A stretch of 64,000 nt of DNA, from contig FMBT01000355.1 of assembly GCA_900095095.1 (NCBI GenBank), positions 124,001 through 188,000 of the forward strand, read 5' to 3'. Source of the DNA: Fragilariopsis cylindrus CCMP1102. Taxonomy: Eukaryota; Bacillariophyta; Bacillariophyceae; Bacillariales; Bacillariaceae. The translations under genes and the position numbers were made by a program. Position 1 is the stretch's first letter. Each line of letters opens with the position of its first letter. The notes under the pieces are model-generated. The model was not told the origin of the DNA, did not search any database, and saw nothing but the letters and a program-made list of their open reading frames with translations. This document shows positions 1 to 64,000 of the stretch, piece by piece.

Positions 1-271
1 CCAGTTATTTTTTTCTTCAATTTTGATTCAAATTTTGTCTCAAATCGAAAATATTATCAAATTCCACGTAGAATTCTACAGGCACGTGCAGTACTGAAAC
101 TGATTTCATAGGGGGTAGTCCACAAAATTTGAAGAATATTTTTTTCTACCGAACACTTAACAGATAAAATAAAAAAACTATAATATATCTCATTAGAGTA
201 CAACCCTGTCGCCATATCGATTATTCATGTACTACTATTATTCATTTATTTAAAATTTAATATCAACGACA

Positions 272-592
272 ATGGCGAAAAGAAAAGCTGATACCTGTAG
301 TAAACCTAGTAGGCGCTCAAAGCGTCTTCAAGATGCGAAGGAGAAGGAGAAGGAAAAGAAAAGGGCAGAAGAAGTGAAGATTACGGATTATATTTCATCA
401 GATGGAGGTCTAACATATGATAATATAATAATTCCAACAATCCCAACAGGAGTTTATCATCACCCAACCCACAATACTTTGGTCCAAACTAATATGGGTC
501 CGGTAATCTTATTAGCGTCGTCGTTAAGTACAAGACATACCGGTAATGGTCCAATCAACATACCAGTAGCAGGACAGTTACTGTATGAATGA
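272..592 (+). CDS. Small basic hypothetical protein
   Basis: A 106-residue open frame starting at an ATG in an A-rich leader. The first ~35 residues are strongly basic (KRK, RRSKR, then alternating K/E), like a nuclear-localisation segment or a short charged helix. The rest is uncharged with an IIIP-TIPTG-VYHHP stretch. I recognise no family. It stands alone, tail-to-tail with the gene that starts at 3017 on the other strand. Codon use does not prove coding; only length, the start context and the charged N-terminus support it. Confidence 0.35.
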   Translation: MAKRKADTCSKPSRRSKRLQDAKEKEKEKKRAEEVKITDYISSDGGLTYDNIIIPTIPTGVYHHPTHNTLVQTNMGPVILLASSLSTRHTGNGPINIPVAGQLLYE

Positions 593-900
593 AAAAGCAT
601 ACCGGTATGTACTGTACTAGCTTCTTCTACCCTCATTAAAACAGCATCATATGATCCTAGCATATCAATACACCACAATACAGAAAAAATCATCTCTATT
701 GATACTACTATTTTGTACTAATACTACTACTTATGCTCTTCTAGAGGTACGAAAAATGTGAAATATAAAATCGTTCTAATTTAGAGCTTTTCTATTCCAT
801 TTTTTTCTATGATTAATATTACAAGTAACTCCCCTAGGGATTTCTTTATTAAAACAAGTTACAATATTATCATTCCCAATCCCCATTTCCCTTCCTTTAT

Positions 901-3017
901 TTACGTATAGTCGTTTATTTCCCTTTCAATCTCATCTAAACCTTCTTGTAATGCCAACAACGGATCTATATCAGATGATACAATTGTATCATCACTAGAA
1001 TCGATACTTGTAGCAGAGAAAGAATCAATTGATGCAATAGATTCCGGGCTACTTCAAGATACCATGGGAGGGTTTAGAGTACCACCTACAATTGAAAGAA
1101 AGCAAGCACGACGTTAGTTTCCTGTTGAGTCAACAATTTTTTGACTTTGCGCTCTTGTTAATGGACCTCTCTTCTCCGTTTTGCCATTTTCTCCCTAGTA
1201 TCCATTGCAGTAGTGGCTTCAATAACTGCAGGAGGGCCATCAGTGAGTTGGAGACGAGGACCAGCTTCAGGAGAGCGAGGAGGAGGAAGAGTGATAGATG
1301 GGCTTTCTGACAAGTCATCATTGTCGTCAGTAACCATAGTTGTTACAATATCAGGTACAGTAGTTGCAGCTGCTGCAGCTGCCTTCTCCTCCGCCTCTGC
1401 AGCTTTTTCAGCATAAGCGTTTACAACAAAGGCATGCATTTCATCCTCTTTTCCTTCCGGATAAGCCTTCATAAGATGTGCAACCCAATCAGTACTCTTC
1501 TCTCCATATTTACAGAGCAATATTACCAACTGTAGGACAGTTTCTTCTCTTCCAACGAATGGCTTTAGAAATGCAATCACAGCATTTTTGTCTGAAACTA
1601 ATCCCCATCGAGCATTATAGAAATCAATCAACCGGTTTACAACATTCATATCAACATCATTGCCAGCTTTTTTCCCATCCGGATCTGACTTACCTGTATA
1701 ATAAAGAATGAGGAAGGAATACAAGTGAGAAGCATGCCAATATACAATTCAATTCAATTCAATTCAACTTCTAATTACCTAAATTGACATCTCTTTGAGT
1801 CACATCTAGAAGGTTCTCTTCGTCGCCTTCCATCTTCTGTTGGGTGATAATCTGAAGAACTTTTTCCTGAGCCCCCGGCGCCAATACCTCATCAACATCA
1901 AGATCATCAGCCTTGAGTGTCACTAACAAGATAGTAATTTCTGTGTTGGCCTTGGACATATCTTGTGGCAATTCAAATTCAAAGATAGCGTAGTCAACGA
2001 CACGTGTCTTCTTAGTATCCTTTTTGATCTCCTGTTTTCTATTGATATCATCTTGCAGGCTATCAATAACATCATGGTCTTCATCAAACTTGTGAGCTGA
2101 ACCGGCTGTTTGAAATGCAACCTGCTGTTTAGCACTCTTGAACCATTTTGGCCAGACCATTCCAAGTCTCAACTGTCGTGGATTCAACCAGATTAGTTCA
2201 CATTGCTTGAGAGAGATAGAAGAATGGGGTAGCAGTCGAATAAGGTTGAATTCCTTCTTTGTAGTAGTAAATCCACCCTCCATATCATCTTGTCGGATCT
2301 TCTTTTTCCATGAACCACGAAGAATAGGAACTGATATTCCTTCAAGCCGATGATCATCCAGTCCCAATCTTTTCGCAGAGTCGTTCAACTCTTCAATCGA
2401 GATGTTTCTTTCTGTACGTGGCTTCATAATGCTAGCGGGGGTGGTTGCTTTAGGCTTTTTATTTAGATTGAGTGGCATTGGAGGAGATTGTAGTTGTGAT
2501 GGTGTTGGTGCTGATTTTCGTTTTGCCGGAGATGGTGTGCAAAGAAAATGGGTTCCTTGAGGTCTTGATGATAGTGGAGGGATACCTGGATATATTGGCT
2601 CTTCTACTTCGACGTTGTCGTGTATAAGATCTTGTGCTAATTCTGCGAAAGTCTATTATCATTGTACAAACAAAAGTGAGACTTTAATTGGTGAAATCAA
2701 ATCAAATCAAATCAAATCAAATCAAATCAAATCATAAAGACAAATCAGTCAGTCCTTCTTACCTTTCCACGAGAATAGAACTGAGTGTTTGAATAAGTAG
2801 AATGAATAGGTACTAGTTGGTCGTAGTGCGTTTTGTATCCAGACTTTTCTGTATCAAATCCTTGCTGACCTTCTGTTTTACAAAAGATATAATAATAATA
2901 GCAGATTAATTTGTCAACTAAAGATAATCTAGTATACTGTACTTCAGCTGAATATGGTGAGTTAGTTAGTTTATTCCGTACTGTTATATGATTCTTCGAT
3001 CCTTTCGTTCTTCCCAT
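901..3017 (-). CDS. Uncharacterised multi-exon acidic/helical protein
   Basis: Exons are 3017-2763, 2652-1779 and 1693 downward; introns have GTAAG/TAG and GTAAT/CAG ends and frames join cleanly (FYSRGK-TFAELAQDL; DVNL-GKSDPDG). It starts MGRTKGSKNH, AT-hook-like and basic. The middle is an uncharacterised region (SWKKKIRQDD, WLNPRQLRLGMVWPKW). The last exon has a helical stretch (VVNRLIDFYNARWGL, QLVILLCKYGEKSTDW) and an Ala/Glu coiled segment. The frame stops at 1158, but a plausible acidic tail (SIASIDSFSATS ... DEIEREINDYT) is readable to a stop at 901, so the C-terminus is probably interrupted by small indels. Exon 1 may hide one more intron around 2870-2930. No known family recognised; function unknown. 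Confidence 0.55.
2697..2732 (+). repeat. (AAATC)7 intronic pentanucleotide repeat
   Basis: Seven tandem AAATC units inside the first intron of the uncharacterised gene at 901-3017. A neighbouring intron of that gene (1743-1767) holds (AATTC)n. Confidence 0.9.
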
Positions 3018-4044
3018 TGTCTGTATTGTCTGTACAGTTTGAAAGTTAAGTTCAAAAGAAAAGTGTGGTTTGTTGTTATTGTTGTTAGCTAGTCATGTAT
3101 GCAGTATTAGTGCTGTTGATTGCTTTTTTTTCTTTATACACGATACCACCGTGTTAAAAAACAATGCCACAACTCCTTCGGTTATTCACTACTTAAACAA
3201 ATGGGATAGAGATTTGTATGGGACCTGTCATAATGAATCGACTCCGAACATTATTCGAATGAGTCAAACACGCGATACATCGTGCTTTGTCACTGGTTTT
3301 ATGACCGTTATATTTAACGTCTTTACTCGTCTTGCTTGAAATGCAATCAAAAATTTGGACTAGGTATTTGGACCATTCGAATAAATTTTACCGTTAAACC
3401 GTTATTTAATTTAACGTTCCACATAAAAATTTATAAATATAAGTATAAGTGAAAATAAAAATAAAAGTATTAGTGTAGAAATAAATCTATTAGCGGACTG
3501 ATAAATCTATTAGTGGCTTATATATTTTTGTTTTTTTGTCCCCCAAATCAAATTCAATTGCCTTAAAAAAATATTTTGGTCGCAGAAGAAAAATTACCGG
3601 GCGCCCTCCACGCGCCAAGAATTAATTTAAATCCCGCGCGATCGTCAGTAAAGCCTTCAATCGCGGGCTCTCCAGTATGGCATACTGTACTTTATCAATC
3701 AGGGGAGGGGGGGGGAAGAGAAAAATAGCGTGCTCAATTTTGACGCGTCATCCATGCGCCACATTTGAATTCAAATTTTTCACGAGAATACATACCTTCG
3801 TTAAAGAAATGCTGAATGCGTTGTCAACATCTACAAGTATCTTTCACATCCTAACGACAACAACCAAATCAACAGCCAACGTTTGCAGATTGCTAGGTGG
3901 GATGTACGAGTAGCTTATACTCTTTATGACAAAGGAGAAGGAAGGTTGATATCATCTTTTCCAAACAAAAGCTATTCCACAGCGTAGCCGACGGACAGTA
4001 CTTCCATTATATTCGTTTCCAACGAAAGCGACAGAAAGAAAAGC
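3018..4044. other. Intergenic, divergent promoter region
   Basis: Lies between two divergently transcribed genes. It is AT-rich, with a GC-richer island near 3590-3700 (CGCGCC and CGCGCGATCG motifs) and a G9 run at 3707-3715. Short frames here start at TTG or are low in information; I see no supported gene. Confidence 0.5.
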
Positions 4045-6195
4045 ATGACGGTGCCATCATACATACGTCCTTCTTTACTGAAAAGACTCTTGCTCTTATT
4101 TTGTATTCTTGGTATTATTCAGTAACAATAACAGCATGGACCTCTGGAATGGTTCGCATATCCACATCATCGTCGACAAGGTCGATACTTCCTCAAACAC
4201 TTCTACGCATGTCTCCATCTTCCTCCCCCCAGTCACCACCTGATAAGCTACAACAACCACTGCAATAGAACAACACGGATATGCAACCCCTCTCATCATG
4301 GGCCCGAAGTCAGGGGTGGTCTTGGCCGATGGCATTCAACTTACGGAAGATACTCTGGTGATTGGAGTTTGAGTACTTCTAAAAGGTTTGAGCGGGGGCG
4401 TGCCATAATGTCTGTCCCGTCACATTTGATACTTAGTAGTGATGTTAACGATGATTCGTTCATGTGTAATGTTTATGCATGGATGGTGGAAATGGGAACG
4501 CAATCCCAACAAGATTACCTACCGGAGTATATGCTAGTGTACAAAATAATAAAGGAAGTGTATCTTGGTGAATTTTCACCATGGTACGCGTGGTTGCAAT
4601 GCCTACCTAGAACATTTTCAACAGGATTATATTTGGACGAATTAGAAAGGTATCAAGTAGAGCGCATGGCAGGAAAGTACGTACGATCTCAGGATTCTCA
4701 ATACCATGATTGTTTGAGTCTCATTCAAAAGCTGATATCTTCTCAAGGCACAAATGCTGATGATTTAATACCCACCGACTTTTATCAATGGATGATAGAA
4801 TTCCCTTACAACAATAACAACGACGATGATGACGAGGATTTATCTTTTGATAACCTAGTCCGGTGGGCTTTTACCGTCGTTTTTACTCGTAGTTGGAGAT
4901 CGCCAGATCGAAAGTATGCTCAAATTGTCCCGTTAGGAGATTTAGCTAATCACGATAGTCAACTTGCCAATCTACAACCTAGTTTTCATCAAAAAGACGG
5001 CGCCTTTCAATTCTATACAACCAATGACATCGATGTAGTGGAACCAACAAGTCTTGGAAACTTGTACTTATCATACGGGTTAAGCTACGCTCCGGCTCGA
5101 TATCTGGTTCTATTTGGTTTTTGTGACGTAACAGCAGCCTACATTGATGCACAACTTGATTTTTTGGAAGATGATGATAGTAGCGATGATAATTATAGTG
5201 GTATGGATGGTGGGAAATGGCCAACGACTCTAGATCCTTCTCAACTAGTAGTTTCTACTACAAATGGTGCCCTTTCAGAAGACGTTTGGATAGCATTTTT
5301 GTACAAGATCTTACAAGAAAACGATCCTGAGATGATACCCAAAATTCGGAAGGCATTTGCTGATGAAGATGACCACGACAGTGGAGATATGCTGTTAGAG
5401 CAGCTGCTAGAGACATGGGAATTGAAAATCGCGATGGAAATCGAAGCGTACTACCAACGATTAATGGAGACAGATTTTGCACCAATTATTGCGTCTGAGT
5501 ATGATCTAGCAGAACACCCGAACTTGAGCATGATCATAAATTACAACCTATTTATAAGAGACACTTATCTAAATGTGTTGAAACACGTCAATATCTTTAT
5601 AGCCCAGTCAATGGCATTTCAAGAAATATCTGATTCGGAAGGTAATAATGAAGAAGATAATGTCGATACCGCTGCCAAGCGCGCATCTTCCATTTTCGGT
5701 TTTCAAAATGATGTGTCCGAAATACTGGACGAACCCTCAAAAAATAGCTATCTGAGTGAAACATCCCTTAATACATTGAGGCCAATGGGAGATTTATCAT
5801 CTCAACAATCATTTTCTTCGTCAGATTCGACCTCTTCAAATCGAGAAAGGGCCTATTATACAAGCACCACTGATACATTAGGCGACATTTCTACCGAATA
5901 TTTCGAATCACAACCTGGTAGTTTCGATCAGACATCACAAGGAAGGATTGATGCGAATACCATGTACACACAAACTTTACCTTTGGATCAGAGAGGGAAT
6001 CCTAGACAAACGGAAGACGATTCGGATAATCAATTTGCAACAAACGACGGACAGGAGCAATCTCAAGGAGAGTCTACCGCTACTTATCAATTGCCGGTAT
6101 CTTCTAAATCATTAGAAACTGATACAAGTCCCAGTCAAGAAAACTATACGAGTACAACTGATCAAGAATTTGATACGTCCTACAATTCTAGCTAG
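4045..6195 (+). CDS. SET-domain protein, Rubisco LSMT/SETD3-like
   Basis: Putative protein-lysine or histidine methyltransferase. From 4369 an uninterrupted frame shows SET features: the RGRAIMSVPSHLILSS block, VPLGDLANHD (the P..D..NH element), and YLSYGLSYAPARYLVLFGF. A helical substrate-binding-like region follows (TWELKIAMEIEAYYQRL ... RDTYLNVLKHV), then ~150 Ser/Thr/Gln-rich residues. The true N-terminus is upstream in other frames: an ATG at 4045 gives a signal-peptide-like leader (SLLKRLLLLFCILG), and frame changes near 4126, 4273 and 4368, each one missing base, join through GVVLADGIQLTED to the SET core. The leader suggests secretory-pathway or plastid targeting, consistent with Rubisco-LSMT relatives, but the substrate is unknown. 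Confidence 0.75.
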
Positions 6196-7466
6196 AAGGA
6201 GAGGGGAATCCATGTGTAGCACCTTTTGCTACGAAGTATAAATGAAAAGCGAAATGACGATTGTAAATGATTCTTTGATAAGTTATATATCCTAGGCAAA
6301 AAATACTACATTGGATAACTCAAAATACGCAGCGTTCTCCGCGGAGAAGAATGTGGATGTTTTGAATTACGTGATACGTAGGTTCTTACTAGTTTTAAGC
6401 TAAACTTCAAAAGGGCTGCTATTGTTTTTATGGGAAAGAATTACTACACATTCCGAAAATCTTAATGTATACAGTAGTAATAATATGTAATTTTACCACA
6501 GGTTTTGCATTGTCCCCAACTCGGTTTATCCTGTACTGTTAGGATAGCAATCTTCTGTTTACCCTTTCCAACATCGATACTATGTCAAACAGCAATATTG
6601 TACAGCATGATTATGCAATACAACATACATCCCCTTCTTCTTACGGAACCTGTTATTGCAAACTTTCATCATGCAATCTTTCTGGACATTTTGACTATTG
6701 ACGTTAGTCAATGATGATTTTTACCATGATCTCGATCGGAACACTGTATACTACTAGCTAGTACCTTATAGGTAGAGCAGAAATACTGGCATGAATGCAG
6801 ACACCTAACCTGTCACATATATACTTAGAAAAATGGTTGAAACACATTTGACTGGAACCTGCCTAGTAGAAGTAGCCTCTTATAGTGAGATCTCCAAACA
6901 TCAAACTAACCAACAGTGACAACAAAAATTATACAAACAACAGAACCAACAACAAATCTTGCCTTGTTTTTCTGTGTCCATCATATTATTTGTAGTGTGT
7001 TGCTGTTGTTGTTGTTGTTGTTGTTAAATTCTCTCTCACACTGCCATCTTCTCACCCCATGTTCGCTGTGAGTAATCATGGTGCTAATTATATCAAACAG
7101 AAAGAAGAATACAAAATAACAAGCAGTTTCAGATCTAGTATACATTGATACTATCAACTGTGTAATATCTTTAACTTATATCCAACCTGTTTGAAATTCT
7201 CTATTATAATATCATTATGTACAGTATTCTAATAGAGTTTTTTCTATCAAAATCTGGTCCGTCCTTTTACCGTTTTTGTCTTGCCGCCGCACAAAATTTT
7301 CATTTGTTTTTTTTCGTTGTTAAATCGGATCCTCTAATTTACTCGACTCCAAATTCAACTCTTGGACTCCCTCTCTTGTTGTTTCATCGACACATACACT
7401 AGTACAACAAGAAAAGAAAGGGACGAATAAGATAATACAAAAGAAGAAAAATAAAACAATAAAATC
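6196..7466. other. Intergenic spacer
   Basis: No supported gene. It contains a 14-base perfect palindrome TTCTCCGCGGAGAA at 6335-6348, a GTT trinucleotide tract near 7003-7025, and otherwise AT-rich unique sequence. Confidence 0.5.
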
Positions 7467-8249
7467 ATGGCTACTTGTGTTTGTGTTTTTATTCCGAGGG
7501 AAGTTCCGGTGTTACAGGATCTATTAGTTTAGTTCAAAACCAAGAGGATAGTCCAACAGTTATTGAAGGACAAATTCGTGGATTAACTCCTAATCAAAGA
7601 CATGGAATTTCAGTTTGCACGTACGGAGATGCTCGGGATAGTTCTTCTTCGTGTGGACCTATCTTTAATCCATTTGGTAAGTAGTACGCATCATATTAGA
7701 TTTTTCGAAAACGTTAAGATGGTATGAAAGACGAATATACTATTATTATTATTATTATTATTATTTATTATTATTATTATTATATAACGGGAATGTGTGT
7801 GTTTTGTGACGAAGAAAATGAAACGAATAGGGACATACATTACTACTAGTACCGATGACAATTATTCTAACAAATTTTATTTCTAATCTTCTATTAATTA
7901 AATAATACTGTAAACAAAACAAAACTATTTTATATTACGATTTAAAAAATATAATAACAATTAATTAAAAGGAAAAACACACGGTTCTCCATCGGATGAT
8001 CCTGCATTAAGAATGGAAGGTGATCTTGGTAATATCACAGCTGATGCATCTGGTAATGCTACCATTAAAGTCGATGAATCAAATATTAAAATTTATGGAC
8101 CACATTCTGTAATTGGACGATCCATTATTATTTGTGCCGGTGCCGACGATGAAGGACGAGGTGGACATGAAAATTCTTTATCAACGGGAAATGCCGGTCC
8201 AAGAGTTGCATATGGTGTTATAGGATTATCGAATCCAACATCCGCTTAA
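7467..8249 (+). CDS. Cu/Zn-SOD-fold protein without copper ligands (CCS-like)
   Basis: Exons 7467-7676 and 7972-8249 (intron GTAAG...AAAAG) encode a ~150-residue SOD_Cu fold: [62 protein letters not shown] and [13 protein letters not shown]. The copper ligands are replaced: the HGFHVH site reads HGISVC, the bridging His of HFNP is Ile, and the His of VVHEKADD is Cys. The zinc His of the HGGP segment and the Asp of GDLGN remain; the other zinc His reads Met. The VIGRS...GRGGH stretch resembles domain 2 of copper chaperones for SOD, but no upstream metal-binding domain is visible. The start needs one extra T in T5 at 7486-7490, giving [12 protein letters not shown]. It is unlikely to be an active dismutase. 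Confidence 0.8.
7740..7786 (+). repeat. (ATT)n microsatellite in SOD-like intron
   Basis: About 15 TAT/ATT units inside the intron of the SOD-fold gene, with one interruption (TTTATT). Confidence 0.9.
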
Positions 8250-8582
8250 TAAAAAAAACAGTTATTTCAAATAAAAATTATTTTAAGTGTTAATTACTGT
8301 GCTATCACTATCATTTCCGTATTTTAACATATATTATAACAAACAAGTAATAATCTATAGGGGCTGTAAACCTTCTTCTCGTTTTTTACTAGGCAAGCTC
8401 CTTCGTTTACTGCTGTAGTAAGCGCTACTTATTGTAATTGGTGAAATATATTATACGAAGACTTGTTAAATCAAATAACAATCAACTATACGGTATCATT
8501 ATTTTATCTACTATATTTAGTTTTTGCAACTGCTTAGGACTTTATTCACGTATGTAATCCATGTTCTTTTCATTATCATTAG
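8250..8582. other. Convergent 3' intergenic region
   Basis: AT-rich 3'-end space between the SOD-like gene (+) and EF-Tu (-). AATAAA-like signals occur just after 8249; nothing else is seen. Confidence 0.5.
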
Positions 8583-10213
<1,631 letters not shown>

Positions 10214-11698
10214 GATATATGTATATATGTAAGATCTTGGTTCTTATCAGAACGAGGGTAGACTTTGAATCAGAGACACAGCCTAGTGAGAGGATCCAAT
10301 AAAGTATGTTTGTGTTGTAAACGTTGTTTTGTGTTTTGTAAATCTGACTCTATTTTTAAATGAAGGAAAAAAAAGGAAAAAAAAGGAGAGAAGGACAAAC
10401 AACACGGTCGAGGACAGACTACAAAAAGAAACTGTGAGTGTTTCAAGTATACAGTACAAGTATCTATCCACCATCAATCATCTACAGTATAGATAAATGT
10501 TCAATGTAGTGGTGACTAAATAGTAAAAGTCTCACATCTTTGTATGGAAGGGAATAATTCTACTATATAGTAGCAAAGTTTACTATCATCGCATCGCTAC
10601 TCCACATAATGACAGAAAGATCCTTGGGATGAATTCAAATTATAATATTATGCTGTTCATACAAAAAATAGGTGGTTCAATGATCCAAACATATTATGAA
10701 AGCCTTGATGATATGCAGTGGGTATGAGCTAACATAGTCCTAGATATAAATATTAGTAGTATGTACTACTTCCTCCAGCGAGCGCTAACTTTACCATGCA
10801 CTATCGCTTGGAATTATTATTACACGATAATAGCGCATTGTGCCTTAAAATCTTTGTAGAATCTTCGCTTATTCTTACTTTTTCCTACATTTTGCATTTT
10901 GTGGGTAGATTTTAAGGGTCTAAAGCGCTTTTCTTCCAAGCAATAGCGTGTGGTAAAGTTAGCGCTCGTTGGAGGAATCACTTTTCAAGTGACCATATCA
11001 TACATACATATTGAGTATCACAGCCTCTTCTCTCCTCATCAAAAAACCCAGTCCAACCTTAAAAAGATCATACACATGAATTTTTTAATTGATCATTGTG
11101 TGTGTTAGTTGTGCAGTGTTTCCTTGGCAAATATTGGTGTTGCCTCTTGTTTTTGCAAGGCTGACCTTACCTTACCTTACGTACCTACTGTATTATAATA
11201 TTATTATAACTGTACTCCTTCTGTGTACAACGATTTTGACACGTGCGCACGTATGAAAAAAATGTATTAAGAGAAGGACTTATCTAAAAATACAATTGTA
11301 CTTTAAAACTATTATTAAATAAGAATTTTACAGTACTTAGTTTTTCTTCCTCATTGTTCTCTCGATGTGTATGGTACTGGCGCTTCGCGACAATTTCGTG
11401 TACCAGTAGCTACGATTATTTTTTTAAAATAATTTTGTTAAATGGTTTCTCTGAAGTGCTTTTTCAGAATAACTATTTTGCTAGATTTTTATTAACACTA
11501 TTACCATATCCGTCGCACAACAGCCGTAGCCTGCATACAGTTAGTGGCCCTATTTTTGATTTACTAACTTGTGGCATTACGGTCGTAATCGATTCCTTCC
11601 GAACTGAAAACATAATATAATAATATAATATACTCTAATACTGTATAATATAATAACAATCGATCACTACGGGATTATTTCATAAACAAATTAAGAAA
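10214..11698. other. Intergenic spacer with inverted-repeat element
   Basis: Upstream space of two divergent genes. It holds the inverted repeat at 10771-10976 (listed separately) and an (ATAAT)-rich stretch near 11610-11655. The short frames around 11354-11620 lack any recognisable protein features. Confidence 0.5.
10771..10976. repeat. MITE-like inverted repeat (43-bp arms)
   Basis: The left arm 10771-10813 begins TCCTCCAGCGAGCGCTAACT, and the right arm 10934-10976 is its reverse complement with about five mismatches. The ~120-bp interior has a second, weaker complementary pair (GCGC...CCTTAAAATC against GATTTTAAGGG...GCGC), so the unit could fold into one long hairpin. No gene and no clear target-site duplication. 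The structure fits a non-autonomous DNA transposon of the MITE type; the class is unknown. Confidence 0.7.
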
Positions 11699-14179
11699 AT
11701 GAACGAACTTTTTTTCTCTGATGAAAAGTCAAGCACGACACGTCCGCATGATCACGTAAGTTATTCTATATTCGATTTCCTCTCCTACAATATCGCTACC
11801 GTATGTGGATGTCGTTAATGATTGATTGATTGATAATGCTGTGGCTGCTGCTGCTGTTGCTGCTGCTGTTGCTGCTGCTGCTGGTATTGTTCGGATCTTC
11901 AATCTATCTTAAATCATCACAGGAACACAAACAGACAACACACGAACACACACACACACACAACTCAATTGAATGCACTTTTTTGCTTTTATATATATTC
12001 GTCTTCCGTTTTTTTTATCATTTTTATTTGGACAACATTCGACATCGCATGACTATCACATGTATATCGCATCGATGATACAACCATGATCAATTTACAG
12101 GACGTGTTATGCGGTCGAGGAGGACATACAAACCATCATCCAGGAAACGAATGGTATGTTGTCATAATGTCATAATATGTAATGTATAATATAGTATTTG
12201 TACTTGTACTTGTACTTGTAAATGGGGTGACAGCATCGATTTGATTTGATTTGATTTGATTTGGTTCATTATACTCAAAAAACAGAAACTTATTCCTGTG
12301 TTTTATTTTATCTTGATATTTATTTTATTTTATACTACTATAATATAAAAATAAGGTTCCGACGATTAGTTCGAAGTAATCGTGGATTATATAATAGTTG
12401 TCCAAAACATACAAAGTTATTGGTGGCGAAGGCGATCGTACAAGCTGTTCATCAACAGGATCCACCGGGACGGTTTATTAAATTAGTAAATGGTGATGGT
12501 TTTACTGTGACATCAGATAGTATATGGAAACCGATTACAACTACACAGGCTATTAATAAAACCTCACAGACATTAAGAGAGAAAAATATTAAACGAAAAA
12601 CATACACCACCAGCAACAACAAAAGTAATAGTAATAATAATAGATCTAAAGATAATGATGGTATGAATAATATATAAATGATAGCAAGAAGAAAAAACAA
12701 CAGCAACAGCAACAAAATCATAATAGGCCTATGTCTGTTATATCAGCATCATCGGTGGGAAATTATGACGTTGAAGGAGGAGGAGGGCAAGGGCAAAAAC
12801 GCAAAACTAGTATCGTGACACCGGGTGTAGCTTCTTTTGTTGTAAACAATAACGATAACAATAACAAAAACTCCGATAATAGTAGAAGTAGTAGTAGTAA
12901 CAAACGAATGAGGGTTCAGAAAAAAGAAAGAGGAGGATCAGCATCAGCATCAGGGATTATTACGCGACGTGCATCGATCATCGATCCTCTACCTTTGCCA
13001 ACACAACCTTTGGAGGAACGCCAATCAACTTTATTTCGATTTTTGAATAATACCAGCATATTTGGTAGGGGAAACAACAGCAATAGCAACAGCAACAACA
13101 CAACAACATATAATGAGGATAATAATAATATTGATCCCATACCTCTTCCTGAAAATATTACTTCGCAAAACGGTAGTGGTAGTGGTAGTAGTGGTCAGCA
13201 AGGTCAGGATGATGTATTCGCCTTGAATTCGCAGCAAATTGTATCTGGTATGTTTAATTTTTCGCGTCCGGGTCAACAACAACAACAACAGCAACCAGGA
13301 TCGTTCCTTTCTTCCCAAGGTCAAGGTCCCATGGGAAGGATGACTGTTGAACAGTTTCGGGAATTACAGGTACAGAAACAACAGCAGCAGGTGCAGAAGT
13401 TTGCAGGTGGTCGTAGCGGTGATGCTGAAGAAGAGGATTTGCAAGAAATCTCGACACTCGGATTGCTGACAGATAATAACAGTAATAATGATAATGATAT
13501 TGTAGCTGGTGCCGCAGCTCCATCTACGAAAGGATTGACGTCTCAAGCGTCTGATTGGATGGCCTCGTTGTTCTCCGCGACGAACTCAAAGCCTGACGGT
13601 ACACCTCGTAGAAAATTTCCCCCGATCAACAATGGCAACAACAACGACGATGAAGATGGAGCTGCCATCCCACCTCCCCCTGGTGGTGTTGGTGGTGGTG
13701 GAGATCATGGCAACCCATCTCTGGGACGAAATGTTTCATCAACAATTTTTGGTTTGGTAGAGTCTCCCTCGTTGTTGTTGAATTCTCTCAAGTCAGGAAT
13801 ATCATCTATGTTTAGGGATCCGTTTGCGCCAATACCAGTAGTAGCGGTATCCTCTTCTACGCCGATGCGGCGATTTCCAAATAATGAGCAGCAGCACTTT
13901 GGCGGAAATGTTGCGAATAGAAATAATATCGGTGAAGAGTCGATTGGAAATCCTATCCTAGGTCAAGTGAGCGAAAAACGAGCATCTCTTCTAGATGACG
14001 TCGAAGATACACCGATGGAAAAGCAACTTCGGGAAAATGTTGTGAATGGAAATACTATCGGTGGTCGAGGGTTGGATAGAAACCCTATTCTAGGACAAGC
14101 GCGTGAAAGGCGACCATCTCTTCTAGATGACTTCGAAGATACGCCGATGGAAAAGCAACTTCGTAATGCCAAAAGATAA
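11699..14179 (+). CDS. DUF6824-domain protein with Q/N-rich tail
   Basis: Exons 11699-11755, 12101-12153 and from 12356. The junctions rebuild the diatom motif DVLCGRGGHTNHHPGNEW-FRRLVRSNRG, followed by LLVAKAIVQAVHQQDPPGRFIK. This domain is abundant in diatoms and is presumed nuclear or regulatory; its biochemical role is unknown. After the domain the frame ends at 12677, but the next frame is open from 12671 and runs to 14179 as a long disordered Asn/Gln/Ser-rich region, consistent with one base missing near 12672. The tail ends with two copies of a ~30-residue repeat (NPILGQ...RR.SLLDD.EDTPMEKQLR); a further RRESLLD lies past the stop near 14200. Intron 1 carries a CTG-rich tract and a CA repeat; intron 2 carries a GATTT repeat. 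Confidence 0.8.
12238..12262 (+). repeat. (GATTT)5 intronic pentanucleotide repeat
   Basis: Five perfect GATTT units in intron 2 of the DUF6824 gene. The same pentamer family (AAATC on the opposite reading) occurs in an intron at 2697-2732. Confidence 0.9.
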
Positions 14180-14843
14180 GGTATACCGAGGAGGGAGTCG
14201 TTGTTAGATTAATTAATGGAAATACAGTGTCTTTCGCATTACATAACGACGCTAGTGGCAATGACGAACTTTCGACCAATTGTTTTTGCTCTGTTGTAGA
14301 GAGTTAAAATGGGGAATGAAGATATTTATTAGATGGTTCGGTATATAATTTAGTTTATCTATAACATAACTTTCATTGTATTAAAATACATCGGTAGCAC
14401 TTCGTTAAGATTTTAATGACTACTTTAACTGGCTACGTCATTTGGAAACATACTGTAGAACGAATTATTACTGATCATTTAAAGATTAAAATGCTTCGTC
14501 GGGCTGGTACACGTAGTGCCAGTTCCAGGTCCCACAAAAATCTTCATCTACGTGTAGACAGCGGCCTGAGAAACATGGATTACACGCAAGTTGACAATAA
14601 GCTAGATCAATTATAACCATGACAAATGTGCGTTCCTGATATTTCAGGCCTTGCGAATAAATGATTTTGTACTGTATGATTTCGCTTCGCTTCCCTCGTT
14701 CGTGATTCTATCTTTCTTTTTCATATTAGCTTTTTATGAAGTAGTATCAGTTGAGAAAATATCAACAACGGTGGAAAGCTACTCTTGATTGTAGATATGA
14801 GGTATAAAGGCTTTGATCCCTGGAAAGAAAAGCTCTATATTTT
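14180..14843. other. Intergenic spacer
   Basis: Convergent 3' region. A 66-codon ATG frame at 14416-14616 has no recognisable features and is not called. Confidence 0.45.
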
Positions 14844-16744
14844 CTATGGAAGGAGATTATTGTTGTGTATATTCTTCTTGATCATTTCTATTAGTTTCAG
14901 CGAGGTTGTATCTCCCCCAGATCTGAATTTTCGTGCGAATAGAAACCCGCGTTCTTTTGCTAGGCGTAATTCTTCTACTAACTTGTCCCCACGAAAGAAT
15001 GCGTTTGCTGCATCGCTGTCTTCGCGACCGATCCGCTGTCGTTCAAAAATATTACCGTTCGTTGCATCTTCGCTCTTATAGCAAATAGTTGCATTCAACC
15101 TTAGAACAGCATTTTGCATACTACCATCCCCGCATGTTGATGATACTCCTCCCCAAACCTGAAACATACTGGCTGCTTCCATTGCCTCCGTCCCATATCC
15201 AATGATACGAGCGGCGGCGATCCAAGTTCGTTCCTCTGCAGAAAAAATCGAGAAATAAACCTAACGTGTTAACGAATTATTGACCTTTTAAAAGAATTAA
15301 AAAAATATATATATACTCTTCCAACAAAAAAGTTAATCAATCACTTACCTAGACAGCAGCAGCATCCATATTTAGCAATTGCAAATAATTCCTTTACTTG
15401 TGAAGAATTGACCATCTTCTTTATAACTTTGTACGAAAAAACTGCTTGATTTCCCGAATTAGTTTTTGTTTGATTTGATGTCATATTGGTTTTAATATAA
15501 TCTGGAATCGTTGCCACAAAGTCATTTTGTTTCCATTTCTTTGTCCGTTGTGTGTACTTGCGTTCTCCCGATGTAAAAATAAGACGCTTCCTCTGGAGAT
15601 ATTCCCAACTGAAATACCATCCACCACCATTTTTACTGTTCCTAAGTTCACCAAGCCAGATATTCCTCTTAGTCTTTTGGAAGTATTGTGTCATTTCCTC
15701 GGCACCGTGTAGTGGATATGCTGCGTTACCGAGTGTCAATAAATAGTCATATGGTAGCATAAGGTCCTCCGTTATCCAGTTCATGATCTGATAATTGACA
15801 GTCGAAACGGAATCAGTGGGGTATATAATACTTCCGAATTGGACAATAACAGCATTCAAATATTTGTTTGCTATTCGGTGCACACGATCAGTGAAAGGTT
15901 GGGGGGACCTCCGTTCTAAATGTATGATAATAAAATGATGCGGCATCGAACATGCATCAATGAGGACTTCTAAATGATCCGCATCTTGAAATGCCACTAT
16001 CACAAATACTAACCTTGGAAGGCCGTTGTGACTTACTGGAACATTCCGTAGAGTCTTCTCCGCCGTTGATAGTAGATCATCATCATTGTGTTCGATTTGT
16101 AACGAATATTTCTCAAAATTACAAATTTTGGTGTTCCCGTCTCCATTATCGGTATGTGTCGCATATATTTCTAGCAGACTTAGACAAAATTCAAGATACA
16201 TGCCAATGTCCCAACCGTCTTTTCTGATGCCTTTCACTTCCTCCATATTTCTTTTTAGTTTCTTTTCTAAGGTGTTTGTCCAGGCATCTTGAAGTATTAT
16301 CGCGGCCCATGGCACAAATTTTGAATAGTCTACTTTATTCAATTGACAATGCCTCAATTCCACGACATCGGAATGAATAGGACGAGATGATTCAGAGTAA
16401 TAATTTATCAGTACCTCCAGTATGTGCAATCGTTCGCCTTGTAGTAGTAGTAGGTTAGTGGTGGTATCATTATTTGCTGCTCTTGTTGTCGCATCCAACG
16501 ATATTTGAGAAAACAGTGTTTTCAAAGTTTGCACGAGGAGATAGGAACTTTCGTTATCGGAAAAGATTCTATTCGTCGATGCAATATTCGTAAAAACAAT
16601 GGGGAGGCCCTGATCGGATTGATTATTCAAGTTAACATCCCACCTCTTCAACAAAGCTACTGTCGATAGTATTATATATATAGAAGATAGAAAAAGCGTA
16701 ACGTATGCGATAGTAGGAAAGAAGTATCTTATCATCCTCGCCAT
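14844..16744 (-). CDS. GT14-type (core-2/I-branching-like) glycosyltransferase
   Basis: Predicted type II Golgi protein: a short basic N-terminus, then a single anchor (YVTLFLSSIYIILSTVALL). Exon 1 is 16744-15349 and exon 2 is 15235-14844, joining as CCCCL-EERTWIAAARIIGYG. The catalytic region matches the Branch family (PF02485): LVFVIVAFQDADHLEVLID at the N-terminal edge, IIIHLERRS, NWITEDLMLPYDYLLTLGNAAYPL (the S.D.YPL-like region), WLGELRN, and a C-terminal Cys-containing VWGG block. Family members transfer GlcNAc or xylose to glycans; donor and acceptor here cannot be deduced. It is one of the few intact genes in this stretch and lies just downstream of a fucosyltransferase-like gene in the same orientation. 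Confidence 0.85.
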
Positions 16745-17440
16745 CGTTGCATGTCAAACTGTCTGGCTGGAGGTTGGTGACAGAGTCTACTAGCTAGTAC
16801 CGTAGCTAACATAATGCAACATGGTGAGCGTCATCGTGTTTCAATTTTGAAATTAATGCTTTTGTTTTACACCGCTTTATCGATTTAATTTCAAATTCTT
16901 TTGTTAGCTATCACTTAGATCACGCGGGACTAATACAATATAAGGTTTTAGAGACTAAAATATATGCATGGTTCAGCCAATAAGTCATCCAATCTATTAT
17001 AATGAATGTAGTACAGTACTGTAGCTGAGAACTGTAGTGATATTTTCTTGAGATTTTCGTTGATTTCTACCTATTACTTTTCTATTTGCTATGTGTTCCT
17101 GTATAAAAATTGGGTTTATAAAGCTCTTAGACGTGGTTGAGCTCCAGAACATAGTAAGGATAGAAATAACAAGAGCACGATGCAACTATAAGATTCTACG
17201 ATGGAAAGAAATTGCTTTTGTTGAGGTAAAAGAAACTCGGATTTTCTACGGGGTTCAAAATTGATGGAAAGATTTATATATTGAATAAAGAAAAACTCAT
17301 TGGCGTTATTTATTAATACAATCAACAAAGCAGTATATTTTTTTAGCAACAAGTTCAACTGTTTGCGTGTCCAGTACGCATCGATATAACAAAGCTTGGT
17401 CTACCATAACATTAGTTGTACATGCATTCCACTTTATATT
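16745..17440. other. Intergenic spacer
   Basis: AT-rich spacer between two co-oriented glycosyltransferase-like genes. No gene is supported. Confidence 0.5.
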
Positions 17441-18711
17441 TTACCGAACAGGAAAGACACACTTCGTTTCTTGAAGCCGTATTGTTTCTTCGTCAGTTTT
17501 TGTCATTATTGTTTGGCTTACGCGTTTCCAACGTCGTAGTGAATGATGCCAAAATGGAGTGTAAACGACAGTCCCTTTCGCTACCATAGCAGGAACCATT
17601 GAAAAATCACTCCTTGACATGATCATAACATCAGCAGTAACGAATTCTTTCCAGGTTTCCTTCAAGCTTGTATCTACATTAACTTCGTATCCTCGATTTC
17701 GAAATTCGTTCAAATCTTCAAAGGACTTCGCTGAAGTGTAAATGACAACTCTAGCACCTGGCTTCATATACTTATCTATCAGAGTTTGATAATGTAGGTT
17801 GGGAAGATAACTATGAAATCCTCGACTTTTTTCTTTACAAGGTGAGCTGTTGCCACGTAGCATATGTACAATGATGGTATACATACTTCGTTTTTTGTTT
17901 GGATAAGTGACTAGCGTACGTAAATAATCAACATATTCAGGAGTCCATACCCTTGTATCTTCAGCCATATAGTGGTCTCTCGGTATTACGGAGCGCCGAA
18001 CGCTACTATTCTCTGATTGAAAGTCTCTTGGACAATTGAATCTTAGTGCACCTTTGAGACCTAGAGCATCCAATAGATCCTCGTGAGCCGTCATTTTTAG
18101 GGAAATACTTCCACAACATCCCCCATACGTTGCATTCTGATGGAATATATAAGCATGGGCCATCAACATTTCTTCTACAACTTTCCAGATTTTCCCTTGA
18201 AGTAATTATGAAACATCTGATGGTGACCGTCAAAAACGTATTGTTGTTCCAATCCCACATCGTCAACACGTAACTCATTTTTTTCAAACATCACCGCAGC
18301 AGCTCCTTCTTCATCTTCATCTCTGAAGATGTTTTCTTGAAATTTCACTTTCTTTTCGTCGGGAAGAGGATCATTCTGTATTATTATCGGTGAAATCTCG
18401 TCGATATTATGTTCTTCTGGTTTCATTGTTTGTACGTCGGGATGGTATTTTTCTTCTTTTCCTTCTTTCATCGTGCTACCACTGTCCCCATCTTCTATGG
18501 AAACTATTCCGGACGACCTACCCTTCAGAAATGATCGATACGTCGACGTAACCACTTCTTTGCCACCATTCGAGTTGGACAATATAATCTGGTATATTGT
18601 GAAACAAATAATAAGTATGACGCTCAATATAAATAGAGGCCCTCTATAAAACTTCTTCCTACAATCGGCTGTTCGATTCCGGTTTATCGTTGACTTCCTA
18701 ATAGCAGTCAT
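17441..18711 (-). CDS. Fucosyltransferase-like type II membrane protein, copy 1
   Basis: Intronless, ~420 residues. It has a basic N-terminus and one signal anchor (GPLFILSVILIICFTIYQIIL), then a charged stem. The luminal domain carries MLMAHAYIFHQNATYGGCCG, FNCPRDF, a degenerate H-x-x-R-G loop (IIVHMLRGN...PC), YLPNLHYQTLIDKY, and VMIMSRSDFSMVPAMVAKG...VVYTPFW. The last block resembles the donor-site SS-F-S...A...P..W signature of GDP-fucose transferases (GT11-like), and H-x-R-R-G-D is the usual GDP-fucose loop; here the loop is degraded. One base is missing near 18181 (GK-VVEEML), which splits the locus into two frames. A paralogue lies at 23105-24653. The assignment is by motif only; substrate unknown. 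Confidence 0.7.
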
Positions 18712-19310
18712 GGTGCAGTGGACGCCATGGTCGAATGGTGGAACTGGAGTAAATGAAACACTTGAAAAGAAAATTGTTTGTGACTATTTTACATCGCCAT
18801 CATACGTACAACAAGCTCAAAAAGCATTTAACGTATTCACGAAGACTGAATTTAGTCACGAGTATATTTATTAGTTTCTGTAAGAAACAAAGAGTGTAAT
18901 CGATGAGAATCGAATCACGGTTTATAATCTACAAATTTGTTTTATATAACTGATTTTTTTTTATGAATTAACATTACAATAAGTACACTTTTCGAAAACA
19001 AATAGTAGTCGAATTTCCCTTTTTGAATGCTTTGTATACTAAGTAGACCAATTCTTGGTCTGGCGCAAGGTGCTCCAGCTCTGAAGTAGTATATCTATTT
19101 TTAACGTGATGATGATTGATTTTGCATCCCTTTTGCTTCTGCCACGACGACCCGAAAGAACTACAAAATTCACTAACTAATTGTAACATTAATAATGATG
19201 ATGTCACTAACTTTGGGTATAATCCGTGAAGATATTTCCCAAACCCCCTCCAATCTTTCTTGAGAGTGGCAATTTTTGCAACAAGGAACGGTACACTGTA
19301 TTAGTCAATT
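18712..19310. other. Intergenic spacer
   Basis: Lies between the FucT-like gene and the 3' end of the HMG-box gene. No supported gene. Confidence 0.5.
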
Positions 19311-20751
19311 TTATTTTGGCTCATGTTGTGATGGTGATTGTGGATGATTTTGATCAAAAGGTTGGTTTGGGTCATAATGATAATACGCTGGGTTTCCAGG
19401 AAGATTTTGTTGTGGTTGGTGTTGTTGTTGAGGGTCCGTTGAGTATATTCCCGGAGAATAGTCTGTATCATGTAATGCAAAGTACAAATAAATAATAGTA
19501 TAGCAATGAAGCAACAAAAAGCAAAATTTATACAAAGATTTGTCAGAACCAGTTCATCCAGAGTAGTTTTCACTTTATTCACGCACACGCACACACCAGT
19601 GATAAGGAAAGTTACATAGACATCAAGTATATTCGACGTACCTTGTTGATAGTAGGATGGTGGCGCGTATCCGTATGGATGCGGCTGGCCGTAGGTTTCA
19701 TATCCCATTCCAGTCCCTGGTGTATCATATCTTCTATCATAAGAAGCAGCGTCATAACTATTCATAGCCGCCGCATGGTACGTGTGTGCTCCGTATGACA
19801 TTCTGTAATTATTCGATGCATTATTATAAGCTTCCGCTGATGAATGAAGTTGATCCTGATTGTAGGGTAAAGAAGAAGACGCTGGTGCTGATACTGCCGC
19901 TGTCATGATGGTAGATATTGCTGGTTATGCTGTTGGAGATATTCGTCATTGGAGTAACTGTACGTAGGTACAGGCAGATGACTAGTGCTGCTCGATGATG
20001 GCTGTTGTTGGTGTTGTTGTTGTTGTTGTTGTGAAGGATGAGGATATGGATTTGATACTGACGGTGCAAAAGTATCGGTAGCCATTTTGGTACTATATTT
20101 CATTCCCATGCCGGTGGTAGAAATAGAATCGGTTGCAGCACTACTATTGCTTATACTGTTGCTTTTCGAGGGTAGATCCTCGGGCCGTAATGGTAGTTTA
20201 CCTTCTCGGACAGCTTTCATTGCCTCGTTTTCACGTTGTTCTCTCTTCGATTTGATTTCTTCTTCTGATTGTCTCTTCCATTCTGACACAGCTAATTTGT
20301 ATTCCTGCCTTAATCGAAATTCTCCATCGACGAACATTTTCTTTTCTTCTGCATCAGCATCCTTCCACATCTGTGCAAGTATCCTAGAAACTTCCGCATT
20401 CTTAACATCCTTATGTTTATTTTTAACGTACTGTCGTTTCGAATTGGAAAAGGATAAAAATGCAGACATCGGTCGTTTGGGTGCCTTCGGATCCTTATTT
20501 ATCCGTTTCGTTGCGGGGACCTTCCACGGTCCAGTATACATCGATTTTTCCATCTCATACCGAGCCTTGTCTTGTCGTGCCAATTCTTCCCACTTTTCTC
20601 GTTCATCTTCCGGCAATGCTTTCCATGCTATAGATACCATTTTGGCTACTTCTGTGGTAGAAAGCTATTTTTAAAATGAACGCAATCATTCAGTTATGAT
20701 ATAAAGATGAAAACAAGCAATTGTATGTGTACGTGTATGTGTGTACGTGTT

Positions 20752-20793
<42 letters not shown>

Positions 20794-21071
20794 GAGAGAG
20801 AGAGAGATAATCGTGTTGAGAAAAAGAGAAAGAACCGTAACAGCATATTATATGAATTTACAACCTGATTTTGACTTGACTGTTTTCTTATTCTTACCTT
20901 TTGACCTTGTCCTTTTGCGGTTAACTCTGCCCGTATCTCTTTATGTTTCGTTGTTGAAAAGAACATATATGAACTCTTAAACCGTCTCGGTGCCTGAGGT
21001 GCCTTTTTATATCTTACTGGAGCGAATTGCCTCAGGTGAGGAGACGGTCGACCGGAACTCATCCTCGTCAT
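19311..21071 (-). CDS. Protein with two HMG boxes
   Basis: Chromatin or DNA-bending protein. Exon 1 (21071 to ~20898) and exon 2 (from ~20667) join inside the first HMG box: KKAPQAPRRFKSSYMFFS ... VRAW-equivalent VSIAWKALPEDEREKWEEL. The second box is classical: KDPKAPKRPMSAFLSFSNSK ... WKDADAEEKKMF. A Lys/Glu helix and a Gln/Ser/Tyr/Pro-rich tail follow. One base is missing near 19908 (QQYLPS-MTAAVS). A last intron (GTACG...TACAG, about 19641-19465) leads to the C-terminal exon DYSPGIYS...QHEPK, ending at 19311. The first intron contains a long GT/GA microsatellite (20755-20800). Target genes cannot be deduced. Confidence 0.88.
20755..20808 (+). repeat. (GT)n/(GA)n microsatellite in HMG-gene intron
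   Basis: About 13 GT units followed by GA-rich repeats, inside the intron that splits HMG box 1. Confidence 0.9.
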
Positions 21072-23104
21072 CAATGAAAATATGTATAATAATGATATAA
21101 TAATATAAAGTTATAAAGTTTAAAAATGCCGAAAAAAGAAAAACGTTTTACAGTATTGGGTGACAAGCAATTCATTGATCGATATGCCTGGTACGGACTG
21201 GGTTTGTATTAATTCGCAATCTACCTACTTGCTTTGCGCCACGACCAGGTATGTTCTCTTAAAGTGCATCGGGATGTACATCCCAAAGCACGTGCTTTCT
21301 GGGAATTGTTACCGTAATAGCTTATCAACTGGCGATAAGTAACGGCAGAAATGAAATAAATCTGAAAAGAATGACATTACTTTGAAGTAGTTGATATCTG
21401 CGCGGCTACTATTTAGGCGGCGAACTAAGTCTGAAAATAGTTAGTAAGTTAAGGTACTATACTTCGAAGTACTATACTTACGGAACAGTAAATAAAACAT
21501 TTAAAAATGTGTTCTTCTTTCGCGCGAATTTTTGAATCTCAATTGTGGAAAACTTAGGACCGGGTTACTTCAATGAGGGGCGTGGGTTCATTAATAAAAA
21601 AATGCAAAAAATGATCATCCAGAACAGTTTTCTCTTGAAGCGCTTTTCAAGAAAAAGAATTGCCTATATGGCGTCGCGTTCTTCTATTTTGCTCTTTCTT
21701 GTTCATATATTTTTCATTTATTCAAACGTCGTGTTATAAAAAGTATCATTGAATACTTTCCATTATTTCAAGCACTCACTTCTTCGACTCACTACAATAC
21801 AGTTTGCCAGCAGATAAATTTATGGTCAGTTTTATTGAAGAATAAATAGTAAAATACTACAGTAGATCAAATAAATATATAAATGAGAACTAAACAAACT
21901 GAACAAGCAAATATTTTAACTCTTAGTTTACTTAGGTGGTTATTTGTAATCCTTGGCATCCATGTTGTTGACATTGATATGATGATCATGGAAGGAAGAA
22001 TGACATCATGAATGGATATGTTTGAGTATGCCACATCATGAGCCAGGTATATGAATAAGTCGTGCTGTCATTCTGCAAGTTGAAAAACACTATGATGACT
22101 TGTAGACTAACTTTTAATTGTAGCAACAGCAATACTGTGATAATGATCATCAATCGCCTAAGTAGTACCACATGCACATTACTACCAACTTCAATATGGT
22201 CGCACATGCCCTTATGTCATGGCAGGAACACCCTGTACACACACACACACACACACACACCAAAAACACTTTGATGACTTGTAAACTAACTGTTAATTTC
22301 AGTCAACAGCAATTATGTAATAATGACCATCAATCACCTAACTAGTACCACTATGCACATTATCACCAAATTCAAACTGGTAGCACATGTCGTTATGTCA
22401 TGGTACGGTAGGAACATAAAAAATACTCTCCTTGTGTGCTTGTAGTATATATTGCATGATAGAGCTAGGACCTATGTCTATGGCATTGTACTTATTATAT
22501 TCATTGTGTCATCAGAGCTGGGACCATATCCTTCTTGAAATGTGTGGCAACCAAATAAATTTTTACATTAGCTATTAGGACAATGTGGATGATTATGGTG
22601 TTGCCTTTGTAACAATATTCACACTACTATACTACTAGCTAGCTCTATCCGTTGAATAGCCAGCAAAATATAGCACTGCATTAAAAGAATGCTCTCAACA
22701 CAGCATATCAATAGACTAAGCTAAAGCTTATAATTTCTATATTATCTCATTCAAAACGCCTTTACTCTATTACTAGCTAGTTTAGAGCATGGCATAAAAG
22801 CTGTACTGTATCTTGGTTATTTTTTAACAGTCATTTGAAGTAGGGCAATTACTCTAGAAAGAATCTTGAAAGAGAAAATGACCTTCTACAATAATTTAGT
22901 AATTAAATTATTTAATTTCACTTAAAAATAAAAAAGGAAGATCAAACATTTATTTATTTGACACTCGGTCCGCCAAGAAACACTACAGAATAATAGTGCT
23001 AGTTGGCCAGTAGAAATAGAGAGAAGAAGAAGAACAAGAAGAAGACGACGTTTCCTTTCGTGTTCCAGGTACTGTTCATAGTTCAAAGACATCAAAACAT
23101 AACC
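21072..23104. other. Long intergenic region with diverged tandem repeat
   Basis: About 2 kb between divergent genes with no supported coding sequence. It holds a diverged tandem duplication flanking a CA repeat (22083-22414, listed separately); the rest is AT-rich unique sequence. Confidence 0.5.
22083..22414 (+). repeat. Diverged ~150-bp tandem duplication around (CA)n
   Basis: Copy 1 at about 22083-22233 and copy 2 at about 22261-22414 share ordered blocks: AAAAACACT.TGATGACTTG, CAACAGCAAT, ATCATCAATC.CCTAA, AGTACCAC and TTATGTCATGG. They differ by substitutions and small indels. A (CA)12-type tract lies between them. Neither copy is coding. Confidence 0.75.
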
Positions 23105-23704
23105 ATGGCTGCAATAACTAAATCTTCAGTGAAGATAAGATCTCGATGGATTCGCACAAGAACAATCATATATTGTGTTGTTGTCATCATTGTATGTTTT
23201 GGGATGATTCGGGGTAGTATATTTACGAATAGAGATTTCCTATCCGATCCATCAGAAAAGTATGGTTTGCTCTCATCGATCCCGATCAAATCGATCAACA
23301 ATAATGATGAAAAGGCGAATTCTAATCGGGCCGGTGCCGTCGTCGTCAGTAATAATATTAATACTAATAATAATAAGAAGAAGGCGGTTTCATCTTCATC
23401 GTCATCAAAAGAACTAGAAATAGAACAGCCGAAACAACTCGACTTTCCAAAAAGTAACAAAGATCATTTTCATAATCCTGCCACTGTTGATAACAGGGAA
23501 GATATTTATATCTATCACCACACACTAAGATCATCTGCTGGGAAAGAGGGTGCTGTCGTTCTTGACATGTTGATGGGTCACGCATTTGCCTATCAGCAGG
23601 GTGCTATATATGGTGGTAGTTGTGGAGAGGGAAACGACGTAGGTGCGTATATAGTGTATTGATACTCTACTGTTTTGATACTGTATTGTTATATCTCATT
23701 CGTT

Positions 23705-23743
<39 letters not shown>

Positions 23744-24653
23744 TGCACATGCACTCTTTAGGACGTGATCCTGAAAATTCTCTAATCAAAGCAATTGGTT
23801 TGCAAGATTTCATACAATTTGCTTGCCCTAGGGACTTAGAATCAGTTGCTCGAAAAAAAACTGTTCCCGAGAACAGTTACAAACAAGATGGGACAAGAAT
23901 CTTTAATCCAGAATATATGGATAAGATGAAAAGCGTAATAAGATACCCAGTGAAACAAGACAGTAGTAAAAAAATATCATCGTAGTTCATATTTCTCGTG
24001 GTAAAAAATTACGCCATGCAGAAAGGCACTCCACCAAGGCTATGAGCCGTATCTTCCCAACAAACACTACCAGGTAAGAAACAGTTATTGTTACTAATTA
24101 TTTGAAAATGACAGTATTATTTTGCCTATCAATATGTGGACAATTCTGATTCTGCTAATACCACTACTATTTCTATGTTATCCAATTTTAAATCATGATA
24201 TTATACCTCAATTTTCCTAACTATATATAATAAATATATTCATCTTGTGTTCAAAATAACAAATAACAAAAGTTACTGATCAATAAGTATACAAAGCCAG
24301 ATCAAGAAAATAAAGTTATACTATATTCTCAATCAGAACATTCGTTTGAAACGTTTGACGAATTCCGAGAAAAGGGATACGAACTTCATATCGATGAACC
24401 TATCGACGATGTTTGGAGGGCAGTTATTACCTCAGATATTTTTATTATGTCGAGAAGTAGTTTTTCATTTGTTCCTGCGATGGCTGTGTCAGGTAGTACG
24501 TCAACAACTGTCGTTTATACACCATATTGGCTTCAACCAATCCGTGGTTGGGAAATTGTTCGTAGGGATATTCAGGCACAATCTGATGCTGAATTTCAAT
24601 TTTTGAAATTGTCATGTCCAAAATATATTCATCATCATCAAAAAATGAATTAA
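23105..24653 (+). CDS. Fucosyltransferase-like type II membrane protein, copy 2
   Basis: Starts at ATG 23105 (ACCATGG context). Anchor: TIIYCVVVIIVCFGMI, then a low-complexity stem. Exons 23105-23642, 23762-24073 and 24273 onward (GTGCG/TTTAG and GTAAG/AAAAG introns). The core parallels copy 1 block by block: VVLDMLMGHAFAYQQGAIYG, FACPRDL, an H-x-x-R-G loop (VVHISRGKK), GYEPYLPNKHYQ, and SDIFIMSRSSFSFVPAMAVSG...VVYTPYW. Two single-base losses, at the A7 run 23968-23974 and at 24036, break exon 2. Intron 1 has a CT/CA microsatellite. The frame ends KYIHHHQKMN at 24653, but an overlapping frame continues into a Ser-rich tail (next entry), so the C-terminus is uncertain. Fucosyl transfer is inferred from motifs only. 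Confidence 0.68.
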
Positions 24654-25629
24654 TAGATTTATTACTACTATCATCATCATTGTCACAATCACAATCGTCA
24701 CAATCAATATCACAATCAAATTCAAGTTCAAGTTCAAGTTCACAACCACAGAAAGAAGAACGAATAATCCAGAAAAGAAAAATGAGAAATAGTAGTAGTT
24801 GTGTATCATTACCGAAGATGATGACGATTCTTCTGTATCATTGTCATCATCACCATCATCATCATCATCATCATCGTCGTCGTCGTCGTCTCGAAGCAGT
24901 AGTACTCGTCAACAACAACAGCAACAACGACAAGGTGGCGATGATACTTTTAACAACAACGACAACGATGACGACGATGAGGGGAATGACGATAATAACG
25001 ATATATATCGAATTCGGCGTCGTAGAAAACGTCTTCGAAAACAACAACAACAGCAATCTTCATCTTCATCTTCATCTTCTTCTAGGTTATTTGATTCTAT
25101 TACTAATAATATACCAAAACCAATAAGTTCATCATTAAAGAATGCAAAATTAATTGATATAAGTACAAAAGCTACACGGATTGCAAAAACGAAAACAGGA
25201 CGACTATGGAATGATTTAGTTGAACGGACCTATAATGATAATAATGACGGCGATGACGGCAGCAATGGTGACAAATAACAACAACAGCAACAACAACGAA
25301 TCAGTAGTAGTCGAAATACAAATACAAATCAAAAACGATCTGGTTTTAATTGGCAACAATCACAATCACAATCACAACCACGGCAACGACAACAACGATC
25401 TTCGCGAATTGATGATGATAACGATAACGATAACGATAACGATAACGATGATGATATTAATGACGAAAATAAGAATGATAATAATGATAATAGTTTTCGT
25501 CGATCACGGACGACGCAGCAGCAGAAACAGCAACAGCAACGAGAGGAAAAACAAAGACAAGAAAAACCACCACCACCACAACGACAACGTCAACGACGAC
25601 GACCAATTGGACAGATTATAATCGAGTGA
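24614..25629 (+). CDS. Low-complexity Ser/Gln/Asp-rich coding region, uncertain
   Basis: A run of overlapping frames with strongly biased composition: Ser-rich (to ~24800), Asp/Ser-rich, a basic RRRRKRLRKQQQQQ block, a less repetitive piece (LIDISTKATRIAKTKTGRLW), then Gln/Asn/Asp-rich sequence ending PPPPQRQRQRRRPIG near 25625. The parts join if one C is restored near 24633 and 24810; an in-frame TAA at 25276-25278 interrupts it. It is either a C-terminal extension of the upstream FucT-like protein, a separate disordered protein, or non-coding repeats. No family recognised. Confidence 0.3.
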
Positions 25630-26150
25630 CAAAGGAAGGTGGTACAGAACCTTTTATCATGCCAGAACTCTGATCGACGACGCGACAGTTACGGTTTTGA
25701 AATTGATATGTCCGAAAAATGACGAATTTGAAAAGTATGGGAAGAAGAAAAACGTTTGGCGGTGATATTGAATAATAATGAATGATAAGTACTGTACCGT
25801 ATTGGGCGGAGAATAGTAACCGATATACTAGGTAAGCTTGGGAGATAAAATACCGCAGTAAAGTCATAGATAGACGTAAAGTTAGAATGATCCTTGTGAT
25901 TGAAAACGAAATCATTGTTGTGCACGTTTTTTTTCATTTTATTTTATTTAATACTGTTCCAATATGTATTTCCCTCTATGTCTTAGCTAGCTTTTATGCA
26001 GCTAGCCAGCTACTTGTTATAACATGATGATACATACTATTTAATTCTATATCTTTTTGTTTAATTGATTGATTGATTTGATTTGATGATGAAACATTAA
26101 ATTTTATATATATTATATTGTACTTGTATTATATTATATTACATTTAATT
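25630..26150. other. Intergenic spacer
   Basis: Convergent 3' region before IMP3; contains TGATT/TTGAT repeats near 26065-26090. No gene seen. Confidence 0.5.
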
Positions 26151-26696
26151 TTATAGTAAATCAAAATCATCCAATTTATCATTATACTTCTGTACCGTCC
26201 TTCGAACCTTCGATGAGTCAACCCACGTAACATAATCTTCCATATTCTTGGCCACTAAAAAAGCTGGATCGGTAACACAATTAGGACCGACCCGTATCTG
26301 TCCCGATTCGATAAATGTAATAGCAGTCTTTAATGTTTGTGCCATCTTTAAACGGACCATCACAACAGGAATTCTACGTCGACAGATTGCTGATGCTGTA
26401 ATATCTTCTGCATTCTTTAATGATGTTGCCTTATTAATTAAACCTAAATCTTCCAACTTAGTTAATAGCTGATCTGACATAGCGATACGGAACGGATCAT
26501 CTGCTTTGAGTGTCTTTATCTTTGCACTTAATTTAGTAACCATACCACAAATTCTTGTATATGCAACATAATCATCTCGATTCTGTATATGATACCGTCT
26601 CATTATTTTAGCAACTCGTAAATTATCTTCCTTCTTCCAGGAATACAAATCGACCTTACGCAGTAATTTCTTTTCATGATGTTTTAATTCTCTCAT
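26151..26696 (-). CDS. IMP3: U3 snoRNP protein IMP3
   Basis: A complete, intronless 181-residue protein at the family's usual length. It starts MRELKHHEKKLLRKVD, continues with WKKEDNLRVAKIMRRYHIQ and YTRICGMVTKL, then an S4 RNA-binding domain (RRRIPVVMVRLKMAQTLKTA..FIESGQIRVGPNCVTDPAFLV), ending DDFDLL. IMP3 works in the nucleolar small-subunit processome, binding U3 snoRNA for early 18S rRNA processing. The gene has no frame disruption. Confidence 0.96.
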   Translation of the reverse strand: MRELKHHEKKLLRKVDLYSWKKEDNLRVAKIMRRYHIQNRDDYVAYTRICGMVTKLSAKIKTLKADDPFRIAMSDQLLTKLEDLGLINKATSLKNAEDITASAICRRRIPVVMVRLKMAQTLKTAITFIESGQIRVGPNCVTDPAFLVAKNMEDYVTWVDSSKVRRTVQKYNDKLDDFDLL

Positions 26697-28253
26697 TGTG
26701 TTTGTGTTTGTTGTTGTCTGTTACGTTTAGGTACTATTTAATGTACTATTGATGCTCGTTGTTCTTGATAGTTAATTTATCAATTGATTAATAGATTAAT
26801 TGTACTGGCGTCGTGGATTGCTGTACGATACTTTCTTATTGTACAGTAGCAAGTTTTGATGTGAACACTAACGCTTGTACAATACACTGCTGTACATACT
26901 CTTGCAATTACTTTCAAAATGAATAAATACTAATTTCATTTTCATCATCGTCGCAACTCACGAATGGATACCATTCAAAAAGCATTATACTGTACCGACA
27001 CCGGACAGAGCAATTAATTCGAATGAGTCGAGTGAGTCACACAGTCTCAGTTTACCCTATCTCGCTTTACTAAAACAATTGTGATTGGTTAAATTAATAT
27101 ATCGTATAGTTAAATATAGAATTGTCGTATCGATGTCGTTTATGTTAAATCTTTCAAAGGAGCTTAAATAAATGTCATCATATTCGTCATTTTTTCGAGT
27201 ATGTCATACCTGACACTAAAATTCTACCTGCTGTTTATCATCATTTTCACCATTCAAGTTTAGAAGTTTTTGTAAGAATTTCAAAATTGCTCTCTGTTTG
27301 TTGTTTTTCTTTCGCGAAGAAATACTAGAGTAAAACAAAACAACGCGCCAAGAGAAACCCGATTCTGAAGCGCTATCTCCTAAAACCCTCCTTTTTTTTC
27401 TTTTCTTTTTGGCAAGGGCATCATCATCAAGAACACGAATCGAAATACAGAATCTTAATATCAGTCGACGACCCTTTTTTTATTCTTCAGGTATGTATGA
27501 ATGTCGTGTCATGGTTGTAGCAATGTAGATTCAGTATTAAATGGTTGATCAAGAGATGAGAACTTTGACTTTGTACAAAGTCAAGTATCATCTACAGTAG
27601 TACCGGTAGGAATAGTATTTGATTGTTGATTTCGAAAGAAAAGAATGAAATCGGCGATGGGAAATGGTGTGGGAATGAAAGTATAAAAGAAGATTTATTC
27701 TATCTAGGTATTATCTTGTCGAAAAGTCTTAGGTGAATACACACACACACACACACACACACACACGACAATTCGATTATGATATGATGATGATGGGGGT
27801 AGGCAAAAATTTGAATTATTACTAGAAGAATCTACACTATTAATAGTGGGTATTATTACACTAAAGGATATCTACGGATACATTTGTTAAGCTCTTATTG
27901 CTGGAGTCATGGCGAGGGCTACAATAATATAGGGTAACATACACACACCGATCACATCATCATCTATCTTCCATCGAAGTTATTATTTTTGAATAAATTT
28001 CATCACAATCCAAATCAACAATACCGTATTATTATTGCCGCAAGTTTCAAACTGTACTTGATATCAGCTACTGAGTCACGATCGTGACTGATCAACCCTC
28101 CGATGATTTTTTGATGTTATCCATCTTTTTTAAAGATTCATTCATTCGATTAATTCAGATTCTCATTATTATCTTTCTGTTATTTCTCTCTACTATCGGT
28201 ATCATATTCCTATTCAGACAAAACACCTCAACTTAACAATATACCATATAATC
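26697..28253. other. Divergent intergenic region
   Basis: About 1.55 kb between IMP3 (-) and the CCT gene (+). It contains a CA microsatellite at 27739-27766 and no convincing gene; the GC-richer stretch around 27330-27470 may be promoter. Confidence 0.5.
27739..27766 (+). repeat. (CA)14 microsatellite
   Basis: A perfect CA dinucleotide run in the spacer upstream of the CCT gene. Confidence 0.9.
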
Positions 28254-30494
28254 ATGACTACAGTAGACAACCACCACATCGTGAACAATCATTCTTCCTC
28301 TGTCGGCGCCGCCATTGAAGTTACAGACGATAACAGCAGCTCTTTGAAGCACGGGGACCAGGGGAAGATCGTTGTGGATGAGGAGATCGACAGCGTGGAA
28401 GGGGAAGATGACGTTGACAAGATGTTTCATGTTGCTTTGGTGAATAGCGTCATGGATACGGGGGGTGGTAGTGGTGGTGGTGGTTCAGGAAGCGTTGTGC
28501 CGCCGGCACCACCACAACAGCATCCAGGAGAAATGAGTCCCCGTAGCAAATCTCGGTATGGACTGAGAAAGAGAAGACGTCCCAGTGAAGAAGGAACAGA
28601 TGATGAAGTACTTGTAGCATCATCGAATGATCCACCAGGAGATGGAGGATTTATGATGAAAAATGAACCGAATTCCGGAGATATTATGACAAATGATTTA
28701 TTATTAGACCCGTTGACGACTCAGAATCATCAGCAGCAACAAATATACGAAAAACCTTGTGATGTAGCTGTGACTTCATTGCCGATACCACCGATACAAC
28801 CTATCATGAAAGAACCACCGATAACAACAGCAGCAACAACTGGGATACAAATAATTAAAAATGAACAACCTCAACCGAGTAGCACAGGGGATACTGCCGG
28901 TACAAGTAGAGGGCACTCGCAAACGGGGATAATACCGAAGCCATCATCAACATCAACATCAGCCGCGTTACTCGCAAGGATAGCACCTACACAGCAACAA
29001 CAACAACTACAACTTTCAAACAAAATTATACAAGCCAACTCATTGGGGGCTAATAGTAATATTCTTTTAGCTTCTTCTTCTCCAGCGAGGTGTTCTTCGG
29101 CGACGAACGCAAAGAAGAAAGCGCCACGCAAACGGAAGGGAAAATCACCCAAGACAACAACTATTTCTACGAATGCAAGAATTGTAAACGGAAGACTGAC
29201 AGGCTCAGTTCCGAACCCGTTGTTGGCCAGTACACCACAACCAACAAAGTCGTCATTAAATCATAACGTACTGAGGGGAAGGCAAGACCATACCGCTACT
29301 ACCTCGGCGTCGGTACCATGTCCACTGTCGGTACCATGTCCTTTACCGCTAGACTCAGTAAACAATAACGCTGTATCATATGCCTCGATGACTGAAAACT
29401 TAGCAACTGTGAGGGAGCATCATATCCAGTCTAGGACGCGGGTGTTCTCGGTTGATTTAGATCGTAAGTTGGAGTTCCATTACAGTACTGAAGCCAAGAC
29501 ATTAATGTAGTATTTTGTTCTTTGTGCTTGCTAACAGTCTTCGTTTCGTATTCTTTCTTTAAAAAAATCCTATATCTATACAACTTCAGCCTCTACCTTT
29601 GATTTTTCAGACTTGAGCTCTCTCACCGGTATGAATGCTGATAGCGGCAGTAATAACAGGACGAACGACTCACAGTCAGCCGAGGATCTCCCGATCTTTC
29701 AAGGTCGAGATCGTGCATTTTCCTTCGAAGTCTTCAATTTCGCCGGTGGTGACGATGATCTTTTGCCGAATCCTGTATCTAGCTCATCGCTACTCCAGGC
29801 ACCTGCTTTAGCTCCAGTTAGTACAGAAGCCCCGATGAGACGTCCGAGAGGTGATTCGATCATTTTTGATCCCGCGAGTTTCCAGGATGGTGGTATCCAT
29901 GAGAAGAATGCCCTAGAAAAGGCTAGACTCAAAGAACTACTTGGAGTTGCGCCACCGAAACAGCAGCAGCACCTGTCTCTGCCGCATCCTGTTAATCAAT
30001 TGCGTACGTCAGGTCCGGTCCCAGTTCAAAGTATTTATTCAACTTCTCAACCAAGCAATCCTGTGCCAATGTTACTACAATCTGGGACATCTATTAGTCG
30101 TACTCCCATTATTCCTAGTCGAAATCGCCCTCATAATCCAGCAACACGTATTGTTTCGAATGCTACTAAGTCCCGTAACGTATCCACAAAATCACGCCTC
30201 TCGTCAAATGCATTGAAAAACTCTGTACATATTGCGACTCTGCCTAGCTCTCTTAGCGGTGGGGTGTCATCGAGTGCTCAGAGTCCACCCACGTTCCAGA
30301 TGGAATTACTGAACAAAGATGGTCGCATCGGAATATATCTTCCGGAGGCTCGAAGGCTTCGCATTGCTCGGTTCCATGCAAAGCGCAAGATGAGAATTTG
30401 GAGAAAACGTATCAAATATGACTGCAGGAAAAAGTTAGCAGACAGTCGACCTCGTATTAAGGGCCGATTTGTGAAGAGATCCGATATGGATTAA
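28254..30494 (+). CDS. CCT-motif transcriptional regulator
   Basis: Exons 28254-29463 and 29590-30494 join cleanly (VFSVDLD-PSTFDFSDL; GTAAGT/CAG). The ~700-residue protein is mostly disordered, with basic patches (KKKAPRKRKGKSPK, likely nuclear localisation). It ends in a canonical CCT domain: RIARFHAKRKMRIWRKRIKY, RKKLADSRPRIKGRFVKRSD. In plants CCT domains mediate nuclear import and NF-Y-type DNA-complex binding in clock and light responses; in diatoms the role is uncharacterised. It also holds three short R-x-R-x-x-S/I-F-type motifs (RTRVFSVDL, RDRAFSFEVF, RPRGDSIIFD) at regular distances. No frame disruption. Convergent with PEPCK. Confidence 0.9.
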
Positions 30495-30805
30495 GAGAGT
30501 GGGTGGGCGAGTGAATGGAGACCCTTCATAGTATAGAACGATACATTTCAAATTATAACCGGTATCCGACCTTCTCTCAATTATACAGTTGCTGGTGCTT
30601 CTCGAATTTTAGATATGCGTACGTGAGATCATTCATATAAGAGCTCTATTGCTAGAAAACCTTTTCATAACTTACTAAAAGATCATATATCCACTGAAGA
30701 TCGAAATGCTAGTATTATGTTTATGTATTAAGTTGTTTATTTAAGTTGTGTAATTTGTCTTCTGTGACTTATTGTTATAATGAAGTCCCTTTTCGTTGTT
30801 TAGAT
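30495..30805. other. Convergent 3' intergenic region
   Basis: AT-rich 3' space between the CCT gene and PEPCK; nothing further seen. Confidence 0.5.
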
Positions 30806-33288
30806 TCAAGGTCCGAACTTGGTATAATCAATGGATCCCTTGCCCTCATACTGTTTGAAATTTTCGGTATACATTTCACCCAACTTTTTAGCCTGTTGAT
30901 CGTAAGCTTCGGGGCTACTCCAAGTGCTGCGAATGTCCAAGACCTCGGGTTTAACTCCATCTAAAGAAACTGGAACATTAAACCCAAAGATTGGGTCCCG
31001 TCTGAAATCAGCATTTTCAATTGATCCATCCAAAATTGCATCAATGCATGTACGAGTTGTTTTGATGGACATGCGCTCTCCCTCACCATATGGACCTCCT
31101 GCCCAACCAGAGTTGACCAAATAACAGTTGGTTCCATGAGTGTCGAGTTTCTTTTGAAGTAAGTCGGCGTATACGGTTGGGTGTAATGTCATGAAAGCAG
31201 CACCAAAGCAAGTAGAAAATGTTGCTGATGGCTCCTTCACACCACGTTCTGTACCTGCAACCTTAGCGGTATAACCCGACAAAAAGTGATACATTGCTTC
31301 ACCCGAACTCAATTTAGCAACGGGGGGCAGCACACCAAATGCATCGGCCGAGAGGAAAATGATGTTTTTTGGATGTCCAGCCATTTGTTCCTTGTGGTAT
31401 CCGTCAATGTGGAAAATTGGGTAACTTTGTTTTTATTGTCAAGATGGAGAGATAAAAAGATTGAGAAACGTTTTCGAAGAAAGTAGTCATCTCAATTCGT
31501 GTACCTACTACTTTCATACTTACGAAACGCGTCCATTTTCGGTCATTGAGGTATCGGAATAGTCGGGAATTTTACTGTTTGGATCGATCATTACATTTTC
31601 CAACAGTGCATCGGTATGAATGGCACGATAAATATCAGGTTCAGTCTCTTCAGACAAGTTAATAGTTTTTGCATAGCAACCTCCCTCAAAGTTATAGACT
31701 CCTTCTTCGTCCCAACCTTATTTTTTTCGTGTACATAGAACAAAACAGAGAACAAGCCGCAGTAGAATATGAGCAGAAAGTCGTTTCTCTGTGGTTATTG
31801 TAAAGATAAATTAGAGTGGAAATATAATTGTTCTTACCATGTTCATCGTCACCAATTAAGGATCGATGTGGATCGGCAGACAGCGTTGTCTTTCCGGTCC
31901 CCGAGAGACCAAAAAATAAACAAACATCGTCATCCTTACCGACATTGGCAGAACAGTGCATAGGTAGCTGAGGCGGATCTGATAGGGGCAAAAGATAGTT
32001 CATTAGTGAAAAGATCCCCTTTTTATTTTCACCTCCATACCACGTTCCAAAGATGACAGCTTTGCCTTTTTCAATGTTGAATACGACTGCCGTCTCACTG
32101 TTTAATCCATGCCGTTCCCAATCTTCTACTTTTTCTGCACAGGCGTTAATGACAGTAAAGTCGGGTTCAAAGTCATCCAATTCTTCTGGATCGACGGGTC
32201 GGATGAACATATTGGTACAGAAATGCTATAATGTAATGGGAATGAAACGTTTTTTTTGTGGGAGACGGGGGGGGGGGGGGGCACTTGCGCTGTCAGTTGT
32301 TGTATTACACTGTTTATTTATACTTTATAATAATTCTTGGTATACTCCACTCCTATGCAGTATCTATTCGGTATCATGTGCCAGACGACGCACACAAATT
32401 TTGACATTATATCCTTTGTAAAAAAACCTACCTGTTGCCAAGCCATCTCATGAATAAAACGAATTTTCTTGCGTGAGTGGGGGGATGCACCAACGTAACA
32501 GTCAAAAACATAGGCCTTGTCAAGTGTATTGAAGTAATTGACAGCTTTTTCGTTCAATTCATCGAAAACTTCGGGTGTTGTCTTTAGATTAACATCATTC
32601 CAGTCCATATTTTCGGCAGATTGTGTTCCTGGATTGAAAACAACAAACTTGTCCTTAGGGGATCGACCAGTGAATTTCCAGTCGATACAGCAAATGTGTC
32701 ACCGTATTCTGCTTTGGCAACATCACCCTCACTGTTGGCCTGTTCATGTTCGAAAATTTGTTTGTAGTTCATATTCCGATAAATCGTTGTTGGGTTAGTG
32801 ATACCGATCTTATCAATACCAACCTTTGCACAAGCGTCGGTGCCCTGAAGAGTTTGTGAAACATTGTACGAATCGCGAGATTCAACATCGTGGTCGATGT
32901 CAAGGGTAGTAGCAGTATTCAGAGCCTTTTGCTGTTGGTGATATTGCGGATGTTGTCGGTAACCGTGGAAAGCGGGCTGATTGTGACGCTTTGCCTTTTA
33001 AAAAAATAAATACAATATACACAATATACACAATCACAGAAAAATAAATAATGAGGGCGAGATATTGAAAACGAAACACACAAGCATAGTATTACTGACA
33101 ATTTAAACTTGAAAATAATCATCACTTCTTTCCTGTCATCATTTTCAAATTGATCTTACCAGAGGAGACTTTTTCGACGGAGAAGTCCAATAAATTGAAG
33201 ACTGTGTAGTAGTGGATAAGCTACACATTACTGTCGCCTTCGCGCCCTGAAGGCCTAGACGTCTAGTTGCCAGACTGGTGATTATCAT
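30806..33288 (-). CDS. PCK1: ATP-dependent phosphoenolpyruvate carboxykinase
   Basis: Interconverts oxaloacetate + ATP with PEP + CO2 + ADP (gluconeogenesis; in diatoms a suspected C4-type step). Five exons: 33288-33160, 32994-32432, 32225-31838, 31716-31524 and 31424-30806. Signatures: [12 protein letters not shown] (split by one missing base near 32676), [18 protein letters not shown] (kinase-1a loop), [20 protein letters not shown] (metal and nucleotide site, rebuilt across intron 3), [15 protein letters not shown] and [15 protein letters not shown]. Length and motifs are those of the ATP-type (plant/bacterial) family, not the GTP type. The first exon ([20 protein letters not shown]) looks like a mitochondrial presequence. 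A 15-G run lies in intron 2. Confidence 0.95.
32267..32281 (+). repeat. G15 homopolymer in PEPCK intron
   Basis: Fifteen consecutive G on the + strand (C on the transcript) inside PEPCK intron 2. A second G15 run occurs at 50356-50370. Confidence 0.95.
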
Positions 33289-33911
33289 GACGATAATGTT
33301 TTTTTTTGTATTCTTCTGTTGTTGTGGAAAAGGAGAACTCCTGAATGTCTTTCTAATGAGAGTTAAAAATGAGAAGAATTGTAGTGGGTGGATCTTTTAA
33401 AATATTGTGAGATTGGAACACAAACATAAAACGTCTCGTTTCGATCAATCATCATCATTCAAGAGAAAAAAAAGGAGTCTACACATCAAAACTTCACGAC
33501 TGCATATATGCATTCTCTAGACATATTTCGTGTCCAGTGATTCAATTTGGATCATGACGCATGACATATTGATATTGACTGATATCGAAATAGAATTGAA
33601 GAGTTGAATTTCCCTCAACTTCTTATGAATGGTAATAAAGAATGTGCTGAGGCTGGAAGGCGACAGCGAAACGAGTGAACTACAGTAGTGAAGAGTCGTT
33701 CATTTTAACAAGTTTTAAACATTAAGTAATACGGCATATTGCACCATTCACTCGATACAGTTGCTCAACAAAAGCAGACCATATAAGATCACAACAATAA
33801 TTTTCGTTTCAGGAATTAGTTTGTCCCCGCTTTTCACGAATCAAATCAAGATACGAATTATACTGTAGAAAGAGATCATGGGAACACCGAATAACAATAA
33901 CATAGAAGATT
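33289..33911. other. Divergent promoter region
   Basis: Upstream of PEPCK and of the small + strand gene. AT-rich; no gene seen. Confidence 0.5.
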
Positions 33912-33960
33912 ATGTCGCTAATGTTACCACACTATAGTAGTAGTACTAATAGCACGCCCG

Positions 33961-34272
33961 ATGGATCGGCGACGATCACCCGACAAGGAGAATATCATCA
34001 TCATCAACATAGAAGAGAAAGATAATACATTTGCAATGTTTATTATGGCCTTGGGTGTGGCCTCGGCTGGAGGCCTTGCAATGAAGGGAGGTCAAACTGA
34101 CAGTTTACTTCGACGATTCAGTTCTGTTTCCAAAATTCAGCAAGCAGGAAGAGGAAAAGCAGCTGCTACAACAAGAAGTACAGTTCCAACTAAAACCAAA
34201 TTAAAATCAAAGTTAGATGCTTATGATAAAAACAAATTATACAAAGTTAAAAAACAATGCATAAAAGGATGA
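33961..34272 (+). CDS. Small hypothetical protein with hydrophobic segment
   Basis: A 103-residue frame. One short hydrophobic stretch (MFIMALGVASAGGLAM) is followed by a basic C-terminus (KLKSKLDAYDKNKLYKVKKQ). An alternative start at 33912 in another frame (MSLMLPHYSSSTNST) would join at ~34020 if one A is missing. No family recognised; could be a small organelle or membrane-associated protein. Confidence 0.4.
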   Translation: MDRRRSPDKENIIIINIEEKDNTFAMFIMALGVASAGGLAMKGGQTDSLLRRFSSVSKIQQAGRGKAAATTRSTVPTKTKLKSKLDAYDKNKLYKVKKQCIKG

Positions 34273-34801
34273 CTTCTTCTGAAAAAGGAAAGAAAGAAGA
34301 AAGAAAGAAAGAAAAAAAAAAATAGACCGGAGGAGTCGAGTCGCTAAGATCCCAAGCACTTACAATAGTATTGAATATAGTAGTGCAAACATCGCAAAGA
34401 TGTATTTACTTTGTCTATAAATTAATGAGCTAGAAGCTGATCCTAATCAATCGATGCCAATGTATGAGTATAAATAAGGAATAATCATCCATTCTAGTCT
34501 CTGAAATAACAATCGTTTCTATTGATAGGAAAATATATACATATTAAACGACTGTACATATCAAAGTATTGAATACGGTACGAATTGTGTCGTCATTTGT
34601 CACATGTAAGATTAACTCCCGTCTCTAAAAGTGTGGTGTCTCTCTCTCTCTCTTCTTCAAGACTATGAAATTTGCCAAACAATCTAGAATATGTACAATC
34701 ATTCTTAGCGTAAAAAATTATAAAGGAAATAATGGTATCATCACTTACTATGATTTGTGTTCTTTCTAAGATAAAATTAGATAAACGAATAGTCGTGAAG
34801 G
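34273..34801. other. Convergent 3' intergenic region
   Basis: Begins with a purine (GAAA)n stretch at 34283-34320 and holds a short CT repeat near 34640. No gene seen. Confidence 0.5.
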
Positions 34802-36046
34802 TTAATTTTTGTTAAAGAACTCATCCAATACATCAAGTTCATCTTCTATTAGTTGTACGGATTTCACATCCCCCCAAGCAAATGAGAGAGACATCGATAT
34901 CGACATATTATTGTAGTTATAATCATCGAACGCTGATGGTATGCCCGATGATGAAGAAACGGATATGATGGCGTTGTTGGCTGAAAAGATGAAGGCTACT
35001 ACTACTACTACTACTTGGTGCTAATGTGATCCGTTTACGTGTTGGCTTTACAGTAGGCGTATTGGTGGGTCGCTGAGTACGCATTGGTATCGTTACTGGA
35101 AAAGTTGGAGAAGCCGATGGAATTCGTGTAGGCTCATGTGTAGGTTCGTTCGTTGGTTTATTAGTCGGCATGTGACTTGGTTTGTCACTTGGATTGTTTG
35201 TGGGTTTATTCGAAGGCTTTCGGTTGTTGGCTCATTAGTAGGATTTTCTGTAGGTTCATTCGTTGGTTCACTAGTCGGCATGTGACTTGGTTTATCTTGG
35301 TTTATCTGTTGGGACCTGAGAAGGGAATTGGACGGGGTTGACGATGGAGCCCTCGTGGACAAAATCCAAGTATCGGATCATTCATCTGACTCTATAATGG
35401 GGGAAAAATTTAAATAAGTACCGGTTATCAGATGTGAGTCGAATCGTCAAGTCATGAGCAAATCATGAAAACATTTATATGCATCCATCTATCCTTGATA
35501 TATACTAACTTACAAAAATAGTCCAACCAGCACTTTCGCCATCTTGGATAACCGGATATACACCACATTCATTACTGAATGTAACAATGAAAACATTAAT
35601 CAACATAGTCCCTTCTCGATTTTTCCCGTTAAGATTGAGCTGGAGAGCCTTCGGAATTTGTCGACTACTCGTAATATCCTCTGGATTGTTATTTAGTATC
35701 GATGAGTACGAAAATGAGTCCCCATTGGAAAAATCTCCATTTATTCGTTCTTCGACTATTACATTATTAGCTTGATCTAACTCGATAATACTAATACTAT
35801 CAATTATTACTGGATCTAAGTTGGTAGTCGGTGCCCCGAAAGGGCTGATCAAACAAGAAACACTCGTCACTCCCGACCCCGTTGTAATATTTGTTGGTGA
35901 CAAGACATACCAAAATCAAGAACGAACGTATATGTCGACGGACTACAACCACACACGTCATTGCCTGTTTCTTGCGCTACAGAGGTGTTTATTTTCATAC
36001 CAAATACAAAAAGGATTAAGATACCCATCATTGTAAACCGAATCAT
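34802..36046 (-). CDS. Secreted PT-rich diatom protein
   Basis: The start at 36046 gives a signal peptide (RFTMMGILILFVFGM) followed by NDVCGCSPSTYTFVLDFGMSC. After a one-base loss near 35900 the domain continues PTNITTGSGVTSVSCLISPFG ... SFSYSS ... FSNECGVYPVIQDGESAGWT to an intron donor. The 3' part carries Pro-Thr repeats (EPTNEPTENPTNEPT, NKPTNEPTHEPTRIP), with further single-base breaks near 35212 and 34955, then an acidic tail (EDELDVLDEFF) ending at 34802. I know this arrangement of a Cys-rich CSP..YTF domain plus a PT-rich linker as a diatom-specific secreted family of unknown function, possibly cell-wall associated. Reading frames are heavily disrupted. Confidence 0.65.
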
Positions 36047-36744
36047 AGTATAAGATATGTTCGATATTACTTGATGCTCGGCGCATTCTCCAACAATGAT
36101 TGCCGTCTACTCGTTCCTCTTTGTCGTTTGCACTCCTTGGCGATTCCATCCCTCGTCATTGTTTGCACTTTATGTGCTACCAATCATTAGTTACCTACAG
36201 TACGATAATTACATACATGAATACAAGGACCAAGGCGAAGAAACAGGGGAGTGTTTTACTTTCTCATGGTAATGGTAGGGCCTACCTGGCACCGTAGTGC
36301 TTGCAAAGTCTAATACCATTAGAACTAGTACCAGTATTTGCTCCTGCCCGTAACTCCGTTGGAATAACGCTGATACAACAACTACGAAATGTATCAAATC
36401 ACATAGGCGAATCTTTCTTTCGAACGCTCTATTGTCAGCGAATTTTCGTTTAGATAATGTTGTCTGTGGCCAAAATTTATTTCTACTTCAGAAGTACTTA
36501 CAGTAACCCTAACCCTAGTGTACGTCATTTTAAAAGATATATGACATTGGATATAATAATACCTATTGTACCTTATTACCATACGTCGCGCAGTAAACCG
36601 GATACTCATTACTAAAAAAATGTGCTGAAAAACTACAAAAACAAATAATTATCGACTGGAAGCAACAACATACGGTACTTTTTAAATTATCCATAATTTT
36701 TATTTTGCTCAATAAACGACAAAATAATTCGAACAACTATCAAC
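36047..36744. other. Divergent intergenic region
   Basis: Separates the PT-rich gene (-) and eL8 (+). It contains an interstitial telomere-like TAACCCTAACCCTAG at 36504-36518. No gene seen. Confidence 0.5.
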
Positions 36745-37687
36745 ATGGTGCGTACTTTTATCCCAATCCAGTTCGATTTAATTCTACTGAAATGTTTTCT
36801 ATCTAGAGTATTTTGTTTTATATTTCAACTGCGTTTCAATCGCTCACAGTAATCTTTCTTTTATACAACCTTCTCAACTCCTTAATTTAATTTAGGCACC
36901 TAAAGGAAACAAGGGAAAGAAAGCGACGAAGGTCGTCCCCGCAAAGAAGTCTACTGACCCTTTGTACCAATCGAAAGCCAAGACATTTGGCATCGGTGGT
37001 GCTATCCGTCCACAAGGACGTGATTTGAGTCGATTCGTTAAGTGGCCTAAGTATGTTCGTATCCAACGTCAACGTGCTGTTTTGTACCAACGATTGAAGG
37101 TCCCACCATCAATCAATCAATTCACGAAGACACTTGGAAAGAACGAAGCCATGACTGTATTCACTCTTTTCAACAAGTACCGACCAGAAACACCTGCCGC
37201 CAAGAAACAACGTCTTAAGGAAGCTGCCGCTGCCAAGGCTGGTGGTAAGGCTGACTCTGCATCAAAGGCCCCGAACGTTATCAAATTCGGTCTAAAGCAC
37301 GTCACAACTCTTATCGAGGAAAAGAAAGCTGCTCTTGTATTGATTGCCTGTGATGTTGATCCTATCGAACTTGTTATGTGGATGCCTGCTCTTTGCCGTA
37401 AGATGCAAGTCCCATTCATGATTGTTAAGGATAAAGCTAGATTAGGTGCATTAGTCCATCAAAAGGTTGCAGCCGTGTGCTGTTTGACCACTGTTGGAAA
37501 GGCAGATGAATCTCAACTTCGTCTTCTCCAAGATTTGGCAACTGAAAAGTATAATGATAACGCCGACCTTGTCCGAAAGTGGGGTGGTGGTATCATGGGA
37601 CTCAAGACTCAAGCTAAATTGGATAAGCGTGCCAAGGCTATGGCCGCCGAAGAAGTTAAGAAGCTCGCATCTCTTGGAAAAGCTTAA
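36745..37687 (+). CDS. RPL7A: Ribosomal protein eL8 (L7a)
   Basis: Large-subunit protein. Exon 1 is only the ATG (36745-36747); a 148-nt intron (GTGCG...TTTAG) then leads to exon 2 at 36896, beginning APKGNKGKK. The 264-residue protein shows the eL8 pattern: FGIGGAIRPQGRDLSRFVKWP, RLKVPPSINQF, then the L7Ae domain GLKHVTTLIEEKKAALVLIACDVDPIELV, PALCRKMQVPF, KARLGALVHQK. It ends with a basic helix. Intact and of normal length. Confidence 0.97.
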
Positions 37688-38517
37688 ACAATCTAGCAAA
37701 ACATATTGAAATAAATTGCTAGTGTATACTAATACTATATCTGTACATCATTCTTTGACTGTTGACGTACCCTCGCGGTACTGAGGTCCACTATCTTTTG
37801 TTATATATCCGATATATCGTAGTCATATTACTTAGTATTATTTCTTAATCCTTCAAAATTTAACTTCAAGCCTAAAGTTTAAACTGTGTGCATGATCCTG
37901 CCTGGTGGTAGGTACAGACTTCAAATCTGTAGACGGCTAACGCCGTAGTTGTTCGATTCAACCTTGCGCACGTTATGTTGGAATTAAAAAGATGTTCCTA
38001 GTACTGTAGGCGTAATTTTTGTCGAGTAGTTCAGTCCTTTCTCTTAGTATCGAGACTTCTTTGATTGCTATTGCGAGAACCGTACATACAAGGTACAACG
38101 ATTTATGTGAGAGACTAACGAGTAACTCAAGACGTTTAGTTTTAGCACAACAATGACAAGAAAGGCGCAGTTTTTTACACGTTTACATCCTTGCTTTGCT
38201 GTGGTCCGGTAGGGCCCTACTTCTTAGAATGCAAGAAGTTTTAACTTATAAATACACACCGCTACCGGTATGTGCCGTTCTAGTTTTGAAAAATAAAGAA
38301 ATTACTTCGGCTCTTTTTAAAAATGGTATACGTAGCACTTTAAAACACCGATTTTATTGTTACCCCATTGTTTCTGTTTACAATTATTAATTAAAAGATA
38401 ATGTACTTGTAGATTCATAATCAACATCAATTTTTCGCCAGAAAAGACAGAAAAAAAACACCGTAGCTGTGTAGAGCTGTTGTTGTTTATCTTTTCATCA
38501 TCTGGAAAACTACTTCA
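37688..38517. other. Spacer containing the tRNA-Sec gene
   Basis: Besides the tRNA (listed separately) I see no gene. The 3' part has short frames without recognisable features. Confidence 0.5.
37886..37972 (+). tRNA. Selenocysteine tRNA (anticodon UCA)
   Basis: An 87-nt cloverleaf. Acceptor GTGTGCA (37886-37892) pairs with TGCGCAC (37965-37971) and extends toward the eukaryotic 9-bp form with one mismatch. It has a 6-bp D stem CCTGCC/GGTAGG with a 4-nt loop, anticodon stem ACAGA/TCTGT with loop CTTCAAA (anticodon TCA), a variable arm ACGGC/GCCGT, and T stem GTTG/CAAC with loop TTCGATT. The long acceptor, 6-bp D stem and UCA are the hallmarks of tRNA-Sec. A T5 run near 38015 could end Pol III transcription. 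This implies selenoprotein synthesis in the organism. Confidence 0.93.
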
Positions 38518-39630
38518 TTATTCTTCGTCATCTTTCTTTGGTTTTTTATGTTTGATATTTTCTACTTCCTTTTTCGGCATCCAGAATCTTACGGTCCGGT
38601 CCTTGCTCATGCCTCCGCTAGCTAACAATTCGATTTCATCATGTGCATCTACCGCCAATACAACATCTTTATGAACCTGTTCCAATAGCTGATGGACACG
38701 CCGTGATTGAACATCGTACAGGACCACATGACCCGTTTCGCTCCCCGTGACTATACATTGTCGTCGTTTCGGTTGAGAAACTAAAAACTGACTGGCGATA
38801 CAATATTTTGTGTTGTTATGAAATTCGCTTGTGTATGTTTTAGCACACTTAGCCTTGCCGCTTACCGACATGGGCCACAATCGGAGAGCTGAGTCTAACG
38901 TTCCCGCCAGGACGTACTTTCCGTTGGGACTGTACGTTACATGACTGACTGGAGGATTTCCAGCGGCGAATATTGTTTTCAAGCACTCTCCTGTTCCTAC
39001 ATCCCATACTCTCATCAAACCATCATGACTTGCTGAAACGACACAAGTTCCGTCGCGATTGAAACAAACCGCAGTCACAGGGTCTGAATGTGCTGGTAGC
39101 GTACTAACACATTCTCCCGAACGGACGTCCCATAATTTGACTGTTTCATCGAATGACCCACTTACCAACAGGTTACTCGCTGGATTGAATTGACAACAAA
39201 AAACGAAGTTATCGTGACCACGAAATTCAACAAGGGCATCAGCTGTTTGGGCGTCCCACAATCGTAGCGTCTTATCATCACTGGCGGTCGCCACAAACGG
39301 ATCAGCTCCGTTGGACCAACATACGTCGTTAATTCCACGACTATGCCCAACAAGTGTAGCGATCGACTGGAGTGCATATTCACCTCGACCACCATCACGA
39401 TGATCCGGAAAGAGAGGATCTCCTAGGTCCCAAATTTTGCAACATCCATCAGCACTAGCAGAAGCACAAAGAGCTGCATGTTGCTTCGTCAAACGAGATG
39501 GCGCCAATCGGACGCTAGATACAGCACGTTTGTGTTCACCGTACATCGGCAAGCATACAAATGGAGAGGCTTCCTCATCAGAAGAAGAGGTTGGTGTTTC
39601 TGCATCATCGAGTTCTCTTTTCAGGGACAT
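38518..39630 (-). CDS. WDR5: WDR5-like WD40 protein
   Basis: An intact 370-residue single-exon WD40 propeller. Repeats are recognisable in order: HKRAVSSVRLAPS, GHSRGINDVCWS..DPFVATASDDKTLRLWD, GHDNFVFCCQFNP..LLVSGSFDETVKLWDV, AHSDPVTAVCFNRDGTCVVSASHDGLMRVWD, NPPVSHVTYSPNGKYVLAGTLDSALRLW, TKYCI, then the last blade. These match WDR5 closely, including NFVFCCQFNP and HSDPVTAVCFNRDG. WDR5 presents histone H3 and scaffolds the COMPASS/MLL H3K4 methyltransferase. An extra acidic N-terminus and a basic tail (KHKKPKKDDEE) make it slightly longer than animal WDR5. Confidence 0.93.
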   Translation of the reverse strand: MSLKRELDDAETPTSSSDEEASPFVCLPMYGEHKRAVSSVRLAPSRLTKQHAALCASASADGCCKIWDLGDPLFPDHRDGGRGEYALQSIATLVGHSRGINDVCWSNGADPFVATASDDKTLRLWDAQTADALVEFRGHDNFVFCCQFNPASNLLVSGSFDETVKLWDVRSGECVSTLPAHSDPVTAVCFNRDGTCVVSASHDGLMRVWDVGTGECLKTIFAAGNPPVSHVTYSPNGKYVLAGTLDSALRLWPMSVSGKAKCAKTYTSEFHNNTKYCIASQFLVSQPKRRQCIVTGSETGHVVLYDVQSRRVHQLLEQVHKDVVLAVDAHDEIELLASGGMSKDRTVRFWMPKKEVENIKHKKPKKDDEE

Positions 39631-41199
39631 GTTGTTGCGTTCCGTACCTGATGTAGCAGGTGATCGTGATCGTGATTCTATCTATTATTTTTATCTTATC
39701 TTATTTTATTCAATTCAATTAGTGTGCTCGCCAAGTAACATCATATGCTACTAGTAATTAATGTTCTCTGTATTGTACAATTACAATTTGTATCTATCAC
39801 AAGATTATTGTATTCATTCACATCACCGCACGATCATGATATGATCATGAACCGGTACGACACATAAAAAAGTGACGAAAGTAGACCTTATGCGCAAAAT
39901 GCAGGAGCCAGTACAAAACGCGTTGAGTTGAACATAATCCGGATGAATTTTTATGTAGAAAACGTTTTATCGCTGCCCTTTATATATAATATATCAGACC
40001 AAGGAGAACACAAATATCTAATATGCTAGCTAATACTATACTAAGAGACAAACTACTGGCTCATTAACTGTGTATTTCTTCTGTCTTGCTATGCATGCAC
40101 ATCCCATGATACGGTGATGTAATGGTGATGTAATGTTAATGTGTGTCTAATAAAGTCATCTCTCTGTAAATATATTCATTCAATTCACCCCTCTCTCCAC
40201 AGAAAGCTCCATTATTATAAGATTATAACTTCATAAAACCCTGCCACTTTTTTAGGCATCTTTAAGAGAGTTGTTTGTATGACATAAAGTTGGGAAATTA
40301 CCCAATACAATATTGCGAGAGAGGACAATGATGGTCCACCCTAACCTATCCAGCGGGCAGAGGTGCAGTGACATCGCTATTTTGTGGGAATGATGCCACT
40401 CCACAAATAAGTCATACCATCAATGCAAATCAATTCAATTGATATTATTCAAACGGGCATGTGTAGAATAGCAAAGATGACATCAAATGACCAATTAAAT
40501 TTGGTTTTGTCTATGTATTATTATTACCCCTCCTTTTGGTATGATGGCTACGGAACTTTTGTAAAGATCACCAACAAACATATGATACAAATGATAATTA
40601 TTTCTACATACTAGCCATGCCTTGATAAAGTTTTGGACAAAGTCAGCTAACACTGGTAGTAGCATCTAGATTGATGGCTAGGTAACACTCTATGATATGA
40701 GAGATAGTGCTGCCTGATAGTAAGGTGTTGGACAGGATAAGTCCTATTTTATTATTTATAACACCGCTGGTATAGTTAAACGTGCGCGACCACAATAATT
40801 AAGCCATTTTTATTTAGGCATCTGCATTCATTGGCTTGACGACATCAAATATCCAAGCGAGTCACTAAAATGCATTTCTTGATACTATCAATGGAGATGA
40901 TTTTCGGACACGTCCCATGATTGAAAGGATTGGTCGTGTTTCTGTTGGAAAGAAATAGCCAGCAATACGTTTTAAAAGCAAGTGGCACTTAGGCATTCAC
41001 ACAGTGTGTATCACGACACATTGATACAATGTGTCCAAAATGATGGATGTACGACGGATGTACGACTGGATTCAAAACTGTCCATTGGAACTAAGTCCAA
41101 TTCACAACGAAGAGTTGGATCATAAAAAAGTAAACGGTTGAACGTAAAATAATACATTCCTTTTCCCTTTTTTGATCAAACTAAAGTCACCATTTCACC
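39631..41199. other. Divergent intergenic region
   Basis: About 1.57 kb with no supported coding frame: small ATG frames only (e.g. 40423-40614). A short tandem 'ggatgtacgac' pair lies near 41047-41065. I see no RNA gene. Confidence 0.5.
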
Positions 41200-42116
41200 A
41201 TGTCATTCGCCTCGACAAACACTACTACTACTACAAGTACTCCCAGTCGTAACCGACCTGGAACCGAAGAATGGGCAATCTTTTCCCCTTACGATGAATC
41301 GACCAACAACAACAGGAACGAATTGCCATTGGACACCATCATGAACGACATCGAAAATCAAACGGACGAACAGAACGATGCCATCGTCGTTATGACAAGA
41401 AATTAGAAGACATCGAAGTCTCTTTGTCTCGGCAGAGAAAACCGCCATCACCACAATCCTTGTCGTTCGCAAAGAAAAGCAGCTACATTAGCATGGTAGG
41501 TGGAGATGGTGATGATGATGACGATAGAAATATCGCTGTGGGAAAAAGTGATGCACATCGTTCCAACGATCGATATACCTCCAAGAAAGAAAACAGATCG
41601 TTATCGTTGCGCAAACAGTATATCCTTCGAAAGTTACAACAAGGAATGATTACCGGCACCGAAACGAGTGGAAACAACAGTAACAGCAACGACGGAAACG
41701 AGCCAATGGCACCACCGACCAACTTCACAGTTCGGGAACTCGTTCCTTCCAATCAAGTACAGAATCCTCGTCGTAAGCTTAAGCTTCAGATTCAGTCTCA
41801 AGTCTCTGGTGGATTTCCCGTTGTACAGGAAGGAGAACTTCCTCCTCCTCGTGGTGAGGGTGGTTCTACGAAGTTTGATATTAGTAGTGCCAGAGATTTC
41901 CGATCTAGCTTGACGTGGGCTGAATCTGTGAGTTCTGGAGTGTCGGATGACCTGATCTCAGAATTGGATGACTCTGTCACTGGAAAGACCAAGTTCTTTC
42001 GTTCACGAAAAGCTAAGTATGCCTTAATTTTCTTAGCGGGTATTCTTTTCTTGTTGATTGGTCTTCTACTAGGACAGTGGGCTCGAGGACAATCAGGAAA
42101 CGTATCACAACCTTCT

Positions 42117-42152
<36 letters not shown>

Positions 42153-43439
42153 CAACAAGCTGTTGATTCACCGGTGACCCAACAAAAAATCGAGGAGGAA
42201 GACGAGAGTAATATCGAAGTTAATGTATTAGAGACGATGAAGCCATCTGTTCCAGCAACTACAACGGCCCCGGTCACAATTCCTATGAAAGAAGTCGTTG
42301 TCACAGAAGAACAAACGAAACCGGATGCTTCAGAATCTGGATTTGACTACACTGCCAACACCGATTTCCTTGTTGGAGTTTACTATTATCCTTGGCACGG
42401 CGAACGATTCCACAACGGCGGGGGCTACATGCGAAAGGAACTCACGCCTCAACATGTACCTGCATTGGGTGAATATAATGATTCGGACCCTGCTATTATT
42501 AAGGAACACATGAAAATGTTTCGTCAGGCCAATATTGGACTTCTTGTCACCTCTTGGTGGGGACCAAATCGTCTTGAAGATTCGAACACGAAGGATATCA
42601 TCATGGAACACGAAGATGTTGGCAATCTTAAGGTCGCTATCCACTACGAGACAACTTCGCGTCTTGGACAAGGAAGGGACAAACTCTCTAATGCCAGGAC
42701 AGATATTCAATACATGTGTGAAAACTACTTCGATCATCCCAATTACTACAAGATCGATGGTCGTCCGGTTTTGTTCATTTACATCAGCCGCAAGCTCCAG
42801 GCTGTGGGTACCCTAGAAGAAGCGCTATTGATCATGAGAAGCACGGCGAGCAAGTGTGGTCACAATCTTTATCTCATCGGTGATTCGGTTTTCGAAGAAG
42901 CTCCAAATTCAGCCGAAGCCGAAGCCCACGTCCCTTTCTGGTACTTTGACGCTGTGACGAACTACGACATTTATGGATCGGCAGGACGTCCCGAAGGTCA
43001 CGTAGGAACTGATGGTGTCGATAATTATTACCGACAACAAGGTGAATGGAAGGAACAAGCCCTTAAAGATGGCTGTAGGTACATTCCAGCAACTTCCCCC
43101 GGCTACAACGATAGGGGTGTACGAATGGAAAGTGACCATCCACCACTTTCCCGTCGTATCACTTCCACCTCACAAGAGGGAAGTCTCTTTCAATACCAAT
43201 TACATCAAGCGAAGGAATTAGTCGACTCGAAGGTAGACAATATGATTCTCGTAAATAGTTTTAACGAATGGCATGAAGACACTCAAATTGAACCCGTTGT
43301 GGGAGAACCATCAGTTGAGCCATTTAATTTCACAAAGGGAGTAGAATACGTCGGATACGGAGATCTTTATCTGGATATTCTCGGTGCTGCAACGTCCAAA
43401 GACAAAAAGCAACACACCATATTTGATTATCTCTTGTAA
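41200..43439 (+). CDS. GH99 endo-alpha-1,2-mannosidase-like type II protein
   Basis: Starts at 41200. A frame change near 41391, one missing T (VV-YDKKLEDIE), joins the N-terminus to the long frame ending at 43439. It has a ~260-residue cytoplasmic disordered region, one transmembrane anchor (YALIFLAGILFLLIGLLLG), a polyGln/Pro/Thr stem (CAG/CAA tract 42118-42160), then the catalytic domain. GH99 hallmarks: VGVYYYPWHG near the start, LLVTSWWGP, YFDHPNYYKIDGRPVLFIY and NSFNEWHEDTQIEP, which contains the paired Glu residues of the family active site. In animals this Golgi enzyme trims glucosylated mannose from N-glycans; related enzymes cut other mannans. Topology fits the Golgi. Confidence 0.92.
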
Positions 43440-44153
43440 AAAGTAGGGTCATTCAAAAAAGAAAGGGTAATTTGTTTTGGATATTTTGTGCGCAAAAGCA
43501 AAGAATGAAGCATTATTATACTTTTACATGTACATATAGGAGTAAATATAACACATATACATATACATAGGATCAATTATAATTTAAGATGAAAATGAAC
43601 GAACTAATTAGCGCTGTAATAATATCTTATATTATCATTATTATCAAATTATTCCGTCTACAAGTACCGCACAGTAAACAGTCTATAATTTTTCTTTGTT
43701 TGAGTGCACCCAGAACAGGTAGACATGCACATGTGTATTCAGTTCAAGGCAGGTGAAGTTATCATTATCGTTGGTTAGCATCTCATTCGTTTTCATCAGA
43801 ACGAATAATTTTCTCTGCATGATAAAGAAGATCAAATCATCCTACTCCACGATGAAAAGATGAAAGGGCTGACCCGATGGGAAACGTACTCGGTAAATTA
43901 ATGAAGAATGAATCATCTGCTGAGCATCGCTTCGATCGTAAACACAGATATTGTTATCAAGTGCCAAAATCATGGTGGTAGTGTACATCATGTTCGGAAT
44001 GAATTAGCATAGAGATACGTATTTGAATATGGGAGATCTATTCACGTTACCGACCAAACATGATCTTGCGTCGGCGCAATCATTCTATTCCTTTTTCTGT
44101 CACTCGTATATTTCTATCTCCTATTCTTTTAGATCCTAATATCATACCATGGC
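43440..44153. other. Convergent 3' intergenic region
   Basis: AT-rich spacer with no supported gene. Confidence 0.5.
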
Positions 44154-45083
44154 TTATCTCTTGACCGTTCGAGATAAGATAAATACGCTCCCCTTATGTC
44201 CTCTAGTGATACGTATTTTATCATCTATGTAATTCGTTTTCAGCCACCCAGTAGGGCCAAGTGGTCCAAGGGGGAAATTCCAATCAACATTAGCATTTTT
44301 GAAGATAAATCGACACGAATCAAATTTGACATCGATACGTCTACTATCTACGTTGTTGGGTTGAAATTTAACATCCACAAGAAGAGATCCCTTCACCGGG
44401 AATGGTTTCTTAATCTGAACATTTACAATGTTTCGAACTAGAGATTTTTTTATATCAATTGATTGGCTACTACGAACCGGTGCAATAGTAGTAGTCCCTC
44501 CGCCGGATGGTTCTAAAATTCCTATACGTTCTAACACGTCTTGAATTTCTCTGGGTAGAATAGGATTAGCTCTACCCTTATCGCCCCGCCGCAAGAAGGG
44601 ATTGTTTGAATAACTTTGATTTTCGAGCGGATTAATGAAACTTGCCCATCCTCCTTTCACATTGGATTGATCTTGGGCCGTCCACAGTAATTGCCAATTA
44701 CCAGCGGATTCTAAAAGTACACGATCATCATTTGTTGGACAGTTCTCCTCTAAAGTTCGAACGGCAATCAATATATCATCGGTGAGTGACTTCGGTGTTG
44801 GAACATTACTTGGAACTTTACTTAAAAGAGTGAGGAGGGCGTTGACGTTTTCATTTTCATTTTCATTTTCATCACCATTATCGTCGACTATAAGCGATTT
44901 GAGTTGAATGGGATGACGAGTTGAACCGATTCGAATCCGACCAAATGATGATGATTTTGTGGAGGAGCGAAATGCGACGACGACAACGACAAAATTTATA
45001 TTTTTGTTAGGGATAGTTGTAGTTGCAACCAACAGTAGGAAACAAAACCTTGCTACAAAGCTTGTCGTTAACTTGTTCACCAT
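44154..45083 (-). CDS. Plastid fibrillin / PAP-family lipid-associated protein
   Basis: Intact 309 residues. The N-terminus is a signal peptide (FVARFCFLLLVATTTI, FVVVVVAF) with Phe at the predicted cleavage site followed by a Ser/Arg-rich transit region, as in secondary-plastid import of diatoms. The body matches PAP_fibrillin (PF04755): LLESAGNWQLLWTAQDQS, ASFINPLENQSY, SLLVDVKFQPN and the C-terminal WNFPLGPLGPTGWLKTNYID..IRITRGHKGSVFILSR. Fibrillins bind hydrophobic ligands in plastoglobules and thylakoids. It is divergent to the hypermodification-like gene, with 496 bp between starts. Confidence 0.88.
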   Translation of the reverse strand: MVNKLTTSFVARFCFLLLVATTTIPNKNINFVVVVVAFRSSTKSSSFGRIRIGSTRHPIQLKSLIVDDNGDENENENENVNALLTLLSKVPSNVPTPKSLTDDILIAVRTLEENCPTNDDRVLLESAGNWQLLWTAQDQSNVKGGWASFINPLENQSYSNNPFLRRGDKGRANPILPREIQDVLERIGILEPSGGGTTTIAPVRSSQSIDIKKSLVRNIVNVQIKKPFPVKGSLLVDVKFQPNNVDSRRIDVKFDSCRFIFKNANVDWNFPLGPLGPTGWLKTNYIDDKIRITRGHKGSVFILSRTVKR

Positions 45084-45579
45084 GGTATGGTATCATCTAA
45101 TAAAAAGAAGATTGAGAGCGTCTATTACAGCTAGTCGTATCACATTCTCGGTATGTTTTGCTACTAGTATGTTATTCTATTTTTTGTGTTGGATCCGTTG
45201 TATATTTTTGAATTTTATATTACATATCTCCCCCGAATTCCACTTCACCCCTTCCCGAAAGCAAAAGATACTTGCTTTTATTGCACGATGGTATTATCGT
45301 TCTTGCATTTTTACGACATCTGAACCTTATCGCCTTTACGGTGTGTCAGTAGTAGACGATACATATTACACATCAAAGCCTTCATAAAGTGAATTACGAC
45401 TGCCACCTCCGTCGGAATGCAAGCTAAGTAGACTCTCAAATTGAGGATGAGATTATCCTTCACGACGTAATACGTTTTTTAGGTTCAATATTGTTCCTCT
45501 CGCAGTTTCATAAAAGGATCGAAGATTGTATATCATTAATCTATAATTTTGGAATTGAATACTAGGTGAAACGGTCATA
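45084..45579. other. Divergent promoter region
   Basis: Shared upstream space of the fibrillin (-) and the hypermodification-type gene (+). AT-rich; no gene seen. Confidence 0.45.
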
Positions 45580-47293
45580 ATGAAAGCACTGCCTCGCGAT
45601 GATACGAGTGGTCGTCAGCAGGGCGAGGTGTCAGCGTCCATATCGAAACGAAAATCCCCCTTGAAGAAAAAGAGAGAAGGAAAGACGAAGAATACCAATG
45701 AGAGACAAATTAACCGATCAGTTGTTGTATCCATTGCGGCTCAGAACAGAAAGGATTCCTCTTTGTGGAATCTATTGCCCACGATGACACGAGCCTTGTT
45801 TGTTGAAAAGATATCAAGAAGTGTTTATTCTCCCACCATCACCGGCTTTTTATCGAACAATTTTACCATTCAAAACAACCTTCCCCTGGACTTGCATAGA
45901 TATATTCCCAATATGGTAGAATTCTACTTGCAAATACTGGAACGTCAGCGTTTGTTCGTGACTAATGAAAACCAACAAACAGGATCTTTCGAAACTACCA
46001 TTTCTGCAATAATTATCGCGAACTTGATCGTGGAACAGCCTTCTTTCGATCACAGGTCTTACAGTTATACTTTGATCATAATGGCGATAATCGTGACAAA
46101 CAATCATCACAAAATCAACAGAATCAACAACAACAACGTAATAGTCAGAATTATGTAATAATTATTGGACACAATTAGACTGGACTGAACAGGTCTTAGC
46201 TCTTTCGTATCATTATCGTCTTTGCAATCGAATGGATTCATTTACTCATAGTGATAATCCGTTACTTCCATTGGGGAATATGATTCCTCGGCTTGGTCAA
46301 TTTCAAGGTGAGTTTGCTGCGTATGTACGAAGTTACAAGACCCGTAAGAAGCATTTTTTACTGCAGCACATCAAACAACCAACTATGAAGCATACATCCG
46401 TTGGTGTTGTCAAGAGACAACACCAACGATAGAAATTGGGAAGATATTGCGGGTACGAGTAGCTGTGATATACGACAACTAGCTAGTGAAGTACTTGATG
46501 CAGTTTCTGGGACGGCAGATGATGGCACCTGTCGTTGTGACTTAAGAAAGGCATGTAAGACACTGACAAAATTGAATGGTGTACGAAATTTCTATGCCTG
46601 GCAGATTCTTTGTGACTTGGAAGAGGCGGCTGCTTTGGACTCATCAAACAGAATATCTGTATGATGGTTTCTGTCTACTAGGTCCCGGTGCCGAACATGG
46701 ATTGGAAAGAATATTTGGGAAGAATGTTATTTCTAAAGTTGGCATGACAACAAACAACAACAACAACAACAACATCAAATCGTATTCATCGTTGCAGCTC
46801 TGTAAATATCTCCGAGATAATAAGATATTTGTTGGGACTAGTAGATAAATCATTTCCATATTGGAGAAAGCGCCCCGTGACATTGAAAGTAATTGAACAT
46901 GCCCTGTGTGAGCATGACAAGTTTATCCGACTCGATTTGTATCCTGGTAAGGAACTCCGAAAGCGTAAAAGTGTTTCCCATTTGGATGCTATCAAACCTT
47001 GTCAATGCTGTGGTAAAATTGCAGGTGCACACACAAATGATGACGATAAGGGATCCACACGGTGTGATTCTTGTCATGCGACATTCTGTTCGGACTGTGT
47101 TAGTCAGAATAATACTCGTAATGGTATTCCTAACCACAACAATAGTGCTGCTCAACAACAGCAGAAAAGTAGATTCTTCATGCTTCCAATTATTGTCGTC
47201 GTTGTTACGATCTCGATAACTTACAATTTTCTGACTAAAATAAATGATCTAAAATACATTTGGCTTGAAAAATTAGTAGGCAGTATTAATTAG
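45580..47293 (+). CDS. Homologue of thymine-hypermodification / 5-hmdU-kinase helical superfamily, with Zn motif and TM
   Basis: A basic N-terminus (KRKSPLKKKREGKTK), then blocks in changing frames: LQILERQRLFV, YRELDRGTAFFRSQV, VLALSYHYRLCNRMDSF, FFTAAHQTTNYEAYIRW, KLNGVRNFYAWQILCDL and LLGPGAEHGLERIFG. The order YR.LDRGT..F - YR..NR - FTAA/FTGA - GV..F.A.QI..DL - GPGA..GL is that of the helical domain (alpha-glutamyl/putrescinyl-thymine pyrophosphorylase and 5-hmdU DNA kinase) known from phage base-hypermodification systems, with eukaryotic members. The C-terminus adds CQCCG...CDSCHATFCSDC (zinc site, ~47000-47100) and one transmembrane helix (~47170-47225). At least six indels (near 45985, 46173, 46400, 46645, 46750, 46802) interrupt it. 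Activity is unproven. Ends 58 bp from the FKBP gene. Confidence 0.6.
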
Positions 47294-47351
47294 TACCTTG
47301 ATGGGGTAAAGTTCAATATTTTGATGACTTGTCTTAACAAACAAGCAAAAC

Positions 47352-48067
47352 TTAGTATAATCCAATGCAATTGTTATAATTTTTATAGAGGGTGTTCTTC
47401 CAACCATTTTTTGCATCAGGTGCTAATTCTTCGGCCGGTTCTACCTTAGTTAATGTCATTTCAAAATAAAGAGTACATTTCCCGGGAATTGGACCGACAC
47501 CTTTGTCGCCGTATCCTAGTTCAGGTGGTACGATTATTTTTCTTGATTCACCTTCCATCATATCGAGTAAAGTAAGATCCCATCCACGTATCACCTGACT
47601 ACACCTGCTCTCACTTTAAATGGTTGATCACCAATCAATGGCTTTCTACTACTATCAATTTGCTTTGCTGATGGACCATCACCTGGAAATGAATTAATCC
47701 AGAGTGTATAACTAGTACTAATTTTTTGTCCTCGTGCCGGTTTCGGACCACTACCCTCATGGGTAACTATATATTTAAGTCCCTCAGGACCATCCTTATA
47801 ATCCTCTGTTGTTGTTCCTGTTCCTGCTGCTGCAAAAGCCATCGGTACGGTAGTGTCCCATACGAGGAACGATGTCGTCGCTGCTGTTGTTATTGTCGCA
47901 ATGGCATCCCGTCTACTACTCGTACTAGTACCACTAGACGACAACAGCGACGAAGACGACGATGATGATGGCATCGATAGACAATGCACATCACTGATAG
48001 GACCGATTAAAAACTGGAGCAGCAGAGACAACGTTGCCACGATAGATATTCTACGATAGAAAATCAT
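47352..48067 (-). CDS. Thylakoid-lumen FKBP-type peptidyl-prolyl isomerase
   Basis: Starts at ATG 48067 (MIFYRRISIV). A signal peptide (ISIVATLSLLLQFLIG) and a Ser-rich transit stretch are followed by a twin-arginine lumen signal, SRRDAIATITTAATTSFLVW...MAFA, so three-step import to the thylakoid lumen is predicted. The FKBP_C domain follows: GLKYIVTHEGSGPKPARG, TSYTLWI, PFKVRAGV, then, after one missing base near 47600, QVIRGWDLTLLDMMEGESRKI, PPELGYGD, IPGKCTLYFEMTL. Family members catalyse proline isomerisation and assist photosystem assembly. Only 58 bp separate its stop from that of the gene at 45580, so transcripts probably overlap at the 3' ends. Confidence 0.9.
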
Positions 48068-48563
48068 TTTTGTGGTTAGCACAAAATAGTTCAATTCGTG
48101 CAGTGTAGTGGATTTTGAATGAAAAGATTGCTTACTTCGTGTTAGTTATTGTTGAGTAGGCTTGTTATTACTTGGAGTGTAGGTAAGTACTAGTAATAAG
48201 ATCTATCTATCTGTATTGTATGATGTGATGTTGTATGCACTGGCTGTATGTGACTTTATGTATCGGTAGTATTAGTAATATGAACACTTCAAGCAGTGTG
48301 TGTATGATTAAAGATCGGATCATCGAAACAAAAATACTCCTCGAATAGCACGTGCCATGACTAGGACTTCTTGCTTCAGTCACGAATGACTTAAGATCAA
48401 GAAGATATCAGAATTATCGCGAGAATTTGCAAATAAATATCAGAATAATAATGAATCATCGAAAATCACTGAATCAATCATCCAATCATCCACAAAAGTT
48501 GCATCATCACATGCAACACAATAACATCCGTTGAAAAGGTCTATTGTATACTGTTAATTAACG
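48068..48563. other. Divergent promoter region
   Basis: Between two plastid-protein genes (FKBP, UPF0301) transcribed away from each other. No gene seen. Confidence 0.45.
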
Positions 48564-50030
48564 ATGCACTCTAAACCTATTATCATGAAGACCCTCGCTA
48601 TAGGAATACTTTTGCATGCGTCAACATTATGCTTGTCATTCCAGTTAACTACTACTTGCATAACATCAACGACAAGATCATCGCCACGGCAGCAGCGGCT
48701 TTCTCAGAATTCTTTTTCTTTCATACGACGAATGAGTGACAAAGAAGACGAAGATGAATACATAGATGATGCAGATCTTGGCGATTGGAGATCGTTTCGA
48801 AGAACGCTTGTAGATGATGGAATTTCATTCGAATCTGTCGAAGAAGGATATTTGGACTCAGATTTGGAGAAGAAGGATAGTAGCAGTAGTAGTAGTAGTA
48901 GTAGTTCTGATAGTACAATAAGTACTACACGCAACAAGGAGGATTTTTCGATACCGTCGATGCTTCGAAGGGATCTTCCATTGATAGACCAAAATCTGTG
49001 TCAAAAGGAAACGAGGACTTACTTAATGAACAAAGTTCCTCACTTGCAAAGGAATACAAGGATAATGTATGGGCACATGAGTCGACAATCGCAGAAGTAG
49101 GTGGACTTGTTGTTCGTTTACCATTGGAAGCTGAACTATACCGGAATAAAGATAGATCATCTATAGGAATAGAACTATCGGCCCGTCTCGAACGTAATGA
49201 AAATGACAGCGACAATACACCCATATTCCAAAGTAAGAAGATTGAATCAAACAAAAATTGTTCACTCATTGCAGCCCAAACATTATTGTGGTATCGAAAA
49301 GCACAATTACTGATTGAAGAGGAGATGGAAAAAATTCCGGCCTGGCAAATGAAAGGGGAGAAATTAATCCAAGTTCATTACCGTTGGAATCAGAAGATCT
49401 ATTAAAACTGTACATAGACTGTCAACAAGTTTGGCAGGAAGTTGCTCTTGTTGCGAAGAGGAGCGAAAAAGACGGAAGTGCAGTAACGTACACATTGAAT
49501 CGTCCCATGGCATTCAACTGACTGAAAATCTAGCTAAAATGCTGTTGTTTGGAGCACAAATAGTGAAGGCGGATGGGAGGGTACCAGTATCAGAAACAAA
49601 TAAATATACTAAATTTCTTCGAGCGTTTGAAAAGTCCTCCGCTGTCTATTTTGGAGGACCCAATGGACAAGACCAGCCAGCAGTTCTGATACACGGAATA
49701 AGTGAATTGGAAGGTGCGAGTGAGATATCTCCAGGGACTGGAATATATATTGGTGGAATCGATGCTGCAATTGATGGTGTGTTGGTTGGTCGTTATAGTC
49801 CACTAGACTTTAGATTCTTTATTGGTTGTCATATGTACAAAGATGGTGATTTGAATACTGCGATTAACTCGAACAAATATCAACCGATTGCATGCGCGAG
49901 ATCGCTTGCTTTAAAGCAATGTATTCAATTGCCCAAACCTCTTTGGCACGAGGTTATGGAGATGTGTGGTGGTGAACTGAGGGAAGTTTCGCGATTGGAA
50001 TTAATGAAGAGGGATGATATTAAGGATTGA
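48564..50030 (+). CDS. Plastid UPF0301/AlgH (YqgE)-family protein
   Basis: N-terminal signal (MKTLAIGILLHASTLCLSFQL, Phe after the likely cleavage) plus a Ser/Arg-rich transit segment indicate plastid import. An acidic Ser-rich linker and a helical region (SLIAAQTLLWYRKAQLLIEEEM) precede the domain. The UPF0301 core is in the last frame: KSSAVYFGGPNGQDQPAVLIHG, EISPGTGIYIGGI, and SPLDFRFFIGCHMYKDGDL; the G-GP, GIY-GG and FRFF-G motifs are diagnostic. Frame breaks, each one base missing, lie near 48991, 49375 and 49518. Bacterial relatives are of unsettled function; plant and algal plastid members are uncharacterised. Confidence 0.82.
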
Positions 50031-50794
50031 GCATAAATACATATATCATTAGTTTTTTCTTAATATTATATCAAGAATAATATTATAAATTGAATTAGAA
50101 AATTTCAATGATTAGCTATATTTCAAGACCATGACAATTAATTGTATTCAATATAGAGCATAATGATTCAATCATCAGAAAAGTATTCGTCTTAAATTAG
50201 TCTTTGCAACCAAATAAGTTGCGTGTGTTCAAGCCATGCTCATTGTTGAGAAAAACGGGTTACTCTTATAGCACCCTTCCAGCAATAAGTGTGTATGTGT
50301 ATGTGTATGCGTGTGGATGTGTTCAATAATACTACTGAGATTGATTCTTCCAATAGGGGGGGGGGGGGGGTCAGATTTTCCATGAATCCATGAATCAGTA
50401 TATATATTATAATATCAATCAATCAATCAATCAATCAATCGAATGATCAGCTAAACAATCATCGATGACATCATAAGGCGAATTCGTCAAAAATAATTGT
50501 GTCGCGAGAAACGTCTGTGATGTCGCGCTAAGCAACATACCGAACTGCGCTATGATTTTAATGTCGCGCAGGCGCTTCAGAGGTGGGGGGGTATGTTTCC
50601 CCTCACATTAAAAGTAACGATTTACAGCGATCCCGAATCATCGCCATCGATCAGCGATTTGTGATTTTTATAGATTTTTGGATGCTTCATGATGAAAAAT
50701 CCAAATCTATCGAAATGAACTAGCATGTTCGATAACATGTGCTCTTCTCATTCTTTTTCCGAGCTTCATTGATAAAGTAGATAAAATAAACAGG
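50031..50794. other. Intergenic spacer with simple repeats
   Basis: Contains a G15 run (50356-50370), (CAAT)n at 50419-50441, and a 'cgcgCTaag/ATGTCGCGC' GC-richer patch near 50500-50580. No supported gene. Confidence 0.5.
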
Positions 50795-51925
50795 ATGGTT
50801 AATCATATCTCTTACCAATCGAATCATAATTATCACAACAACCAAGTGATGTACTCGAGTAATCGTTCAAGAACGGAATCAGGATCTTCAGAAAGTTCAC
50901 GGGGTAGCGGTAACAGCGGTAACAGCGGCAATAGCAGCAATAGCGGCAATAGCGACAATAATAGCGGCAATAGCGGCCGAAGTCGTCGTAGAAGCCATCG
51001 GCCTCGTGGCTGTCGAGGCGGAAGTAATCGAAGAAGATATAACAGTGGGGAGGGAAGAAATAAACAACAATTATTCAACAAGACGACGTACAACAATGAT
51101 TTTAAGGGCAGAGTTCAAGGGAAATTTTCTCGCCCATCGATGAATCATAATGGTCAACCAGAAGAGGAGTTACTGGTAACTAATGGACAACAATATTGTG
51201 ACCCGAATAGCTTCCGTCGTCCTTCTTACAACAATCATAATAATGCTACACAGGACTTTAATTACAGGGTTCCTGAATACACTTACCCCCCATCCGGGAT
51301 TTCTGTTTCTTCGCAGTCAGATTTCCACCATTCAGGAAGTTTGCCTAGTCACAGCAGCAACTCACATTATTACCGCGATACATCTGCAGCATACAACGGT
51401 GAGCCAGAGAATGATTATCCTATGCTACAAAGCTCTTTCTCCGAATCATCATCTTCAAGCGAAACAATCTTCGAAGATCACAATGTTGCCTATGCCCAAA
51501 GCCAACAGCAGCAGCAGCAGCAGCAACAACAACAAGATCAGGGTCATGGTCACGGTCAAATTTTACCTCCTCTACCATCTAATGCATTATTCCATCATCC
51601 AAAGCAGATTCCCTTCGGACCTAATCCATATGCTTTGAAAACTTCTTGTTCCAGTAGTAGCAGCAACAGCACAACAATCTCCAGTAGCAACAATATTTCC
51701 AATACACCATCATCTGTAATTGAACGATCAGTAACGCGCCAATCGGTCATGGATACTACCATGAACCTTCCTGGTATCTTGCAACGGTCTAGCAACAATC
51801 ACATCGAATTTGACTATCGTGAACAACGTCTTGAGAAGCAACGACAAAATGTTGTAGGAGGGAGTCTCTTTGTAACTTCTCCACGTTCTTTCTTGATGAG
51901 TTGTAAAAAAACCTTTAACCAATAA
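50795..51925 (+). CDS. Disordered Ser/Asn/Gln/Arg-rich hypothetical protein
   Basis: An intact 376-residue frame. The N-terminal third has Ser-Gly-Asn repeats (SGNSGNSGNSSNSGN) then an Arg/Gly cluster (GRSRRRSHRPRGCRGGSNRRR), which suggests nucleic-acid binding. The middle is Tyr/Ser/Pro-rich, with polyGln at 51505-51537. The end is less biased (EFDYREQRLEKQRQNVVGGSLF). No folded domain is recognised. The long open frame through non-repetitive parts supports coding. Confidence 0.6.
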   Translation: MVNHISYQSNHNYHNNQVMYSSNRSRTESGSSESSRGSGNSGNSGNSSNSGNSDNNSGNSGRSRRRSHRPRGCRGGSNRRRYNSGEGRNKQQLFNKTTYNNDFKGRVQGKFSRPSMNHNGQPEEELLVTNGQQYCDPNSFRRPSYNNHNNATQDFNYRVPEYTYPPSGISVSSQSDFHHSGSLPSHSSNSHYYRDTSAAYNGEPENDYPMLQSSFSESSSSSETIFEDHNVAYAQSQQQQQQQQQQQDQGHGHGQILPPLPSNALFHHPKQIPFGPNPYALKTSCSSSSSNSTTISSSNNISNTPSSVIERSVTRQSVMDTTMNLPGILQRSSNNHIEFDYREQRLEKQRQNVVGGSLFVTSPRSFLMSCKKTFNQ

Positions 51926-52236
51926 TTATTTATCTGGGCTCTTTCCGAGGGAACGAAAAGAATTATTATTTCTACTTTTTCATTGTCGACTAAGTTACGG
52001 CAACGAAAATTAATCATTTAAATAAGTAATCCCATCATAAATAAAGAAAAAGAACAAGGGGTAGATCAGTCGATCACATTATCCCTGGCCATGATATAAC
52101 GACATGTGACCCTCCCATTTCATCATAATCAATAAAAGTGAATACAAATATATATATTGCACGGATCAAGGTCGACCAATACAATAGTTATACAATAAAA
52201 TAAAATCGAAGTCTACCTATCAGCGAAAACAATTAG

Positions 52237-52341
52237 ATTGCCCCGCTATATTATAATGTTGTTTAAAAAAGACCACAGTACTTCCTCGTTCCTATACTCG
52301 GGTCTTACTCGATCGTGCGCAATTCTCGCGCGACCTTTTTG
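52237..52341 (-). pseudogene. Decayed copy of the TFIIF-alpha 3' coding end
   Basis: This piece aligns with the last ~95 coding bases of TFIIF-alpha (52369-52465). Both start TTGCCC.GCTAT and share TAATGTTGTTT.AAAA, and at the other end CAATTC.CGC.CG. Translated on the - strand it reads KVARELRTIE before a stop, against KEAVRELCIIQTDP in the gene. It has stops and indels, so it is not functional. Confidence 0.6.
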
Positions 52342-52366
52342 AGGGGGATGGGGTGAGTGGATAGAT

Positions 52367-54285
52367 TTAGTTTGCCCTGCTATAATGTTGTTTCAAAACC
52401 AGCATCCTTCCTCCAATTGGATCGGTCTGTATAATACACAATTCCCGCACGGCCTCTTTAAATTTCGTTTGTCGATCTGCGCTAGACTTTTTCTTGACAT
52501 CAAATATCTTCATGAGTCTCTTCATAGGAATTTTTCCACGTGTCAACCAAATCTCATGTCGAACCGCCTCCAACGTAACAAGACGTTGACCGTTCTCGTC
52601 CACTTCCACGACGTTTTTCTTTTTCTTGGACTTACTAGCAACGTTACCGCTATTGTCTCCTCCGTCCTCGCCATTGGAAGAAACTGATGCCATCTTGCTT
52701 TCAGCTTCCATTCGAGCCCTTTCGGCGGCTTCCATAATTTTGGCCAAATGATCACCACCCGACGAGTCTTCATTCTTTCGGTCGTTTTCAGCCTGTAACT
52801 TGTCGCCTTCTTCGGCTTGCCGTTTGTTCTTATCGGCAAGTTCAGCCAATTGCTCCGGTGTGATTTCCCCTCTAGCCTTAGCCAACATGAGACGAAAGCC
52901 CGCTAGAGAAGCCAAGCCCTCCGCACCGGTAGGACGTTCACCGAGTGCGTCATCTTCAAGATCGTCATCTTCATCGTCATCGATTCCACCAAAGTTTGAA
53001 TCGGCGATATGGACGTCCGTTTCTCCCACATCAACATCGTCGTCATCGAATTGTTCGTTTGCATCGTAATCCAATTCTTCGTATTCGGCTTGGACGTCTC
53101 GTTTGTAAAAGTCATCGGCCATGGCGTTACCATCATTACCGCTAGACTTGTTTGGTCCAGCCGCCGTGTCGTCTTCTTGTCTTTACCATTGTCGTCTTTT
53201 CCGGCAGAAAAGTGTCCAAATTTTTGGCCCCTTTGTCCGAATATACTATCGTTGCCACCACCTAAAACACCATCAGCATCGACTCTCATATCGTCACCAA
53301 AACTATTGAGCAATTCCTGACGTGCCTTTGCAGAACCCTTACTACTTTTGTTTCGAAAGGTCAGGTCACTCATAACATCATCTTCGTCACCATCTCCATC
53401 CAACAAACGTTTGCGTTTAGCAGCTCCTGCACCCGCCTTTTTCTTTCCAGTCTTGATGTCAATACCCTCGTCGTCACCATCGGCTCCTGCCATGAGCTTA
53501 CCTAGTAACCTCGTTCGGGACCGATGGATTGGTGCCTGTCCTTGAAAGATACGTTGCTGGTCGTGCATCATGAATCGCGATGTTTTATTTCTTTGGTCGT
53601 CGATGGCCTGTTCGGCTTCACTCATAGTCATCGCCTTTATGGCCTTTGGTTGACTGAAGGCAATATGTGCGTGGGGACTTGGCAAGACAGTAACTTGGAT
53701 GGTGTTTTTACCTTTGGCGTTTGCGTCGTTGCTGTTGTCATTCGTTTCTAGCAAGATAAAATGAGACGAATTCCGTTCTGGTAATCCTTCATAAACTGAT
53801 GAAGTTGGATTTTCTGTTTCATTTCCTCCCTCTTTTCCAGTACCAGCCCGTTTCACCATCATGTTTTCTAAGAATTCAACTTGTTCTTGCAATACCCATT
53901 GTCGTCTTGGAACTTGTTTGCGTGCCCTCCATCGCTTTTTAGGTTGCGAAAGCTGTCCCTGAGTGTCGTCGGCTTCGTCATCTGAATCGTCTGTGGCTTT
54001 GGGAACATCTCGTTGGTACAATCGGGCCTCACTCCAGGGATTGTCACCAAATTCAGGCGTGACGACACTTTCTGAAAACTTCGCAACTATGGGAAAAGCT
54101 TCCTTAGGAGCGTTCGGATTGACGGGATCTGGTGTTAGCGTCCGAGAAGAGGACGGACCCTTAATGAGGACGAACCGAATTTCTTCTCCCGGTTTCAAGT
54201 CTCTGCCTTGACTTGTCAAGAGTGCATCGATGCCGGTTCCCGAACCGTTCACTTTCTTTTTCGTGGATGCTGCAGGCTTGGACAT
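52367..54285 (-). CDS. GTF2F1: General transcription factor TFIIF, alpha subunit (RAP74)
   Basis: Part of the RNA polymerase II initiation factor that stabilises polymerase at promoters. N-terminal TFIIF-alpha domain: EEIRFVLIKG, FGDNPWSEARLYQRD, KKRWRARKQVPRRQWVLQEQ, YEGLPERNSSHFILLE. The central part is charged (MADDFYKRDVQAEYEELDYD, then an Asp-rich segment), and the C-terminus is a winged helix (GKIPMKRLMKIFDVKKK, RQTKFKEAVRELC, GGRMLVLKQHYS). One missing A near 53176 shifts the frame just before NAMADDFYKR; the sequence on both sides is well conserved, so the locus is one gene of ~635 residues. No intron seen. Confidence 0.93.
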
Positions 54286-55449
54286 CGTGCTTTTTTAGAA
54301 TGCAGATTGCTGATTTGTAATGATGCTATTGGTAATGATAGAATGATAATGATAATGATATTGATGCTGATGCTTGTGTTGTGTTGTGAAGGCGCTTGTT
54401 TGATTTGTTTGAGTTCAATTGACATCAGTGTACACTGATAGTTAGCACAGTACTATTTACAATTTACAATTTAGCTAACTTATCGGTACTGCATGTAAAG
54501 ATGGTGGGCGAACACGCAAAAAGATCAAACATGCGCAGATCTTTATTTGAGGGCGCATTCCAAGTACTATAATAGGCGCTCTATTCAGATGACCAAATAC
54601 ACTATAATAAAGATATAGTTTTCTTGCTCTATGATCTCTTTTTCACGTAAGACTCCTCCTGCATTGCATCCACATATCATTTTACTATTACATGTGGAAA
54701 ATTAGAATTGACCTGTTTATTTTTGTACAGTATACTCATCTCAACATATCCTACCATTACCATAATAGGAAGATTTTTCTGTATAAAAATAGAATAAATT
54801 ACATTTTATATATAGAGAGAGAGCTTGACACTGAATGTGTAGATCTATACTTTTTTATAAATAATGTGGAGAAATTTGAGGCAGAGAACTGCGCACCGCA
54901 AAAAGATGTATTCCACCAGATGGATATACCGACATTGTGAGGGAAGGTATATGCTACACAATGGTGGTTCTGAGAAGGCTAGCTATCCAGGGAAGTTTTC
55001 TCTCGAAGATAGGATGAACCTCTGGAAAAATACGAATCAAATCATTTAAAATGCAGCTAATTCTGTTGGTGGAAGTGGTGATCATTGTTTGTCAAAAATT
55101 CTTCACTGCATATGGGCTTAGATAGAGATTATTGGAGTAAGAATACTGACTAAAATTTGATATTTTTACATAAAGGATCATAACTCTTACGATTAGTTTT
55201 CCGTCATCATTGATTAAATATCGAACTTCATAGTCGTTGAAATCTGAATCGTATATTCCATATCCCATGGCATCGCTCGAAAATCAGATTACTATTCCTA
55301 AATACTGTGATATTTATACTTCGGAATAGTTAGTTATTTTTTTTTAAAGTCCCCTCTTTCACCAACCACAAATGACGTGTTAGTCAGTTCAATTCTTATC
55401 TTTCATCCATCATCTACCACCCATCAACTCGTTTTGTCAAGTTCATTAT
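54286..55449. other. Spacer between co-oriented genes
   Basis: About 1.16 kb between TFIIF-alpha and the PP2C 3' end. AT-rich, with a (TGATAA)-like stretch at 54345-54370. Short frames at 54692-55049 show nothing recognisable. Confidence 0.5.
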
Positions 55450-58400
55450 TCACGACACAAATGAGGATAAATCTACTACACTCGCAGTGATATCATCGTG
55501 TTTGGATCGACGTGCACGGCCTATTACATAAAGCAAATGAGGAGTAAAGAGAGAGAGAATAAGAGGGAGAGAGAAGTATGCCAGTGAGTATGTATTGTAT
55601 GGTATTCTCAGGTAGCAACAATAATTGTAGTCAATTGCACATCACATAACATAACAAGAAAGACAAACCAGGAAAGATTTTCTCTTTTCTTTTTCTTACC
55701 TGGTGGTAACGACATAAGTGCATGAAGGCTTTTTATATTCCTAGCTCGTCGAACTTTGTTCAGAACTCGATTGACAATGACCTCGGCAACAGTTGAATTA
55801 CGTCTAGAGCCAAATGGAGTAGCACGCCGGGTCAATTTTCTACGCTTTCCAGTATTACTTGTACCAGGAGGCGTGGGAGCATCTCGTTTTAGGTTTACGA
55901 CTGTGCCATCTTCATGTTGCGATGGTGGTTGTTTGAAATTGACCATATCCTCATCCTCATTAGTGTTGTTGTTGTTATTTTTATTGTCAGTGTTATTACA
56001 TTCTGACACTTGGTGACTACCCATCTTGTTTTCCCGTCTCTCAGCTTCGGCTAGACGTTCCGCGTAGAACGTTCGGGCCCACCGTAAAATATCTTCCCCT
56101 CCGGCTCGTTCCCAAACTCCGTCTGTAGCAAGCACCACGACCTTATCGCCCCCCTCCCCCTTGACTATATGACGGCAATTTACTTCCGGTCGTGCAGTAA
56201 TGTATGGAGAGTGCGTCTTGTAAGGAAAGAAAGACAACTGTGGAGTTTTAAGATAGGCATCTCCTAGTGCTCTTGTGACCGCTAAACTACCCGCAACTCG
56301 TTTGATACCTCCGCCCATGCCAGAAGAGATTGCACGTGGACAATTGTTGCATCGGCGAAGAACCGCCGTTACCTCTGCCGGGTTGTAAGCGGAATGATCT
56401 GTTGTCAAGTCGATAGGACGTGTTGCCAGAGGCAAAATGATAGCGGGTGGAAACTCTCGACTATCTTGCGACGATGGTGACAACGATGACGACGATGAAG
56501 CAACGGACTGCTCTTCATTGTTGTTACCGCTTCCACCACCAGTACCACCATTCCCGCAACCATTACTATTATCATTACCATTATTATTGCTGTTGCTGTT
56601 GCTATTGTGAATCCGGTGATGTCGACGTATCCGCTGATTACAATCAGGATCAATTTCAATTTCAATCGAACGAAACCCTTCTAAAGGTGGAAGGGCAATG
56701 AATGGCTGATTCATCATCCCGAGATCGTCATAACGACGACGACGTGATGATTGACGTCGAGGAGGACGACATACACGAACGTAACTCGCATAAGGAAAGG
56801 AGTTGTCAGTAGTCGATATACCAGTAGTGGCATTGGTAACAGCTGTTGCTTCATCAAGATAGTGGTTTTGATTATTATGCTGACGACTTTTGCGATGATC
56901 TTCTAATTCTATCATAACATCTTCGTCATCGGAGGAATCTGCGTCGTGATCAGAACTGCTCAAACATTCTGTCTCGTCCGAACTATGATGGCTAGATTCG
57001 TCATCGGTTTGATTTCCCAGTCCTCCACCACCTTCACCGGTCGTATCGGCACCATGGACCTTGATCATTGTGGGTGGCGCTGATCCTAACATAACAGCTC
57101 GGCAGTCACCGACGTGTGCCGTATACAACATAGCGTCATGTGCACGATAACAATGACAGGAACATCCACCAGGTGCATTAATATGTATGTCAGTGGAGAT
57201 GTTCCGATCGGAGTGCTGGTGCGGGTTGTTGCTTCGTCTAGATCGTTTGGTTTTATCTGCGCCGTTTCGACCGTTAAAGAAATAGAGTCGTCTTCTTCGC
57301 CTTCGGTCTCTGTGATTTCCGATTCGAGTCCTGACCGATCGTCTGTAGTTGTAAGAGATGATGTTGATGATACGGTACTGAGAGAACTAGCACTTTTTAA
57401 TGCACGAGTGGCATTATGATCCAACATGCGGCGTCTTGCTGCGTCTTTGTTTTGAGATGTGTCGTGACCACCATTATCATCATCACAGTCCATTCCTTCT
57501 CCTCGTCGGCCGTGTTCACCGTCATCATCGTCTTCGTTATTTCCTTGTTCTGGCGATGAAACTTTGGTCCATTCTAATCGTTGTACAGTAAGAACTGTAA
57601 GTGCACAAGCTCCACTGTTCCATCTACCATTGGATTGGCATGATGTTTGATGTGTCGCAACAGGATCGATCGAATTAATCCAACCTTCATCAACGGACAA
57701 GAATGATTGAGTGATAGCTTCTGTAATGGCCGTTATTTCTTCGGGAGAATGTGTCCCAGCCAGAGGCGTACATCCCTCGCTACGCCCAATGATTCTGCCA
57801 TTTTTACGATGTTTTGACAGATGATCCAGACTGGTTGATCGACGAGGAAACCTCTACTCTTGGTGGTGTACCAGCTACTATGGAATTTGCATCATCTGGT
57901 TGTTGTTGTTGCCGTTGTTGTGATGATGTTGAAGCTGCCGAGGGTGCACTATTATGGGAAGGAATTTCTGCGTGTTGCTGTTCCTGTTGTTTGGGCTGTT
58001 TTTGTTTTACCTCCACAATTTTTGTTACGTGATGATCGTTTTTGTCGTGATGGTGGTGGTGGTCGTCGTCATCATCATCTTTCTTATCATTATCAGAATT
58101 ATCAGTGGTGCTTGTATTCGCTCGCTCGTACGGAGATCGATAATGTATCGAATTAGAATTTGATTGACTTCGATCGGATCCCGTCGATTTATAAGTCCAT
58201 CTAAATCTAATGCATTAGCATCTCTGAGTTGACCATTGACTAAGCAAACCCCCCTTGATACGATATGACAACCGAGAGCTCTAGAAATTGATGCAGCTAT
58301 ATGAGGCAATAATACTTCAGATGCGTACGTTGCGACACAACCACCCCCATGTCCATCAATGACCGACCATAAGTTTAAACGGATAAGGGAATGATATTCC

Positions 58401-59604
58401 CCATTATTAAAATTGTCATGGATTTGTGTCTCATTATCAAAGTTGGTGTGAGGGAGAGGCTGGAGCAGGACGTTGACGAGAGATGCACTTCGATCTTCCG
58501 ACGGTGAGTTCGCGGCATGCGAGGACGTCCACATGCATGCCCTTGGATCCTTGAATGTTGGTAATCTAGTTGGTGCATGACTACAATTTTGTTGTTGTTG
58601 TGGTTGTGGTTGTGGAGGCAGAAGTGGCAAGGAAGGAACTACTGGTTGGGAATCATTCGGAAGCGTGGTGGTGCACATTTCGGAGGTTATACTATTACTG
58701 ATGTTACTGTTTTTATTTCCTAGTTGTTCTTCCTGTTGCTGAATAAGATCTGCGGTAAGTCGTTGCTGCTGCTGCTGCATGGTGATTTTTTCATCATCAT
58801 CATCATCATCATCACTATCTTCGCGTTTTGTCTCTCGATCCGTCGCAGCTGCCAAAACGCCATCAACGCCAATGCCAACGCCAACGTCAACACCGACTTT
58901 GACCGAATCTTTACAAGTACCTCATTGACATCAACTTGATCATCATGACGATTGTGCCTTCTTCTACTTCTCCTTCTCCTCCTCCTTCATGTTCGGCAAC
59001 GCTTTCTTCCTGTATATTGTATTGTGAGCGACGATGTAGTAAATGAGATGTGTTATTATAATATATATATATATAGTTGTTAAGTTAATACGCATTGTAT
59101 TGAAATTGGAATTAAAATTAAAATGGATTATTCATACTATATACTAACAGTCGCCGTACGTAAAGAAAACTTACCTCCGAAGACGCTAATAAAATTTGGC
59201 GGTAACACCATCACCGACGACGTGGTCGTGGTCTCTTCCGCCGCCACCTTCACGTTTGTTGCTGTTGCTGTTGTTGCTGTTGTTGCTGCTGCTGCTGCTT
59301 CTTATTGTTATTATTTGTTGTTGTTGTTTGTTGTTTTGTTGTTGTTGTTGTTGTTGTTATTACTGCTTGTAGCAGGATTGACGGTTATCTTCTGCTGATT
59401 CGTAGTAGTTCCCGTAACAGCTGTAGTTGTCATTGCCGTTGTCCATTGTGATGTTGATTCCTCCTTCTCAGTGGAGTCACCCTTTTCGATTTCTATACCT
59501 GATTTTTCTTCTCCGTCACGACGATCCTTATTATTATTATTATTATTAGTCGCTGTTGTCATTGTGTCGTCGTCGTCGTCGTCCGCCGTTGTATTAGTCG
59601 CCAT
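55450..59604 (-). CDS. Large PP2C-type protein phosphatase with long insertions
   Basis: Mg/Mn-dependent Ser/Thr phosphatase. The PPM motifs are spread over the locus: LWSVIDGHGGGCVATYAS (~58340), LYTAHVGDCRAVM (~57100), GSLAVTRALGDAYLK (~56270), KVVVLATDGVWERAGG (~56130), and, in a small 3' exon (55520-55450), RSKHDDITASVVDL. Between them lie long Asn/Gln/Asp/Ser-rich insertions, so the protein may exceed 1200 residues, far more than the ~300-residue catalytic core. The start at 59604 (MATNTTADDDDDD) begins a low-complexity region; an intron (~59176 to ~59010) separates exon 1. The 3' intron is 55699-55521. Many single-base breaks occur (near 59330, 59190, 58905, 58165, 57805, 57190). Substrates unknown. 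Confidence 0.82.
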
Positions 59605-60110
59605 CGTTGTATTTCTTTATCAGACTTTTCTCTTGTATTATTTCTCTCTCCCGCTTTATATATCCCTTTATCTTTGACTGTTTTATCGAAGGGAGGGGAA
59701 AAGTGTTGTGGTCGTTCGTTTCGATAACAATATCTTATGCTAGGTACTAGATAATAGTAATAGGCTGTAGTAGCAACAAGGCTCCGACGAACATGATGCC
59801 GATAGAAGTCAATCGTTATTAATATTAGAACAATATTGTTGCTTGTTTAGCAGCGAGAGTGGTGCGTCAAAGATTAAAAGAACGACGACACGGCGGAATG
59901 CAATGTTCTTCTTGAATTAATCACGCGGGACTGGTCCATCTCAGTACAAATAATTAAATAATCGTACAGTAGGACTAAGTTAGTTTTGTTAGATTTCGAG
60001 ATTGCCTCAAACAACAACGCGATATATAATTTTTATTTAAACACCGACAATTTTCATAATTGGTACATTTATTTGTACCAAGTAAAGTCAACACAGTCAA
60101 CACAACCATC
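59605..60110. other. Divergent promoter region
   Basis: 506 bp between the PP2C and NUDCD2-like starts. No gene seen. Confidence 0.45.
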
Positions 60111-60926
60111 ATGAGCAAGCTAACTGATTATTCGAAGTTCGACCATTTGTTGGAAGAGGACAGCGATGACGAAAACGATGAGAAAAATGACAAGAAAGTG
60201 GTAGCAGCTGCTCCTGCTCCTCCAAATAGTAGTACAAGTAATAGTAATACTAATAGTGGTGGTAACAGTTCCGGTACTACTATTCGACGAGATACTACTA
60301 CTGGACGGTACCGTTTTGAATACAATGACAATACAATATATGAATTTGAACAAAGTCTTGATGATGTTACTATATACGTAATTCCTCCCCCATTTATAAC
60401 AAAGGGACGTCAAATTAATTGTATCATATCACCAAATCATTTAAAACTTGGATTGGTTGTAAATAATAACAATGGAAACGGAAATAACGCAAACGACGCA
60501 AAACAACAACAGCAACAATCATGGTTCCTAAATGAAGATACATATGGAACAGTTGAGGTTGATGCATCAACGTGGACGTTAGAAGATGATGATAACGATG
60601 AAGACAATAAATCCAAAGATAAAATTAATAACGACAACGGAAGTCGAAAAAAAGTTATTGTCATTACATTGACTAAAGCAAATCGTGGAACAGCATGGGA
60701 AGCAGCACTAAAGGGTAATCCTAATGCAGCAGCAGCAGCAGCATCAGCAACAACGGCAAGTTCTGCTTCCTCCAATACTATGGATGCAATTTCTGTAGAA
60801 CAAGTTAAAAAAGATTTATTATTAGAAAAATTTCAAGAAGAAAATCCTGGTTTTGATTTTCGTGGTGCTGATTTTAATGGAAGTGTACCTGATGCTAGAA
60901 AATTTATGGGTGGTGTACAATATTAA
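60111..60926 (+). CDS. NUDCD2: NudC-domain (NUDCD2-like) protein
   Basis: Starts at ATG 60111 (ATCATGAGC) and is an intact single exon. The CS/p23-like domain reads YEFEQSLDDVTIYVIPPPF, INCIISPNHLKLGLVV, SWFLNEDTYGTVEVDASTWTLED and VIVITLTKANRGTAWEAALKG, with Asn-rich insertions in loops. The C-terminal signature LLLEKFQEENPGFDFRGADF matches NUDCD2. Family members are Hsp90 co-chaperones linked to dynein/LIS1 stability. An acidic and Ser/Asn-rich N-terminus precedes the domain. Confidence 0.9.
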   Translation: MSKLTDYSKFDHLLEEDSDDENDEKNDKKVVAAAPAPPNSSTSNSNTNSGGNSSGTTIRRDTTTGRYRFEYNDNTIYEFEQSLDDVTIYVIPPPFITKGRQINCIISPNHLKLGLVVNNNNGNGNNANDAKQQQQQSWFLNEDTYGTVEVDASTWTLEDDDNDEDNKSKDKINNDNGSRKKVIVITLTKANRGTAWEAALKGNPNAAAAAASATTASSASSNTMDAISVEQVKKDLLLEKFQEENPGFDFRGADFNGSVPDARKFMGGVQY

Positions 60927-61397
60927 CAGTAATTAATTCTACTGTATTAAATACGCTAAGGAATGCTATTTCAAGACAATGTCCCATCAAATTATTCTCT
61001 ATTGACTTGACTTGCTTGACTACACCCTGTATAAGGCCAGCGGCGACATTGTACATTGTACAAAAGTTGTTGGAGAGGGCAAAAGGTTAAAAACGAGATA
61101 TAATTACTATTTGAGAATATATAAACTAATAATATGAAATTAAATCCAATTGAAAATTGAACTGAATCGAATCGAGTGAAATTTTCCAATGAGATTGGAT
61201 GGGATCTCGAAAGAATACATAACTTCAAATATTATTATGATGTTAGATAACGTTGGCTTTTCTGTCTCTTCAAACTTCAAACCACACGTTCGTGCTCTGA
61301 ACCTTTTTATTTTGAAATGTTAAATAACTTCTAGATGATCTCATCGTATTAATAATATAATGTAACTCTCCAATTTTGCTTTTTCATTCTATCTATT
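60927..61397. other. Convergent 3' intergenic region
   Basis: AT-rich; no gene seen. Confidence 0.5.
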
Positions 61398-62049
61398 TCA
61401 CCTAAAGTGCCTCATGTAGTGCTTCATGTAAGCCTTCTTCTCTGCCTTTGTCATTCTAGATTTCTTTTTGGGAACCTTCTTCTTTGCAATCGATGCCTTC
61501 TTCTTCTTCATAGGGTCACCACCCGCTGCTCGAATATTGCTTTCTAATTCTTTCACTAGTACCAACTCTGTAACGTTTCCGAACCGACGTGGACCAGAAG
61601 CCGTGCGTGTTTTTGAAAAGGCAGCTTTTGCTGCTTTTCCTTGCCCTATGAGGGTGGATGATTTAATGTGATTATATCATTATATCACATGTTATAAAAT
61701 TTTGAGTCGAGTCTCTCGAATCGAGTCAATATATACAAGCAAGCATACGCGAGAATAAATAAATAGAGCTGTTCAGTTCATCAATTGTAATGTAAAACAT
61801 ACCATAATTTTTCTTCGCCTGCGCTACCGAAAGAACGGCCCATTCTGATTTACAACCACGGTTGGCATCAGCACAATCATAGTGTACGTAATCTGTTTCG
61901 TCATTGCCCACAAAACCGGAACCATATGCGCCAGCGTGATAAAAGCGAGATAGAAGGTTGCTTGAGCCAGTAGTGGATTTACAGATACGGCATTCCTCGG
62001 GCTGTTCGGCCGAAGAGTAGGATGTTTCGGAATCAGAATCTGAGGACAT
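61398..62049 (-). CDS. Small zinc-binding protein with lysine-rich tail
   Basis: Exons 62049-61803 and 61645-61398 (GTATG/TAG intron) join as KKNYG-QGKAAKAAFSKT without disruption, giving ~165 residues. The N-terminal part has ECRICKSTTG ... FYHAGAYGSGFVGND ... VHYDCADANRGCKSEW: a C-x2-C...H...H-x2-C...C arrangement suggesting one treble-clef or PHD-like zinc site. The C-terminal part is basic (KKKKASIAKKKVPKKKSR) and ends in a charged helix. Nucleic-acid or chromatin association is plausible but inferred from composition only; family not recognised. Confidence 0.7.
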
Positions 62050-62660
62050 GGTATATGAGCATTGCAGAGTGTATCCGCAGATGAAAAGTGGTTGTGATGT
62101 GAAATTGAAGAAAAAAGTGTGTCGTTAAGGAGAAATGAGAATGAGGTATATGTCAGTCAATGTTTACACAAATGACGATTTTTTTTTGGCGCGTATCGAT
62201 TGGGCTTTCGCGCGCGTAAACGAATTGGCATCAGAATAAAAGTCACCTTGTTTGTCAACAAGGTGAAACATTTCACCTTGTTTCAATGATTCTGCCCCTT
62301 TATGAAGCTCCCTAAATAAAAATTATTTAAATCGCCGAAAATGAACGTTTGGCTTACTAACGGAAGCCTGATGAAGAGATTGAATCTTCTATGCTTTTAA
62401 TTGTGTTTCTGAGGTCAACTTTTTGGTATTGAAAAAGGTGAGGGTGTCTAATAAAAATAGTTCTCTTTCTATACTTTGCAATACCACGTGCATCCAAGTA
62501 TGACCAACTATTCGAGCAGATACTTCTTCCTTCTTCTACAATACACAGATTACGGGGTTCTCTCTCTCTCTCTCTCTGATATATATATATATATATATTG
62601 TAGATAGAATTATCTTTATACAGCACCGGATTTGCTTCATCCGTCATAATAGTTTTTGCC
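62050..62660. other. Intergenic region with hairpin and simple repeats
   Basis: Contains a perfect 9-bp-arm hairpin CACCTTGTT/AACAAGGTG (62244-62265) followed by a third CACCTTGTTT at 62274, and (CT)n(AT)n near 62553-62600. A 96-codon frame at 62357-62647 runs through those repeats and is not called as a gene. Confidence 0.5.
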
Positions 62661-64000
62661 TTAGTCCGATGGTAATTTTTCTGGTGCAGTAGCTTTCTCT
62701 AAACTATTATTTATATCAGCATTGCTCCTACTGGTGGCTTTCTTTAAAAACGATTTCTTTTCTTTGCGTTCTTTCGCATCAAGTTTAAGTTGTTTTAACT
62801 TTTTCCGAATCGATCTTTTCAGTAACGACACGTTGTTTTACTTTTTCCGAATCGATCTTTTCAGTAACGACACGTATCTTACTTCTCCTGGTGTGAAACC
62901 ATATGGTCCTAGGCGTTGTAGATCAAGCCCTGACGATCCATCCATAAGGGAAAAATATACTCCCAATCCTATCGATATTGTCAAAGGAAGGATGATCCGA
63001 GGAATGATTTTTCGGTTTTCCCCGTTATCGTTGTTAGTATTAGTTTTTGTAGAAAATGGAAATGGTGATCGTTTTTGATTTATTTCGTCGTCGTCGTCGT
63101 CGTCGTCGTCCTTTGAGAATTTTTCCGCTTTCTGAAAAACCTCTATGTATGAAGTAAGGTACGCAGTGGCTAAGAACACTGCAGTTGTTACGATGACGGA
63201 TGTTACTGGCACGGAAATATCCTCATCAAAAATGGCTAAGGTTCTAACCCCAACAGCCAAAAGCAACGTCACTAACCCAAAATCGAATGTAATCCGTGCG
63301 ACAGTAAATTCGTCGCGATAAGTTGTTACTAAACGTCCTAGGGCAGAGTCTCGAGGATTATCAATATTTTTCTTTTTGCGATATTCTTCTTCGTAGCTTC
63401 CATCAGTTAGACGATATATAAGCAATTGGAGGCAGCAACGCATGATATCATCAAACATAACGTGGAGACATCGAGGACCACAAATATCCGAACAAGGTCC
63501 GTATCAGGCAATGGCCTCGAAATAGAAATAGATGTTGTAACACTTGTGACTTTGCTTTCTGATACAGTAGGGTGTTAGGCAAATTAAGCGATCCGTATGC
63601 GAATGCGGCAAACAAGCAGCATTTGCCTTCAGTTCTGATACGATACTAATCGCTCTGTCGGGATTGTCGTTGCTGTTGCTGTTCGGGGTGGGGGTGGGGT
63701 GGGGCAGTAGTAGTAGCAGAGGAAGAAGAAGTAGTAGTAGCGGGACCAATTTCTTCTTCGTCTTCGTCGTTGTACGCCAATAGTTCGGGTCGATTTAAGC
63801 CATTAGTACTCACTCCGTCGCCTTTGTCCTCGTCCACATCGTCACTTCCAATCTTTCTTCTCCCAGGATCGTTGTATGCTTCCTCTTCTTCTCTTTGATG
63901 TCCTTGCTTCAAACCTCTTTTTGTTTCTCGTCGTTTGATCCATTGGTGGAATGACGATGACGATAACGATGACGATGATGATGAAGGCGACACGACAAAC
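62661..64000 (-). CDS. Uncharacterised multi-pass membrane protein, 5' end outside window
   Basis: The frame is open to the right edge, so the N-terminus is missing. It begins with a Ser-rich and charged region (HQWIKRRETKRG; DEDEEEIGP), then, after frame changes near 63640 and 63450, hydrophobic and helical stretches (LLYQKAKSQVLQHLFLF, LVTLLLAVGVRTLAIF, VIVTTAVFLATAYLT, IILPLTISIGLGVYFSL). The Asp-rich loop comes from a GTC/GAC tract at 63086-63110. The frame stops at 62838 within a near-perfect 42/43-bp tandem duplication; beyond it the frame continues LKLDAKERKEKKSFLKKATS to a stop at 62661. I recognise no family. It could also be two genes. Confidence 0.5.
62790..62874 (-). repeat. 42/43-bp tandem duplication in coding sequence
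   Basis: Copy 62790-62832 (43 nt) and copy 62833-62874 (42 nt) are identical except for one missing A/T. On the - strand both encode NVSLLKRSIRKK; the single-base difference turns the first-read copy's Leu codon into a TAA stop. Confidence 0.9.

Follow-up and report, generated by a model that had tools for sequence, protein, structure and literature searches.

A divergent, frame-interrupted gene of the HMUDK_hel family in the diatom Fragilariopsis cylindrus

Does the nuclear genome of a diatom encode a relative of viral proteins linked to modified thymine, and what might such a protein do there? The locus that raises this question lies at 45580..47293 (+) of the window, the 64,000-nucleotide stretch of Fragilariopsis cylindrus DNA analyzed here (C678:124001-188000). 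An initial annotation had described a frame-broken gene with a series of named motifs at this position, and had read these motifs as those of the helical superfamily of thymine-hypermodification enzymes and 5-hmdU DNA kinases. A nuclear diatom gene with viral thymine-modification residues would provide a handle for asking if such bases are present in diatoms, and if they are read or repaired there.

We located all of the named motifs, spread over three frames of the plus strand. Joining seven frame segments, with an X at each of the six joins, gave a protein of 574 amino acids. The frame path runs 0>2>1>0>2>0>1; no intron is required to read through the joined frames, and codon usage learned from ten other open reading frames (ORFs) in the window broadly agrees with this path. 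Segment 1 (45580..45993, frame 0) carries an N-terminal extension and the ERQ start of the helical domain, and includes a basic cluster, KRKSPLKKKR (45646..45675), that may be a nuclear localization signal. Segment 2 (45996..46154, frame 2) opens with the core motif YHFCNNYRELDRGT (45996-46037), segment 3 (46157..46354, frame 1) holds WTEQVLALSYHYRLCNR, with YHYRLCNR in frame 1, and segment 4 (46354..46410, frame 0) holds FFTAAH from 46354 onward. Segment 5 (46413..46637, frame 2) contains the helix-hairpin-helix-like LNGVRNFYAWQILCDL and, at 46578-46619 in frame 2, GVRNFYAWQILCDL. The GPGAEHGL loop (46681-46704) falls in segment 6 (46639..46758, frame 0), and segment 7 (46760..47290, frame 1) carries IEHALCEHDKF (46892..46924), a cysteine cluster and a hydrophobic stretch, followed by the stop codon. 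After its core motif, segment 2 continues into a Q/N-rich low-complexity insert (46040-46150) that lies inside the helical domain and that the aligned relatives do not have; AAC repeats also occur in the window at about 46745-46780.

To assign the joined protein to a family, we performed profile searches. Against Pfam, it matched PF18723 (HMUDK_hel) in two stretches at 62.7 bits (E = 4.8e-17; gathering cutoff 25), and this was its sole significant Pfam match; phrog_2396 (E = 8.5e-13) was its sole PHROG match. In NCBIfam, five relatives had no match, and the joined diatom protein reached no better than E = 0.44. Unjoined fragments matched PF18723 in order, at profile positions 31-60 (E = 9e-5), 188-220 (E = 0.001) and 251-274 (E = 0.022), with the best single fragments reaching 22.4, 19 and 14.6 bits, all under the Pfam cutoff. 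With a second profile, A4, made from 17 relatives with the diatom excluded, the joined protein scored 96.2 bits, compared with 8.4 for the best of 1000 shuffles. When A4 was compared with 2602 window fragments (stop-to-stop, at least 15 amino acids, six frames), the top four all came from this gene and were collinear, at positions 49-80, 169-212, 205-237 and 261-300; the score of the 49-80 stretch is inflated, as the 17 relatives were picked by F[TC]N.YR[EK]LDRG, a motif from the diatom gene, while the other three stretches do not overlap this motif and the PF18723 profile owes nothing to it. The next-best fragment, located elsewhere in the window, had an E value of 0.71, and in segments 1 and 3 of the gene, A4 positions 12-35 (E = 5.5) and 83-105 (E = 4.4) gave weak matches. 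On profile evidence, the diatom gene is thus a member of the HMUDK_hel family, with a match beyond chance. The motif reading of the initial annotation was borne out by the search that had been proposed as its refutation: after the frames were joined, HMUDK_hel was significant and no unrelated family gave a better match. The family assigned is HMUDK_hel, and a profile named aGPT-PPlase came up in no result. The founding computational paper is Iyer et al. 2013.

The agreement extends to single residues. A4 has 25 invariant columns, and the diatom protein keeps 23 of them, lacking R40 and W49; eight of the 25 were set by the search motif (F60, N62, Y64, R65, L67, D68, R69 and G70), and outside this motif 15 of 17 are kept. 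Likewise, it keeps 28 of the 40 columns conserved in at least 15 of the 17 A4 rows, and the E, C, E and K of IEHALCEHDKF are invariant in 17 relatives. PWT, which contains W49, is also missing in phage LuckyBarnes, whose own match to PF18723 has an E value of 4.6e-68, so PWT is not family-defining. As the PWT region adjoins the first frame break, its loss in the diatom could also reflect missing sequence.

Relatives were sought among prokaryotes, phages, plasmids and viral contigs. The sole match in the plasmid search was a haloarchaeal protein, Natrinema QCC61177.1 (E = 7e-6), which itself matches PF18723 at 1.3e-59 and, used as a query, matched 443 phage records at E values up to 0.01. A motif scan found 17 viral contigs, all true relatives by profile, and three GTDB contigs, one of which, from a Nanoarchaeota MAG, was a true relative. 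A later alignment scan yielded 54 viral loci, the earlier contigs included, and every one had a hel ORF (54/54). No relative came from the alignment-based scan of GTDB-type genome contigs, tblastn against phages found nothing for the joined core or for one fragment, and none was confirmed by three viral scans, for which the query was the diatom protein or alignment A2 in two cases and the Natrinema protein in the third. The diatom protein resembles phage HMUDK_hel proteins (phiMAM1, PaMx11, Goe26, Montesquieu) in its PF18723 profile and motif order, and the R, F-N-R-D, F-D, GPG-G and CE-K residues are invariant between it and seven phage proteins; with the Natrinema protein it shares FPYWxKR and EHALCExxKF. 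In a tree of 25 rows, the diatom branch had a length of 2.9 and a fork support of 67/82, values that do not fix its placement, and we therefore infer an origin in the virus/archaea pool only in general terms. Eukaryotic HMUDK_hel appeared in no title or abstract opening among the literature matches listed, and its name and accession were absent from the papers searched. The domain is known; the host lineage, as far as we have seen, is new, and so is the C-terminal tail.

We then characterized the genomic setting of the gene in the diatom. As expected of a diatom, the genome gave 27 silicon-transporter matches, counting exon pieces, and all of them were over the cutoff. The gene is flanked by two nuclear genes, a PAP_fibrillin gene (44154..45083, -) and an FKBP-type isomerase gene with one frame break (47352..48145, -). 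A search of the genome (67.9 Mb, 818 contigs) with PF18723 at E values up to 10 had this gene as its sole match, as a 20-bit fragment under the cutoff; the resulting count of one copy is limited, since an equally broken second copy could escape a profile search. The stretch at 47211-47970 is duplicated at 84% identity on two other contigs (C252:32013-32688 and C809:47839-48511 (-)), and the duplicated piece consists of the FKBP gene and the last ~83 nt of the hel gene. These duplicates are 99.8% alike over 2.56 kb, and a piece of the PAP_fibrillin gene at 92-94% identity lies 0.7-1.6 kb from the FKBP duplicate. We considered whether the two contigs could be a second allele without the gene, and rejected this: in a comparison spanning 40 and 30 kb and counting stretches of at least 60 bases, only 47211-47970 (84%) and 44524-44728 (92-94%) matched, in a different order. 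The match is a duplicated FKBP piece and no haplotype. Elsewhere in the window, at 52367-54285 (-), is an acidic protein that by eye we take to be TFIIF-alpha-like; it seemingly continues across a frame change near 53100, and its C-terminal ORF has no Pfam family.

Six breaks within 1.71 kb suggest that this may be a recently broken relic, a gene functional until lately in which this strain has acquired genuine mutations. Other ORFs in the window are unbroken, for example those of a 370-aa WD40 protein and a 671-aa glycosyl hydrolase 99, and the FKBP duplicate retains only the end of the hel gene, with a stop; both observations favor a relic. However, another gene in the same window is similarly affected. 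This gene, at about 8601-10030 (-), is read as an organellar EF-Tu gene with an intron, from EF-Tu motifs plus Pfam matches. Pieces of its second exon lie in frames 2, 1, 0 and 2, giving three frame changes in 924 nt versus six in 1711 nt for the hel gene, and its protein matched six other places in the genome at 32% identity or less. Because an apparently single-copy, needed EF-Tu gene has an equal density of breaks, the breaks point to assembly error. Further arguing against a relic, the FKBP gene is also broken, the chosen frame path is free of in-frame stops, and the invariant residues are still present at 23 of 25 positions. We consider a relic unlikely, and we give an even chance to the reading that this is a real, intron-less nuclear gene encoding a divergent, stand-alone HMUDK_hel member with a proposed base-recognition role at the nuclear or ER membrane.

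What this role might be can be approached through the company that the family keeps. We examined 24 hel records, of which seven were from phages or plasmids, 16 from viral contigs and one from a MAG; a duplicate, L021, was excluded. A thymidylate-synthase-family gene was found in 22 of them by a profile that does not distinguish thymidylate synthase from pyrimidine hydroxymethylase; 21 of these were over the cutoff, and that of Natrinema was under it (E = 0.003). This gene lay within 5 kb of hel in 19 of the 24 records and within 1 kb in 15. The PF18748 kinase was matched in 10 records, 8 over the cutoff, and 14 were without a match, several records being fragments. The P-loop neighbor of hel in PaMx11 reaches just 17 bits against PF18748, from which we conclude that this profile misses divergent kinases. 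Given 22 records for the one and 10 for the other, the base-making enzyme is the steadier partner of hel. In the Brevibacterium phage LuckyBarnes (L005 801-4816), hel follows a thymidylate synthase gene, with two annotated glycosyltransferase genes in between and PF18748 not matched; the product there may be glycosylated hmU. The Natrinema and Nanoarchaeota hel proteins are stand-alone domains with a thymidylate-synthase-family match about 0.7 kb away in both, and on the Nanoarchaeota contig (L011 4385-6575, -) the two genes lie close together.

Phage hel genes come with a gene of the thymidylate synthase family and, in many cases, with a PF18748 kinase. The diatom gene, by contrast, has no thymidylate-synthase-family hydroxymethylase linked to it, its neighbors being PAP_fibrillin and FKBP, and the diatom protein has no match to the PF18748 P-loop kinase. 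HMUDK_hel and PF18748 are different domains, and kinase activity is not to be inferred from the former. A six-frame search of the genome found no PF18748 match, an absence that is provisional in an indel-bearing assembly and with a profile insensitive to divergent kinases. It also found no TET/JBP match, and no ADDT match; the latter says little, as control genomes gave none either.

A comparison of folds, based on the model of one viral relative, gave a further indication. The closest solved fold was that of PaMx11 gp46 PUGT (PDB 8z2n, 8z2m), a 5-PmdU glycinyltransferase belonging to PF18724 (ADDT), a profile that the diatom protein does not match. The model also matched the fold of OGG, AlkA and endonuclease III (HhH-GPD); unlike those glycosylases, the diatom protein has no Pfam HhH-GPD match. 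Using hhalign, the family aligned weakly but collinearly with PUGT/ADDT, and against nine HhH-GPD loci the probability was 1.5%, with the L102 row automatically picked and possibly in the wrong frame. Searched by sequence, the PDB gave nothing for the joined core and three chance-level rows for A4 (E = 0.73 or more). As 14 of 24 records are without PF18748 and the model is most like PUGT and DNA glycosylases, this suggests that the hel domain may be the DNA-reading or group-transfer part, despite its Pfam label of “kinase, helical domain.”

The C-terminal tail sets the diatom protein apart. It contains a cysteine cluster, CxCC-x17-CxxC-x4-CxxC (47000..47098), and a hydrophobic stretch (47174..47233; best 19-residue mean hydropathy 2.17) that is a predicted membrane anchor. 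These had been described as a zinc cluster and a transmembrane helix; the cysteines and the hydrophobic stretch are indeed there, and the zinc role is putative, as the cluster is IBR-like but scores 19 bits on the fragment and 12 on the whole protein against a Pfam cutoff of 24.3. The accompanying claim that this tail is foreign to the phage enzymes agrees with our survey: none of 54 viral hel ORFs has two CxxC pairs, and one has transmembrane-level hydropathy, close to its N-terminus.

Taken as a mechanism, these features can be arranged as follows. The diatom core would share with phage PUGT the HhH-GPD fold, which resembles that of base-flipping DNA glycosylases. Its helix-hairpin-helix would contact DNA, and the N-YRELDRGT, GPG and EHxLCExxK motifs would form the walls of a pocket that takes in a 5-substituted thymine or uracil base. 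In viruses, where hydroxymethyluracil would be supplied by the thymidylate-synthase-family enzyme, the family may read or finish this base in DNA, flipping it, holding it through the N-YRELDRGT, GPG and CE-K residues and allowing chemistry at its 5-position. The diatom protein might be placed by its N-terminal basic cluster and C-terminal anchor at the nuclear or ER membrane, its core facing DNA. There it would recognize or alter rare 5-hydroxymethyl-U that arises by thymine oxidation or arrives with invading DNA, either unaided or together with a host kinase or transferase. A 5hmdU DNA kinase is described as working on DNA (PMC7653180, PMC6449724), and hmU is reported in dinoflagellate DNA (PMC11071213). 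Base J, made via hmU, is a eukaryotic hypermodified thymine according to PMC11065753, in whose main text the word “diatom” does not occur; its pathway depends on kinetoplastid JBP1/2 and JGT, whereas the diatom genome has no TET/JBP match. A speculative proposal goes further: the protein would be an HhH-GPD-fold enzyme, derived from viruses or archaea and tethered to a membrane, that modifies or reads nuclear 5-hydroxymethyl-U in a eukaryotic thymine-hypermodification or modification-sensing pathway separate from TET/JBP and base J. We think this very unlikely to be right.

Other functions are compatible with parts of the same evidence. The fold could have been repurposed to act on RNA, on nucleotides or as a scaffold, outside thymine modification; we regard this as quite unlikely, since almost all residues conserved among the relatives are retained, even though the branch is very long (2.9), R40 and PWT have been lost, a Q/N-rich insert has been gained and partner genes were not detected. 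Alternatively, the protein could be a repair-type glycosylase that excises 5-hydroxymethyl-U or a related oxidized pyrimidine from nuclear DNA. The viral relative's fold fits such an activity, and a eukaryotic orphan with no detected partner genes could live on oxidized thymine, but the joined protein does not match Pfam HhH-GPD, the usual catalytic Lys/Asp was not located, and the genomic context of the family is base synthesis rather than repair, which leaves this highly doubtful. We also give little credence to an antiviral sensor or effector recognizing hypermodified or hmU-bearing algal-virus DNA at a membrane: PMC13092281 describes bacterial defense systems, validated by experiment, in which a 5-hydroxymethyluracil kinase domain (which may be a Pfam domain other than HMUDK_hel) and a thymidylate synthase domain occur, and gives aGPT-PPlase as a predicted one, and the cysteine/hydrophobic tail is unlike viral forms, but PADLOC matched none of the three relatives and two window fragments scanned, and the flanking genes are PAP_fibrillin and FKBP.

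Finally, viral hel loci have zinc proteins of their own. A zf_Tbcl-like protein is encoded directly upstream of hel on two viral contigs (L015 8117-8506, -, just under the Pfam cutoff; L023 10665-11027, -, over it), with a thymidylate-synthase-family gene downstream of hel, and a look-alike small zinc protein lies upstream of hel on a third (L013, upstream of 1197). The idea that the diatom tail is this viral neighbor, fused to hel, was rejected, as the cysteine spacing of the zf_Tbcl-like protein differs. On these three contigs, the zinc protein, hel and the thymidylate-synthase-family gene perhaps form a conserved small operon. Another viral hel protein (L077) has a basic C-terminal tail of 130 amino acids with RGRRARK and RRRGRPPK, which by eye is AT-hook-like.
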